From Zingiber officinale (Eukaryota; Streptophyta; Magnoliopsida; Zingiberales; Zingiberaceae): a stretch of 64,000 bases of DNA. Each line of letters opens with the position of its first letter. Position 1 is the stretch's first letter. Positions 1 through 64,000 of this stretch are shown piece after piece. The notes under the pieces are model-generated. The model was not told the origin of the DNA. It did no database searches and saw nothing but the letters and a program-made list of their open reading frames with translations. Both the position numbers and the translations under genes were made by a program. The DNA lies in assembly GCF_018446385.1 (NCBI RefSeq), contig NC_056004.1:24682492-24746491 (forward strand), read 5' to 3'.

Positions 1-1800
1 AAGTCCTGCAGAAATCAATATATTTATATTTTATTTAGCTAAATTCATATGAATTAAATAGCTAAATAAAATCTCTAACCCAATAGGATCACTCCAATCA
101 AATCTGCTCCCTGACTAATCCTCCAAATAATCCTTAACCACCATCTCTGATAATCCAATCCAATTAGTTAATTCTTCTTGTTAACATGCCTCAATTATCT
201 AACTCATAACTCATCCAATCTGAAAATCCCCAATCTAATATCAATATGGGTTAAATCAATACATCTACTCACCACTAATAAATCTAAGCAAGCATAAAAC
301 CCTAGGTTCCTTAGAAAGCCCAATTTAACAACCTACTGACGGAAATAACAGAGATACATCCATAGAAATTCACTTACCTTGAGATATGGCTACAAATCAA
401 GAGCTCACTGCCCTACCAGCCTCTGTCCGGAAGCTACAAAAGAATGCACACACCAATTCTTCCAAGAATCAGTCCAGAACTGACCTATAACGCTATAAGT
501 TGCCAAAACCCTAACCAACAAGACAATTCTTACCTCAATCGGAACCCCAATTCTTCAACCAAAACCGCAACAGCCGCAAGAAAGGCAGAGAGCAGTGATC
601 AGCATAGAGGAAACTCCACAATATACTGCTCCAATGCTTCCTCTAATCCAAAACAGAAAGATCATCACAAGCGAAGCCCAATTACACAAGAAACCTTGAA
701 TTCACAGGATTTCCAGACCAAACCTTACCTCAATTCAGATGCCCCAGATCATGATTTGTTGCTGAAGAAAATCACTGCTAGAGCCCAAATCCAGATTCGT
801 AGCAACTTCCCCTCCAAATGCACTGTGAAGAACAAGAGCTACTGACCGCTGCTGGAATTGGTGACCTATCCATTGGTGAACCCGAGCAGCAACCCTCCAC
901 AGCTTCAAGAAGTGGAGAGGCAATGACCGGCAACAGGAAACACCCATAGCACGCTGATGCTCTGTTTCCTCTAATCCAGAACAGGAAGATCATCACAAAC
1001 AAACTCAATTAAGCAAGGTTTATGCATTCTCAGAATCTCCCGACGAGCCTTACCTCAATCGATCCGTGCGATCCACCTCAACTGGAGACAATCCGCAATA
1101 CCCTCCAGTGAACAGATCAAGGAGGGGAACTGAGAGAGCTCAATCCGCCAAGAGAGATGCGAACCGACTCCCCCTCCCCCTTCCGTGCCCTAGCTCCGCC
1201 GTGCCTTAGCCGTTGAGTCGCTGCCGCGCGCGTAAGCACAACCGGGGGAGCGATCGCTCCATCAAAGATAGGCGATACCCTCGAGATCCAGCGCCAATTT
1301 CTCTCCGACAGCACGTGAAGGCGAGATCGCGATGGAAGAGACCCCCTCTGTCGGCGATCCAGGGCAGAAGCGCAAGAGAGAAGAAAGGAGGAGAGGGCGT
1401 CAGTGGAACACGTAGAGGGAAGGACGAGGGGAGGACTACTGCCGACGGTGAACTCGCGGTGGTCGGCGATCGGGCACGGAGGAATCGCCGGAGAGAGCTC
1501 GGGAGGAAGGGAGTCGCGTGCGAAGGGGAAAATGAAGCGGATCGGGAAAGAAAGGAAAGAAATTAGGGATTTAAGGATAATTTTAATACTTAGGGTTAAC
1601 TTAATCAAACTCTAAGTTCACTCCTTAATCAACTCCCACTTAAAATAATACTTAGGGTCTCCACTGTACCCCGAATCCATCCTCTTGAAACCAGTCATAC
1701 GAACTCCGTTTAAATCCCGAAACATTTCTAAAAATTTCTGAAAAATCCAATAAGATTTTTCGTCCAATAATATTTATTATTAAATTTGCGATATCTTACA
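1..1800 (-). mobile_element. Ty3/gypsy-type LTR, cut by window start
   Basis: The right-hand 1.8 kb of a long LTR of the family seen complete at 9968-13177 and 18948-22058. Shared landmarks are an AT-rich part rich in aatccaat-type words, a GC-rich part around 1130-1550, the phrase 'catacgaactccgtttaaatcccgaaa' split over 1697-1723, and a terminus ending in cttaca at 1800. On the minus strand the LTR therefore begins TGTAAGATATC. Sequence beyond 1800 has no purine tract on the minus strand, so this is a solo LTR or a 5' LTR of a minus-strand element, not a 3' LTR. The open frames in the GC-rich part (about 1117-1615) recur in no useful form in the sister copies and are not genes. Confidence 0.75.
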
Positions 1801-2056
1801 GGATTGCCACGCAGAAGACCAAGGGATGGGCCTGGGAAATTTTAGGTAGAAATAACGAGATTTCCAACCCTTGAGCGAGGAGGGCATCTCTTCAAAAAGA
1901 ACCATCTTAGGACGGGATTGAAAGAGGAAGACGCCAGGCTCTGATTTTTTAGGGTAAAAAAACATGAAGAAATTTTGAGGCGTAGGAGGAATGTCCAAAA
2001 GGCGAAATAACATATACAAGTCACACAGGTATCGAAAAGCCACACAGGAATGTCCA
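1801..2056. other. Unassigned spacer
   Basis: No gene recognised. A short phrase, gaatgtccaaaaggc, occurs twice (near 1989 and 2047), which suggests a small local duplication next to the MITE fragment that follows. Confidence 0.4.
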
Positions 2057-2159
2057 AAAGGCAAAATAACTTATTTGAATAGTAGAATATTTAAATAATG
2101 ATGTATAAGTGGGAGCCACAAATACTTAGGAGAAATATCCCTAACCATTGTGGATGCTC
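2057..2159 (-). mobile_element. Partial PIF/Harbinger-like MITE
   Basis: The reverse complement starts GAGCATCCACAATGG and continues with AAATATTTCTCC-like sequence closely resembling the left end of the complete MITE at 2200-2587. It lies in opposite orientation, so the two elements face each other across about 40 bp. Only one terminus is recognisable. The other end fades out near 2057. Confidence 0.55.
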
Positions 2160-2199
2160 TTAGTAAAAAAGAAAAACAAGAGTTGATTAATTAAGATAA

Positions 2200-2587
2200 G
2201 AGCATCCACAACAACACTAAATATTTCTCCCAAATATTTATGGTCCCCACGTCAACATCATCAATCAAATATCTCACTCCTCAAATATCCCAAATCTCAT
2301 AATCAAATATCCCCTCAACTAAATATTTATGAGTCCCATCTACCAAATATCTTACTATCAAATATCTCAAATTATATAATAAAATATCTTACCAACTAAA
2401 ATAAAAATAAATCACTTGCATACCACCTAAATTAAAAAAAAAAAAGTAATCATGGCCCCTTGTGGGGCCCACTTGCATGCTACCTAAAATAAAATCACCG
2501 GGCATAAAGTTATGTCCGGTGCCTTTTATTCACCTCTCAAATATTTGGACAAATATCTCTTTCAATTATTCCTCATTGAAGATGCTC
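2200..2587 (+). mobile_element. Complete Tourist-type MITE with TAA target duplication
   Basis: 388-bp non-coding element with imperfect terminal inverted repeats: GAGCATCCACAACAAC at the left and, on the other strand at the right, GAGCATCTTCAATGAG. It is flanked on both sides by TAA (2197-2199 and 2588-2590). TIRs of this type with a 3-bp TAA/TTA duplication are typical of PIF/Harbinger-derived MITEs. The interior is AT-rich with repeated AAATATC words and has no coding capacity. Confidence 0.75.
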
Positions 2588-3359
2588 TAAGTTTTTGTTA
2601 ATTAATTTTGTTAATATAAAATTAAGATGTTTTTACAACTGTTGAACTCGGTGAAGTGGATTTAGACGTGTAAAAAATAGATCGACAAGATCAGTGGGGT
2701 GGTAGACAACACAAGTCAATTTTTTTTAAGTTTAAATTTTTGTGATAAATAATAGACCCAAATTTAATTAAATTTAAAAATAAATTAAATCATTATAATG
2801 GTTGTTAAAATTTAATTTAAGTTTTTTTATATTAAATTCAACTTGGTTTAAGTTTGTCTTGAACTTCATTTAAATATTATCAAATGCGCTTCTTTGAAAA
2901 TTTTATAATTTTAAATTTAATTGATTAATTATTAACTTTGATAATATAAGTATTTTAAACTCTATTTATTTATATAGGAGTTTTATTAATGGAGATGATT
3001 CACATGTTTTATTAGCGAATATTAACGAATTAATCAATTAAACACCTATATATTTAACATCTTTATTTAATTTGATGAGTTATTTAAATGTATTTATTTA
3101 AATAATTTTATATATATTAAACCAATATAAATATATTCTTATCGACCAAACATCAAATTCTTGGGACATTCTAAATTGTTTTGTATTTTTTTCCTTATTT
3201 TTAGTTTTTTTGTCAGTTATTATTATTACATTTTAAACCTCTAATTTGTCTACTGCGTTTAATGGAAAATAGCAGTAAATCACCACCGGATTGGAGCTAC
3301 ACTGTAATATTTGTTTACTGTTAAATTTAATAAAATTGATTTAACCATTCAATTTATCC
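2588..3359. other. AT-rich intergenic stretch, nothing recognised
   Basis: Strongly AT-rich sequence with many TTTAAAT-like words. I see no open reading frame, RNA gene or mobile-element terminus here. Confidence 0.5.
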
Positions 3360-3415
3360 GGCCTATCAGTTGGTTAGAGCGTCGTGCTAAGAACGCAATA
3401 ACGCGAAGGTGACCG
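3360..3415 (+). pseudogene. Decayed tRNA-Ile(AAU) copy
   Basis: The sequence keeps GGCCTAT, CAGTTGGTTAGAGCGTC, GTGCTAA and ATAACGCGAAGGT of the tRNA-Ile genes at 39.6-40.0 kb. It lacks the TAGCT of the D-arm entrance, carries an insertion in the anticodon region, and loses the T-arm and acceptor 3' strand. It cannot fold as a tRNA. It links this locus, just upstream of the CLE gene, to the tRNA cluster 36 kb away. Confidence 0.8.
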
Positions 3416-3636
3416 GTTATATTTTATATTTAATCATAACTAATTTTTTGAAATGTATCTTTTAAGAACTTAAGTCATGTACTAAAATAATATTTTTGAG
3501 CTACTTTAAATAATTTAATAAAATTGGTAAAAAAAAAATATTATCTCTTACTATTTAACCAAATCTTGGTGACGCCCCTTTTAAGATTTATTAGTAATTC
3601 AACATCTTATTTGGCAATATTAGATTATAGCTTAGG
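3416..3636. other. Diverged copy of the region downstream of the tRNA cluster
   Basis: Phrases such as 'gaacttaagtcatgt' and 'aataatttaataaaattgg' resemble sequence at about 40385-40450 beyond the tRNA genes. The similarity is patchy. It suggests that this upstream CLE region is an older relative of the duplicated block. Confidence 0.35.
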
Positions 3637-3684
3637 TCAAATCAGCATATAAGATGACTTTCAAATCAGCATATAAGATGACTT
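3637..3684 (+). repeat. Perfect 24-bp tandem direct repeat in the CLE promoter
   Basis: Two back-to-back identical 24-bp copies (3637-3660 and 3661-3684) of a unit beginning TCAAATCAGCATATAAG, about 250 bp upstream of the CLE-gene ATG. It could be a duplicated cis-element, but this is inferred from position only. Confidence 0.85.
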
Positions 3685-3830
3685 CCAACTCAGAAATTTT
3701 CCATTTATTTTGGCAATAAATTGTCCAACATTATATACGAAAAGATAGAAAGTAGTTATTGCCATCATTATTATAAAATATTAATTTGATAAGATACGAT
3801 TTCATTGCTAAAATACTTAGTACCTCTCTC

Positions 3831-3839
3831 TATATATAT
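3831..3839 (+). promoter_or_regulatory. Probable TATA box of the multi-CLE gene
   Basis: TATATATAT follows a CT-rich run (tacctctctc), about 95 bp before the ATG at 3933. A start site near 3862 would give a leader of roughly 70 nt. Confidence 0.6.
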
Positions 3840-3932
3840 GTTGATTGATTAGGTTAGTCTGTGCAGAATAATTGCTTTCGGCTTTCTACAATCTCTTTTG
3901 TCCTGTCTTGTAGTCTGAGATCTCAACCAACA

Positions 3933-4703
3933 ATGGAGGAAATTAGAAGAGCAATACACAATATTCCCCTTGCATTAGCCCTTGCAGCTTTGATCTTAGC
4001 ATCCTTCATGGCCACTGAAGCTGATGGATATCGACCTCTGCACGATGCTCCTGAAGGTCCTGATCCTATCCATAACGAAGAAAGGTTTAACTTTAAGCTT
4101 CTACACGATGCACCTGAAGGTCCTGATCCTATCCATAATGATGCATACTTTAAGCCTCTGCACGATGTTCCTGAAGGTCCTAATCCTATCAACAACGGTG
4201 AGGGGTTTAACTTCGAGCCTCTACAAGATACTCCTGAAGCTCCTAAACCTTTCCATAAGGAAGAAAGGTTTAACTTTAAGTCTCTCCACGATGTTCCTGC
4301 AGGTCCTAATCCTATTAACAACGGAGAGGGGTTTAACTTCAAGCCTCTACAAGATACTCCTGAAGCTCCTAATCATTTTCATAACGAAGAAAGATTTAAC
4401 TTTAACCCTCTCCACGATGTTCCTGCAGGTCCTAATCCTATTAACAACGGAGAAGAGTTTAACTTTAAGCCTCTGCGAGATGTTCCTGCAGGTCCTAATC
4501 CTATTAACAACGGAGAGGGGTTTAACTTCAAGACTCTACAAGATACTCCTGAAACTCCTAATCATTTCCATAACGAAGAAAGATTTAACTTTAAGCCTCT
4601 CCACGATGTTCTTGCAGGTCCTAATCCTATTAACAACGAAGAAAAATTTAACTTTAAGCCTCTGCACGATGTTCCTGAAGGTCCTAATCCTATCAACAAC
4701 TAA
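3933..4703 (+). CDS. Secreted precursor with eleven CLE/TDIF-like peptide repeats
   Basis: 256-residue intronless protein. Residues 1-30 form a signal peptide (basic EEIRR start, hydrophobic IPLALALAALILASF core). From residue 37 it is a tandem array of 12-mers starting at 37, 58, 77, 98, 119, 140, 161, 182, 203, 224 and 245. The spacing is exactly 21 residues except one of 19. Units such as HDVPAGPNPINN match the B-type CLE peptide TDIF (HEVPSGPNPISN) at nine of twelve positions, including the P-x-G-P-N-P core. Units 4, 6 and 9 (QDTPEAPNHFHN type) lack the Gly and are degenerate; unit 10 has Leu for the first Pro. The linker is GEGFNFKPL or EERFNFKPL. The protein ends exactly on a peptide unit. 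CLE peptides are extracellular ligands of CLV1/PXY-type receptor kinases; which receptor applies here is unknown. The start is the first ATG after the TATA box, since the in-frame codons upstream begin with GTG. Family assignment rests on the motif; function is inferred. Confidence 0.8.
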   Translation: MEEIRRAIHNIPLALALAALILASFMATEADGYRPLHDAPEGPDPIHNEERFNFKLLHDAPEGPDPIHNDAYFKPLHDVPEGPNPINNGEGFNFEPLQDTPEAPKPFHKEERFNFKSLHDVPAGPNPINNGEGFNFKPLQDTPEAPNHFHNEERFNFNPLHDVPAGPNPINNGEEFNFKPLRDVPAGPNPINNGEGFNFKTLQDTPETPNHFHNEERFNFKPLHDVLAGPNPINNEEKFNFKPLHDVPEGPNPINN

Positions 4704-4791
4704 TAAAGCTTTAACTTTAAGCCATGATTGAAAGGAAGCCTTATTGCGACTGCATGATGATTCTGAAGGTTCCAGCATCCTACGTAATTAG
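4704..4791 (+). repeat. Decayed twelfth CLE unit beyond the stop codon
   Basis: After the TAA at 4701 the repeat continues in ruined form. 4707-4724 reads SFNFKP in the gene's frame, then TGA. 4750-4788, in another frame, reads LHDDSEGSSILRN followed by TAG, recalling LHDVPEGPNPINN. The array was therefore at least one unit longer before stops and a frameshift cut it. Confidence 0.7.
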
Positions 4792-4856
4792 TATTATTGT
4801 TATGCAATAAGTTCTTATGCTTATGCATTAACTATTGTATTGACGTCTGGTTTAAT

Positions 4857-4862
4857 AATAAA
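4857..4862 (+). terminator. Poly(A) signal candidate
   Basis: AATAAA about 155 bp after the CLE-gene stop. Another AATAAA overlaps the tandem stop codons at 4702-4707 and is less likely to be used. Confidence 0.5.
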
Positions 4863-5306
4863 GTCGATTTTTATTCTTATGCATTTGTTTTTCAGAACAA
4901 TGTTGGTTTGTGTGTACTGCTATATGCTAAGTACTTCGGATTAATGTTTAACATGTACATTTTAGCATTTCTTTCATTATATTTAAAATAATGTAAAACC
5001 AAAGTATGAAACATAATATTGAATTTAAAAGGTGTTAAATTTTTAATAAGGTTAAAATTATTTATACAAATTGTTTTTGACAAATAAAATTTCATGTATA
5101 AAAAAAGCATACTGAATTTAGGGATTATCCCTTATAAAATGTTATGGATCAATGTAAACATTTTTTTATCGATAAGTATAAGCACTTTGGGACGTTGGGA
5201 TGATCATGAATCAGATCGAATTTTATATTCTCTTTTCATATCTATCGGGAAAACACATCATATAGATTTTAAAAATAGAAAATTTTCTTTATATATATTG
5301 ATAAGG
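4863..5306. other. AT-rich spacer whose end matches 38.7 kb
   Basis: No gene recognised. The last 90 bp (from about 5219, gaattttatattctc...atctatcggga) match 38697-38730 closely. That is the left limit of the block shared with the tRNA locus before the LTR at 5307 interrupts it. Confidence 0.55.
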
Positions 5307-6115
5307 TGATGAAGGGGAGCCATCAAAGATGGATCAAAGTAGAAAAGAGCGGTTGACGTCAATGTCAAAGTCAAAATGATCAAAAGTCCAAGGCTACAAA
5401 TCAGACGAGATTGGCTGGACGAGCCTTCCATGTGATCGGATGTGACCGGCTGAACGATTGTCCGTTGAAGTCTTGCAGCTAGGAGTAAGGGACAACCAAC
5501 AAATTACTCTGTCCACCATCCTTGTCGATCGGACAGCATATCTGATCGAATAAAAGGCAGTCCTCCAACAACAACAATAACAACCAAATCTTTTCCCACT
5601 AGGTGGGGTTAAAAAAAAGTCAAGTGAAGGTCAATCCAATAGCTTAGTTCGGAATGATCTGAGTGAGTAATATCCCGGTCGAGCGAATTCTGGTCAGTCT
5701 ATAGTGGGACCCACATACATATCTCTTCGTACTCTTTCAGATGTTTATGTTGCTAATAACGGAGAATGTTCACCAAGCAAACAGTACTTTAGAAGTTTCT
5801 AACCTATCACATCAGAAATTTACATGCTCGCTTAAGGAAAAGTGTCATGCATACTTTTTGAATTGTCTTTTCCTATAATGCTTTGAAAAATATGCATACA
5901 CTTTTAGATGCATACATAGACGCTACAGTGATACTATAAAAGGGGATCTCCATCGACTGGTAGAAGTATGCAAGACTTTACTATTCAACATGTTCTCTAC
6001 TACAGTTTATCTATTATTCCTCTCTAAACTTAGGACTAACTTGAGCATCGAAGGATCAACGTAGAGGACCCCTTCCCGACCCGATACTAACGCTCCTAAT
6101 TTTACACGATAACAA
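5307..6115 (+). mobile_element. Gypsy-type LTR, probably solo
   Basis: About 0.8 kb starting TGATGAAGG. It has GACGTCAATG- and GACCGGCTGAACG-like phrases, a TATA box (CTATAAAAGG, 5934-5943) and a downstream part (TTGAGCATCGAAGGATC... CCCCTTCCCGA) organised like the better preserved solo LTR at 61134-61992 (TTGAGCGTCGGAGGATC). No pol sequence adjoins it. The 3' limit is approximate and I could not confirm a target duplication. Confidence 0.55.
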
Positions 6116-6284
6116 AAAATCTTCATCCAGGCAATCACAAAACTACATTTCTAACCTACTTATTTTATCAACTTTCAATATGTGATATTAATAGCTCCTT
6201 TATATTTTCTTCCATTCAACTCAGATAATAGATTGTCTACCCGTTCGATAAAAATTATTACCTATAAGTATAGTGAGCTATGCA

Positions 6285-6980
6285 AGTACGAGAACAAAAT
6301 GTAACTACAAAAGTGAGATAAAGTAAAAACAAATATTTTTTCCGAAATATTTTTTATACGACTCTCTTTGTTTTTTCCCTCCTCTTTAATTCACTAGATA
6401 AACAATATTAACCGCTCTTGCAAAAATATCATATCAAATTTATTGGCTTTAAATGAGTGTTAGTATCCTTTTATTTATTCATATTCGTTTTATAATTAGG
6501 GAAAATAATATGAGTCAGGTTAAACATTATATTTTATAAATATATTTATTATGTTCATGGACGGAGTTAGATATTTTATAAGGAGACTTAGGAGTCAACG
6601 AGCTACTAAATCCTTTTTCTAAAAAAATTTTGAGAGAAAGAGGACAGTGTTAAATGGAGATGGACGATGGAGTCAACTAATTACTAAATCCCTCGGCCCT
6701 CTACGATCTTTATTGATTATGTTTCAGATTGATAACGACGGAAATATTAGCTCAGTTGGTTAGAGCGTTTTTTCATCATTTTTTATTTAATTTATTTTTC
6801 TGAGAGAATCGTAAATGGGCCTCTTTTAGACTTTTATAGCCCAGTTTTTTTTTTTCTCAATTTCACGAATGTCATGCATGGGAATTAATTTTAGCAGTAT
6901 AAATTTTAAAAAATTGAACTAGTTTGCATTAGAATTTAAATTAACTTAGCTATTATCATAAAAATTAACATGAAAGCAAA
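6285..6980 (+). repeat. Copy A of the block duplicated at 39180-40310
   Basis: 6285-6500 (gagaacaaaat... gtgagataaagtaaa... accgctcttgca... ttattcatattc) runs parallel to 39185-39390. 6790-6980 (atcgtaaatgggcctctt... tttcacgaatg... gaattaaattaacttagctat region) runs parallel to 40070-40310. Between them copy B holds the tRNA-Ile genes, whereas here only a tRNA fragment remains. This is a diverged segmental duplication now separated by about 32 kb of mobile elements. Confidence 0.8.
6745..6766 (+). pseudogene. tRNA-Ile fragment (D-arm only)
   Basis: ATTAGCTCAGTTGGTTAGAG plus CG is identical to residues 6-27 of the intact tRNA-Ile(AAU) genes at 39.6-40.0 kb. It then breaks into a T-run. Its position inside the duplicated block shows that this copy once held the same gene. 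Confidence 0.85.
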
Positions 6981-7874
6981 TGACTAATCTTTATAAAATC
7001 ATATATGCTAGATATATGTGAATGGAATACTACAGGAATTTTTAGATTTACCGACAGAATATACTATTTCGTCGGTAATATTACGGATGAAATTAAGATT
7101 CTATCGGTAATATTGTAGATGGAATTAAGATTCTGTCGATAAGCTTGTAATTTTAGGAGAAAATAATATTACTGATGAAATTATAATTCTATTGGTAATT
7201 TCCACTGATTATCGACAGAATCACGTGATTCCATCAGTAACACATTAGAATATTGACAGAATCACACGATTAGATACTAACAGAATCATATGATTTGATC
7301 GGTAACACAGATTATTGATGGAATAAAGATTCCATCGAGAATCCCGAAAATAATTATAGCACGACCCCGTGCCCTTCTCCTCCTCACCCGTGTTTTTGAT
7401 CTCCGACAATTCTCTCCTCCCCACTCTTTTATCACCTTCCTGATCTCCACCGCCAGCTAACATGCGGAGATCTATTTTGTCAGCCGCTAGCACACCGCTG
7501 GCAACTTTTTTGCCTGCCAAGCACGTGCAATTGACTTTGCAGGCTGCTAGCACACGACTAACTGCTTTTTCTACCACCAGGCATGTGCTACTGGCTTTGC
7601 AGGCCGCTGGCCTTATGCTAGTGGCTTTGTTGGCCGACTACATGAGGCCGACGACTGTACCGATCGCTTGCTGGCAGCTGGCGGCTGGCAGCCGACGGCT
7701 TTACCGACTGCTGGTAGTGGCTGCTAACAGCGTGGTCGACCGTTAGCTCGCAGCCGGCTGCTTGGCCGATCACCAACCAACAGCATAGCTGGCCGCAAGC
7801 TCATGCCAATAATTCTGACTCACTCTATTGCAAGCTCGCGGCTACAAGCTATGGCTACAAGCTCGATTCACTAT

Positions 7875-8071
7875 TAGGGATGGCAACGGGGCGGGTTCAG
7901 ACCGGGTTTGACCAATCTTAGAATCCGCCCCGTCAAAACAAAATGAACCTGAATCCGGTCCCGACCCACCTAATTTTTCAACTCGTCCTGCCCCGACCCC
8001 ACTCAAAATCCGACAAATCCAACAATAAATTATTATTATTATATATTTTATATTATATAATATAAATATAA

Positions 8072-8104
<33 letters not shown>

Positions 8105-8279
8105 CAAGGCGAGTTTATGGTGGGTACATTGAAACCTATAACCCGCCCAGAACTCACTTCTAAACACGATCAACATATTTAGACCCGCCCCATAACCCGT
8201 TTGACTGGGTTTAAACCCGCCCCAAATGGGAGGGGTTTAATACGGGACCGGGTTTAAACCCGACCCATTGTCATCCCTA
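7875..8279 (+). mobile_element. hAT-type MITE with 8-bp target duplication
   Basis: 405 bp bounded by TAGGGATGGCAACGGGGCGG at the left and its inverted counterpart ending GTCATCCCTA at the right. The direct flanking repeat TTCACTAT occurs at 7867-7874 and 8280-8287. An 8-bp duplication with TAGGGATG termini is the hAT signature. The interior contains an ATT/TTA microsatellite (about 8066-8103). It is nested in CACTA element A. Confidence 0.92.
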
Positions 8280-8842
8280 TTCACTATATTCTCTTTTGTT
8301 AAGTTTGTTTGTGATTAAATTTCACTAATTTGTTTTATTGTAGTATATTATATTTACTGTTCTTCTCCGGTTAGACTACTCTTCTTCATGTATAATTAAA
8401 TAAATAGTAAATATGTGCTATTTTAGATGGTTAAATTTAGATATAGTCATTTGGTGATTATTGTGTTAGTATATATATATTTATGTTAATTTTAGAGTAT
8501 TTTTTGGTTGGAGTCTAAAAGATAACATTGTTTATTATTTGTTTGATCTAAAATCTTGGTTTTTTTGTAATTTAGGTTGATAGACATTATAATTTTAAAA
8601 TATGGAAAAATAATCTAGATTTCTTTTGGTAGTTGAATGTTCAATAGAAAGTGAACATTATGTTTGATCTATTATATTAGGTTGTTAAATGAAAACTACC
8701 AATGTTATATTATATTTGTTTGGTTGTTTTAGTTAAGCTTAAATCAAATTTTTCAGAATGATTATCCATGCGATGAATGGATTATTCTAATATAGATGAA
8801 ATATCAATAACTATATGAAATATTAAAAGCTAGTGAAAAAAA

Positions 8843-9960
8843 GTGTGGGAAGACATTTTCTCCGGTCATTTCCAACTATCAACTAGTGCAAGGTTATTGA
8901 ATATGAAATCGCATCATTTTTTAAAAAGATATTACGATGATATATGTCAATTAATATTAGAGTGTCTTCCTAATGATAATATAATAATTGATAATTTTTA
9001 TTGTACAAAGAAATTGGTTAAAGGTTTAGGTTACCTTTAAAGAAGATTGATTATTATATAAACAGTTGCATGGTATTTTGGAATTAAGACAACGATCTGA
9101 GTAAATGCAAAATCTGTACTCACCCTCGTTATAAGCATCGTACTTATATACTAGGGAAGAAGAAGAATAATATTACTTGGAAAGTGATGTATTACTTTCC
9201 TTTAACTGCTAGACTTCAACACTTATATGCATCTGCCACTATAACTTGTCACATGATGTAACATCATGAACATGAGCATGAAGGAGGTATAATGTATCAT
9301 CTTTGTGATTTCCTGCATGGAAACATCTTGATAATGTATTTTTCTCATTTGCAATGGAACCACATAATATAAGATTGAGACTTTTCGCGGATGGATTTCA
9401 GTCATTTGGTCAGTCGGGACAGCAATATTCATCTTGACTAGTTATATTAACATTGTACAATTTACCACTATGAATGCACATGAAAGATAAATTTATATTT
9501 CTTACTGTGCTTATTTCAAGTCCAACCAATCCTAAAGAGAAGATATATATTTTCTTACAACCTCTGATTGCCAAGTTGAATGAATTATGGAATGTAGGGT
9601 CGATCACTTATGATGTTGCAAATAAACTAATTTTAAATTGCATGCTGCACTATTATGAATAATCAGTGATTTTTTAGCATACTTAATGTTGTCGAGATGG
9701 AGCACAGCTGGTAAATTATCATGCCCACACTACATGAGAGATTCTGATGCATTTTCGTTACCTTGTAGTGGGAGGGTATCTTAGTTTGATAATCACCATA
9801 AATTTTTACCTATTGATCGCCTTTTCAGGTGAAATAAAAAAATCCTAAAGAATATTGTAATCAGAAAACCTCCTTCAACAGGCCATGCTTCAGGTGAAGA
9901 AATTATTGAATAAATAGATAGTTATGAATTTCTACCAATATCTCGACCTAGTTCCAATGA
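8843..9960 (+). pseudogene. CACTA transposase (tnp2, Transposase_21) remnant
   Basis: Translation gives several tnp2 blocks in order. 8843-9040 reads ...NMKSHHFLKRYYD... LPNDN...KKLVKGLGYL. Near 9385 comes FADGFQSFGQSGQQYS, then PLWMHMKDKFIFLTV (9462-9506), NPKEKIYIFLQPLIAKLNEL (near 9530) and YDVANK (9610). Stops at about 9660 and further frame changes break the frame; it continues with STAGKLSCPHY-like and FDNHHKFLP-like words. In living elements this protein binds the subterminal repeats and cuts the CACTA ends. Here it is truncated by the gypsy LTR at 9968 and cannot be functional. Confidence 0.8.
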
Positions 9961-9967
9961 AATAAAT

Positions 9968-12900
9968 TGTCACACCCCAGAAGAGTCCCTGCCCGACAAA
10001 TGGACAACATCTCCCCTGTAACTATGATAATATGAATAATAAATACATACACAAACTATATACATTAGCCCACACGGCTGAAATATACATAACCACGCAG
10101 TTATATACTCAGCCCACTTGGCTAGAACAAAACAATCACAACCACGCAGTTATATATATTAAACAGTCCACACGACTGCACTAAAAACACAGCGAAAAAT
10201 GAAAGAAAAGCCCACGCAAACCAAATAGAAACAATGTATGTCGGCATGGCTTAAATACAAATACAACACCAAAAATGATAAAATAGCCACATGGCTAAAC
10301 ACCAATACAACGCCAATACAATAACGAATATATATATATAAGATAAACAAGAGCGAGGTAAAATCATCTTTTGATGTGACGTAGGACCGACAGACAGGAT
10401 ACTCCAAGCGACTCCATAATCATGTTTCTGCAACCTATAAACATAAAGATACAAACGGGGTGGTGAGTGCGGGTCACTCAGCGGGTAATAGACAAGATAG
10501 TGCATGATCTATATAAAATAAACATGGAGATCCAAGTAAACAGTCTCAGTAGGGAATAAAGAACATGATCATACTGACATAATTAATCCATCTAATATAA
10601 TCGACATAATAATCATACATAATCATAACTGACATACCAACTGCACATACCACAACTAACAAAATGATAAATACATACACAATCTGGAATCAACACATGG
10701 TACAATGATCAGTATACTCACCGGTAATCAGTAACAGGTTTGCTCGTAACACCTAAGCAATATAAATCAGCGTATACATGCATAATAAATGACATATATG
10801 CAGCATGACAATCATATGCAATTATCATATCTCAAACAAGTGAAACGTATCACAATCACATGCAACTAGTATCTACTAGGCATGTATGCAAATATATCTC
10901 CACAGATGCACCGCGCATCGTATGCATGTGCATGTATACCATATGGTCACCTCGCCACCTCTCCCGACACCACGACCCTTGTATGGCCGAGAGGCTTGAG
11001 TTTGTGACAAACCGTACTAGCCTCCAGTACATGCACCGCTATAGAGCGGTCGAGGCGAACGGTTCGCTAAATAGTTATCTAACTACATAGCATCAGGGTC
11101 CCTAACTACTCACCTCACTAGCCCCCTGACTACTGAACCCTCCAGACCCACTACTTCAGAGTGGTCGAGGCGGACAGAACACTGAGCGACCTAGTGAACA
11201 GAACAGGATTAGCTCCACACCTAACTACCACTCTCCCACAGTGGTCGAATGGGCAGCTATAAATGACTGACGACTATCTCACACCATAAGGGAGACAATG
11301 GTCGTCAGCATGCGATGAATGATGAACGTGATAAAGAATCATGATACCGACACGATCATCATCGATGCAACATCCCCAATCCACATAAACACCTCCAGTA
11401 TAAAAATGCATCTAACACCTATAGGTATAGGTAAATCCAACGGGTGTCTACTAAACAACAAAGTACATCAAGTAGCATACCAAGCCCATAACAACCATAC
11501 ACGTACGCACTCTACAACGTAGGTATAATCAACATAATACCTCCAATATCACAACCAGACATATACACATAACCACATAGATATAATCAACCAGAATCCT
11601 CCGATAGTCATTCAAAACACATATGCTCATAACTACAAAGGTATAATCCACAAGAACCCCACCATAACCACACTAGACAGGTGTACACACACTACATGCA
11701 AATGGACAGTCAATCATGTGACTCCTACAACACATATCAATCATGTATAGAATCAACAAAGATTTGCATAATCAGTATGTTAACCCAAATCAACTAGACA
11801 TCCCTATTATACATACTCTACATGTGTATATACAACAGAGTTCAGGTATCAAGAATTGAGACTGTATAGAATATAACTAGATTACCTCAAATATCAAGCA
11901 TAAGTATCAAGCAAGAAAGCAGCAATCGTAAACAATCTAAGGTAAAGCAGTCTAATCATCCAGTAATAACCATGCTCTAAGTTCAAAAGAACTAATAGAA
12001 GCCAAGAAATAAATACCCGTCTTTATACGTAGATCATATCAACCATCTTCAACTAATCTAAAAGATCACATCCAACTCAAATCCCAAGTTTGAATATCCT
12101 TCTGTCAACTCACGGCCAGAGATCTTGCTGTTGGAAATTTATAGTCAGAACTGTGGATTACCCTCAAACAGTGATGCTCGGATCCCAATGGAGCTGCTGA
12201 TCTCAAATATAGCAGCAAGACACTCTGGTGATCAATAGGGTGGCCACGAGAGTGTGAGGATATACAACTGGTGGATCTGGTCGTCTACCAGCTATGGCTG
12301 AAGGCTATCGTCAGTGGCTGCGATGCAACTCCATCGAAGGAGTCCATGCGGTTATGGAGATCAAAAGGGGAAATTGGGAAGCCAATGGCTTGTCCCCCCC
12401 TCACCAACTCAAGTGCCTAATTTCTGGCAAGCTCCAATGTCCATGACTAGGAGGGGAAAGTCGGTAGCTGAATCAGGGCTAAGGTGGTCGACATCAATCA
12501 GAGTGGAAGGGAGAGATCTAGGGCACGGGGTGGCGATAGGGACAGGAAGAAGGTGTTGTCGCAACCACGGTGAGGGAGAAGGGAATCAGGCGGAGCTTGG
12601 AAATGAATCGACGTGAGAGGAAGAGAGGAGAAGTTAACCCTAGCACACCCCCCCCTTTTGCGCTCAATCCTTCCTCCGATGACGGCGACACCGGACGATG
12701 AGGCAGCTTCGGTGTCGATTGAGTGGTGGCTCTCCACATCGACGATAGTGTATTCATCAACTGTGGATCGATCAGAGAAGAAATGACATTCGGGATGGAC
12801 CCACGGTGAGGAAGCTCATACGCTAGCCTGCGTCCCACGACTGGTGGTCACCGAAGGTGAAGAAGCGGAGAAGGGAGAGGGATCAGTGCGAGAAGGAGAA

Positions 12901-13177
12901 GGATGAGGGAATCCGCGACATTGAGTTCGGGAGGAGAAAAAGAAAGGTTCGGATGATTAAACCTTGATTAAATCATCAAAACCTAAGTTTATATTTTAAT
13001 CAACTCCCAACTTAATTGGGTATTCCAAACAGGCTTCCACTTAACACATCCGATTCATCTCCTCAAAATGAGTCATACGAACTCCGTTTAAATCCCGAAA
13101 AATTTCTAAATTTTTTTGAAAAAGCCAATAAGGTTATTTCTCAATAACACTTATTTTTAAATTTATCGTATATTACA
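9968..13177 (-). mobile_element. 3' LTR of a minus-strand Ty3/gypsy element
   Basis: 3.2-kb LTR bounded by TGTCACACCCC (9968) and ...TATTACA (13177). On the minus strand a purine tract (AGTAGGGGAGAA) sits directly before the LTR start TGTAATATACG, which marks this as the 3' LTR. The family is shared with 1-1800 and 18948-22058. The open frames inside (10159-10505, 12314-12838) are not conserved with the sister LTRs and are not genes. Confidence 0.9.
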
Positions 13178-15975
13178 TTCTCCCCTACTAATAAAAATTT
13201 AGTCCCCAAATTTACTGCTCAACTCAGGGATCTTCATCCAAGGTAACCACATACTGATATACTACTCCATCTAAGTATAATGAATAAGTCCCCAACCGTA
13301 AGGGATGACTCTGTGGGTTATGAGCTCACTCTGCTTCCGTTATTCCCACACTACTACCTAACCAACTGTGGATAAATCAACTACCTCTAAAATCCATAAT
13401 CCACTATTAACAAATCCTCCAACATCTGTATAGGACGCTCAAACTATCCATTAGTCTGAGGGTGAAAATCTATACTAAAGCCAAGCTCCGAACCCAAAGT
13501 ATGCTGTAATCTCGGTCAGAACTATAATGTGAAATCGCGGATCTCCATCCGATACAATACTTAGAGATATACCATGAGATCTGATAATCTCTCCTCGGTA
13601 TAATCCTGCTACTCTATCCAACGAATCCGTCCCATGAATCGATAGAAAGGGATGAATTAATCAACTAAACAACGATTACCCAAATCGTATCATATCTCCT
13701 CCATATCCTGGGTAGCCTCACGATAACGTCCATCGTGACACGCTCTCAACTTCATTCTAGTATCTGAATCAACGGAAACAATCCTGCTAGTCTCTGATAT
13801 TCACCCTCCACTTGCTGACACACTAGACATCAAGCTACAAAATCCATGATGTCTTTCTTTATGTTGTTCCACCAATAGGAACGCTCCAAGTCTCTATATA
13901 TCGGATGTCACCCGGATATATCACAAATCCAAATTGATGTATTTCCTGCAGTAACTCCTCTGGGATAAGAAGTGGCTCAGAAAGACACATAATCTCCCAT
14001 GGAAATCAAAGAATCTCATTCCCATCACACGATAATTCAGTATACTGGCATGAGACTTCTCCACTCATGCTATATCGGAACTATACCAATTCCCAGATAC
14101 GATACATCTGTATAGAGTACAAATCCATCTACACTAGAAAGTACCACTAAGACGGGTGCAGTTATTAGCTTTTCGTTTCAACTCCTGAAACTGATCTCGT
14201 AAGCATTAGTCCAAATAAACTCTACTCTTCCTAGACAGTCCAGTCAACGACATAATGCTGGAGAAACCCTCAATCAATCTCCAGTAATATCCAACCAGAC
14301 CAAGGAAACTACGAGTGTCCTGTATATACTACAACTACTCTCAACTGGTAACAACCTCTATCTCCTATGGATCCACTAATATCCCTCTACTAAAGACAAT
14401 GTGTACCAGAAATCTCACAGAAGATAATCAAAATACGTACTACTAAACTTCGCATATAGATGTTTCCGTCGAAACATCTCTAGAACTATGCAAAGATGGT
14501 GTACCTGATCCACCTCGGATCAGGAATAGATCATAATATCGTCAATGAAGACAATGAAAAATGATCCAACACCCTAAGCATATCAAATACATCGAGTCTA
14601 TGAAAACATCTAGGGTACAATAAGCCTAAATGGTAAAACCAAAGACTCATAATGTACGTACAACAAGCTCACTCAACCATAAGATCCCCGACAACAAGTC
14701 TGTAATCTAATCACCAACTACAATTTACCAAATCCATAAATATCACACATGTGCTACTCTCCATATGACTATCAACATCAAACGCCAAATAATAGATCCT
14801 CAAATCAGATAACCACTAACAAATCATCAAAGACAACATATCACCACACTTGATTTCACAATATCCACCAATCATAAATCATCCTCAATATTAATCAAAT
14901 CTGACCAATGATAAAGAAAAGGAAGGCATCCATCCTTCAACCCTCACTGTAAACAAACATAAATATATCCAACTTGGTTTAACATTGCACGTCTATGTTG
15001 TACCACTACAGGGATCATATCTAGTGGGAAAATTTATTATCGTATATCTTTAGTGAGACAAACTAGTCATGTACTCACCAATCTAACTCCTAGTGACCCA
15101 TTCTCATCATGAGGTACTATCAAGCTGTAGAAATATATCACCATCCCACCTAAAAGTGTATGACTACTGAAGTCCAAGGGATATCTCTTGACTTCCTGAT
15201 CGATAATCAACAACTTTCCAAATGGTAGAGATACAATCAATCAACGAGATATGAGTACAAAAACTCAACTACTCGTATCCAAAAATGTCCAAAGAATATG
15301 TCGAATCTCATCCATTCAAATACTTAAAAATCGACTGTAAAAGAATGACAATCTAAAATCCAAAGGATCACTCAACCTCTTGACTGAGAGTTTACCCACC
15401 AAGAGTGTATCTCCACAACTCTCATAATCATGCCTGGAAAATGTCCCTCGATGAATGTCGACAAAAGGTCCAACCCTCTGATCTAAGATATAGACTACAA
15501 GACCTTGGATAAAATGATCATGTGGTCAAGGTCTTGAGTTACTTGATAGAGACAATGTTAATTGAGTCGTCTAACCATTGTCTTGTACCCCATCTTATTG
15601 TGATTGCTCCATCTTAGGTTCAGTAACCTCTAGTATCAAGCAATGAACACAAAGATAGAGGAAAACTATAACTAAATAGTTAGCCAAAATATCTGTCAAT
15701 TGACGCTCTACCCCTCAAAGATCATCATATAATATTTCCACTTAGAAATAGTGGATCCCATAGGTGTTAATCAACTAACACCACCTCCTCCGCACCATTA
15801 CGGGTCATAGTCTTTAGGTATATCAAGGATATCTAACCATATCCGATTAGTCCATGAGTCAGGATCTCCCATGGAACAACATTAGACAAGTTGACTAACC
15901 ATCGCCTTATTATCAAACACCCTCTTCTGCACAAGTCAACCAGGTAAATCAATCCTAAACTGACCGAACCAATAG
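13178..15975 (-). pseudogene. Ty3/gypsy pol remnant (RT, RNase H, integrase)
   Basis: Decayed internal region of the element whose 3' LTR is 9968-13177. On the minus strand, 14525-14555 reads FIVFIDDIMIYS, the catalytic reverse-transcriptase box. Around 13795-13880 it reads YWWNNIKKDIMDFVA-CLVCQQVEGEYQ, the integrase zinc-binding region. The order RT then integrase toward the 3' LTR is that of gypsy elements. The wording CLVCQQVKAEHQ plus 3-kb LTRs suggests a Del/Tekay-like chromovirus. It is full of stops and frameshifts. The gag side is cut off where the copia LTR begins at 15981. Confidence 0.8.
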
Positions 15976-15980
15976 GAGTA

Positions 15981-17425
15981 TGTTGGATCGAGATCGCGCT
16001 AGAGGGGGGTGAATAGCGCTCGTGACTTTCACGCGTTTTATAATTGGAAAACTCAACGAGTAAAGCAGCGGAATAATAAAAACAAACACAAGCACAAGGG
16101 ACACCAAGTATTTACTTGGTTCAGAGTCTTGGCAACTCCTACTCCAAGTAGGGGTGAGCATTCGGTTAATTCGATCTATAAATTAACCGAATTAACCGAA
16201 AATCGATTTAGTGTTGGCTAACCGAATCAAATCAAAGTTTTACTAAAACTAAATTAATCGAATTAGTTATTTCAGTTAACACCGAATTAACTAAATTTGT
16301 TTAAAATAACAATAAAAAGAATTTATATAAAATTAATATCAAATTAACCGAATTAACCGAATGCTCACCCCTAACTCCAAGGCCTGTAATCGTTGATTGC
16401 TTTCGGTAGGCAACAACTATAATATCGTGTAAAGTTTACAGAAATGCGATACAAATAAAACAACAAGTAATCTTATACCGACAATAGAAAAATAGTAATA
16501 TGAGGCTCTTGGTTGTCGAGGCGTTGCTACAACACTTCTGGGTCGTCTTGTTAGCAGTAAGCAGTAGAAGAATAGCTTAAGAGTTGATCGTAGTAGGTGC
16601 TGGTCGAGACTGCATTTTATAGGTCGTTGAGGGTGCCTCCAATGCCCCATGGAGGCGCCTCAAACCTAAGCTCTATCCCGAGTTGACCGCTGCAATAACC
16701 CTTCGAGTCGCTACTGTTTATCCGCCTGGAGACGCCTCCATCACCAGTCCAAGGCACCTTCAACCAGCAGTCCAGGGCGCCACAGCTTCCCTTGAGGGCG
16801 CCTCCAACTCCTCTTCGTAGCCAATCCTGCCTTGCACCCAAGGCGCCTCCAAACTCCATGGAGGGCTCCTCGGGTACTGTTCATCGAAGGCAAACTTTGT
16901 GTTTTAGTACCTGCAAAATATATTAGTCCCAAAATACCCTGCAGCACAACGTTAGCACATAATAAACATAATGAAATGTTTGGCAGCCTTTGGGCTGTCC
17001 AGTTCTGACTTCGGATTTCCAACAGGAAATCCTAGGTCGAACCGACGCCTACTATTCCCTCTTCTGGGGAATGCGTCCTCACCTACTCCACTCAGGAGAG
17101 CATACCTGATGTCAGTCTTGTCCTTCAAACCGACTGGACTTTTTACCTAGGGTTACCACCCCCTAGGATTTTTCGCCACCTAGGGTTACGTCCCCCTAGG
17201 ACCTAAGGTTACCCCCCCCCCCCCTTAGGATTTTCCTTCACCTAGGGTTACCACCCCCTACGACCTAAGGTTACCGCCTCTTAGGATTTTCCACCTGCCT
17301 AACCGCAGTTAGGACTTTCCTGAAACCTCATTTAAGCTCGTTAGATAACAATTAATCTTAACTTTAAATCCCTTTTTCCATTATCAAAACTAAAGTTCGA
17401 TCGTTGGATGCTTCCCACACCAACA
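15981..17425 (-). mobile_element. 3' LTR of Sirevirus-like copia C
   Basis: Starts TGTTGGATCGAGATCG with the hallmark CTAGAGGGGGGTGAATAGCG and ends CACACCAACA. On the minus strand the purine tract AAAAAGGGAGAGAT directly precedes the LTR start TGTTGGTGTGGG, typical of copia Sireviruses. The LTR contains a nested 225-bp hAT MITE and, at 17140-17290, clustered CCTAGGGTTACC / CCCCCTAGG repeats with a long C-run (about 17213-17224). Confidence 0.9.
16149..16373. mobile_element. Short hAT MITE with 8-bp target duplication
   Basis: 225-bp element with near-perfect terminal inverted repeats (TAGGGGTGAGCATTCGGTTA / TAACCGAATGCTCACCCCTA). It is flanked by ACTCCAAG at 16141-16148 and 16374-16381. The interior is rich in TTAACCGAAT words. 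It sits inside the LTR of copia C and so is younger than that LTR. Confidence 0.93.
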
Positions 17426-18739
17426 ATCTCTCCCTTTTTCATTATGACAACTGAAATCCAAAGTTAAGCAAAACAATATAATAAAGAGAAGATACAAAGC
17501 ATCACCAACATAAACACAAGCATAAGGATAGCAAAAATTCAGCACATACAAAGCTCCCCCTTAATAACAGCTCCCCCTTTTGAAAAATATCAAAATTTCT
17601 TTGAATTTTCTTATACTCTCCCCCTTTGCCATATATGAAAAATAAACAAGAGAGAAAACTAGAAATGAGTATAGGCTTTAGCATGTTCTGAAAACTTACT
17701 TAGCTTTAAAAACTTGAAGACTTTTAAACAGAGGAAATTTTTTTTTAGAAACATAAGGGTTTTAACTAAAAGTTTAAATATACTTTGATAAATACTTAAT
17801 TCTCTTGTATAACTTTTAGCTAAGTGAATTATTTTGACTTCGAAAAGTAACTTAGCTGGAAGTACTTTGCCAAATTTAATAAGCTTTTGAAAGACACTTA
17901 GCATGAAATTTTCCTTTTCTTTTTAGAAATCGCTTTAAATGCTAAGTTTGAAACACTTTTAGCTAAGTGAATTATTTTGACTTTGAAAAGTAACTTAGCT
18001 AATTTTTGAGATACACTGACACAAAAAACTTAGTCAAATTTGGAAAATAAAATTTAGAAAATAATACTTAGATAATTTTAAAAAATGCTTAACTTGAAAA
18101 GCTTGTAAAATTTTAACTAAGGTCATTTTCACTTTGGAGAATAAAACAAATAGAAAAATATTCCTAAAGTCCAAGCATGAGTAACTGAAAGGTAAATACT
18201 TAAATTCCTTGGTCACATGTCTAACCATTAGTTACTAGCTGATTACCTAGAGGGCAACAACTTTCACTTGGTTAGTCAAGTTAAGTTAGTGATCCAGTTA
18301 CATTTGACTAAGTCTTGATAACTTAACTTGATTACTGTTATTTTGGTATTTATTGTCCAAACTTACTGCGATGCACAGAAATAAGTATTCTGAAGTCTAG
18401 ACTGTACCCTATGCATCTCACCCCATTCTAAGTGTTTCAAACACAAACAAGTTATGCCTAGTGTGCTTGTGAGATGCTCTGGCTGAAATCTAAGGGAACA
18501 TGATTTCTAGGGTTAATGCTTAGGCTAAGTCCAAATTTTGAAAATCTAAGAAATTGGGATTTTTGAAAATATCATTTTTCCTAGAATTTTGAAACCAATT
18601 TGAAAAAATAAGTTAAGAAAATATAGTAAACAAAAAATAAGTTCTATTCTACTAAGCACATTCCTATTTGTCTTCTAAGTGTACTGAACTCAAGTTCAGG
18701 TAAGGGCTTTGTAAATATGTCAGCCAAGTTTGATTTGGA
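17426..18739 (-). other. Non-coding 3' region of copia C with repeated purine tracts
   Basis: The region lies between the end of pol (stop near 18740) and the 3' LTR. On the minus strand, A-rich/GGGGGAG tracts recur near 17430, 17550, 17570 and 17620 (plus strand: ctccctttttc, ctcccccttaa, ctcccccttttg, ctccccctttg). Multiple polypurine-tract copies before the 3' LTR are a described Sirevirus trait. Another repeated phrase, 'agctaagtgaattattttgact', occurs twice (17818-17839 and 17961-17982). No long open frame. Confidence 0.65.
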
Positions 18740-21700
18740 CTAAACATAGTTAAGTACAATATCACCCTTAGCTACGTGATCCCTTACAAAATGGTGTTTT
18801 ACTTCTATATGTTTAGTCCTTGAGTGATGAATTGAGTTCTTAGTTAGATTAATTGAACTTATATTATCAATTAAAATTTTTATTTTCTGATATTCTAGTT
18901 GATAATCTTTTAGAGTATGCATCATCCATAATAATTGAGATACACATTGTCACGCCCCCAGAGGAGTCCCTACCGATAAAATTTCGGCAGCATCTCCCCT
19001 GTACCGGTGATAATATGGAGCATAAGTACATATAATCACAGACAAACTCATCAGCAGTATATAACAGCCCATATGGCTGGATAAATAACACAACCATGCA
19101 GTTTTAATAGCAGCTCACACGGCTGAAACATAACATAGCGGAAATCACAAAATAAGGAACATAAAACAACATAACAACTAACTGCGAGTCGGCTCAGCTT
19201 GACACAATAATAACAAACCAAATACAGGATACCACAAATGATACTCCAAATAACAAAATACACAAATATAAGAACAAGTACAAAACAAAATGCAAATAGC
19301 ATAAGGAATACCAAAATCATAAGATCGTCCTTGAATGTGACATGGGGCTGGCGGACAGGTTCTCCAGATGACTCCATAAATCCTTTACCTGCTACCTGGC
19401 GAAATAACCAGTTTACGGGGTGCTGAGTATAAAGACTCAGTGGGTAATAGACAGAAAGTGCATGAACATAATACAGAACTAGAGATACAAAGGTATACAG
19501 TCTCATAGGGAAAATAGCAGATACTAGATATCATAATAAGTGTCGATACCTGAAACCATATCCTAGGCTAGTAATAGAAGGTAAGGTGTAGCAAAGACCT
19601 GCTACAGTACTGCTCATATCTACATGGGTAACATGTGAGGTATATACATAATAATCATATGTAAGCCAGTGTCTAAACACATATCACAGGTATATATCTC
19701 AACCTATATCAGCATAACAGCATAAGTAAGCAACAGTAGCATAAATAAGCAACAACAGTATAAGTAAACAACAATAACACAGGTATAATAATAATTGCGT
19801 ATGCACGGATGGTCACCCCGCCCACCTCTCTGCACCACGACCCCTGTATGGTTGAGAAGCCAGTACAATGACAGACTGTACACCTCTCCAGCTACCACTA
19901 CTCTCGAGTGACCTAGGGGACAGTTGCATAGTAGCTAAATAGCTACGTCTGCAACGGGGGTCCCTGCTATCCACGACTCCAGCTATCACTACCCATGAGT
20001 GTGCGAGTGGGGGGCACGACAGGACAAGTCGCACGCTCCAGCTACCACAACCCATGAGTGGCCAAGCGTGCGACCCAGGCCAACGACCGTCTCAACTACA
20101 AGGGAGCCAAAGTCACCGACAATGCATGCAATGACATGATGCGAATAATGCAACAATCATCATATATATATATATATAAACAGAAACAAATATGTTATAT
20201 GAAGCCGCATGCTCAATAAGAAACATGAATAAATAGCAGTCAAGCAAGTAAACATGGTATCTGGTATTTATATATCCAGTATCTGGTGTCTGGTATATGC
20301 TAAATATCATAGATAACAATAAGAGACTATATAGATATAGAAACGAGTAGCTCAAAGATTGAGTGAAAGTATCAACCGAAAGAAAAATAGGAGTGCAATC
20401 AAGGTAAAAACAGTTTCTATCTAAAGATAGTTCATGCACTAAGATCAACATATACTAAAGAGGTAAAGCAAGAAGTACCCGTCTTTATTCTGTCGATTGT
20501 GAAAAAGTAATCCCACGTCGAGACGCACATCTCGAATCCAAGTCCTGCGATCACATAATATATTTAGCTAATTACATAGGTAACAAATAGCTAGATAAAC
20601 TACCCAATTTAATTAGGGAAAGCTCTAATAGATCCATCATTAATTAATCCTAATTAATGATTAACTTATATTAATCCCCTTAATCAATTATCCAATTCTA
20701 TCCAACATTATTCAATGACTCCAATAATCCTCAATCTACCCAATCATTCCCTTTCGTTGATCAACTTACGATTAGCGATATGATCATCTCTAATAATCCA
20801 AGGATTAAATCTAATCCAACATGAATCAACTGTACTTAATTCATCTCAATAAGAATTTACTAAGCTTAATCCATAAACCATCACAGCTACAATAGATTAA
20901 GCATTCCATAATCACATTAGGTTAGGTTAAACATGAATTCATCATAACTCATCCAAATCTCATATGCTCTCATGTTGATTCACTACTGAAAAATATGTTC
21001 GTTGTCGAGGATTGTGGTCGAAACAAGATAGAGTTGTTTATTTCCAATTCAAATGTCCTACACAACAATCATCATAACTACGTCCAAGCATTAAACCCAA
21101 TTCAGCACCTTAATATGATATCAAGCTTAAACTGAACTATAACATGTATACCTCATCAACCGCAACTGATTCGTGGAGCCAAAGCTTGACCTGGTTACTA
21201 CATCGGAATCCCTAAACAAGAAAAAAATCAAGAATGAAAGCCCCAACTAAACAGAGATCGGTTGGAGAGATCAAATAGAGATCCCTCATATCCATGGTAA
21301 AATCCAATCAAGAAGAAGGATGCTGCAATGAACCAAAACTAGGGATTGCACCTGGTCGCGATGGCTGGACACAAGAGAAAGCTGCAACAAGGTGTCAATA
21401 ATCGGAGAATCAGGTCTGCGGCATTCGGCAAATTGGAGCTAGGGCATGGACCTCAGCATTGGGTGATCTCCGCTACGATCGGGAAAGACGCGACGAGGGA
21501 GAAAGGAGAGGTCGATGGATCGGGTGAGGTCAGCTCCCTCTCGAAACTCCCATGGTAGATTCCCGGAAGCAATGTCGAGGGAGAAAGAAGAATCGACGAT
21601 CGAGTGTGGTGAGATCGTGAGGAAGAAAAGTCGCGTGAGGGCTCAGTAGCTGTGGTGCTCGTGCGAGGAGGAGGAGAAGCCGGCGGTGTCCGTCGGGTGG

Positions 21701-23813
21701 CACGACATTAGCGGTGGGCTCGCGGGCGGCCGACGATCGGACGAGGAGAATTCAGAGAGGGGCTCGGGAGAGGTGAGGAATCAGGAAGGTGATAGTGGGG
21801 AAGAGGTAAGCTAGGTTTTATATCTAGGTTAATTAATCTAACCTTAGGTTAGATTTAATTAAAGTCTATGTTTACTCCTTAATCAACTTCCACTTAAATG
21901 GTGTTCCAAATAGGCTTCCACCTAGCCTCACCGATTCATCCCATCAAAACGAGTCATACGGACTCCGTTTAAATTTCTAAAAATTCTTGAAAAATCCAAT
22001 AAGATTATTTCTCAAATAACCTTATTATTTATTTATTATTTGGGTGTCATATTTTACACACATTCTCCTAGGGCTATGTATTCAGCCTCAGTGGTAGATA
22101 AAGCAACACAATGTTACTTTCTGCTTGACCAACTTACTAGGTATTGACCTAGAAATTGATAGCTGTCACTTATGTTTTTTCTATCTAACTTGCACCCGAT
22201 ATAGACTGAGTTAGAATAGCCAGTTAGGTTAAAGGTGCAAGACCTAGGGTACCAGAGTCCTACATTTAAAGTTCCCTTAATATATCTAAGTATTCTTTTG
22301 ACAAAGGTTAAGTGAGACTCTTTTGCACAAGATTGGTATCTTGCACACATTCCTACTACAAAAAGAATATCTGGTCTGCTTGCAGTTAGGTACAGTAAAC
22401 TTCCTATCGCACTTCGATAGTATTTCAAGTCTACTGGTTTACCTTCTAAGTCTGAGTCAATTTTAATATTAGTAGCCATTGGTGTATTAATATTTTTTGA
22501 GTTTTTCATTCCAAATTTCCTAACTAATTCCTTAGCATATTTAGTCTGGTAAATGTAAATTCCATCTTTGGTTTGCTTAATTTGTAAACCTAAGAAAAAG
22601 TTAAGTTCACCTATTAGGCTAATTTCAAATTCACTTTCCATTAATCTGGTAAATTCTTTTAAAAATTTTGAGTTGGTTGATCCAAAAATTATATCGTCTA
22701 CATAAATTTGGGCTATAAAAATATTTTTTCTAAGGTTTTTACAAAAAGGGTTGGATCTATTTGACCTTTGTTGAATCCTTTTGATATTAGATAATTAGAC
22801 AAGCGCTCATACCAAGCCCTGGGTGCTTGTTTTAATCCATATAGGGCTTTTTTTAGTCTAAAGACATGATTTGGATGTCCTAAGTCCTCAAATCCTAGGG
22901 GTTGACCTACATATACCTTTTCTTTGATAAATCCGTTTAAGAAAGTAGATTTTACATCCATTTGATAAAGCTTGAATCCTTTATGTGCTGCGTAGGCCAG
23001 CAGCATTCTAATAGATTCAAGTCTGGCTACAGGGGCATATATCTCATCATAGTCTAACCCTTCTATTTAGTTGAACCCTTTAGCTACTAACCTTGCTTTG
23101 TTTCTAACTATTTCACCCTGATCATTTAACTTATTCCTAAAAACTCATTTAGTGTCAATTATGGTCTTGTTAATGAGTTTAGGTACTAATTCCCAGACCT
23201 GATTTCTTTCAAATTGGGTTAATTCCTCTTGCATTGCTAGTGTCCAGTCTGGGTTGGGTAGAGCTTCATCTATAATTTTGGGTTCAATTTTTGAGATAAG
23301 GGATATTTGGCTTAGGTTCCTATAAGATGACCTAGTTTTGACTCCTAGAGTTGGATCACCCAAAATTTGGTTAGATGGGTGATTGGTACCAGTTCTTGTT
23401 GGTCTTATATTTGGGTTAGTAATTGGTTCTTCAGATTCATTAGGTTCAGGTTGAATTTCGTCATCATCTTCTGTATTTCTTGAGTTAATATTTTCTATAT
23501 TATTATTTTCATTTATTATATTGGGAAGTTTATTTTTTTCATCAAATATTACATTTATTGTTTCTTCAACTTTTAGGGTATATTTGTTATAAACTCTATA
23601 TGCCCTACTGGTTGTTGAGTACCCTAGAAATATTCCTGGGGTTATTTTTGACGAAAATTTACCTAAGTAGTCTTTAGTGTTTAAAATAAATAATTTACAC
23701 CCAAATACTTTTAAATAGTTTAAGTTAGGAATTTTATTATAGTATATTTCATAGGGTGTTTTATTCTGAAATTTGTTAATTAAAATCCTATTTTGTATAT
23801 AACAGGCTGTATT
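18740..23813 (-). pseudogene. Copia C pol: integrase end, RT and RNase H, split by a solo LTR
   Basis: Minus-strand reading gives, in order: the integrase C-terminal region (23813-23145: NTACYIQNR..., VFGCKLFILN); the start of RT (23006-22713: [33 protein letters not shown]); the catalytic box IYVDDIIFGS (near 22700); the rest of RT with early RNase H (22641-22114: GELNFFLGLQIKQ, SRPDILF); then RNase H ALSTTEAEYIALGEC (about 22110-22064). Here the 3.1-kb solo LTR interrupts. RNase H resumes at 18947 with SQLLWMMHTLKDYQLEYQ and HIEVKHHFVRDHVAKGD, ending at 18740. A frameshift precedes the YVDD box and others lie near 23040-23145. The 5' part (gag, protease, integrase core) is lost at 23814. 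Copia-type order. Confidence 0.88.
18948..22058 (-). mobile_element. Solo gypsy LTR inserted in copia C RNase H
   Basis: 3111-bp LTR from TGTCACGCCCC to ...ATTTTACA with perfect 5-bp target duplication CACAT (18943-18947 and 22059-22063). It is the same family as 9968-13177. No internal region or second LTR is present, so it is the product of LTR-LTR recombination. Removing it with one CACAT restores the copia RNase H reading across the junction (GEC then SQLLWMMH, one codon group apart). Confidence 0.95.
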
Positions 23814-24673
23814 TGTTGGAACCTCAAGGTGTTTTGATGTGATCAAACGAATTAAATTAGGTCCTATTTTGTCTAATCCTTATGTCTAAGTGTACAGGAG
23901 ATTAGGAACACAGGAAGTCGAGCGGAAGACGCGACTAGCGAGAAGGACGGCACGAGAGAGAGCCGACGGGCTCGGTGTGTCCGAGGGACGAGGTGACCGC
24001 GGAAGAGTACACCTGCGGACAAGAAGAACGTACGCGACATTCGAGAGACGAGAAACCGGGAAAGAAGGCTACTCGAGGAGAAGGCCAGAACTTGGGTTCG
24101 GGTGAGCCATATTCCGGATGGCCGAGATCACCCAAGCTAGTGGAGCCGGAACAGAAAACTCGGACCGAGACGAACTGAACCGGAGCAGTGGAATCGGACC
24201 ACAAAAAGTTAACTGGGTTGACTTAAGTGGTCCGGGCGCCCGAAACCATTCTGGGTGCCCGGAAGTGGATTTTGACCAGATCGAGTTTTGACTCGATCTG
24301 AACATTGGGAGATAAAATTTTATCCCCCCCAGGGCGCCCCGATCAGTGCTATAAATATAGCACTGATTAGCACAGATCATTTAACTCACTTGTAATCAGT
24401 TTCTTAGTGCTTTACTTTTCTGTCTGTACTCTCAAGGCTATAAAAGGCTACTCCGCCCGAAGGAGATCGTCAGATAGTGCACCGTATTCGTCTTGGATTA
24501 GCAATCCTCTTATTGCAAACTAAGTAAATCTCTTGTATCTGATTTTTTTATTTAGTCTCTGTTTCTTTTATTACAAGTGTCTGTTATTAAGTTGAAAATC
24601 CGAGAAAGATTTGTGTTAATTTTTGTAGGGCAATTCACCCCTCCCCTCTTGCTGGCCTCCAAAAGGACCAACA
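23814..24673 (+). mobile_element. 5' LTR of Sirevirus-like copia D
   Basis: 860-bp LTR from TGTTGGAACCTC to GGACCAACA. The TATA region is an inverted repeat, AGTGCTATAAATATAGCACT (24346-24365). The LTR is followed by a primer-binding site, which fixes plus-strand orientation and 5' LTR identity. It interrupts copia C within its integrase. The GC-rich open frames inside (23890-24380) are not genes. Confidence 0.88.
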
Positions 24674-24675
24674 AG

Positions 24676-24687
24676 TGGTATCAGAGC
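24676..24687 (+). other. Primer-binding site of copia D
   Basis: TGGTATCAGAGC, complementary to the 3' end of initiator tRNA-Met, two bases after the LTR. This is the standard plant copia primer site. Confidence 0.92.
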
Positions 24688-24709
24688 GAGGCGCTTCAGG
24701 AGGAGCCAT

Positions 24710-24757
24710 ATGTCTGTAAATTTTTTATTACAGCATGAGTACAAGTTTCCTTCGACT
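24710..24757 (+). pseudogene. Start of copia D gag, truncated
   Basis: The ATG at 24710 opens MSVNFLLQHEYKFPST, the beginning of a copia gag-like frame, and then meets TGA at 24758 (one residue of Thr before it). The following sequence belongs to another LTR (next entry), so only the first sixteen or so codons of gag survive. Confidence 0.55.
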
Positions 24758-24925
24758 TGAGGTATACAAATCATCTTAGTCATAGAGACTTATACTTTGA
24801 CATCTTAAGCAAGCATCTCATTGAGATGTAGATCCGAGATGATTGGGTATAAGTTGAAGTGTCCGAAGGTACTTGGATAGCCACAGAGGATTCACCACTC
24901 CTTGCGAGGAGACGTATATCCTATG

Positions 24926-27900
24926 TGTTGGTTGCTACTCGGAAAACCTAATGGTTCCACTGTACAAAAATTTTGTACAAAGGTTTGAACCTTTTCCTAG
25001 CTACCATGTGTTCTTTTAAATTAAACTTGGATCGCCTGCGGAACTTAACACGTTTGATCCAAAGTTTAATCTATTTGTTCTTTTAGGTTTAGACTTGGAT
25101 CTCCTGCGGAACTTAACACATTCGATCCAAATCACCTAAGTTATTAATTTCATTAAATATTAGTTTCCAAAATTGGCTTCCAGTACTGACATGGCGAGGC
25201 ACATGGCCTACTTGGATATGGGAGCAACCACCACCGACTGGACAAAGCCTTTTAAGGAAAACTAATATTTAATTTCCTTAAATAACTTTAGATGAACCGA
25301 AAAGAACAATCAAATCACAAGGAAAAGAAAAACAAAAAAAAAACACAACATCGAAAACAAATTCGAAATACTAGAATCGCATACCTCTTGTATTTGGTAT
25401 TATTTCCAAAAATAACTAGTATGATGCGGAAAGGAAAAACACTAGTTATACCTTTTAGAAAGACCTCTTGATCTTCTACCGTATTCCTCTTCTAACCTCG
25501 GACGTTGTGTGGGCAACGATCTTCCGAGATGAGAACCACCAAGCACCTTCTTCTTCCTTACAAGTTTCGGCCATCAAAACTTCTCCTAGGATGAAGAGGT
25601 TCGGCCACCACCACCATGCTCCAAGGGATGCTAGAAACAAAACTTTCTTTCTCTCCTTCTTCTTCTTCTTCTCTAAACTTGATCCGGCCACCATATGAGT
25701 CTCCACAAGAAGGATGAGGTTCGGCCATCAAAGAGAAGAGAGGAGGAGAGGATGGCCGGCCACACCAAAGAAGAAAAAGAGGGAGAAAATAGAATAGAGT
25801 TATTCACCACGAAGCCTTCTCTACCCCCTCTTTTATAATCCTTGGTATTGGCAAATAAGGAAAATTTAATAAAAACTTCCTTAATTCTTTTGCCATTGAA
25901 AAGGAAAATTTATTTAATTAAAAATAATTTTTCTTTTCAATTTACAATGGCCGGCCACACCATAAAATTTCCAAGCAAATAAAATTTTAAACACAAATTA
26001 AAACTTCCTTATTTGCTTCCGGAAATTTATAAAAAATTTCTCCAATAATTTTTATCCCTTCATGATTAGTTAAAAGGAAATTTTATAAATTAAATCTTTC
26101 TTTAAACATGTGGATAATTTCCGGAAAGTTATCTCTAAAAATTAAAATCTCCTTTCAATCTACAAATAAGGAAAGATATAAAATCTTTTCTTAATCTTTT
26201 GTAGAAACTAATAAAAGAGAATTATTAATTTTTTAAACTTTCTTTTAAATCATGAACATGGTTAAAAGGAAAGTTTTTACCAAAATTAAAATCAACCTTT
26301 TAATCTACAAATAAGGAAAGAGATTTAGCTCTTCTCTTAATCTTTTGTAAAATCTTATAAAATGAAAGATTTAAATTTTTAAACTCTCTTTTAAATCATG
26401 TTATCCACATAAGAAAAATTTTAAAAAATAAAAATCCTTTTATTTTAATTTGGGTTGGCCACACCAAGCTTGAACCCAAGCTAGGGCCGGCCACCTTGAA
26501 GCACCCATGAACCAAACTTTGGCCGGCCTTAGCTTGGTCTCCAAGCTAGCTTGGCCTGCTGTTGGTTGCTACTCGGAAAGCCTAGAGGTTCCACTGTACA
26601 AAAATTTTGTACAAAGGTCTGAACCTTTTCCTAGCTACCATGTGTTCTTTTAAATTAAATTTTGGATCGCCTGCGGAACTTAACACGTTTGATCCAAAAC
26701 TTAATCTATTTGTTCTTTTAGGTTTTGACTTGGATCTCCTGCGGAACTTAACACGTTCGACCCAAATCACCTTAAGTTATTAATTTCATTAAATATTAAT
26801 TTCCATAATTGGTTTCTAGTACTGACGTGACGAGGCACATGGCCTTCTTGGATATGGGAGCAACCACCACCGACTAGACAAAACCTTTTATAGAAATATA
26901 ATATTTAATTTCCTAAAATAACTTTAGGTTAACCGAAAAGAACAATCAAATCACAAGGAAAAATAAAACAAAAGAACACAACTTCGAAAAACATATTCTA
27001 AATACTAGAATCGTAAGCCTCTTGTATTTGGTATTATTTCCAAAAATAACTAGTATGATGCGGAAATAAAAAATACTAGTTATACCTTTTAGAAAGACCT
27101 CTTGATCTTCTACCGTATTCCTCTTCTAACCTCGGACGTTGTGTGGGCAACGATCTTCCGAGATGAGAATCCACCAAAGCACCTTCTTCTCCTTTCTTCA
27201 AGTTTCGGCCAAGCACAAAGCTTCCAAAAGATGAAGATCTTTTTCCACCAACCAAGCTCCAAGGGATACAAGCTTTCTCTCCTTCTTCTTCTTCTTCTCC
27301 AAGTAGTATCCGCCACCACAAGAGCTCCAAGCAAATAGAGAGGTTCGGCCACCACCAAGAGGAAGAGAGGGAGAGGGTTGGCCACAACACCAAGGAAAAG
27401 AGGGAGAGAAATAATAGAGGTTGTTCACCATGAAGCCTTCTCTACCCCCTCTTTTATAATCCTTGGTCTTGGCAAATAAGGAAATTTAATTAAAAACTTC
27501 CTTAATTCTTTTGCCATGAAAAGGAAAAATTTATTTAATTAAAAATAATTTTCCTTTTCTCAATTTACATGGCCGGCCACACCAAAGCTACAAACAAGGA
27601 GAGTTTTAATTAATTAAAACTTCCTATTTTGTCTCCAGAAATTTATAAAATTTCTCCAATAATTTAATCCCTTCATGATTGGTTTATAAAAAGGAAATTT
27701 AATAAATTAAAATCTTTCTTTTAAACATGTGGATAAAAAGAAAGTTATCTCTAAAATTAAAATCTCTTTTAATCTACAAATAAGGAAAGATATCAAATCT
27801 TTTCTCAATCTTTTGTAGAAACTAATAAAAGAGAATTATTAATTTTTAAACTCTCTTTTAAATCATGAACATGATTAAAAAGGAAAGTTTTCTTAAAATT

Positions 27901-30183
27901 TAAAATCCTCCTTTAATCAACAAATAAGGAGAGATTTCAAATTTTAAACTCTCTTTTAAACATGTAGATGATTTACAAATAAGGAAAGTTTTTACCAAAA
28001 ATTAAAACCATCCTTTTAAACTACAAATAAGGAAAGAGATTAATCTCTTCTCTTAATCTTTTGTAGAAAGCTATAAAAGGAAATTTTTAATTTTTAAACT
28101 CTCTTTTAAAATCATGATATCCACATAAGAAATAATTTTAATAAAAATCCTTTTAAATATTCTAGTGGTCGGCCACCTAAGCTTGGGACCCAAGCTTTGG
28201 CCGGCCACCTACATGGCTCATCCACTTGGTCTTGGCCGGCCCTAGCTTGGGTTCCAAGCTAGCTTGGCCGGCCCCATTGGATGGGTAAGAAGGTGGGTAT
28301 GCGGTGGGTATAAATCTCTATATACTAGAGGCTACGATAGGGACCGAGAGGAGGAATTGGTTTTGGTCTCCCGATGAAATTAAGCATCCCGTGCCCGAAC
28401 ACACAACTAAATTTCATCAATAATAATTCATTCCACTAAAGAACTATTATTGAACTACCGCACCAATCCCAAATTATATTTTGGGCTCCTTCTTATTATG
28501 AGTGTGTTAGTCTCCCTGTGTTTAAGATAACAAATGTCCACTAATTAAGTAAGTTACTAACAACTCGCTTAATTAATATCTAGCTCCAAGAGTAGTACCA
28601 CTCAACTTCATCGTCATGTCGGACTAAGTCCACCTGCAGGGTTTACATGACAATCCTTATGAGCTCCTCTTGGGGACATTCTCAACCTAGATCACTAGGA
28701 CACAGTTTCCTTCTATAGTCAACAACACACACTATAAGTGATATCATTTCCCAACTTATCGGGCTTATTGATTTATCGAACTAAATCTCACCCATTGATA
28801 AATTAAAGAAATAAATATCAAGTATATGTGCTTGCTATTATATTAGGATTAAGAGCACACACTTCCATAATAACTGAGGTCTTTGTTTCTTTATAAAGTC
28901 AGTATAAAAGAAACGACCTCTAATGGTCCTACTCAATACACTCTAAGTGTACTAGTGCAATTATATAGTTAAGATAAACTAATACCTAATTACACTACGA
29001 CCTTCCAATGGTTTGTTCCTTTCCATTATGGTCGTGAGCTACTGTTTATAATTTATAAGGTACTGATAACATGATCCTCTGTGTGTGACACCACACACCA
29101 TGTTATCTACAATATAAATTAATTGAACAACTACATTTATCATAAATGTAGATATTTGACCAACGTGATTCTTATTTCTAGATAAATGTTTATACCAAAA
29201 GCTAGACTTTTAGTATACACTCTAACACCTGCCCCTATGGGATGGGTAAGAAGGTGGGTATAGTATTCTATAATTAAGAGGCTACGATAGGGACCGAAAG
29301 GAGGAATTGGTTTTGGTCTCCCGATAAAATTAAGCATCCCGTGTTCGCCCCGAACACACAACTTAATTTTATCAATAATAATTCATTCCACTAGAGAACT
29401 ATTATTGAACTACCGCACAAAACCTAAATTACATTTTGGGCTCCTTCTTATTATGAGTGTGTTAGTCGCCCTGTGTTTAAGATAACAAATGCCCACTAAT
29501 TAAGTAAGTTACTGACAACTCACTTAATTAATATCTAGCTCCAAGAGTAATACCACTCAACTTCATCGTCATGTCAGACTAAGTCCACCTGCAGGATTTA
29601 ACATGACAATCCTTATGAGCTCCTCTTGGGGACATTCTCAACCTAGATCACTAGAACACAGTTTCCTTCTATAATCAACAACACACACTATAAGTGATAT
29701 CATTTCCCAACTTATCGGGCTTATTGATTTATCGAACTAAATCTCACCCATTGATAAATTAAAGAAATAAATATCAAATATATGTGCTTGTTATTATATT
29801 AGGATTAAGAGCACATACTTCCATAATAACTGAGGTCTTTGTTCCTTCATAAAGTCAGTATAAAAGGAACGACCTCAAATGATCCTACTCAATACACTCT
29901 AAGTGTACTAGTGTAATTATATAGTTAAGATAAACTAACACCTAATTACACTATGACCTTCCAATGGTTTGTTCCTTTCCATCTTGGTCGTGAGCTACTG
30001 TTTATAATTTATAAGGAACCGATAACATGATCTTCTGTGTGTGACACTACACACCATGTTATCTACAATATAAATTAATTGAGCAACTATATTTATCGTA
30101 AATATAGACATTTGACCAATGTGATTCTTATTTCTAGATAAATGTTTATACCAAAAGCTAGGTTTTTAGTATACATCCTAACA
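24926..30183 (-). repeat. 3' LTR of copia E (interrupted)
   Basis: From TGTTGGTTGCTACTCGG to ATACATCCTAACA. Contains a minus-strand TATA box in CCAAGGATTATAAAAGAGG (near 25832-25850), CCGGCCA-rich patches, and the recurrent open frame at 25468-25706 (both strands), which also occurs at 27102-27338 and 35398-35636. That frame is LTR sequence, not a gene. Confidence 0.93.
26560..29227 (-). mobile_element. Solo LTR of the same family nested inside the 3' LTR
   Basis: 2668-bp LTR (TGTTGGTTGCTACTCGG to ACACTCTAACA) inserted into the 3' LTR of copia E with target duplication CCTGC (26555-26559 and 29228-29232). On both sides the host LTR continues as in the intact copy at 34857-37440 (...AAGCTAGCTTGG then CCCCTATGGGATGGG). 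It is an LTR-in-LTR nest from the same family. Confidence 0.95.
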
Positions 30184-33100
30184 ATCTCCCACTTATACTA
30201 AAAGACTAAGCTGCCATATCTGCTGCCATACATCTGATTCCCAACCCTTCAACATGCCCATCAAAAGCTCTTGCCTTAAGGACCTTAGTGAAAGAATCTA
30301 TAGGTCATCACCTGATGCAATCTAGGCGGCAACAACTTCTCCTCGTTTATATGATTTCTCGTATTAGGTGGTACTTGCGCTCTATTGTGTTTACTTGCCT
30401 TATAGACTTATGGTTTCTTCGAGTTTGCTACTGCACCAATATTATTACAATAAATTGTAATAATTTTTGGACAAACCAGAAATTATATCTAAGTCTATCT
30501 TGAGGTTATTGAGTCATCCAGTTTTTATGGCTACCTCAGAGGTTTGTCATATACTAAGCTTCTATGGTGGAGTCCAGAAAAACACCTATGCTTATCACTC
30601 TTCCATAGTTATGACTTTACCTCCTAAAGTAAACACAAAACCCCGAGGTTGACTTACTATTGTCCCTTTCCGATTGGATGTTAAAATCCATGCAACCCAC
30701 AGGGAACAAATTATTTGCCTTATAAGCTAGCATATAATCTCTAGTGCCTCTAAGGTACTTCAATATATGTTTTACCGCAGATCAATGTCCTTGTCTAGAG
30801 TTGCTTTGATATCTACTAACTATGCCCACGGTAAAATAGATATCCAGTCTCGTACACAGCATTGCATACATTAGGCTTCCCACAGCCGAAGCATAAGGAA
30901 CTGCCTTTATGTCCTTTATCTCCTTTGATGTCTACGGAGATATTTCTTTAGATAAAGTTACTCCATGCTAAAAAGGTAAGAAACCTTTCTTGGAGTTTTG
31001 CATGCTTAAAATGAGCAAAGATTTTTTTTTGATATATGAAGCTTGGGATAATTAAAATATTCTTTTCTTGCGATCCCTTATTACTTTGATCCCAAGAATA
31101 TATTCATTCTCCCAAGTCCTTCATATCGAATTGTTTGGACAACCATACCATTACTTCTGACAACATTTTGATATTGTTTCCAACTACCAAAATGTTATCT
31201 ACGTATAATACAAGAAATATCACCACGTTTCCATCACACCTTTTGTATACACAAGACTTATCCGATTACTAAATAAATCCATAGGTCAGGATTCCTTTGA
31301 TAAATCGGATGTTCCAAGACCTTGAAGCTTTGCCTCAGTCCATAGACTGATTCAGCTTGCACACAAAATGCTCTTTGCCCTTTGCAATGAACCCTTCTGG
31401 TTGTTTTGTATGGATGCTTTCTTCAAGACTTCCATTAAGGAATGTTGTCTTGATATCCACTTGCTAAATAGATAAAAGAATCCGGATAGACTTAAGCATG
31501 ACTACCAGTGAAAAAGTTTCCTTTTTCATCAAGCCTTGCTTTGAAAGTTTCCACCTTCCTGTCTATCCATCTTTTCCTATTGTAGACATATTTTCACCCA
31601 ATGGCTTTTACACCATCTGGTGGTTCTACAAGCTTCCAGATTTGATTAGAATACTTATATTCTAATTCTGTATTCATTGCTCTTTGCCAAGATGCTACAT
31701 CTTTATTTTGGAGTGCTTCATCATATTTCCGGGATCAGACTCATGTTCATTTGGGATCAAGTCCAAAAACTTTCCCAAAACATAAATTCTTTTGGTTGTT
31801 TGACAACCCTCCCACTACGATGATGTACTGTCTATAATTATGTATCAATTGTGATACGTGTTACAGTTTCTTGTGATATTTCATCTTGTACAGTTGGTAC
31901 TAGATTAGACATTTCCTTTATAGTTTCTTTAAGAACAAATTTACTTATGGGCTTGTGGTTTATTACATAGTCCTTTTCTAAAAATCGATCATTGATGCTA
32001 ACAATGACCTTCTGATTTTTAAGACTATAAACATACTTTCATTTCTCTAGGATAACTTACAAATAAGTGAATTCCTGTCCAACTTATCATTATCTCTCTT
32101 CAGCATATGTGTTGGACTACCCGAATCTGAATATGCTTCAAAATAGGTTTATGCCTATTTAGCAATTCTATATGAGTAGAGAGTTATGACTTTGGAAGGT
32201 ACTATGTTCACTTCTGTTTCCAGAGTATATCTTTAAAATGAATTTGGTAATTTTCCAAATAACTCATCATCAATCTACTTATTTCCATAAGAGTCCTATA
32301 CCTTCCTTTTTCTACACCATTCTGTAGGGGTGTACCAGGTGCAGTTAGTTTGGATTGAATCCCTACTTTTGATAAGTGACTCCTAAATTCTCCCAAGAGG
32401 TACTTGCCACTACGATCTCACCGTAGTGTCTTGATACTTTTACTTTGACATTTCTCCGCATCAGCCTTGTACTCTTTGAACTAATCAAAGTACTTAGTCT
32501 TGCGGCACATTAAGTAAATGTATTTGTATCTTGAATAGTTATCTATAAAATAGATGAAATATTCGATACTACCTCTTGCTTGGATAGTCATAAGATCACA
32601 CAAATCAGAATGAACCAATTCCAACATATCTTTGGCTCTATACCCCTTAGACTTAAAAGCTTCTTGGTTATTTTTCCTTCCAAGTAAGACTCACAGGTTG
32701 GAAAGATTTCCACTACTAATGAACCCAAAAGTTCATCAGCTACCAATGAATCTTACTTAAGTTAATATAACCTAGCTTTAGATGTCAAAGATATAATTGA
32801 TTCATTTCTGAAGGTTGCTTTCTCTTAAAGTTAGAAGATGTGTTACTAATTTCCATTTGTTGCATCGTGAGAGTTATTGGATTATAAATTGTCAACCAAC
32901 ATACCGGAATAGATAACTTCCCTATTTTTCTTGATAACAACTTTGTTATCAAAATAGACACAATATCTATTCTATAATAGTTTAGAAACTGAAATCAGGT
33001 TCTTTTTAAACTTAGTATGTAAAGACAATTTTTAATAATCCATATTTTATTCCTATTAGAGAATAAACCTCTCCCACTGCAACAGCTGCTACTATTGCAG

Positions 33101-33435
33101 TAATGCCTATGTGGATGGTGTTTTTATTTTCATTTAGTTGTCGGGTTTCCTGGAACCCTGCAATGAATTGCAGACATGATTAATGGCATCTGTATCTACA
33201 CTCCAGGTTCTGGTAGATAACACCACTAGACATGTTTTAACTAATGAATTAAATACACCTAAATTGTTCTTAGTTCTAAGAAGACAGTCTACCTTAATGT
33301 CCAAGTCATATTTCTAATCATTACAATTGAGACTACTAAGTCTTTTCTATAGTATAACAACTAGGGGATTAACAAACATTTTAAATCCTAAGAATCACAA
33401 AAATATTTGGTCAAGATCAATTCTTTTAAAATCCC

Positions 33436-33834
33436 TATGAACTTTGTATGCCACGATAGTGTGGACGTATACAAAATCAAAAAAAATAAATTTATCCATT
33501 AATTTTATTATCTCGTCAACTTTACTTTATGACGAATAAAATTAATAGTTGATCTGTCTTTGATCAAATATTTGGTCAAAACTTTTTGAATTTAAAATAA
33601 CATTGATTCCTCAAACAATATTATTTAAATTTACCAATACCTCAAATACCGTGAATTTTGCATGCCACGATAGTGTGGACGTATACAAAATTTAAACATT
33701 TGTAAGAGGAGGGTTTTACCCATTAATTATCTTGTCAATAAATCTTTATGACAAAATAAAATTACCTCAAACACCGTGAATTTTGTATGCCACGATAGTG
33801 TGGACGTATACAAAATCAAACATTTGTAAGAGGA
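33436..33834 (-). repeat. Three hairpin-forming repeats in copia E
   Basis: Three copies (33436-33478, 33641-33711, 33764-33834) share TTTTGTATGCCACGATAG followed by TGTGGACGTATACAAAAT. The second and third also share AACATTTGTAAGAGGAG. Within each, TTTTGTAT pairs with ATACAAAA and CCAC with GTGG, giving a stem-loop. They lie 1.0-1.4 kb inside the 5' end of the element. Confidence 0.8.
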
Positions 33835-34840
33835 GTTTTTAATTTTATTATCTTGTCAACTTATTTATTTGACAAATTAATAGTTGGTTTTCTTCGGTCA
33901 CACAAACAATAGCAGTGACTCTGATTGGGAGGATACTATTAGATGTACCTAAGTGTATACCATTACTTGACACTAAGTCCATTAATAAGATTATGCCCCT
34001 TCCGATGGGGAAGATCACACGCTCTTAATTAACTTCCTATAGTCATCCAAAATGGAAGTTTAAGCTAGTGATCTACAAACAAGCTCATCCGATATGGAGG
34101 AAGGCACTCAGAGCCAACGCGCAAGCTTGTTGCATCACTTATAAACCAGTAATGGAGACCGTGAAATTTATTTAAAAATAAATCCCTCTCCCACTCAGTT
34201 ATTTAAAGTGAGGAATTTTGACTATGCTAGCCTACTTAGCATGCATACTAACAAGCACACACAACACAGCATAAAAAGTAATAAATAGAAAAACTAATTT
34301 TCAACTATTATGGCTTTTATCTATTGGTGTCCTCCGTGTGTCGCCAACCCTAGCTGCTGCCATCTTTGGCCACTGCCACCGGGTCTAGTTGTCGCATCCA
34401 TTTTGCTCCTTGTTCCGCTGCGCCTCTGGTCCTCAAAAGGTTCCACGCCTTGCAAGATTCGATCCGCGACATAAATAGAATTTTACATTTTTCGATCCTA
34501 TATTCCTCGAAGAAATGTACATGTAAACTTGATCGAACATAAAATAAAATTTACATCCATCGATCCTATATTCCATAAAAGGAATGTAGATGTAACTAGA
34601 TCAAAAAATAAAATTCTAATAAAACTAAATACAGCTCCTGCTGTATTATATAATACAATCATGCACACAGAATAAAATGCCCTTGACATGTCCAAGGGTC
34701 CAATCACACACATAATAACTATAAGTCATAATAGTTGGATCCTGCATCCACAAAGTTAGCACATCCTACTATTAACCTGCCTAAATTATGTATGACGTGT
34801 GCATAATTAAACTAATACCAAATACACAGAGGCAAAACCC

Positions 34841-34856
34841 TAGCTCTGATACCAAT
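34841..34856 (-). other. Primer-binding site of copia E
   Basis: Plus strand TAGCTCTGATACCAAT; on the minus strand TTGGTATCAGAGCTA follows the 5' LTR by one base. It matches the initiator tRNA-Met complement. Confidence 0.9.
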
Positions 34857-37440
34857 TGTTGGTTGCTACTTGGAAAACCTAATGGTTCCACTGTACAAAA
34901 ATTTTGTACAAAGGTCTGAACCTTTTCCTAGCTACCATGTGTTCTTTTAAATTAAACTTGGATCGCCTGCGGAACTTAACACGTTTGATCCAAAGTTTAA
35001 TCTATTTGTTCTTTTAGGTTTAGACTCGGATCTCCTGTGGAACTTAACACGTTCGATCCAAATCACCTATGTTATTAATTTTATTAAATATTAGTTTCCA
35101 AAATTAGCTTCCAGTACTGACGTGGCGAGGCACATGGCCTTCTTGGATATGGGAGCAACCACCACCGACTAGACAAAGCCTTTTAAGGAAAACTAATATT
35201 TAATTTCCTTAAATAACTTTAGGTCAACCGAAAAGAACAATCAAATCACAAGGAAAAGAAAAACAAAAAAAAACACAACATCGAAAACAAATTCGAAATA
35301 CTAGAATCGCATGCCTCTTGTATTTGGTATTATTTTCAAAAATAACTAGTATGATGCGGAAAGGAAAAACACTAGTTATACCTTTTAGAAAGACCTCTTG
35401 ATCTTCTACCGTATTCCTCTTCTAACCTCGGACGTTGTGTGGGCAACGATCTTCCGAGATGAGAACCACCAAGCACCTTCTTCTTCCTTACAAGTTTCGG
35501 CCATCAAAACTTCTCCTAGGATGAAGAGGTTCGGCCACCACCACCATGCTCCAAGGGATGCTAGAAACAAAACTTTCTTTCTCTCCTTCTTCTTCTTCTT
35601 CTCTAAACTTGATCCGGCCACCATATGAGTCTCCACAAGAAGGATGAGGTTCGGCCATCAAAGAGAAGAGAGGAGGAGAGGATGGTCGGCCACACCAAGG
35701 AACAAAAAGAGGGAGAAAATACAATAGAGTTATTCACCACGAAGCCTTCTCTACCCCCTCTTTTATAATCCTTGGTCTTGGCAAATAAGGAAAATTTAAT
35801 AAAAACTTCCTTAATTCTTTTTCCATTGAAAAGGAAAATTTATTTAATTAAAAACAATTTTTCTTTTCAATTTACAATGGCCGGCCACACCATAAAATTT
35901 CCAAGCAAATAAAATTTTAAACACAAATTAAAACTTCCTTATTTGCTTCCGGAAATTTATAAAAAATTTCTCCAATAATTTTTATCCCTTCATGATTGGT
36001 TAAAAGGGAATTTTATAAATTAAATCTTTCTTTAAACATGTGGATAATTTTCGGAAAGTTATCTCTAAAAATTAAAATCTCCTTTCAATCTACAAATAAT
36101 GAAAGATATCAAATCTTTTCTTAATCTTTTGTAGAAACTAATAAAAGAGAATTATTAATTTTTTAAACTTTCTTTTAAATCATGAACATGGTTAAAAGGA
36201 AAGTTTTTACCAAAATTAAAATCAACCTTTTAATCTACAAATAAGGAAAGAGATTTAACTCTTCTCTTAATCTTTTGTAGAATCTTATAAAAGGAAAGAT
36301 TTAAATTTTTAAACTCTCTTTTAAATCATGTTATCCACATAAGAAAAATTTTAAAAAATAAAAATCCTTTTATTTTAATTTGGGCCGGCCATACCAAGTT
36401 TGAACCCAAGCTAGGGCCGGCCACCTTGAAGCACCCATGAACCAAACTTTGGCCGGCCTTAGCTTAGTCTCCAAGCTAGCTTGGTTGGCCCCTATGGGAT
36501 GGGTAAGAAGGTGGGTATAGTATTCTATAATTAAGAGGCTACGATAGGGACCGAGATGAGGAATTAGTTTTGGTCTCCCGATAAAATTAAACATCCCGTG
36601 TTCGCCCCGAACACACAACTTAATTTTATCAATAATAATTCATTCCACTAGAGAACTATTATTGAACTACCGCACCAATCCCAAATTACATTTTGGGCTC
36701 CTTCTTATTATGAGTGTGTTAGTCTCCCTGTGTTTAAGATAACAAATGTCCACTAATTAAGTAAGTTACTGACAACTCACTTAATTAATATCTAGCTCCA
36801 AGAGTAATACCACTCAACTTCATCGTCATGTCAGACTAAGTCCACCTGCAGGGTTTAACATGACAATCCTTATGAGCTCCTCTTGGGGACATTCTCAACC
36901 TAGATCACTAGGACATAGTTTCCTTCTATAATCAACAACACATACTATAAGTGATATCATTTCCCAACTTATCGGGCTTATTGATTTATCGAACTAAATC
37001 TCACCCATTGATAAATTAAAGAAATAAATATCAAATATATGTGCTTGTTATTATATTAGGATTAAGAGCACACACTTCCATAATAACTGAGGTCTTTGTT
37101 CCTTCATAAAGTCAGTATAAAAGGAACGACCTCAAATGGTCCTACTCAATACACTCTAAGTGTACTAGTTTAATTATATAGTTAAGATAAACTAACACCT
37201 AATTACACTACGACCTTCCAATGGTTTGTTCCTTTCCATCTTGGTCGTGAGCTACTGTTTATAATTTATAAGGAACCGATAACATGATCTTTTGTGTGTG
37301 ACACCATACACCATGTTATCTACAATATAAATTAATTGAGCAACTACATTTATCGTAAATGTAGACATTTGACCAATGTGATTCTTATTTCTAGATAAAT
37401 GTTTATACCAAAAGCTAGGCTTTTAGTATACATCCTAACA
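34857..37440 (-). repeat. 5' LTR of copia E
   Basis: 2584 bp, TGTTGGTTGCTACTTGG to ATACATCCTAACA, nearly identical to the 3' LTR apart from scattered substitutions and without the nested LTR. It adjoins the primer-binding site at its left border and the CTATG duplication at its right. Confidence 0.94.
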
Positions 37441-38480
37441 CTATGACCACTCGTTAGGATTATTACTCAAAGTCTTTGGCCAAAGCATCACATGTTAAGA
37501 GTGCGAGACTTTTGTACACATGTATGAGTAATTTGAATCCGTAGAATGAGGAAGTATTACTTGGGTTAAGTGTAACGTAGTCAACCTAGTGGGGACAAGA
37601 CATATAGACCATGTCGTGAACCAAGTTGGTATAAGACGAGTGAAAGGAACGAGACACGACTCACTGTAGTTGTTGAAGGGTTTAGAATTAATTCTACAGT
37701 TAACTGTGATTTTTCGACTAATTGGGGATCATGATGTACTACTAGGTGCCACTCATGATCGTTCTATAATTAAGTAGTTAATTATGGACGGTCAAGATAA
37801 ACTGGGAATATATTGGGTCACACGCACTAACGAGTCTCTAAAAGACGTAAAAAAAGTTAAAGAATATGATTCTTAAATCAAGAAATAAATGTTTGGTTGA
37901 ACCATACATAAGACAAATATAGAAATATTTGTCGCAATGGAAGCATGGATGAGCCACATCTCTTATCAAAGAGTTGAACTATATTTGGTTTATGGATAAA
38001 TTAGTCATGAATCAACTTGATTTAGTTGTGAATCAAACCAAGGGGTTAATGGGCTAATTTTTTGTTAAGGGATAATGGGTTGGATTTGGGTTTTTTAATC
38101 CAACTTATTAATGAGGGTTATATATTGATATAGTTGAGAGAAAATTATATACATGAGACCATTAATTGGTTTGCAAGATTTTTGGAAAACATTAATCCAA
38201 TTTCTCTTCTCCTCTCCCTCTCCCCTCTCTCTTTGCCGCCGCTAACAAGGGGAAGCCCTTCCTCTTATTGCCATGACCACCACAAGGAAGAAATCTCTTC
38301 CTTATGTGCTTTTCTTCGTCTTGCTCTTGATCCCTCTTTTTCGCTCGTGGCTAGTAACTTTCGAAGGAGAGGCTTGTACTCAAGGAATAATTTTGAGGAG
38401 CTTGGAGTGAATATAGGCGAGGTTCGACAATATCGCTATGGTTGATGACCTTCTCGTTACAGGTCATCCGTAAGGTACAC

Positions 38481-38696
38481 CTAGCATAAATATACTTTCC
38501 ATAAAAATTTAATTATGCGATCATATTTGACATGTTATATCCTTGTATGTGTGTAGTGTGTGTGATGTAATAATTTATGAATTATTATTGTTTTATTTTT
38601 TACAGTGCATGTTTACGAAACATGTTTTAGCATTACCGTATCGAACATATCCCAAAACCCTCTTTATGACCACATCAAGTTAGGTTTAGGACGTAC
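38481..38696. other. Spacer without recognised feature
   Basis: AT-rich, with TGTGTGTAGTGTGTGTGATG near 38548. No gene or repeat terminus recognised. Confidence 0.4.
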
Positions 38697-39464
38697 GAAT
38701 TTTATATCCTCTTTTTTTATATCCATCGGGATCAGATATTCATATTCAACCCTATTAAAAAATCAGATATCTTCATGCAACTGTTATTTTTCTTTATATA
38801 TATCTTTCTCCATTTCATTCGGGTTAGATATTTGATATTGATAGTCCTTCTATAGGAAAGAATTTCAAAAAAAATACTCAAATATAAATATATAAAATGA
38901 TAGAGCTAATAAAAAATGAAATAATGGATCATAAATTTATATGTCTATCTAAAATATTTTCTTAAGATTTTTATTTGTGCATACCCTAAATTTTTTTCAT
39001 TAAAAGGAAATGATTATTCCTACAAGCCTGTGAGCATGAGAACAAAATACAAGAGTATAATCTCTCCCATGTCTTGGTCATTTACACTAATGGCTAATAG
39101 CCACCTGTGATTTACCTCATCCATGTTAGTCTAGGGATGAGTTGACGGGGGTACTGGGGGCGAGCGAATCACCTTTTTACCCCATGAGAACAAAATACAA
39201 TCACAAAAGTGAGATAAAGTAAAAAAGAAATCAATTTTTTCAAAATATTTTTATACGACTCTGTTTTTTTCCCCTCTTAACTCACTACAAAATCAATATT
39301 AACCGCTCTTGCAGGCAAAATTGTCATATCTAATTTATTGGCTTTTAAATGAGTGTCAGTGTCCTTTTATTTATTCATATTCTTTTCTCAGTTTCTTAGA
39401 AGTTTTAATTACTTAAGAAATATAATTTTAAATATATTCCTAATGTTTCCCGTGGTTAGTAATT

Positions 39465-39528
39465 GGTCAATTAGCTCAGTTGGTTGCTAATAACGTGAAG
39501 GTTGCAGGTTTGAAACCTGCATGGGCCA
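39465..39528 (+). pseudogene. tRNA-Ile(AAU) with a 10-nt deletion
   Basis: 64 nt, against 74 nt for its neighbours. It lacks AGAGCGTCGT between the D-loop and the anticodon loop, which removes half of two stems, and has further changes in the T-stem region (GGTTTGAAACC). First member of the tandem cluster and not expected to fold. Confidence 0.88.
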
Positions 39529-39611
39529 ATAACTAATTTTTCCAAGAATTTTTACTTATTTAAACATTTTACTTTAAAATATAATCAATCTGTTTCACAA
39601 AATTAACAAAT

Positions 39612-39685
39612 GGCCTATTAGCTCAGTTGGTTAGAGCGTCGTGCTAATAACGCGAAGGTCGCAGGTTCGAAACCTGCCTTGGCCA
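39612..39685 (+). tRNA. tRNA-Ile(AAU), copy 1
   Basis: 74 nt, GGCCTATTAGCTCAGTTGG... with anticodon loop CTAATAA (anticodon AAT), T-arm GGTTCGAAACC and discriminator A. The acceptor stem has two mismatches (3' strand CTTGGCC against GGCCTAT), so it is weaker than copy 2. Upstream AACAA and a downstream T-run (TTTTT near 39694) suit Pol III. It reads AUU/AUC isoleucine codons after A34-to-inosine editing. Confidence 0.82.
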
Positions 39686-39776
39686 ATAATTAATTTTTAT
39701 CATTTTCTCAGAACTTTTACTTATTTAAACATTTTATTTTTAATTATAGTAATTTTGTTTCACAACATTAACAACT

Positions 39777-39850
39777 GGCCTATTAGCTCAGTTGGTTAGA
39801 GCGTCGTGCTAATAACGCGAAGGTCGCAGGTTCGAAACCTGCATAGGCCA
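39777..39850 (+). tRNA. tRNA-Ile(AAU), copy 2
   Basis: 74 nt, with a fully paired acceptor stem (GGCCTAT / ATAGGCC), box A TAGCTCAGTTGG, box B GGTTCGAAACC, anticodon AAT. Upstream TTAACAACT and a downstream run of T after 39857 serve as Pol III start and stop context. It starts 165 bp after copy 1. Best-formed gene of the cluster. Confidence 0.93.
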
Positions 39851-39943
39851 ACATAACTAATTTTTTTCAGTTTCTCAGAATTTTTTCTTATTTAAACATT
39901 ATATTTTTAAATATAATTATTGTGTTTCATAACGTTAATAGCT

Positions 39944-40017
39944 GGCTTATTAGCTCAGTTGGTTAGAGCGTCGTGCTAATAACGCGAAGGTCGCAGGTTC
40001 GAAACCTGCATGGGCCA
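39944..40017 (+). tRNA. tRNA-Ile(AAU), copy 3
   Basis: 74 nt. The acceptor stem GGCTTAT / ATGGGCC pairs with two G-U wobbles. The core is identical to copies 1 and 2, with anticodon AAT, and a T-run follows at about 40026. It starts 167 bp after copy 2. Confidence 0.9.
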
Positions 40018-40310
40018 ATAATTAATTTTTCTCAGTTTTTCAGAATATTTACTTAATTTCTTCTTCCGAGCAAATCGTAAATGGGCCTCTTGTACACCAT
40101 TTTAAATTTCTGCAATTTATTCTTCTGACGAAACCGTAAATGGGCCTCTTGTACACTTTTATGCCCCGATTGTTTTTTCAATTTCACGAATGATAATTCT
40201 GAAATCCTCTTCTCATGCTTGGGAATTAATTTTTGTAATATTAATTTTTAAAAATTGAACCAGTTTGCGTTAGAATTTAAATTAACTTAGCTATCATTTT
40301 AAAATATATT

Positions 40311-42398
40311 TATTCATAAATAATCATTTGTAGTATTTGTTGTGGTGTAAATATATATTATCATTTTCAAATTGTGGATCTTTTCAGAAATGAAGTCATG
40401 TTCTAATTTTTTTTTACCGTCTTGAGATAATTTAATAAAATCAATTTACCATTTTTCTTAATATTTATAAAAATTATTCCAGCTCCGCTACATTTATATT
40501 GAGAGGCAAAAAAAGATGGAAGATGGAGTGTTAGGAAATAATAGAAATAAATTTGTCCATGGATGAAAGATTTGCTTCAATCTTTCAGAAATAACGAGAA
40601 ATAAAATTCAACAGTATTGTTTTTCTAAATTTTGTTGATTCAATCGAGGAAAAAGAATCAGCAAAATTAGAGAAAAAAGATTAATGTTTTTTTTAAAGCA
40701 ACATTAATTTTAATCATTTTTTAAAGAGAACCATTGGGCTTTTCTTCTTATCATTTTCCTAAGATAGAACTAAATTATAAAACCTTAATAATTAAAAATA
40801 TAAACAAATATTTGTAGTCAATTCTGTTCAAGCTTCTATCAAATTAGATGAAAATAAAATTCACGATTTTTTTAATACATTCCAATTAAAATCTTAATAT
40901 TCACTTTCTATTAATTTATTTTATGAAGCCTAAAATAAAATTATATTAATATCTTTTTCCTTTTCATATTAAAAATAATTTTAAGACTTTTTAATAATTT
41001 TCTATTATTTTTTATATAAAATTATATATCATCATGGTTCTCTTTAATTTTACATCTTAAAATATCGTTAGTGGAAAATTTTCAATAAATATTTTTAGTT
41101 GACAACATTAAATATATTTTTTTTTACTAAGATAAAATATAGTAATTATTTTTATTAATTTAATATGATATAAAAAATTAAATTAATTTTTTTTTATAAA
41201 GGAGACAAGGAAGATAATTTCAACTCAAATTCTTTTTTATTTTTTTCATTTTAAAAGTTACTCATAGCCATATTAGAAAAGATCGCTGCCATGGCAGTTC
41301 CTACTGCCGTAGGCTTTGCTGCTGAAAGCAATAGGAGAATGATTCGAAGACAATGATGAAATTCGGTAGAGTTAATAAATTTCTTGCAAAAAATATACAA
41401 GTAATTTTTTTTAATTAATTATTTTTTTTATTATCTATTTCACCTCAATGGCTCAATCTAATAGTGTAAGGTAATTATGAGGAAGGTGGAGCCAGTTCAC
41501 CTTTAGCACCAACACAAGAATGGTCTTTCAAAGTGTAGTTGCTTTCATAAACAAGAGTGACAGAGAAAACACTTTGAGCCAACACTGTTGGCGCCTTTTC
41601 AGACTGCCTTATGCAATTACTTGCTTGGAATTCTTAAATAAATCCCGTGGTTAAAATTAAACTTCTATCCTATGAATTTTAATGTATTTATATTGGTAAA
41701 TTACCCTGACAAAGCGAAACCTCTCTCTCCTATTTTCTTTCCCCCACAATGTTGGGACACCCCTTGAGACACCTTCCTTTATTGTAGCAAAAATGAAGTG
41801 TTCATGCGCTCTTCATGACTCTGAGCTGTGGTGGACTCTAGACATATTATTTATTTGCTTAATTAATTCATCAGATTCCAATCCTAACAACTTAATCAAC
41901 CTTTTGCCTTTTGGTCAATCCCAAATCCCGACTTAATTTATCATTCATGAATTTCACTGGAAAGAGTCCCCACTTAACAACTTCTTTTTTCTTCTTTTGA
42001 AAAATAATCCTCGATTAAGCAACCTGAATTTGTCATTAAGAGCATTGGATTTGTCAGAGATTTCCCCATATTTTAATGATCCGTTCGTAGATATCTCTCC
42101 TTGAAGGGCAGTTGAGACAATCCAGTCCCCAATCTAGTAATAATCTTAACCTGCAGCGGCTTTTGCGTTGGAGCTCGTTGGCCCTTCAATTTCAATCTGT
42201 CCAAATCTACTTCATGCCTAGGAGATGAGACTTGCGAGTATGTGCAATAAGATGAGCAATAAAGAGAAGATGATGGCTGCTCTTTTAGATTTGAGTTCTG
42301 TTGTTGTTGTTGTCTTTTTTGGTTCTTTTCTCACTGTTTTTCAGCACCAGGAAGCAAGGAAGGTAGGGAGAGCCGATGAGGATGCTAAACTCAAAGCC
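40311..42398. other. Intergenic region and DUF863 promoter
   Basis: 40311-41300 is very AT-rich with no recognisable gene. 41280-41350 holds a short less AT-rich patch (atggcagttcctactgccgt, a small inverted repeat) with no continuing frame. 41480-42390 has ordinary promoter-like composition. No mobile-element ends were seen. Confidence 0.5.
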
Positions 42399-42406
42399 TA
42401 TTTAAG
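42399..42406 (+). promoter_or_regulatory. TATA-like box of the DUF863 gene
   Basis: TATTTAAG upstream of a GA-rich stretch (42422-42480, gagagaaaacatgagagagaaagag). If used, transcription would start near 42430. Assigned from composition and position only. Confidence 0.35.
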
Positions 42407-42429
42407 TAGAGAAATATTGTAGGTGAGAA

Positions 42430-43322
42430 AATCCAAAAGAGAAAAGAGAGAAAACATGAGAGAGAAAGAGAATAATGAGACCAGAGGTTGACAAGTTTCC
42501 TGTCACTGTTATTGGAAGGTCATTTGTCCTTGTGGAGATTTTCTTCTCTGGGATCTCCTTGTCCTCCTTCCAAGCCTCAACCTTTCCCCTCTCCCTCTCC
42601 TCCTCCTACTCCTTCACCTCCTCTTATCTCTCTATCTTTGTGAGAGAGGTGCCTCCGACGCCCAGATGAAGATCTGGGGCGTTTTCTTCTTCCAATGTTC
42701 TTCCACAGCAGCTTAAATTTTTTTTCCTCTGGAATCATCGCTCGCTCAAAGAGGTAATTTTTGCATCTTTTAGTCGTTTGCAGCTCCCTGTTTCTAAACT
42801 CCCTGTTGAATTGCTTTGTCCAAGAAACACTTTTTGGCCATGGGGATTTGTTTGTCTCTTTGTTTAATTTGTGGCTGAAAAGTTAATTTAGAATTTTGCA
42901 TTTTTCACATTTTCTGGCGTTGGACGGAGAGTTTGATCTCTTCATCTGGGATTTTGTTCTGGTTTTGTCGAACGTTTGCCCATTGCAGGAAAATCACACA
43001 CCCGTTTGTCTCTTTGCACAGATCTGCTTCATTTGTTAAATTAGAGATTTGTTCCAGTTTGTTTTTTCTTTCTGTCGTTGCAAAGGCATCAATAAACAGT
43101 GATTTTCTTGTTAACTTGTTTAATATGACAAATTACTACAGTTTCTGAATGGAGAATTTCAATTTATGGAAAATATATTGCAGGCCTCACAATCTGGAGC
43201 AATAATTCTTCCGTAAAAGTAGATAATTGCGGAACGGACAAAGGTGGCTCCTTCGACTTCGCCTGGTCATGATCTTGCCTTGATGAGTGATGTGAACTTG
43301 AACGATTTTTTTGATTTGAAAG
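42430..43322 (+). other. 5' leader exons of the DUF863 gene with uORFs
   Basis: Probable leader exon 1 ends at 42753 (AAAGAG/GTAATT). A second leader exon is 43184-43322 (TTGCAG/GCCTC to GAAAG/GTAAGT). The next acceptor is CCATAG at 43655-43660. Exon 1 has uORFs at 42455-42490 (11 codons) and 42475-42669 (64 codons, MRPEVDKF...). Exon 2 has a 4-codon uORF, 43269-43283 (MILP). Splice sites were read by eye. Confidence 0.55.
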
Positions 43323-43662
43323 GTAAGTTTGCAGTCGTCTATTTCTTATTCCATGATCTTGGCATACTATATTTCCCCCAAAATCTAACTAGAGTTTGAG
43401 AATTGAGCTTAAAGAAGAAGGATGCTCCTTGTGTAATTTCTTGCTTGTTCATTAAGTAATAATTAGCTTGATAAACACAGAAAGTAATGTCAGAGTTCTC
43501 ATGCCTCAATTGATGCTTACTTTCAACCTAAGAGCTCTTAAAAATATGAGAATTGCATTCAATTTGTTCCTGAAAACTGATGGAGGTTAAAAGAATTATT
43601 TCCTCATCGGTGTTATCTTCTAATTGTTATTAACCTTTTTTTTTACTTGGAAATCCATAGGA

Positions 43663-46600
43663 ATGGGAACAAAAGTGCACTGCAAAAGCTACCTTCCTGG
43701 GTTTCAGCCGCCAGGGGATCTAAACGAAGATTCCAACTTCAGCTGGACACTGTTTTGTGAACACAAATCTATCGGCAGACAACTGTACAACGATTTCCAG
43801 CCAAGGGGAGTTGGAAGCTGTTTGGAATATGACAAAGACATGTTGAAGAGAACAATGCTAGAACATGAAGCTATATTCCAGAATCAGGTTTGTTCGACAA
43901 TCAGAACACACTAGGCTCGATGAGCATTGATGTTTTTCCCTAGTTAGACGAATGAATTTGTTCATTTCATCAAAAGAAGTTCAACTTTTTTCATATCCTG
44001 TTTGGTAAAGAAATTTCATTCTGGAATCCAGGTTTATGAACTTCATCGTGTTTATAGAATACAGAAGGAGCTGATGCATGAGCTTAAGAAAACACAAATG
44101 AACAGATATTGCCAGACTTCGAATTCAAGCATGCTTGTATCTAGATTGCGTTCTGAGTTGGATGAAAAGGGATGGCTTGCACCTCATCAACCTCTAATGA
44201 CTAAACCAAATGTTATACAAGATAGCGAGGACGACAAAGTCTCTTTGCACTTTCTGAATAAAGACATGACTCCAAGTAAACATGGGAAATGTGTTGAGAG
44301 TGACAAACCAGAGGAAACTGAGCCCAAGAAATTTACTGGAAGAATTTTGGATCTTCATCTCCCTGCTGATGTTTACATAGAAAAGGAGGTTACTGAAAAA
44401 ATTGAAAGAGAAAATGTTCATGGCATCGAGGCTGAAAATGGTGTCAAATTAACTCTTGGCAGCATCGATATTCATGGATTCAGAAAAGGTTGCTTAAAAT
44501 CAAATTGGGATTCCGATGATCAATCAGTTCATAGTTTGGCTGATCTGAATGAGCCTATTACAGAGTCTTGGGAGAATGAGGCTGTCAATTCAAATACACA
44601 TAAATTGGATGGTGTGAATGTACTCTCCAAAGAACTTGAAAAGCCTTGTTTATTGACAGAATCAGAATCAAAAACGAAGTTTCCACATATTTATCTCTCC
44701 AATAATGATGGCGCAAACAGCCTCGATGCAGAGACAGTTGGGATAATACAAGAACAACAGACACTCAACGATTGTGCTGGTAAGAACAATGGCCAATACT
44801 TGTGAACTTATGAAGCCTTACTTCTCTATAGGAATTGAATTCCTTGAAAAGCATTACTTCATTGTTTTTGGCTTGTAAGAGCATGTTGTTTCGCATATGA
44901 TTTCCTTGATGATGCATTGCTCCATAACTGTGAATATATCGTCGTTTCCGGTTATAACCTTTTACTGGTGCACATTTAATTTTTTTAGCAACTGTTTCTG
45001 CTGCTGATAGTTTGATGTGCCATAATTCAGTGTTTTTGGTTTTCATAGGGCAAAGTATCGCCGATACCAATGAATGCCCAAGTTCATCTGAGCAACTAAA
45101 GTTGAAATTTGATAAATCTGAAGAAAATTACTTGCTTGAGCAAGATGAAATAAGGACTTGGTTTCGAGAGAAAACTATCTGCATTGAAAATTCTGCTAAT
45201 CCAGGTCTACCAACTAGCTTGAATAATCCTAGACTTAAAGCTTCTCAGGTCACTCCGTTATCGGCAGCATATCCACCAGCTCCAGCTTGCACAAAGCCAA
45301 TGCAGATTATTGGCCAACCTCCAGTCTCACTTCAAGCATTACCTTGTTTCAAGAGCTACAATGGTTATTCACAGCCACACAGGGGACTTGATAATTTAAT
45401 CTTATCCCACACTAGTGGTCATCGTCATGCCATTCAAATGAACTTGACTTCTTTGGCTAATATACAACATCTGCAGAGCAACCTTGGAAAATCAAATCTC
45501 AGTGACAGTAATGGTAGTTCACCATATGAAAGCTCCCAAAACCATGAACTCCAAAGACCCTTCAAGGACTCAAAGTCAATAAATTTTGAGTCTCTGAAGG
45601 GTTTGAATTTGAACCAGGCAATTCTGTGTGGAACTCAAGATGGTTTTGCAGACCAAGAAAATTTAGTTAGGAAGCATGAGGAAGCCCCTGACAAATTTAT
45701 TTGGCCTAGAGAATGGTCATCTTGCAATGGTCATGCTGACAGAAAAGAAAATGACACTAGATCCAATGTGCATTTCAATGCTGAATTTAGAGGATTAGAA
45801 ATCAAAAGCCTGGATGCTGATCTTGCAAGCAATCTTGGAAAAGGAAAAGGATTTAGAAATTGCAGTCAAGGTTTAGAAAGCGAGATTAATTTGAATTGTG
45901 AGGTAATACCTGTTACCGAAAATAAACTGTGTGAAGCTTCAACTGAAGGTATTCCATCTTCACTTCCTATGGCTGCGGCTGTTGGCAAATTGGCTTGCCA
46001 AATTGATCTGGAAGTACCAGCTGATGAACTGGAAGACAATGATATGGATGTCTATATCAATCAACCAATTGCTGCAGCAGTTATGTCAGCGGAGAAGATA
46101 TCCTCCCTGGATGTTTGCATCAAATCAGCTGCAGATGCAATTATTTCAATGTCCATAGATGCACATAATCATTTAGATAATATCACAAGTATTCCCTCCG
46201 CACCAGCTACTTGTGATTCCTTGCATTTGTTAGCAAAGATAGCTACATGTATCGTGGAGTCATTTGAAGCTTCTGGTGATGACGGATTGGATTTCTTCGA
46301 GTCAATGACATTGAAACTGGATGAACTCAAGGCAGATGAATTCAGTTGCAAATCTTTCAAACACGAGAAGCCAAAGGATGATGAGAAGTCTACTTGCTCA
46401 ATGCTTTCAAGGTCTAGAAGGGCTCAGGCAAAGAAGAGAACGCAAAGGAGAGATTTCAAGAAAGATGTCCTTCCAGCACTCACATCATTGTCCAAGCATG
46501 AAGTGACTGAGGATCTTCAAGTGCTCGGAGGGATAACAAGAGCTTCAAAGTTGCAACTGACTGGTTCTACAAAGACAAAAAGGAGCAAACACAAGACAAG

Positions 46601-46784
46601 TTCTCAAAGGGGGCGAAGACAAGCGAGAAGTTTGGCCATTGCAATTGCAGAAATGCACAATAGTCCCCCTCGAACACTACCTATTCACACAGAATTGGAG
46701 AATGCTAGGAGTAGCATAATGGGATGGGGGAGGACTACTAGAAGATGTCCGAGACAAAGAACAGCTAATGCCGCGGCTCCCTAG
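43663..46784 (+). CDS. DUF863 family protein (three coding exons)
   Basis: Coding exons 43663-43887, 44032-44779 and 45049-46784 give about 902 residues. The introns (144 and 269 bp) have GT/AG ends in phases 0 and 1. The N-terminus MGTKVHCKSYLPGFQPPGDL, then NEDSN, DKDMLKRTMLEHEAIFQNQ and VYELHRVYRIQKELM, is the conserved head of plant DUF863 (PF05904) proteins; residues 57-100 look helical or coiled-coil. Residues 325-902 are long, polar and of low complexity, with a DELKADEF patch, basic stretches (RAQAKKRTQRRDFKKD, KTKRSKHK, RGRRQAR) and the conserved tail SLAIAIAEMHNSPPRTLP and MGWGRTTRRCPRQR. The basic patches suggest a nuclear location. The molecular role of the family is not known to me. 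Length and both conserved ends match full-length relatives, so the gene looks intact. An in-frame upstream ATG at 43283 could add 14 residues through the leader splice. Confidence 0.92.
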
Positions 46785-47409
46785 GAGTATTGTTTTAGAG
46801 CACAAGAATCCTTGTCATTGTCAAGGAATAACAATTTTCTGAGTTAAAACAGTAGCTTTAGAGATGACAAGCTCTGTAAATGTTGGTCTTGATTTGGACC
46901 CAGTATCACTGGCTTTTAGGTAGTTTTGTAGATTCCATGCAATAATTTGTTGATGATTTCTACAAGAATAGGACAGCAGTTTTTTCTTCTTGTTTTTTTT
47001 TTAAAAAAAACACTGACTTCTATTGATTATGTTCATTAAGCATGATCATAAACATTATAATCAAGCTTATTGAATCTGTTCGTCTGGCATCAGCGATGAT
47101 AATTTCTTGCTGTTGAATTACTCGTTTCTATGAATTTGTAGACGTTATCCACTCTGACGCTGGTTGCTGTCTCTATCTAAGCAACAGGGATTATAAAAAA
47201 CGAGTGATGCGGGCGAGTAGTGGAATAGGTCTGACGTTGATTTGGCGATATTGACTAGATCCCATCACAGGGGCTGTTCTTGTCGTTGTATCTTCATCGA
47301 GATCTAAGTTAGATCATGATTTATTATGTGTAGTTGACTAGCTGAGAACGTCAACGTGAGCATGGCTGGCTAGTTGTCTCGTCTCAGGCACAATACAGAA
47401 GGGTATTAG
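46785..47409. other. DUF863 3' UTR and spacer
   Basis: Begins with an AT-rich 3' UTR. A possible poly(A) element is CAATAATTT near 46940. The rest, up to the CACTA terminus, holds no recognised feature. Confidence 0.45.
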
Positions 47410-47419
47410 CACTAAAAAA

Positions 47420-48000
47420 ACATACAGCGTTAGAGATGGACTTTTCGTCGCTAATCTCAGTTAGAGATGAAATAACGATGGAAAAAGCACGTCGATACAA
47501 GTTTTGTCATAGAGATCAAATTTTAACTTCTGTCATTAATTAGGTACGAAATATAATATTCAGTCTTTAAAATTAGAGATGGAATATTATAACCATCGCT
47601 ATATACATTAATGGTGTTAGTTGACATTTAACGACGTAATATTAATATTTCATCACTGAATAGAGACGAATTTTCAATAGTTAGTCATAAAATATGACAA
47701 TTATAATTATTCTGGTGCCAAGATTCTAATTTTTTTAGTATATACTTATTTTCCATCACTAATTAACGACGGAATATTTAATAGGCCATCGGAATATATC
47801 ATGATCCCAGACAATCTCGTGCAACTTTTAGCGATGGAATATTAATATTTCATCACTAATTAGCAACAGAATATTAAAATTCCATCACAATATGTCATAA
47901 ACCCAGACAATTTCGATACTAAGAGTAGCGACGGAATTTAATATTCCGTGACTAATTAGCGATGGAATATTAAAATTTTGTCACTAAACACTGCAAATTT
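47420..48000. repeat. Subterminal repeat array, CACTA B left end
   Basis: Many direct and inverted copies of a roughly 20-bp word of the form GATGGAATATTAA / TTCCATCACTAATTAGC. In CACTA elements these bind the transposase. Confidence 0.75.
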
Positions 48001-48600
48001 TGACATTCAAAATCTATTTCTACATTCATCCCTGTTTATATTTCATATAATATAAACCATGACTTTCATAATTAAACAAACACAATACAAAATAGTATCA
48101 GAATGTAAATATCCAAACACAAGCACAAAATCCAAGCACAAAACTATAACTAAATAATCCTACAACAATAATACTACAACATCTCCAACAACACTAATCC
48201 AAACACAAAACTAAATTAAATATCCAAACAAAAAAACAAAGGTAAATATCCAAATATCTCCAATAATATTTGAATATATAGTACTACAACATTTGAATTT
48301 TAAAAACACAATACAACACCTCCTAGCAAAAAAAAATCCAATCTAAAACTAGCGGATAGTAATCAATCCTGCAGAAATTTTAATACGATATATTATTTAT
48401 AAAATAAAGAACAAACTAATACACAATTATGAATAGCATATTAAATTTAATAATATGAAATTATTTTATATACCTGAATGCCAGTTTGAATATTTGATGA
48501 TGGTGTTGTATAGAATAGATATTAAAGTTCCTGAAAAAATATAATACAACGCTAGGGATAGTTTCATTAGTAAACAAAAAAAAAAGAGTTATATGTCAAG
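48001..48600. other. CACTA B interior, non-coding
   Basis: A-rich sequence with repeated 'ccaaacacaa' words. No coding frame recognised. Confidence 0.45.
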
Positions 48601-48718
48601 ACACCTATAGCAATCTACTGATTAGGGGATTATTAGGGTCCTGAGTCTCCTGAGAGGCAAAACGATGTGGCATTGCACTCATCTGAGCCAAGAAGTTCAA
48701 CATATCCTACCCAATTTG

Positions 48719-49195
48719 TGTTGGATCGGAAATTCACTAGAGGAGGAGGTGAATAGCGATCGTCGAAAAACTCGATTTAAACTTTAAGTTATGCAGTGGA
48801 AAACGGAAGTAAAAGAAAGTAATTCTAACACAAGTTGGTTTTACTTAGTTCGGAACCTTCAACGACTTCTACTCCAAAGCTCACACTTGTCGAGTGCTTT
48901 CGTTGGGTAATCAGGTAATAGTTTGAAAAGTTACAAATTAAGTACAGGAACTATATATTAAAATTACCGATAATAAAAAACTAAGTAAAGCTAAAGTCTG
49001 GTTGTCGGTGAAGCGTAAAAGCATTATAGGAGCCTTTTCGGAGCACCGAGTAAGAAGAAAACTTGTAGTAGTTGTTGTTTTGAAGCTCCAGGTCGAAGGA
49101 CTTTAAATAGATCCATTCTGGGTGCTTGGAACCCCTCTGGGCACCTGGACCACGTGGTCAGTCAATCGACGCGCTTCATATCAGTTTTGTGGATA
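48719..49195 (-). repeat. Truncated 3' LTR of copia A
   Basis: Parallels 53760-54240 (CTAGAGG...GGTGAATAG, GGTTGTCGGTG, AATCGACGCGC, CAGTTTTGTGGATAAT). It diverges after about 49195, where the deletion joins it to the integrase 3' region. Confidence 0.85.
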
Positions 49196-49431
49196 ATGTT
49201 GATGATCTTGTAGCCAACTAGAAGGGGAGTTGAATGTACTGCATAATTTTTGGCTACTCAGACCCTAAGCAAGATTTGATCTATGTTTGTTCTTGTGGTT
49301 GATTTTGTTCAACTTCATATTCGTCTATTAGATTCTCACATGCTCGCCTTAGATCAGTGCTTGCTCTAGTGAAGTCAATTGGTTGGTATTGAGATTGAGT
49401 TGAGTTAAGTTCTTTAGAGTTAGTAATTTCA

Positions 49432-50595
49432 TCAAATTTTACATTGGTTGTTTCCTCTTCTTAGGGTATTTTTATTGTAAACTCTATATCCTCTACTGTT
49501 TAGGGAGTACCCTACAAAGATTCCATTTTCTACTTTTGAGGTAAATTCCCTCAAATATTCTCTTGTGTTTAATATGTAAACAAGACACCCAAATACTTTA
49601 AAGTATTTTATATTTGGTAATTTATTATAGTAAATTTCAAATGGAGATTTATTATATTTATTATTTATTATTGTTATATTTTGTGCATAGCAGACTGTAC
49701 TAACAGCTTCTGTCCAGAAATATTTTAGCAATTGGTATTCATTAAGCATGGTTCGAGTGGCTTCTTGAAGAATTCTATTTTTTCTTTCTACTATTCCATT
49801 TTATTGGGGGGTATTTGGACATGTGAATTATTGATGGTACCCATTTTCTAGGCAAAATTTAGTGAATCTATGATTTTTAAATTTCTCACCATTATCACTC
49901 CTAATTCTTTTGATTTTTGAGTCTTTTTTGTTTTCAATTTGTTTACAAAAGTTACTAAATATTTCAAATATTTTATCTTTTGTTTTTAAGAATTTTACCC
50001 AAGTGAATCTTGAGTAATCATCAATTATGACTAGACAATATAAATTTCCATTAATAGATTTTATTCCATGTGAGTCAAACAAATCTAGGTGTAGTAATTC
50101 AACGGTTGAATTAGTTTGAATTTGATTAGTCAGTTTGTGAATTGATTTGGTCTGTTTTGCTTATTGACAAGTATTACAAATTGTTGATTCTAAGTTAGAT
50201 AATTTTGGTAATCCTCTAACTAAGCCATTTAGTTTAGTGAGATTTCTAAAGTTGGTATGGGGCATTCTCCTATGTCATAGTCAGGTTTCCTCTTTTTATG
50301 TCAAGTGACACTTAATTGAGGAGTTGGCTAGGTTAATTGTATAAATGTTATTATTCCTAAGTCCTTTCAATTTTATAGTAAGATCTTTCATATATTTAAT
50401 TAAACATTCAGTGAATGTAAACCCGACCTTATGTTTTGAATCATACAATTGACTAACACTAAGCAGGTTAAACTTGAAAATTTCAATAAGAAGTACTTTA
50501 TTAATGATAAAATTGAATTCTAATTCAATGTTGCCTATTCCAATTACCTTTGTTGGAGTTGCAAGGTTGCAAACATAGTCCCATATTAAAAACAC
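49432..50595 (-). pseudogene. Copia A integrase region, broken
   Basis: Minus strand. 50595-50296 is a gag-pre-integrase-type segment (NLLSVSQLYDSKHKVGFTF). 50082-49828 is the integrase core (YCLVIIDDYSRFTWVKFL, IRSDNGEKF). 49749-49432 is the C-terminal side (FWTEAVSTVCYAQN, FKVFGCLVYILN, GIFVGYSLNSRGYRVYN). Stops and frameshifts separate the segments, and nothing of RT follows. Copia integrases insert the cDNA; this one is dead. Confidence 0.85.
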
Positions 50596-51041
50596 ATGGG
50601 AAAGATCATGGGTTTATAAGAGAAAAAGATATCTCCATTGGTATGAGACCTTTTAGGGAGAGCCCAAAAGCAAAGCCATGAGGGTCTAGGCCCAAAGTGG
50701 ACAATATCATGCTATTGTGGAGATGTCTAAATTCTTTTCGATCCTACAATTGGGACTAGGCAATGAAGTCCTAGTAGGTCTGGTGGACCGAGAGGCAGGA
50801 AGACCTGGTGGGAAGCCTATGGTCCTTTGTTTGAGGGGGGGATTGTTGGAGTTGCAAGGTTGCAAACATAGTCCCATATTGAAAACACATGGGAAAGATC
50901 ATAGGTTTATAAGAGAAAAAGATATCTCCATTGGTATGAGGCCTTTTGGGGAGAGCCCAAAAGCAAGGTCATGAGGGTCTAGGCCCAAAGTGGATAATAT
51001 CATGCTATTGTGGAGATATCTAAATTCTTTTCGATCCTACA
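50551..51041 (+). mobile_element. TRIM: 491-bp miniature LTR retrotransposon
   Basis: Two 198-bp direct terminal repeats (50551-50748 and 50844-51041), both from TGTTGGAGTTGCAAGG to CGATCCTACA, enclose a 95-bp core. The core ends in a purine tract TTTGAGGGGGGGAT immediately before the second repeat. The target duplication is ACCTT (50546-50550 and 51042-51046). There is no coding capacity, so it fits a terminal-repeat retrotransposon in miniature. Its removal restores the copia A reading NSKLKVIGIGNIELEF. The primer site (ATTGGGACTAGG...) does not look like the usual initiator-Met site. Confidence 0.93.
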
Positions 51042-51046
51042 ACCTT

Positions 51047-52191
51047 TAGTTTACTGTTGTTTCCAAACGCAACTATTCTTAGTCTTTCGAAGGTTAGCTT
51101 CGTGAACATGGTTTGATCCCCAATCATGTGTCGGGAGCAATCACTGTCCAATATCCATTTAGATTCCTAAAATTTAGAGAAACAAACTTTTAGTCAGGGG
51201 TGAATTTGATTATGATTTTAATTTTTAGTTAAATTAATTTTACTTTCAATTTTAAATTTTTTATCCTTATTCATCTCACTCAGTCTAAGTTTTCAAACAA
51301 ACGAATCCTATGATTTTGTAAGATGAGTTTAAAATAAATTTTAGGGTTTGGTTTAAACTTGTGTTAGATTCAAGTTTAGCTTTGTGTTTAACAAATAGAC
51401 ATTCTCTGGATAAACTTCTAAGTTGTGGTGAGTCACCTGGATATCTTTAGAGTAATCATGCATTCGAGGTTTTCTAAATAGTTCTATCCATTGCTTTAGT
51501 CTAACCAGCTAGAATTGGTAAGGGTAGCTTTAATTAGTTCCACTAAGTCAAATGCACCAGGTCGAAGATATATCTTCCTAGAAATGCATAGACAGAGCTT
51601 TCCTAACCTACTATCATCCAAAATTTCTTCGGTGCTATTTTTCAAGTTAAACTTTTGTCCATTTTTAACTTAATCCTAATTACCCAACTGAGTAAACTAT
51701 TATTTTGGAGGTTCTAACTAATTTGAAGGCTCCCCTAAATTATTGAACTTTTTAGGTTTTATGTCGATTATTTTTATAATTGTAATAGACTTATAGTAAT
51801 TCAAATTAGCTTTGTATTTTTTGATTTGAATTTATTTTCTCTATTATTTGATTTGATTTGATTCTTAAGTTTGAAATTTAACTTTGAAGGTTTATCTTGA
51901 TTTAGTTTTGAGTTAATGGGATTAGTTGAATTTGGTTTTAAATAATGAACTTCAGTTTTAGGTACATAGAATTGATTGAGTCTTACCTGCGTAGTTAGAC
52001 ATGCTTTCGGAACCCAAGCCTTAGCTTGTTTCTTATTTTGGCTTATAAGTGATATAAACGTTTTGTTTGTTGAGTTGGACTTGTATCCGAGCTCAGACTT
52101 ATTATATACAGCTTTTTGAGTTTTAAGAATTAAGTTTAAATTTTTTGATCGAGTCGTGAAAGTTTCTAATAATCCTTTAAGTTTATTAATT
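51047..52191 (-). other. Copia A region between gag and integrase, unreadable
   Basis: This is where the protease should lie. The minus-strand reading is broken throughout. A C-terminal zinc-ribbon-like or protease box could not be identified with confidence. Confidence 0.4.
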
Positions 52192-53505
52192 TCATTTTTT
52201 TAACTTTGTGTTTTCCTCCTCAAGTGTTACATCTTGATTTGAATTTTTATTTTTAATTTGTTCCTTGAGGCATTGATTTTCCTCAAGAAATGATTCATTT
52301 TGTTTTTCATGTTTGATTAATTTATTATTTAAACATGCAATTATTCGAAAAAAAAAATTGGAGGTTAAGATAGAAGATACCTTGTTCGGACCTTCATAAA
52401 CGAGTGTGGACTTGTAGCTTGATTCGTCTTTAGACTCGTCATCTTGCTCCGACTTGCTTTTTGATTCCGACTCCATTACTATCAATGCGAGGTAGTTGTG
52501 ATACTTCTGATCTTCGACATCTGATTCTTCTGAAGATGATTCATCCCACATCGCCATGAGTGTCTTATTCTTTCTGGTTGTTTTGGGTTTGTCCTCTTTC
52601 ATCTTTAGACACTCGTGCTTGTAGTGTCCTTTCTTGTTACACCTGTAGCATGTGATATTCGCCTTCGTGTCATTTGACTTGATTACCTTTTGTTGGTCAT
52701 TTTTTGAGAAATTGTTCTTTCTTCTTGTGAACATTTTTTTGACCATGTTCACGAGTTGTTCTTCTTCATTTTCTAAGTCAGATTCATATTCTTGCTCTGT
52801 CTTGTTTTTGTGTTTACCTTCTTTAGAGGGACCTGCAAAAAGTGCAATACCTTTCTCAACCTGTTTTGAGTTAATTTGTTCATGGAGTTCAAGTTCACAA
52901 AGCAACTCATCTAATTTTAATTTAGATAGGTTCCTTAAAATTTTGTAGCCATCCATGATGAATGTCCATAGTGCATTTCGAGAAAACGCGTTTAGAGAAT
53001 ACCTTATCAAGTCTCGGTCCTCCATTTGATGGCCGATTGTGTGGAGCCCATTGAGGACGTCTTTTATCATTGCATGTAGTTGACTCATAGATTCCCCTTC
53101 CTACATTTTTATGTTAAATAATTTATTTAAAAATAGATCCCTTTTATTACCTTTGTGTCATTCGTTCCCTCGTGTAGTTTGATGAGTTTGTCCCACAGCT
53201 CCTTCATGTTTTCCTGTGGGCCGACGCGATTTAGCTCCTCCTTGGTTAATCCACACTGGATTGTGTTGAAATCCTTGAAGTTGATATGAGTCTTCTTCTT
53301 TATTTCCGGCGTTGTCGACGGACGCCTTGTATCCTTTGGTGACACTGAACCATTGGTCAAAGTCGGTCTTCAAATACACCTCCATCTCCTTCTTCCAGTA
53401 TGGGAAGTCGTCACTGTTAAAGAGGGAGGACAGACGGTACTGTATCCCTCGTTTGGGCCATTTTAAGTCACCTTTGCAGACAAATAAACAAAAAGGAGAT
53501 CCCAA
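52192..53505 (-). pseudogene. Copia A gag, frameshifted
   Basis: The minus strand is read in three frames. 53505-53158 has SDDFPYWKKEMEVYLKTDFD then QWFSVTKGYKA, the conserved start of copia gag (UBN2 type). 53360-53127 has GLTKEELNRV...KELWDKLIKLHEGT. 53088-52192 has a long C-terminal part with a zinc knuckle, CYRCNKKGHYKHEC (CX2CX4HX4C), followed by acidic Ser/Glu-rich sequence. At least two frameshifts. The zinc knuckle would bind element RNA in an intact copy. Confidence 0.88.
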
Positions 53506-53744
53506 GACTAGGTCTTGGATTAGTAGTATGGGAGATAATAAAGGTATTTAGAAATTTGATTGGTGTTGCATCAATTCAAAATATTTTGCAGCGAAAAGAA
53601 AAGAGAAAAAGAATTATCCAAAGAGGTAATTGTACCAATTTAGATTATATCGAAAAAGCTCAACAAACAGAAAGAGATATTAAAAATAAGGAAAAAAATT
53701 CACCCCTTGCCTGATTGGTGGTTGCACTAACTCAGAGTGGTACC

Positions 53745-53759
53745 GGCTCTAATACCACT
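53745..53759 (-). other. Primer-binding site of copia A
   Basis: Plus strand GGCTCTAATACCACT; minus strand AGTGGTATTAGAGCC next to the 5' LTR. One change from the usual TGGTATCAGAGC. Confidence 0.85.
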
Positions 53760-54933
53760 TGTTGGATCGAAAATTTGCTAGAGGGGGGGTGAATAGTGAT
53801 CATCGAGAAACTAGATTTAAACTTTAAGTTACATAGCAGAAAACGGAAGCAAAAGAAAACAATGCTAACACAAATTGATTTTACATGGTTCGGAGCTTTC
53901 GACTACTCCTACTCCAAGGCCCGCACTCGTTGAGTGCTTTCATTGGGAAATCCACTAATAGTTTGAAAGGTTACAAATTAAGTACAGGAACTATATATAA
54001 CAATTACCGACAATAAGAAACTAAGTAAAGTTGAAGTCTGGTTGTCGGTGGAGCGTAACAGCGTTGCAAGAGCCTTTTCAAAGCATCGAGCAAGAAGAAA
54101 ACTTGTAGTAGTTGTTGTTCTGAGCTCCGAGTCGAAGGCCTTAAATAGGTCCATTCCGGGTGTCTGGAACCCCTCCGGGCGCCTAGACCACGTGGCTCGA
54201 CTAATCGACGCGCACTACGTCAGTTTTGTGGATAATTCTTCGGGCATGGGCGCCTGGACTGAGTCCTAGTGCCCAGACCGCCTGGGCACCCCATGGCCCC
54301 ATCTGGGCAAGCCTAGTCTGGGCGCCCATACCCCTTTTCTTCAGCCTCTCCTCCTACAAGAAAAGGTTAGTCCAGGCAATCAAAAAATGTATTTTACCCT
54401 GTAAAACAAAGTTAACACAACATAATAAAATGTGAGTATTAATTCGATCCTGTCTTCACGAGACCAGGACCTAGTTAAGATCTCAATTTAGGTTTCCCAA
54501 ATGGACCTAAGTTGGGAAACCTAAGTTGGATCGGAGCCTACAGTTCCCTCAATGAGGAACACACCCTCACTGGATCTCTCCTCCAGTTGCTTACTTTCAC
54601 TTACTAATTGCAATCACTTTACTTGCTTCTGACCCATCAGGTCTTGCCACCAGTTGTCAGGTCCGCAAACTCAACTGGACTTTGGCCGGTTGTCAGGTCC
54701 CGCAGACCCAACCGGACTTCCCGCCAGATATCGGGCCCTGCGGACCTATCTGGATTTCACACCAACTATTAGGTCCCACAGACCTAGCTAGATTTCATCC
54801 TAGTGTCAGGTCCTTTAGACCAGTCAATTTCTGCACACTTGGTAGAAGGATTAGACAACAAAACACTCTAACTTTAGACCCCTTATTATTCATCAAAACA
54901 TGAGTTAGATCATTAGTGCAAATTACACCAAGA
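53760..54933 (-). repeat. 5' LTR of copia A
   Basis: 1174 bp. Contains a run of GTCAGGTCC / ACTGGACTT-like repeats (54630-54830), the same style of short repeats seen in the Sirevirus LTR at 62459-63807. Confidence 0.85.
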
Positions 54934-55103
54934 ATTTGCTCAAGATCCATTTGAGAGTATTGCTCTGCTTGAAATTCTCTCTCCTGCAGACTTGAGAGTC
55001 GGGTCTTCAAATCTATGTTCTCTTGCTCTAAGGTATCTACTCTAGCAAATGATCCGGATGCGCTCAATGATGTGTTGGGATGACCTGTGGCCCTAGGAGC
55101 CAT

Positions 55104-55829
55104 CGCCTGATCATATACAACTCTCGCCTAGGGCCCAAGACCATATAGTGTGAAGGTTTTTTTCCTTCCACTGGCCACATCATAATAAATATCATTTATC
55201 TGATCAACGGATAAAGTCTACTCCTTACCTCCCTCTAAACTAGGTTGAGACGTCTGTGCAACCTTAGCAATAATTTATTCCTATTTACATTAAAAAAATA
55301 TTTTTATCAGATATTTATTAAAATGATAGGTAATCATTGTTAATGGTTAAATATATTCAAGTGTATATTTTTACATCTAATGCCGATGATCGACGATGTA
55401 TAAAGTTGTCATCTTTTGACTTGTGTGTTTTGGTAAATATCTGTTAACAAGTAGGAGGTCACTGTAGCTCTTGTTCCTGAATATTAAAGAATGTAATTAT
55501 TTCCAAATATTAGAATTCATTTATAATCCAAGTATAAAATTCTTATAGAATTTATTAATTGTAAACTCTCCAAGTCTAACGCATGTTCGACAATCGATCA
55601 GGATTCAGCGGTATGCTTTGTTGCTTTGGTACTAGGGCCAACCAGCTCACTCTTTCTATTGGCTCGAGCTGTCATTGCATCTTCTTGCCATTTGTCTGCA
55701 GCCCAGATGGTTCGCCATGCATCCCAAATATCCTCATGTACATAGGATGGTTTTTTTCTCTTTTTGCCTTACTTTGTATAGCATGTCTTTCTAGAGTTTG
55801 GCATAAGTTGCGTTCCAGGTGACATAAAA
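55104..55829. other. CACTA B interior, unassigned
   Basis: No coherent frame. Probably remains of the transposon gene region. Confidence 0.4.
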
Positions 55830-56045
55830 TTCAGTCTCTAATTAGAGACGGAATTAAAATGTCCATCTCTATTTAGAGACGGATACTTTATTTCTATCGC
55901 TAACAGTTACTGATTTAATCATGTTATTACTATAAACGGCCAAAATAGAGATAAAGATATAGTTTCGTTTCTAATTAGAGACGGAATTATAATTCCGTCG
56001 TTGTATTTGTGATAGAACTATATTTTGTCTCTAATTATATCGCTA
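55830..56045. repeat. Subterminal repeat array, CACTA B right end
   Basis: Repeated TTAGAGACGGAATT / CCGTC and 'tctctaattagagac' words in both orientations, mirroring the left-end array. Confidence 0.75.
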
Positions 56046-56065
56046 AATGGTAGTGTTTTTTTGTG

Positions 56066-56949
56066 TAATGTAGTGTTCAATGATAGTCTGTAGATTGATG
56101 ATTTACTTCTATATTCAGCATCCATATCTCAAATTCCATCTCGCAAGTTCAACTCTATTTCATGACTGGGCTCAGATGGAAATAACTTTTATTTCATTAC
56201 GTCTTAATTATGCCTTAAGAAAATGAAACTGACATCCTTTTTTCTGAAGGAGAAAAAAAACTCAGAGAAGCTATTTGTTAGTTTGTTCATTCCTAAGATA
56301 ATTGAAGCAAATACATCAAAAGAAAACAATCTCTCATAAGAAAAAGAAAATTGTACAATACAAGAATAATAGGATACATAAGATTTGCTCCCATGACTTC
56401 ATATTGAAAGCAAATGCCAGATGGCAAAGATAAGACATACAATCGATGGTTGCTTAAGTGGCTTACTTATTGCATTAGCTGCTGGCTTTTGGACAGAAAT
56501 ATTCTGAGAGATTTTTCCTGTCTCTCCCAAGAACGAATTGTCCTGCTTTTACTTTAATTTTCCTAAAATCTGAAAATTTAATAGTATCTCACATATAATT
56601 GTCACCCAATCATCTATTATGATAGTAACAAAATTATGGCTTTGAGCAATGAATAAGTCAGCTCCTGAGGTACCTCTGCAGCCATTACAAAACTACTAAG
56701 AACCACGTTCGTCTATGTAAAGAATAGGACGACAGAACTCTTCAAGCTTACTTACTTTGTTGCTACTAAGAAGCAACTTTTTCCTCCATCATTCCTTACT
56801 TTATAAAATAATTACTTATCCAGTAACAAATCATGGAAAATAACATAATGAAAAAACCATCTGATTCTTCAGGTAAAACATAAAAAAAACACTATGAGTA
56901 TGATTAAAAGAATGATACTAGCTCTTTATTTAGATGATCAAAGAAAGAG
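56066..56949. other. Spacer, nothing recognised
   Basis: AT-rich sequence between CACTA B and the copia F LTR. No gene, RNA or clear repeat seen. Confidence 0.4.
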
Positions 56950-58202
56950 TTAGTCACGCGTACTGATTAAATCCTTAAAGGAGCTCCTTCGTTGCACAAA
57001 CAGAATTGAAAGCCAAAGTTGACTAGCAATTTTTCTTCGACAGCCCAAGAGTACACAGTTAAGGCTTTCTTCGACATTCAATATCATCAGGATCTTTCAC
57101 GATTATCTCATAATAAATAATAATAAGTTTGCAATGTAATGGAAATAACGGAGATCAATATCGACAAGATGTCATCAGGATCTTGAACGAGCTCGTGCTT
57201 GTAGTCGCTTTACGACTGTTAGCACTGTCGAAGATTACTGCCGGGAGGATGCAAACTGATATTGGATATCGTCAAAGCTAGTGTTTAACACTATCTCCGT
57301 AAAACGATATTGTTCCGCTACATGTGCTTATGGATAGCAGCAATTCACGACGTTATCTCGAAATAGCAGCACTTCAAATTTCGAGACCGACGAGACCTTC
57401 TCATAGGCTTTTTCGACTCCGAATGCAGAAGATGGGATGAATGAATTGATTTACTTTTCTCTTATACTATTTTTCTATGTTCTTTTCTCTGGAGGGTTCT
57501 ATTTATATAGAAAAAGAGGTGAGATACCTTTTGGTGAGAATTCATCTGAGCCATTTAATCTAGAGGGTTGTATCCTTTCAGATAGCCTTTGATCTGAGCC
57601 TTCAGATCTGAACGGTTGTAACCCTTCATATTGTCTCTTAATCTCAACCGCCAGATTAAATCATTCGATCTGACGCTTCAGATCAAGTCTAGTCGCCAAT
57701 AGTCAGATTGTGACTCTTCATGATCAACGCTCCAGATTGTGTCACTTATAATCCATCATCCTCTTTTATCCAATAGTTGTCATATCTCCCTCTCCCGTGC
57801 CACATAGGCACGTAATTCGAGTGTCATGTCATCATCACAAAGCGTCCATTGCGTGCGTACACGTGTGCGGACGGCGAGCTCCCTCGCCCATGGGAAGAGA
57901 GCATCTATGCTTTTTGTGTTAACTTCATTAACACAGCAGTACTTATAAGAAAGCAGCCACTCTTGGAATTTTCAGATGTGGGACTATTCCCCATTTACTT
58001 CCTTAACGCTATTTTGGGTTTAACTTTAAATAATTAATTTCTCATTAATCCATAATCGGTTTTGAGCAAATTAATAGTCTAAATTCATCTACGCGAAACT
58101 TAGATTTCGATTTAAAAGTCAATTCTAACTTTCAGCGATTGATGACACCTCAATTTTTTCTTGCAAAACCGTATTGGTCGTTTTAAGACCCAATATCTAA
58201 CA
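56950..58202 (-). mobile_element. 3' LTR of copia F (outer end approximate)
   Basis: The right border is firm: ...CAATATCTAACA (58202), adjoined by a minus-strand purine tract (TGTGGGAGAT). A minus-strand TATA box, TTTCTATATAAATAG (57508-57522), supports the orientation. 57540-57730 carries repeated 'ctgagcctt/cagatctgaacggttgtaaccctt' phrases. The left border near 56950 is an estimate. Confidence 0.65.
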
Positions 58203-60922
58203 ATCTCCCACATGAATGGAAATTAATGCATGTATGCATGTTGACACTTTACAAGAGTCAAATCGATAAGTCAATGCATCAAGAGAGGTAGCTTGCGGCT
58301 TTGAACCTTCCGTAGTAAAATGCTATCGAGCATACTAGGTTGCGCAGTGAACGTGATGTCTTGAACTGCTCAGCTGTTTGTGTATACTCAGACAATAACA
58401 CCCATACAAGGATTTATCTCACCTACTTTTAGTTCTCATGGTTAGTTCCGTTTTGGCCATGGACATCATCTTGGATTCATGAGTGTTTCATTGAAGCGAC
58501 ATATCTTCACACTCACATATGTGACACTTCTATCAAGAGTTTCTTACCATACTCCACCTCATAAAGGTATAGAAGTCATTAAAAGCATATGCTTAATCTC
58601 ACTACATGTGGTAGGATAGCACAAGTTCATCCTAGGATTGGGATAGAAATAATATATCTCGTGTGCTGTAACACAACTTCTGTAACTTCATTATCCCATT
58701 GAACCAAGATCTTGGAATCTCCAGTCAACAAGGTTGGTTTACCGCTATAATCGTTTTAATTGTAGATTTTTATCTCATTCCTCTCGATGAGCAGTATACT
58801 TGATCTCGACTTAGCCCACAAGGTTGGGTTACTGCTATAGTCGTTTTAATTGTAGATTTTTATCTCATTCCTCTCGATGAGCAGTATACTTGATCTCGAC
58901 TTAGCCCCTTCGTAAGAGGGTCTGCCAAATAATCTTTTGACTTGACATAGTTTATTACAATCACTCGGTTCAAGATCAACTACCTAATGGTATTATGTCT
59001 ACGACGTATATATCGTGACTTACCATTATACATACTACTCTGTGCCCTTTCAATTACCGATTGACTATCATGGTGTATAAGTATGGCAGGCATAGGTTTC
59101 GTCCAATTCGGAATATCTTCCAAGAAATTCCTCAGTCATTTAGCTTCTTCTACTATTTTGTCTAGTGATATAAACTCAGATTCCATAGTTAACCGAGCAA
59201 TGCATGTCTGTTCTGTGGATTTCCAAGAATACCACTCCACCAATTGTGAATACATACACACTAGTGGATTTGGAATCTTTTGTATCTAATATCCAATTAG
59301 CATCACAATATCCCTCTAAGACAGCGGGATACGCTCCGTAATGTAATCTGTATTTCATAGTACATTTCAAATATCTAAGAACTCGCATATTAGTGCTTTC
59401 CAATGGGTGTCATTTAGATTACTCGTAAAATGACTCAACTTGTTTACCACACAATTAATATCTGGACGTGTGCAGTTTGCGAGATACATCAAGCTGCCTA
59501 TTAACCAAGAATATTCCAATTACGATATGGGCTCATCATGGTTTTTCGCTAAGTGTTGACTTAAATCAATAGGTATTTTTACTGTAGAGAGATCGTACGC
59601 ATTGAACTTTTTCAACACTAACTCTACATAATGGGATTGTGTCAAAACTATCCCATCGGATATCCTAAGAATTTTAATTCCCAATATAACATCTGCTGGA
59701 CTCATATCTTTCATATCAAAATTCTTGGTCAGCATTTTCTTTGTACTCATGATTACTATCCATTATAAGCATGTCGTCTATTATATAGACAAATGATTAC
59801 ATGACCTTAGGTGTGTGTTTGACATAAATACATTTGTCACATTCATTTATTTTGAATTTGTTTGATAGCATTGTTTTGTCAAATTTTTCGTGCCATTGTT
59901 TAGGCACTTGTTTAAGTTCGTACAATGACTTAACAAGTCGACACACCTTTTTCTCTTTCCCTGGAGCTACGAAGCCCTCAGGTTGCTCCATATAGATTTC
60001 TTCTTCCAACTCATCATTTAAGAACGCAGTCTTAACATCCATTTGGTGTATTTCAAGGTTAAATAGGGTTGTGATGACTATCAACACTCGTATGAACGTA
60101 ATCCATGTCACCGGTGAGTAGGTATTGAAGTAATCAAGATCTTCCTTTTGCTTGTATCCTTTAGCTACAAGTCTGACCTTATACTTGTTAATCAATCCAT
60201 CAACTTTATACTTGCATTTTAGTATCCACTTACAATTTAATGGTTTAGTACCAAAAGAAAGGTCCACTAATTCCCAAGTATGGTTATTCATAATGAACTT
60301 GATTTCATTATTGATAGCTTCTTTCCACAATGGGTCGTAGGGACTAGAGAGAGCTTCGCTTAATGTTTTTGGGTCCATTTCCGACATAAAAGTCATGAAG
60401 TCCGGCCCGAATGATTTCTCAACTCTAGCCCATTTGCTCCGATGTGGCTCTTCGCTTTGATTGTCAATAGTCCTTTTATGACAACTAAGTTCAGAAATGT
60501 CATTTTCGTTAGAACTTCCATTATTATCACTTTGAATGTTTCCCTTCTTATTCGGGAATATGTTTTCAAAGAATATCACATTCTGAGATTATATGGTTGT
60601 TCCCACATGAATATCAGGAATATCTAACTTGTGAACTATGAAACGATATGCACTACTGTTATGGGCATATCCGACAAATATCATATCGAACGTTTTAAGT
60701 CCAATCTTTACTTGCTTTGGCTTGGGTACTTCAACCTTTGCTAAGCACCCTCACACTTTCAGGTATTTGTACGATGACTCGCGACCTTTCCATAGTTTAT
60801 TTGGTGTTTTATCATTTTTCTTATGAGGGAGTTTGCTAAGAATGTAGTTTGCCGATAATATAGTTTCCCCCCACAAGTTCTGGGGTAAACCTGAATTTAT
60901 CAACCAGGCATTCATCATTTCC
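58203..60922 (-). pseudogene. Copia F pol: integrase end, RT, RNase H
   Basis: Minus strand, 5' to 3'. 60922-60600 is the integrase end (MMNAWLINSGLPQNLWGETI, NKLPHKKN). 60579-59797 is a linker and RT (EALSSPYDPLWKEAINNEI, VRLVAKGYKQKEDLDYFNTY, QMDVKTAFLNDELEEEIYME). 59750-59520 is RT end (MKDMSPADVILGIKI). 59403-59176 is an RNase H start ([19 protein letters not shown]). Stops, frameshifts and a 90-bp duplication (58728-58907) follow. The LTR-proximal side is complete but gag and the 5' LTR are missing beyond 60922. Confidence 0.85.
58728..58907 (-). repeat. 90-bp tandem duplication in copia F
   Basis: Two adjacent copies of a 90-bp unit beginning ACAAGGTTGG and ending in CTTAGCCC. They differ at only a few sites, so it is a recent local duplication. 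Confidence 0.85.
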
Positions 60923-61133
60923 TTTAGGGCGCGTTTGGTTCAAGTTATCATATATAACCTTGGTTATGTGATTACTTGGTAATCACATAACCAAGGTTAT
61001 GGGAGAATAAAACATAATCTTAATCTTATTTGGATCAACTAGGTAATGGTATAATCTAACTTGACATTTACTATAGTACCCCTTGTTTAATTATATGATT
61101 AATTTTGTAGAATAAATTAAATTAAATTAATAA
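60923..61133. mobile_element. MITE-like element with a perfect long palindrome
   Basis: Begins GGGCGCGTTTGGTTCAAG, a common MITE-type terminus, and interrupts copia F's integrase. It holds a perfect 47-nt inverted repeat at 60954-61000: two 22-nt arms (ATAACCTTGGTTATG..., ...CATAACCAAGGTTAT) around TTG. It is followed by AT-rich sequence into which the gypsy solo LTR at 61134 was inserted. The other end was not identified. Confidence 0.55.
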
Positions 61134-61992
61134 TGATCCGGTGATAAGGACGGGGGACCCTCGTTGGGAAGGTCAACGACACGTGGAGGTCAAAGGTCAA
61201 GAGATTCAACCCTGATACCCGACCGACCGGACTGAGAGGGCCGACCGGCCACCCGACCGACTGGGATGAGATGGCCGACCGGCCGGGAATCCCCCAAGCC
61301 GAATAAAAGACAACCCGATAGGGGTCGAATTTTCGATGCTCAAGGCAAAAAGGTTTCAGGGCCGACCGGGCTGTCCGTTCGGCCGGGGCACAAGGCAACA
61401 AAGACAGGCAGGAGCAATCTCATCCGATCATACGACCGAGGCAGAAGTGATATGCTCGCCGAGCGGCCGAACCGCTCGACCCTAGAACAGACAAGAAGCG
61501 CAAGAGGACAAAGAAGACAGGGGATAACATCATCGTCGAGACACCTATCGTCGACAAACAGCAGGGTTGGCGGCCGGGCCGTACACAAGATCATACGGTG
61601 GAAGCTTCCACCGTCACATCCGGGATATGCTCGGACGATTGCGGACTGGCGCCAGAGGTACTTTTCTCACAGGGGCTCGTTAAGGTATGTTTGGGGAAGC
61701 GTGCACGCATCGAGAAGTGTGCACGCATTGAGAAGCGTGCCCGCGCCTCCCCGGGGTTCTATATAAGGACCCCCAGATGTCGACGAAGGTAGGCGCGATC
61801 CCTTACTGTAGCCACAGTTACGCTGCCTCTCTCATTTCTCGTTGCCTGACTTGAGCGTCGGAGGATCGTCGCAGGGAAACCCCTCCCGGCTCGGCTTCTT
61901 TGCAGGTCCTCCGGAGATCTACACCAACAGTCGGAGACAGCGGAGCGTGCCACGTCCCCAGCGTCCGTCGACTCAGCGCTCGGACAGGATCA
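61134..61992 (+). mobile_element. Solo gypsy LTR with AATAA target duplication
   Basis: 859 bp from TGATCCGGTGATAAGG to GCTCGGACAGGATCA. TATA box CTATATAAGG (61760-61769). AATAA on both sides (61129-61133 and 61993-61997), though the flank is AT-simple. It is rich in CCGACCGG words. Related in layout to 5307-6115. The open frames at 61117-61953 lie within the LTR and are not genes. Confidence 0.75.
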
Positions 61993-62458
61993 AATAATAA
62001 TAATAATAATAAACTATATTACCCCTCTCAGTATTCTTCTTCCTTTTCCCGATCTCGTTTTCCACTTTTTCCTCATCTTCCCATCTCACAATCTCGTCAT
62101 GCCACTAATTCGATGCCACGTTTCTCAATCGCCTTGGTGTCACCGCCCTGCTTCGCCGGTAGGGTCGATCCACCACCAGCCGAGCTACCTTCTCCTCCTC
62201 AGATCGTCGAGTTCGTCCGGTCATTGTCCTCCCCGAGTGGCTGATCCTCTCGTGGGCAGATTTTTGGCCAAGAGGCGAGATTCGTGCCTTAGCTTTGATC
62301 TCCTATTGTCGTACCTCTGTGCATTGCGTCTGCGATCATCGGGTCGTGCTTACTCTAGCCGATCTCTGCCCTAGTGTCGATCGTCGCCACCTGATTGTCA
62401 ACGCCGCCTCCATGCTGAAGGCTAGATCTTTGACGCCGTCGATCGAGGGGGAGATGTT
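61993..62458. other. Unassigned segment between two LTRs
   Basis: Starts with an AAT microsatellite and a CT-rich run, then GC-balanced sequence with an open frame (62099-62374, plus) of no recognised family. It looks like a leader and first-exon fragment, but nothing supports a gene call. It is cut by the LTR at 62459. Confidence 0.35.
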
Positions 62459-63807
62459 TGTTAGGACCAAAAGTAGCTAGAGGGGGGGGGGTGAATAGCT
62501 CGTCGCGTGCTCGTTGCTCGGCGTTGCTTGTTTCTTCAAAGATATGCAGCGGAAAATACAGAAACAAATACACAACGCTAACAAAGTTGGTTTACTTGGT
62601 ATCCACCTCACAAGAGGTGACTAGTCCAAGGATCCACACCAACGCACACACCCTCCACTATGAATAAACTCTCCTTTATGGTAACTACCAAAGGCGGAGA
62701 AGCCCTACAACACTCTCGATACAAGAAGAAGAAAGGGAAATACAAGTTAAGCAAGAGCTTACAAGATGTGCAGTAAAAAACCCTAACCCTAACTTCTTCC
62801 TCTTGCAATAGATCCGCCTCTTGACTTGGAAAGCCTCCAAGAACCTTCAAGAACTGGCGATCACGTGCTTGTAGAGAGCTGTGGAGGAGCTGGCGAAGTG
62901 CTGGAATGAATCGGTGAAGTTGTGCCGAAGACAACGTCCGCCTGCGGCTATAAACCCGACGCAACGGTCGGATCCCGATCGATTCAAATGTTCCGAATCG
63001 ATCGGGGAGGCTTTGGATCGATCCACGGATCGATCCAGAGCGCCTCTGTGCTCTGGAAACGCGCCTGGATCGATCCACGGATCGATCCAGCGCTTATCGC
63101 GCGAAGCAGCATCGTCCCGATCGATCGGCTGATCGATCGGGACCTCTGGATCGATCCACGGATCGATCCAGAAGCTCTCTGTTCGCTGGGAAGAATCTGG
63201 ATCGATCCACGGATCGATCCAGCACTTGGTTTTTGCCTAAAACCAAGTCCCAAACCTCCCTAACCAACATCCGGTCAACCTTGACCTGTTGGTACATCAT
63301 GCCTAGCATCTGGTCACTCCCTTGACCTGCCAGGACTCCCCACCAAGTGTCCGGTCAATCCCTTTGACCCACTTGGACTTTTACTCTTCGTGCCAAGTAT
63401 CCGGTCACTCCCTTGACCTACTTGGACTTCCACCAGATGTCTGGTCAACCTTGACCCATCTGGATTTCCTTCCTTGCCAAGTATCCAGTCAATCCTTTGA
63501 CCTACTTGGACTTCCCAACACCAGATGTCCGATCATCCTTGATCCATCTGGATTTCCTTTGCCTGGCTTCACTCACCAGAACTTTCACCTAGCTTCACTC
63601 ACTAAGGTTTTCCATCTGCCTAGCTTCACTCACTAGGACTTCCTTCTGCCTAGCTTGCCAGTTAGGACTTCCCAGTCAAGTATCCGGTCAACCTTGACCT
63701 ACTTGACTCTTCTTCAATCAATATCTTATTGTCAAACATCTAAACCCAAACCAAGACTCAGCTTGGTTGACCAGGTCAACCTTGACCTGAGGGATGTTGC
63801 ACCAACA
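62459..63807 (-). mobile_element. Sirevirus-like 3' LTR
   Basis: 1349 bp from TGTTAGGACCAAAAGTAGC (then CTAGAGGGGGGGGGGTGAATAG) to GTTGCACCAACA. The minus-strand purine tract AAAAAGGGGGAGAT directly precedes the LTR start TGTTGGTGC. It contains a palindrome cluster (62974-63221) and, from 63260, repeated 'ccggtcaaccttgacct...ttggactt' phrases. Confidence 0.92.
62974..63221. repeat. Cluster of six GATCGATC palindromes
   Basis: Four identical 24-bp near-palindromes (each TGGATCGATCCA-CGGATCGATCCA) at 63014-63037, 63066-63089, 63147-63170 and 63198-63221. Two related ones, with CCCGATCGAT arms, lie at 62974-63006 and 63115-63142. All are in the upstream part of the LTR on the minus strand. Confidence 0.93.
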
Positions 63808-64000
63808 ATCTCCCCCTTTTTGATGTTTGACAATATCACAATAACACTTACAATACCACATGTAAGTTAGGCTAATCCCATAGCCTCATTCTTCATGCCA
63901 CTAGGTAATGAAAGCATAAGTTAAGCTCTTCATTCTCCCCCTAAGAGGGCAAACTCCCTCTAGGTAATGAAAGCCTAACTTACTCCCTTTCACACGCCCT
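63808..64000 (-). mobile_element. Start of the 3' internal region of the same Sirevirus
   Basis: Adjoins the LTR with ATCTCCCCCTTTTTGATG. A second purine-tract copy occurs near 63935 (attctccccctaagag) and the phrase 'ctctaggtaatgaaagc' is repeated. Continues beyond the window. Confidence 0.8.

Follow-up and report, generated by a model that had tools for sequence, protein, structure and literature searches.

Does the ginger DNA at positions 3933–4703 (+) encode a secreted precursor of many TDIF-like CLE peptides and, if so, which of its repeat units could act as ligands? We addressed this question in the window, the whole stretch of 64,000 nucleotides that contains the locus, and in the ginger genome assembly. 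Analysis of the sequence favors a positive answer: the locus is likely a gene for a secreted multi-CLE prohormone that would release TDIF-like ligands for a PXY/TDR-type receptor. The gene is apparently unannotated.

The reading frame and its surroundings

The preliminary description of this DNA had proposed a multi-CLE array, and the array was borne out: one open, intronless frame encodes 256 amino acids with eleven 12-residue units (Table 1). The N-terminus is a probable signal peptide. Residues 11–22 are strongly hydrophobic (mean Kyte–Doolittle value of 2.8), and an AF2 model has a helix at residues 11–26 and coil beyond the leader, the coil being a weak result because the model was run without an alignment. 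At the other end, unit 11 terminates at the stop codon, which places a CLE motif at the very C-terminus. The protein has no Cys, in keeping with the Cys-poor nature of CLE precursors. With a pI of 4.93 it is acidic, whereas a basic pI is reported for most CLE precursors as the usual, not universal, case. Its length also falls outside the 60–120 aa filter applied in the CLE search of PMC2254619, a filter that multi-CLE members exceed.

Past the stop codon there may be a decayed twelfth repeat. It matches unit 1 at 24 of 39 nucleotides, and both the best of 300 shuffled flanks and the best match elsewhere in the window reach 22, so that this weak candidate barely exceeds background. A second frame at 4024–4731 (+) is also open, encodes 235 Leu-rich amino acids and spans the entire array. 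None of its 12-mers was among the 30 best CLE motif scores in a six-frame scan of the window. It is probably a by-product of the 63-nt repeat, which can be stop-free in that frame as well. A 24-bp repeat (2.4 copies) occupies window positions 3637–3693, about 240–296 bp 5′ of the precursor frame.

Elsewhere in the window, three tandem tRNA-Ile (AAT) genes lie at 39611–40018 (+), spaced by about 166 bp within an array of 165-bp repeats; an Rfam search of the window returned these three tRNA matches and nothing else. Parts of a plant DUF863 gene are found at 44002–46784 (+); along 98% of its length, the frame at 45012–46784 matches a Zingiber officinale DUF863 protein with 100% identity. The window also has pieces of retrotransposons (RVT_2, retroviral SH3-like) and a frame with a zinc knuckle, at 22117–23846 (−), 59800–60579 (−) and 52195–53088 (−). 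A bacterial promoter scan of the window is uninformative for a plant gene.

Table 1. Features of the multi-CLE locus (window positions) and of related ginger loci (assembly positions)
Feature	Position	Strand	Remarks
Multi-CLE precursor, intronless ORF, 256 aa	3933..4703	+	Reading frame
Probable signal peptide, residues 1–30	3933..4022	+	Hydropathy; AF2 helix; cleavage after TEA guessed by eye
TATA-like sequence	3831..3838	+	102 nt upstream of ATG
Unit 1 HDAPEGPDPIHN	4041..4076	+	Class A
Unit 2 HDAPEGPDPIHN	4104..4139	+	Class A
Unit 3 HDVPEGPNPINN	4161..4196	+	Class B, TDIF-like
Unit 4 QDTPEAPKPFHK	4224..4259	+	Class C, degenerate
Unit 5 HDVPAGPNPINN	4287..4322	+	Class B
Unit 6 QDTPEAPNHFHN	4350..4385	+	Class C
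Unit 7 HDVPAGPNPINN	4413..4448	+	Class B
Unit 8 RDVPAGPNPINN	4476..4511	+	Class B, Arg at position 1
Unit 9 QDTPETPNHFHN	4539..4574	+	Class C, Thr at position 6
Unit 10 HDVLAGPNPINN	4602..4637	+	Class B, Leu at position 4
Unit 11 HDVPEGPNPINN	4665..4700	+	Class B, up to stop codon
Possible decayed twelfth repeat (weak)	4704..4791	+	Linker-like TTTAACTTTAAGCC, then LHDDSEGSSILRN-stop, shifted frame
AATAAA, possible polyadenylation signal	4857..4862	+	153 nt downstream of stop
Intact family copies	C19: 24639, 24647, 24686 kb		Last is the window copy
Intact family copies	C20: 14674, 14689, 14759, 14793, 14883 kb
Interrupted family copy	C20: 14950 kb		Stop after unit 3
Family fragments	C19: 24602 kb; C20: 14594, 15127 kb
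Third CLE-array locus, four CLE-like units	C18:100.71 Mb (100713000–100717000, near 100714693)		RSVPGGPDPIHN, RTVGSGPEPIQH, RKVPSGPDPIHN, RLVPQGPNPIHN

CLE identity of the repeat units

The step between units had been described as fixed at 21 residues; this holds for nine of the ten steps, the exception being 19 residues between units 2 and 3. At the DNA level the array is a 63-nt tandem repeat, detected as a 189-nt repeat too. Units 5–7 and units 8–10 share 95, 95 and 94% identity, which suggests that the latter probably arose as a three-unit block copy of the former.

To score the units we used a motif matrix built from 16 distinct CLE 12-mers printed in papers. Among the 60,388 stop-free 12-mers in the six frames of the window, eight of the eleven units took the top eight places, with scores of 20.4–27.7. 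The best 12-mer that is not a unit scored 11.5, and the best over ten mononucleotide shuffles 13.2. The three units starting with Q (4, 6 and 9) scored no higher than 6.4 and alone would not qualify as CLE. P4, G6, P7, D/N8 and P9 are all present in seven units; unit 10 departs from this five-residue motif at P4 only, and the three Q units lack G6. Two CLE units in one frame suffice for a multi-CLE precursor; the uninterrupted frame here has eleven, and for eight of these the CLE score is clear.

Profile searches proposed as a check on CLE identity lent it no support: the 256-aa protein had four weak Pfam matches, all far under the cut-offs, and no NCBIfam match. In a protein database that includes ginger and turmeric proteins, no relative was found at E ≤ 1 among proteins of 141–448 aa or at E ≤ 10 among those of about 53–170 aa, longer or shorter relatives falling outside these two length-limited searches. 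Absence of the ginger gene among annotated proteins of similar length suggests that routine annotation may miss such genes. Solved structures (chains of at least 20 residues) yielded no match. Six of the unit 12-mers, searched as printed letters, were absent from the papers searched; among the matches listed, the ginger peptide literature held only work on IDA and RALF peptides, and no precursor with ten CLE units appeared.

Likeness to TDIF and receptor-binding residues

The units fall into three classes. Class B (units 3, 5, 7, 8, 10 and 11; HDVP[A/E]GPNPINN and near forms) matches TDIF at 8–9 of 12 positions, class A (units 1 and 2) at 7, with V3A and N8D among the differences, and class C (units 4, 6 and 9; QDTPE[A/T]P...) at 3–4. 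The likeness of nine in twelve claimed for the best units was confirmed, since four units reach it. In the alanine scan of Ito et al. 2006, as quoted in PMC8496505, residues H1, V3, G6, N8, P9 and N12 are critical and positions 2, 5, 7, 10 and 11 tolerant. The best units differ from TDIF at positions 2, 5 and 11, all of which tolerate change in the scan (chance probability of 0.045). The earlier count of eleven B-type units does not stand, however. All six critical residues are retained in five units (3, 5, 7, 10 and 11), unit 8 lacks H1, units 1 and 2 lack two of the six (V3A and N8D), and units 4, 6 and 9 miss four or five, Gly6 among them. His1 is present in seven of the eleven units, including five of the six in class B.

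Binding data from PMC5383425 point the same way as the scan for H1, V3, G6, N8 and N12. According to this paper, H1, V3, N8, I10 and N12 are anchors and G6 is required; units 3, 5, 7 and 11 keep every anchor together with G6. The same study ranks H1 as most important for TDR binding and places position 2 within the N-terminal anchor. Its reported binding losses are about 115-fold for H1A, 11-fold for V3A, 14-fold for G6A, 20-fold for G6T, 3.2-fold for E2A and 2-fold for P9A. In PMC7552357, positions 2, 5, 10 and 11 have little effect on activity yet matter for specific TDR/PXY binding, and three of them (2, 5 and 11) differ from TDIF in the best ginger units. That paper counts position 4, the site of P4L in unit 10, as sensitive. 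In the part of it on which we draw, the dicot TDIF motif is described as occurring in no monocot, where only HEVPSGPNPDSN is found.

A gene family on C19 and C20

A search of the assembly (3.09 Gb, 211 contigs) gave 33 matches, and family counts are lower bounds because only the best candidates were scored. The window gene belongs to a family with at least 12 places on C19 and C20: eight intact copies, one interrupted copy and three fragments. C19 (99.7 Mb) and C20 (97.1 Mb) are, we infer, two homologues of one chromosome. The intact copies encode 151–256 aa with 6–11 units. All eight end in ...PNPINN-stop and all eight have an AATAAA, and TATATA or TATAAA stands at −94 to −102 in each of the ten copies in which the start string was found.

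Nine copies contain 75 units, a total that omits those past the stop of the interrupted copy. All six TDIF-critical residues are kept in 27 of them. The commonest unit is the class A form HDAPEGPDPIHN (14/75), and a further form, H[D/S]TPEGPNPINN, accounts for eight. Gly6 is absent from every one of the 15 Q-starting units, as opposed to two of the 60 others; these class C units have lost H1 and V3 as well, and P9 in 11 cases. One of them is QDTHEAPKPFHK, in the nine-unit copy at C20:14883.

Several weak matches were rejected as family members. Those on C3, C7 (two), C9 (two), C12:52.98 Mb and C20:0.24 Mb consist of a different, Arg-rich repeat (EGPEPFGRRYNIRAKRST). This (N)EGPEPFGRRYNIRAKRST repeat is dispersed, with tandem copies on several chromosomes, and bears no relation to CLE. 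The matches on C118, C119 and C12:115.3 Mb turned out to belong to an A-type family described below.

Selection on units and linkers

Pairwise dN/dS among the eight intact copies, with the units aligned by program, ranged from 0.20 to 1.09; the one-sided test gave p < 0.05 for 21 of the 28 pairs, which are not independent of each other. For the window copy and its closest copy (C19 24647), the comparison gave no sign of constraint (dN/dS 0.80, p = 0.55). Between intact copies, as many as 25% of synonymous sites differ.

We also counted distinct changes by class, with the interrupted copy included, shared ancestry among repeats and transition bias ignored. Class A had 6 synonymous and 7 nonsynonymous changes (ratio 0.32, p = 0.04) and class B 7 and 11 (p = 0.08), adding up to 13 and 18 (p = 0.007; the counts are not independent). 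Linkers were represented by the 52 of 66 that have a 9-residue form with two Phe, a choice that leaves out 14 and is biased towards conservation; they had 9 and 13 (p = 0.07), and pooling them with classes A and B gave 22 and 31 (p = 0.0013). For the H[D/S]T form the numbers were 1 and 2 (p = 0.5). Class C had 2 synonymous and 12 nonsynonymous changes, with an expected nonsynonymous fraction of 0.81 (p = 1). Owing to shared ancestry, transition bias, the interrupted copy and the choice of linkers, these p-values are optimistic. On these counts, the units of classes A and B tend towards constraint and those of class C look neutral; the direct contrast of A and B with C is suggestive (Fisher p = 0.09). 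Among the repeats of the window gene alone, codon-position bias was not significant (p = 0.23).

Proposed function and alternatives

The reading as a TDIF-like multi-CLE gene is favored by the motif scores, by the tolerated nature of the differences from TDIF, by a family that is open in 8 of 12 places, by the tendency of A and B units to constraint and by the recurrent TATA-like and AATAAA sites; what had to be given up is that all units are B-type. Against the reading count the acidic pI, the failure of the two length-limited searches to find an annotated relative, the differences at three of the PXY-specificity positions of PMC7552357 (one of which, position 2, is in the N-terminal anchor of PMC5383425), the non-significant codon-position bias among the repeats of the window gene and the lack of constraint between this gene and its closest copy. 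The signal peptide would be removed and the precursor secreted, and apoplastic proteases would cut on either side of residues 1–12 of each good unit. With prolines 4 and 7 hydroxylated, the freed HDVP[A/E]GPNPINN peptides would serve as TDIF-like ligands for a receptor of the PXY/TDR type in the procambium or on cambium-like cells. Units 1 and 2 would give a second H-starting peptide, whose Asp8 recurs in many A-type CLEs. Units 4, 6 and 9 most likely end up as inactive by-products under no constraint, and unequal exchange of the 63-nt repeat could alter the number of units. A strong peptide dose from so many units, as had been suggested, would run against the switchgrass case, in which a three-unit TDIF-like precursor gave no amplification in Arabidopsis (PMC8496505).

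Among the alternatives, a mostly silent, decaying cluster fares best and is still rather improbable. The array would stem from a formerly functional CLE gene that expanded by its repeats, with frames open only because the copies are fairly recent. Such a view accommodates the lack of an annotated protein in the length-limited searches, the one interrupted and three fragmentary copies among 12 places, the dN/dS of the closest pair, the insignificant codon-position bias within the gene and the possible decayed repeat past the stop. However, eight places have stayed intact despite the divergence at synonymous sites, the units of classes A and B show a tendency to constraint, and the leader, TATA-like and AATAAA sites are retained.

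It is less probable still that the precursor carries ligands for CLV1/BAM-type receptors and not for PXY. The commonest unit, the class A form with V3A and N8D, would suit such receptors and leans to constraint, unit 8 begins with Arg, and the three PXY-specificity positions of PMC7552357 differ from TDIF. Nevertheless, the 27 units complete for the six critical residues keep H1, foremost for TDR binding in PMC5383425 with its loss of about 115-fold in H1A.

We give about the same low credence to a mixed agonist–antagonist precursor, in which class C units, having Ala, Ser or Thr in place of Gly6, would block the receptor that class B activates. The idea gains from the strict association of a Q start with loss of Gly6, from work described in PMC4526918, where Gly6 to Thr or Ala gave an antagonist-like CLV3, and from the antagonist-like behavior of one switchgrass PvTDIFL3 unit (PMC8496505). 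But the loss of H1, V3 and mostly P9 should make class C binding very weak, and G6A and G6T alone are costly in PMC5383425. Given these other losses and a pattern of change that looks neutral, albeit with p = 0.09 for the contrast with A and B, the Q units more likely reflect decay.

Finally, a chance resemblance to CLE in a proline-rich repeat protein of the extracellular space, as the wealth of Pro, Asn and Phe in the repeats and the want of a significant Pfam or any NCBIfam match might suggest, is highly implausible, since eight units far outscore other window 12-mers and shuffles, the best units differ from TDIF at tolerated positions, and CLE-type arrays with quite different linkers exist in the same genome.

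On a bolder reading, which we hold less likely than not, a single round of translation of any precursor in the family would supply both TDIF-like and Asp8-type peptides in constant proportion, perhaps in connection with cambium-like rhizome growth. The cluster contains intact genes with up to six fully TDIF-like units that keep Ile10. Its natural variation in unit number suits a direct test of the amplification idea of PMC2254619, and A and B units next to neutral-looking Q units in the same proteins offer a within-gene control for which units are relevant.

Other CLE arrays in the ginger genome

A second multi-CLE family, with A-type units of the form R[G/A/T]APSGPDPIHH, is found at C12:115.16–115.41 Mb and on C118, C119 and C2. 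Its longest frame, at C12:115323106–115325985 (+), encodes 960 aa with 25 units, of which 22 are RGA-, RAA- or RTAPSGPDPIHH forms, and the step is 38 aa in 22 of 24 cases. The other 11 copies have ATG-started frames of 183–694 aa, and several matches carry stops. Unit counts in this family, obtained with a single fixed pattern, are minimum values, as are the family counts. At a third locus, on C18, a short frame combines a hydrophobic leader with four CLE-like units (Table 1).

With three types of loci carrying CLE arrays in one genome, long CLE polyproteins recur and are no single oddity. It is conceivable, though we hold this less likely than not, that ginger CLE signaling is a fast-evolving polyprotein system of separate TDIF-like and A-type tandem families varying in the number of genes and of units, in which repeat number would set the peptide dose and the ratio of A-like to B-like ligands released together.

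Comparison with known multi-CLE precursors

Multi-CLE precursors were earlier said to be known from only a few cases, rice genes and nematode effectors among them. Precedents are in fact wider, with examples in legumes, wheat, radish and rapeseed, cotton (some precursors) and switchgrass, and reach nine units in the literature examined; the eleven units of the ginger gene exceed these, and we claim no record. Effectors of plant-parasitic nematodes, which are animal genes named in PMC4526924, are likewise multi-CLE precursors processed into single peptides.

Radish RsCLEm1/2 (eight units) and rapeseed BnCLEm3 (five) resemble the ginger gene in having tandem units with short spacers; for the rapeseed CLEm genes, a stimulating effect on the shoot apical meristem in light is reported (PMC11172632). 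Rice and wheat provide monocot precursors with 2–6 units, namely CLE75, CLE76, CLE30, CLE31, OsCLE502/504/506 and TaCLE26 (PMC2254619, PMC6747155, PMC12677920). In contrast to most ginger units, those printed for rice and wheat start with Arg (one with Met), and they follow each other at steps of 25–37 aa. OsCLE504 is reported to be multi-domain and to cluster with CLE41/42/44/46, and the TDIF-like genes of wheat are described as one copy per genome, with no cluster (PMC6747155, PMC12677920).

Legume precursors likewise have many regularly spaced CLE units: six in GmCLE37a/b, seven in MtCLE14, eight in LjCLE32 and nine in LjCLE33 (PMC4526924, PMC5570945). Repeat motifs in Lotus and Medicago measure 24–35 aa, compared with 21 aa in ginger, and none of these genes is among the TDIF-like genes named in the part of PMC5570945 used here.

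Switchgrass PvTDIFL3-MR3 and -MR2 (PMC8496505) share with the ginger gene a monocot host, a signal peptide (a probable one in ginger), several TDIF-like units (HGVPSGPNPGSN, HDVPSGPNPGSH and HDVPSGPNPGSN) and the lack of an annotation. The likeness extends to units of unequal activity, as predicted for ginger, the middle one of switchgrass having acted antagonist-like, and to a unit number that differs between the two forms. Expressed in Arabidopsis, the three-unit precursor showed no amplification and had weaker effects than a one-unit gene. The switchgrass forms differ in having three or two units, 43–47 aa apart, as against eleven units at 21 aa, and Gly at position 10, which is Ile in ginger. 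Moreover, the ginger gene is part of a tandem family, of which the portion of PMC8496505 consulted makes no mention for PvTDIFL3.
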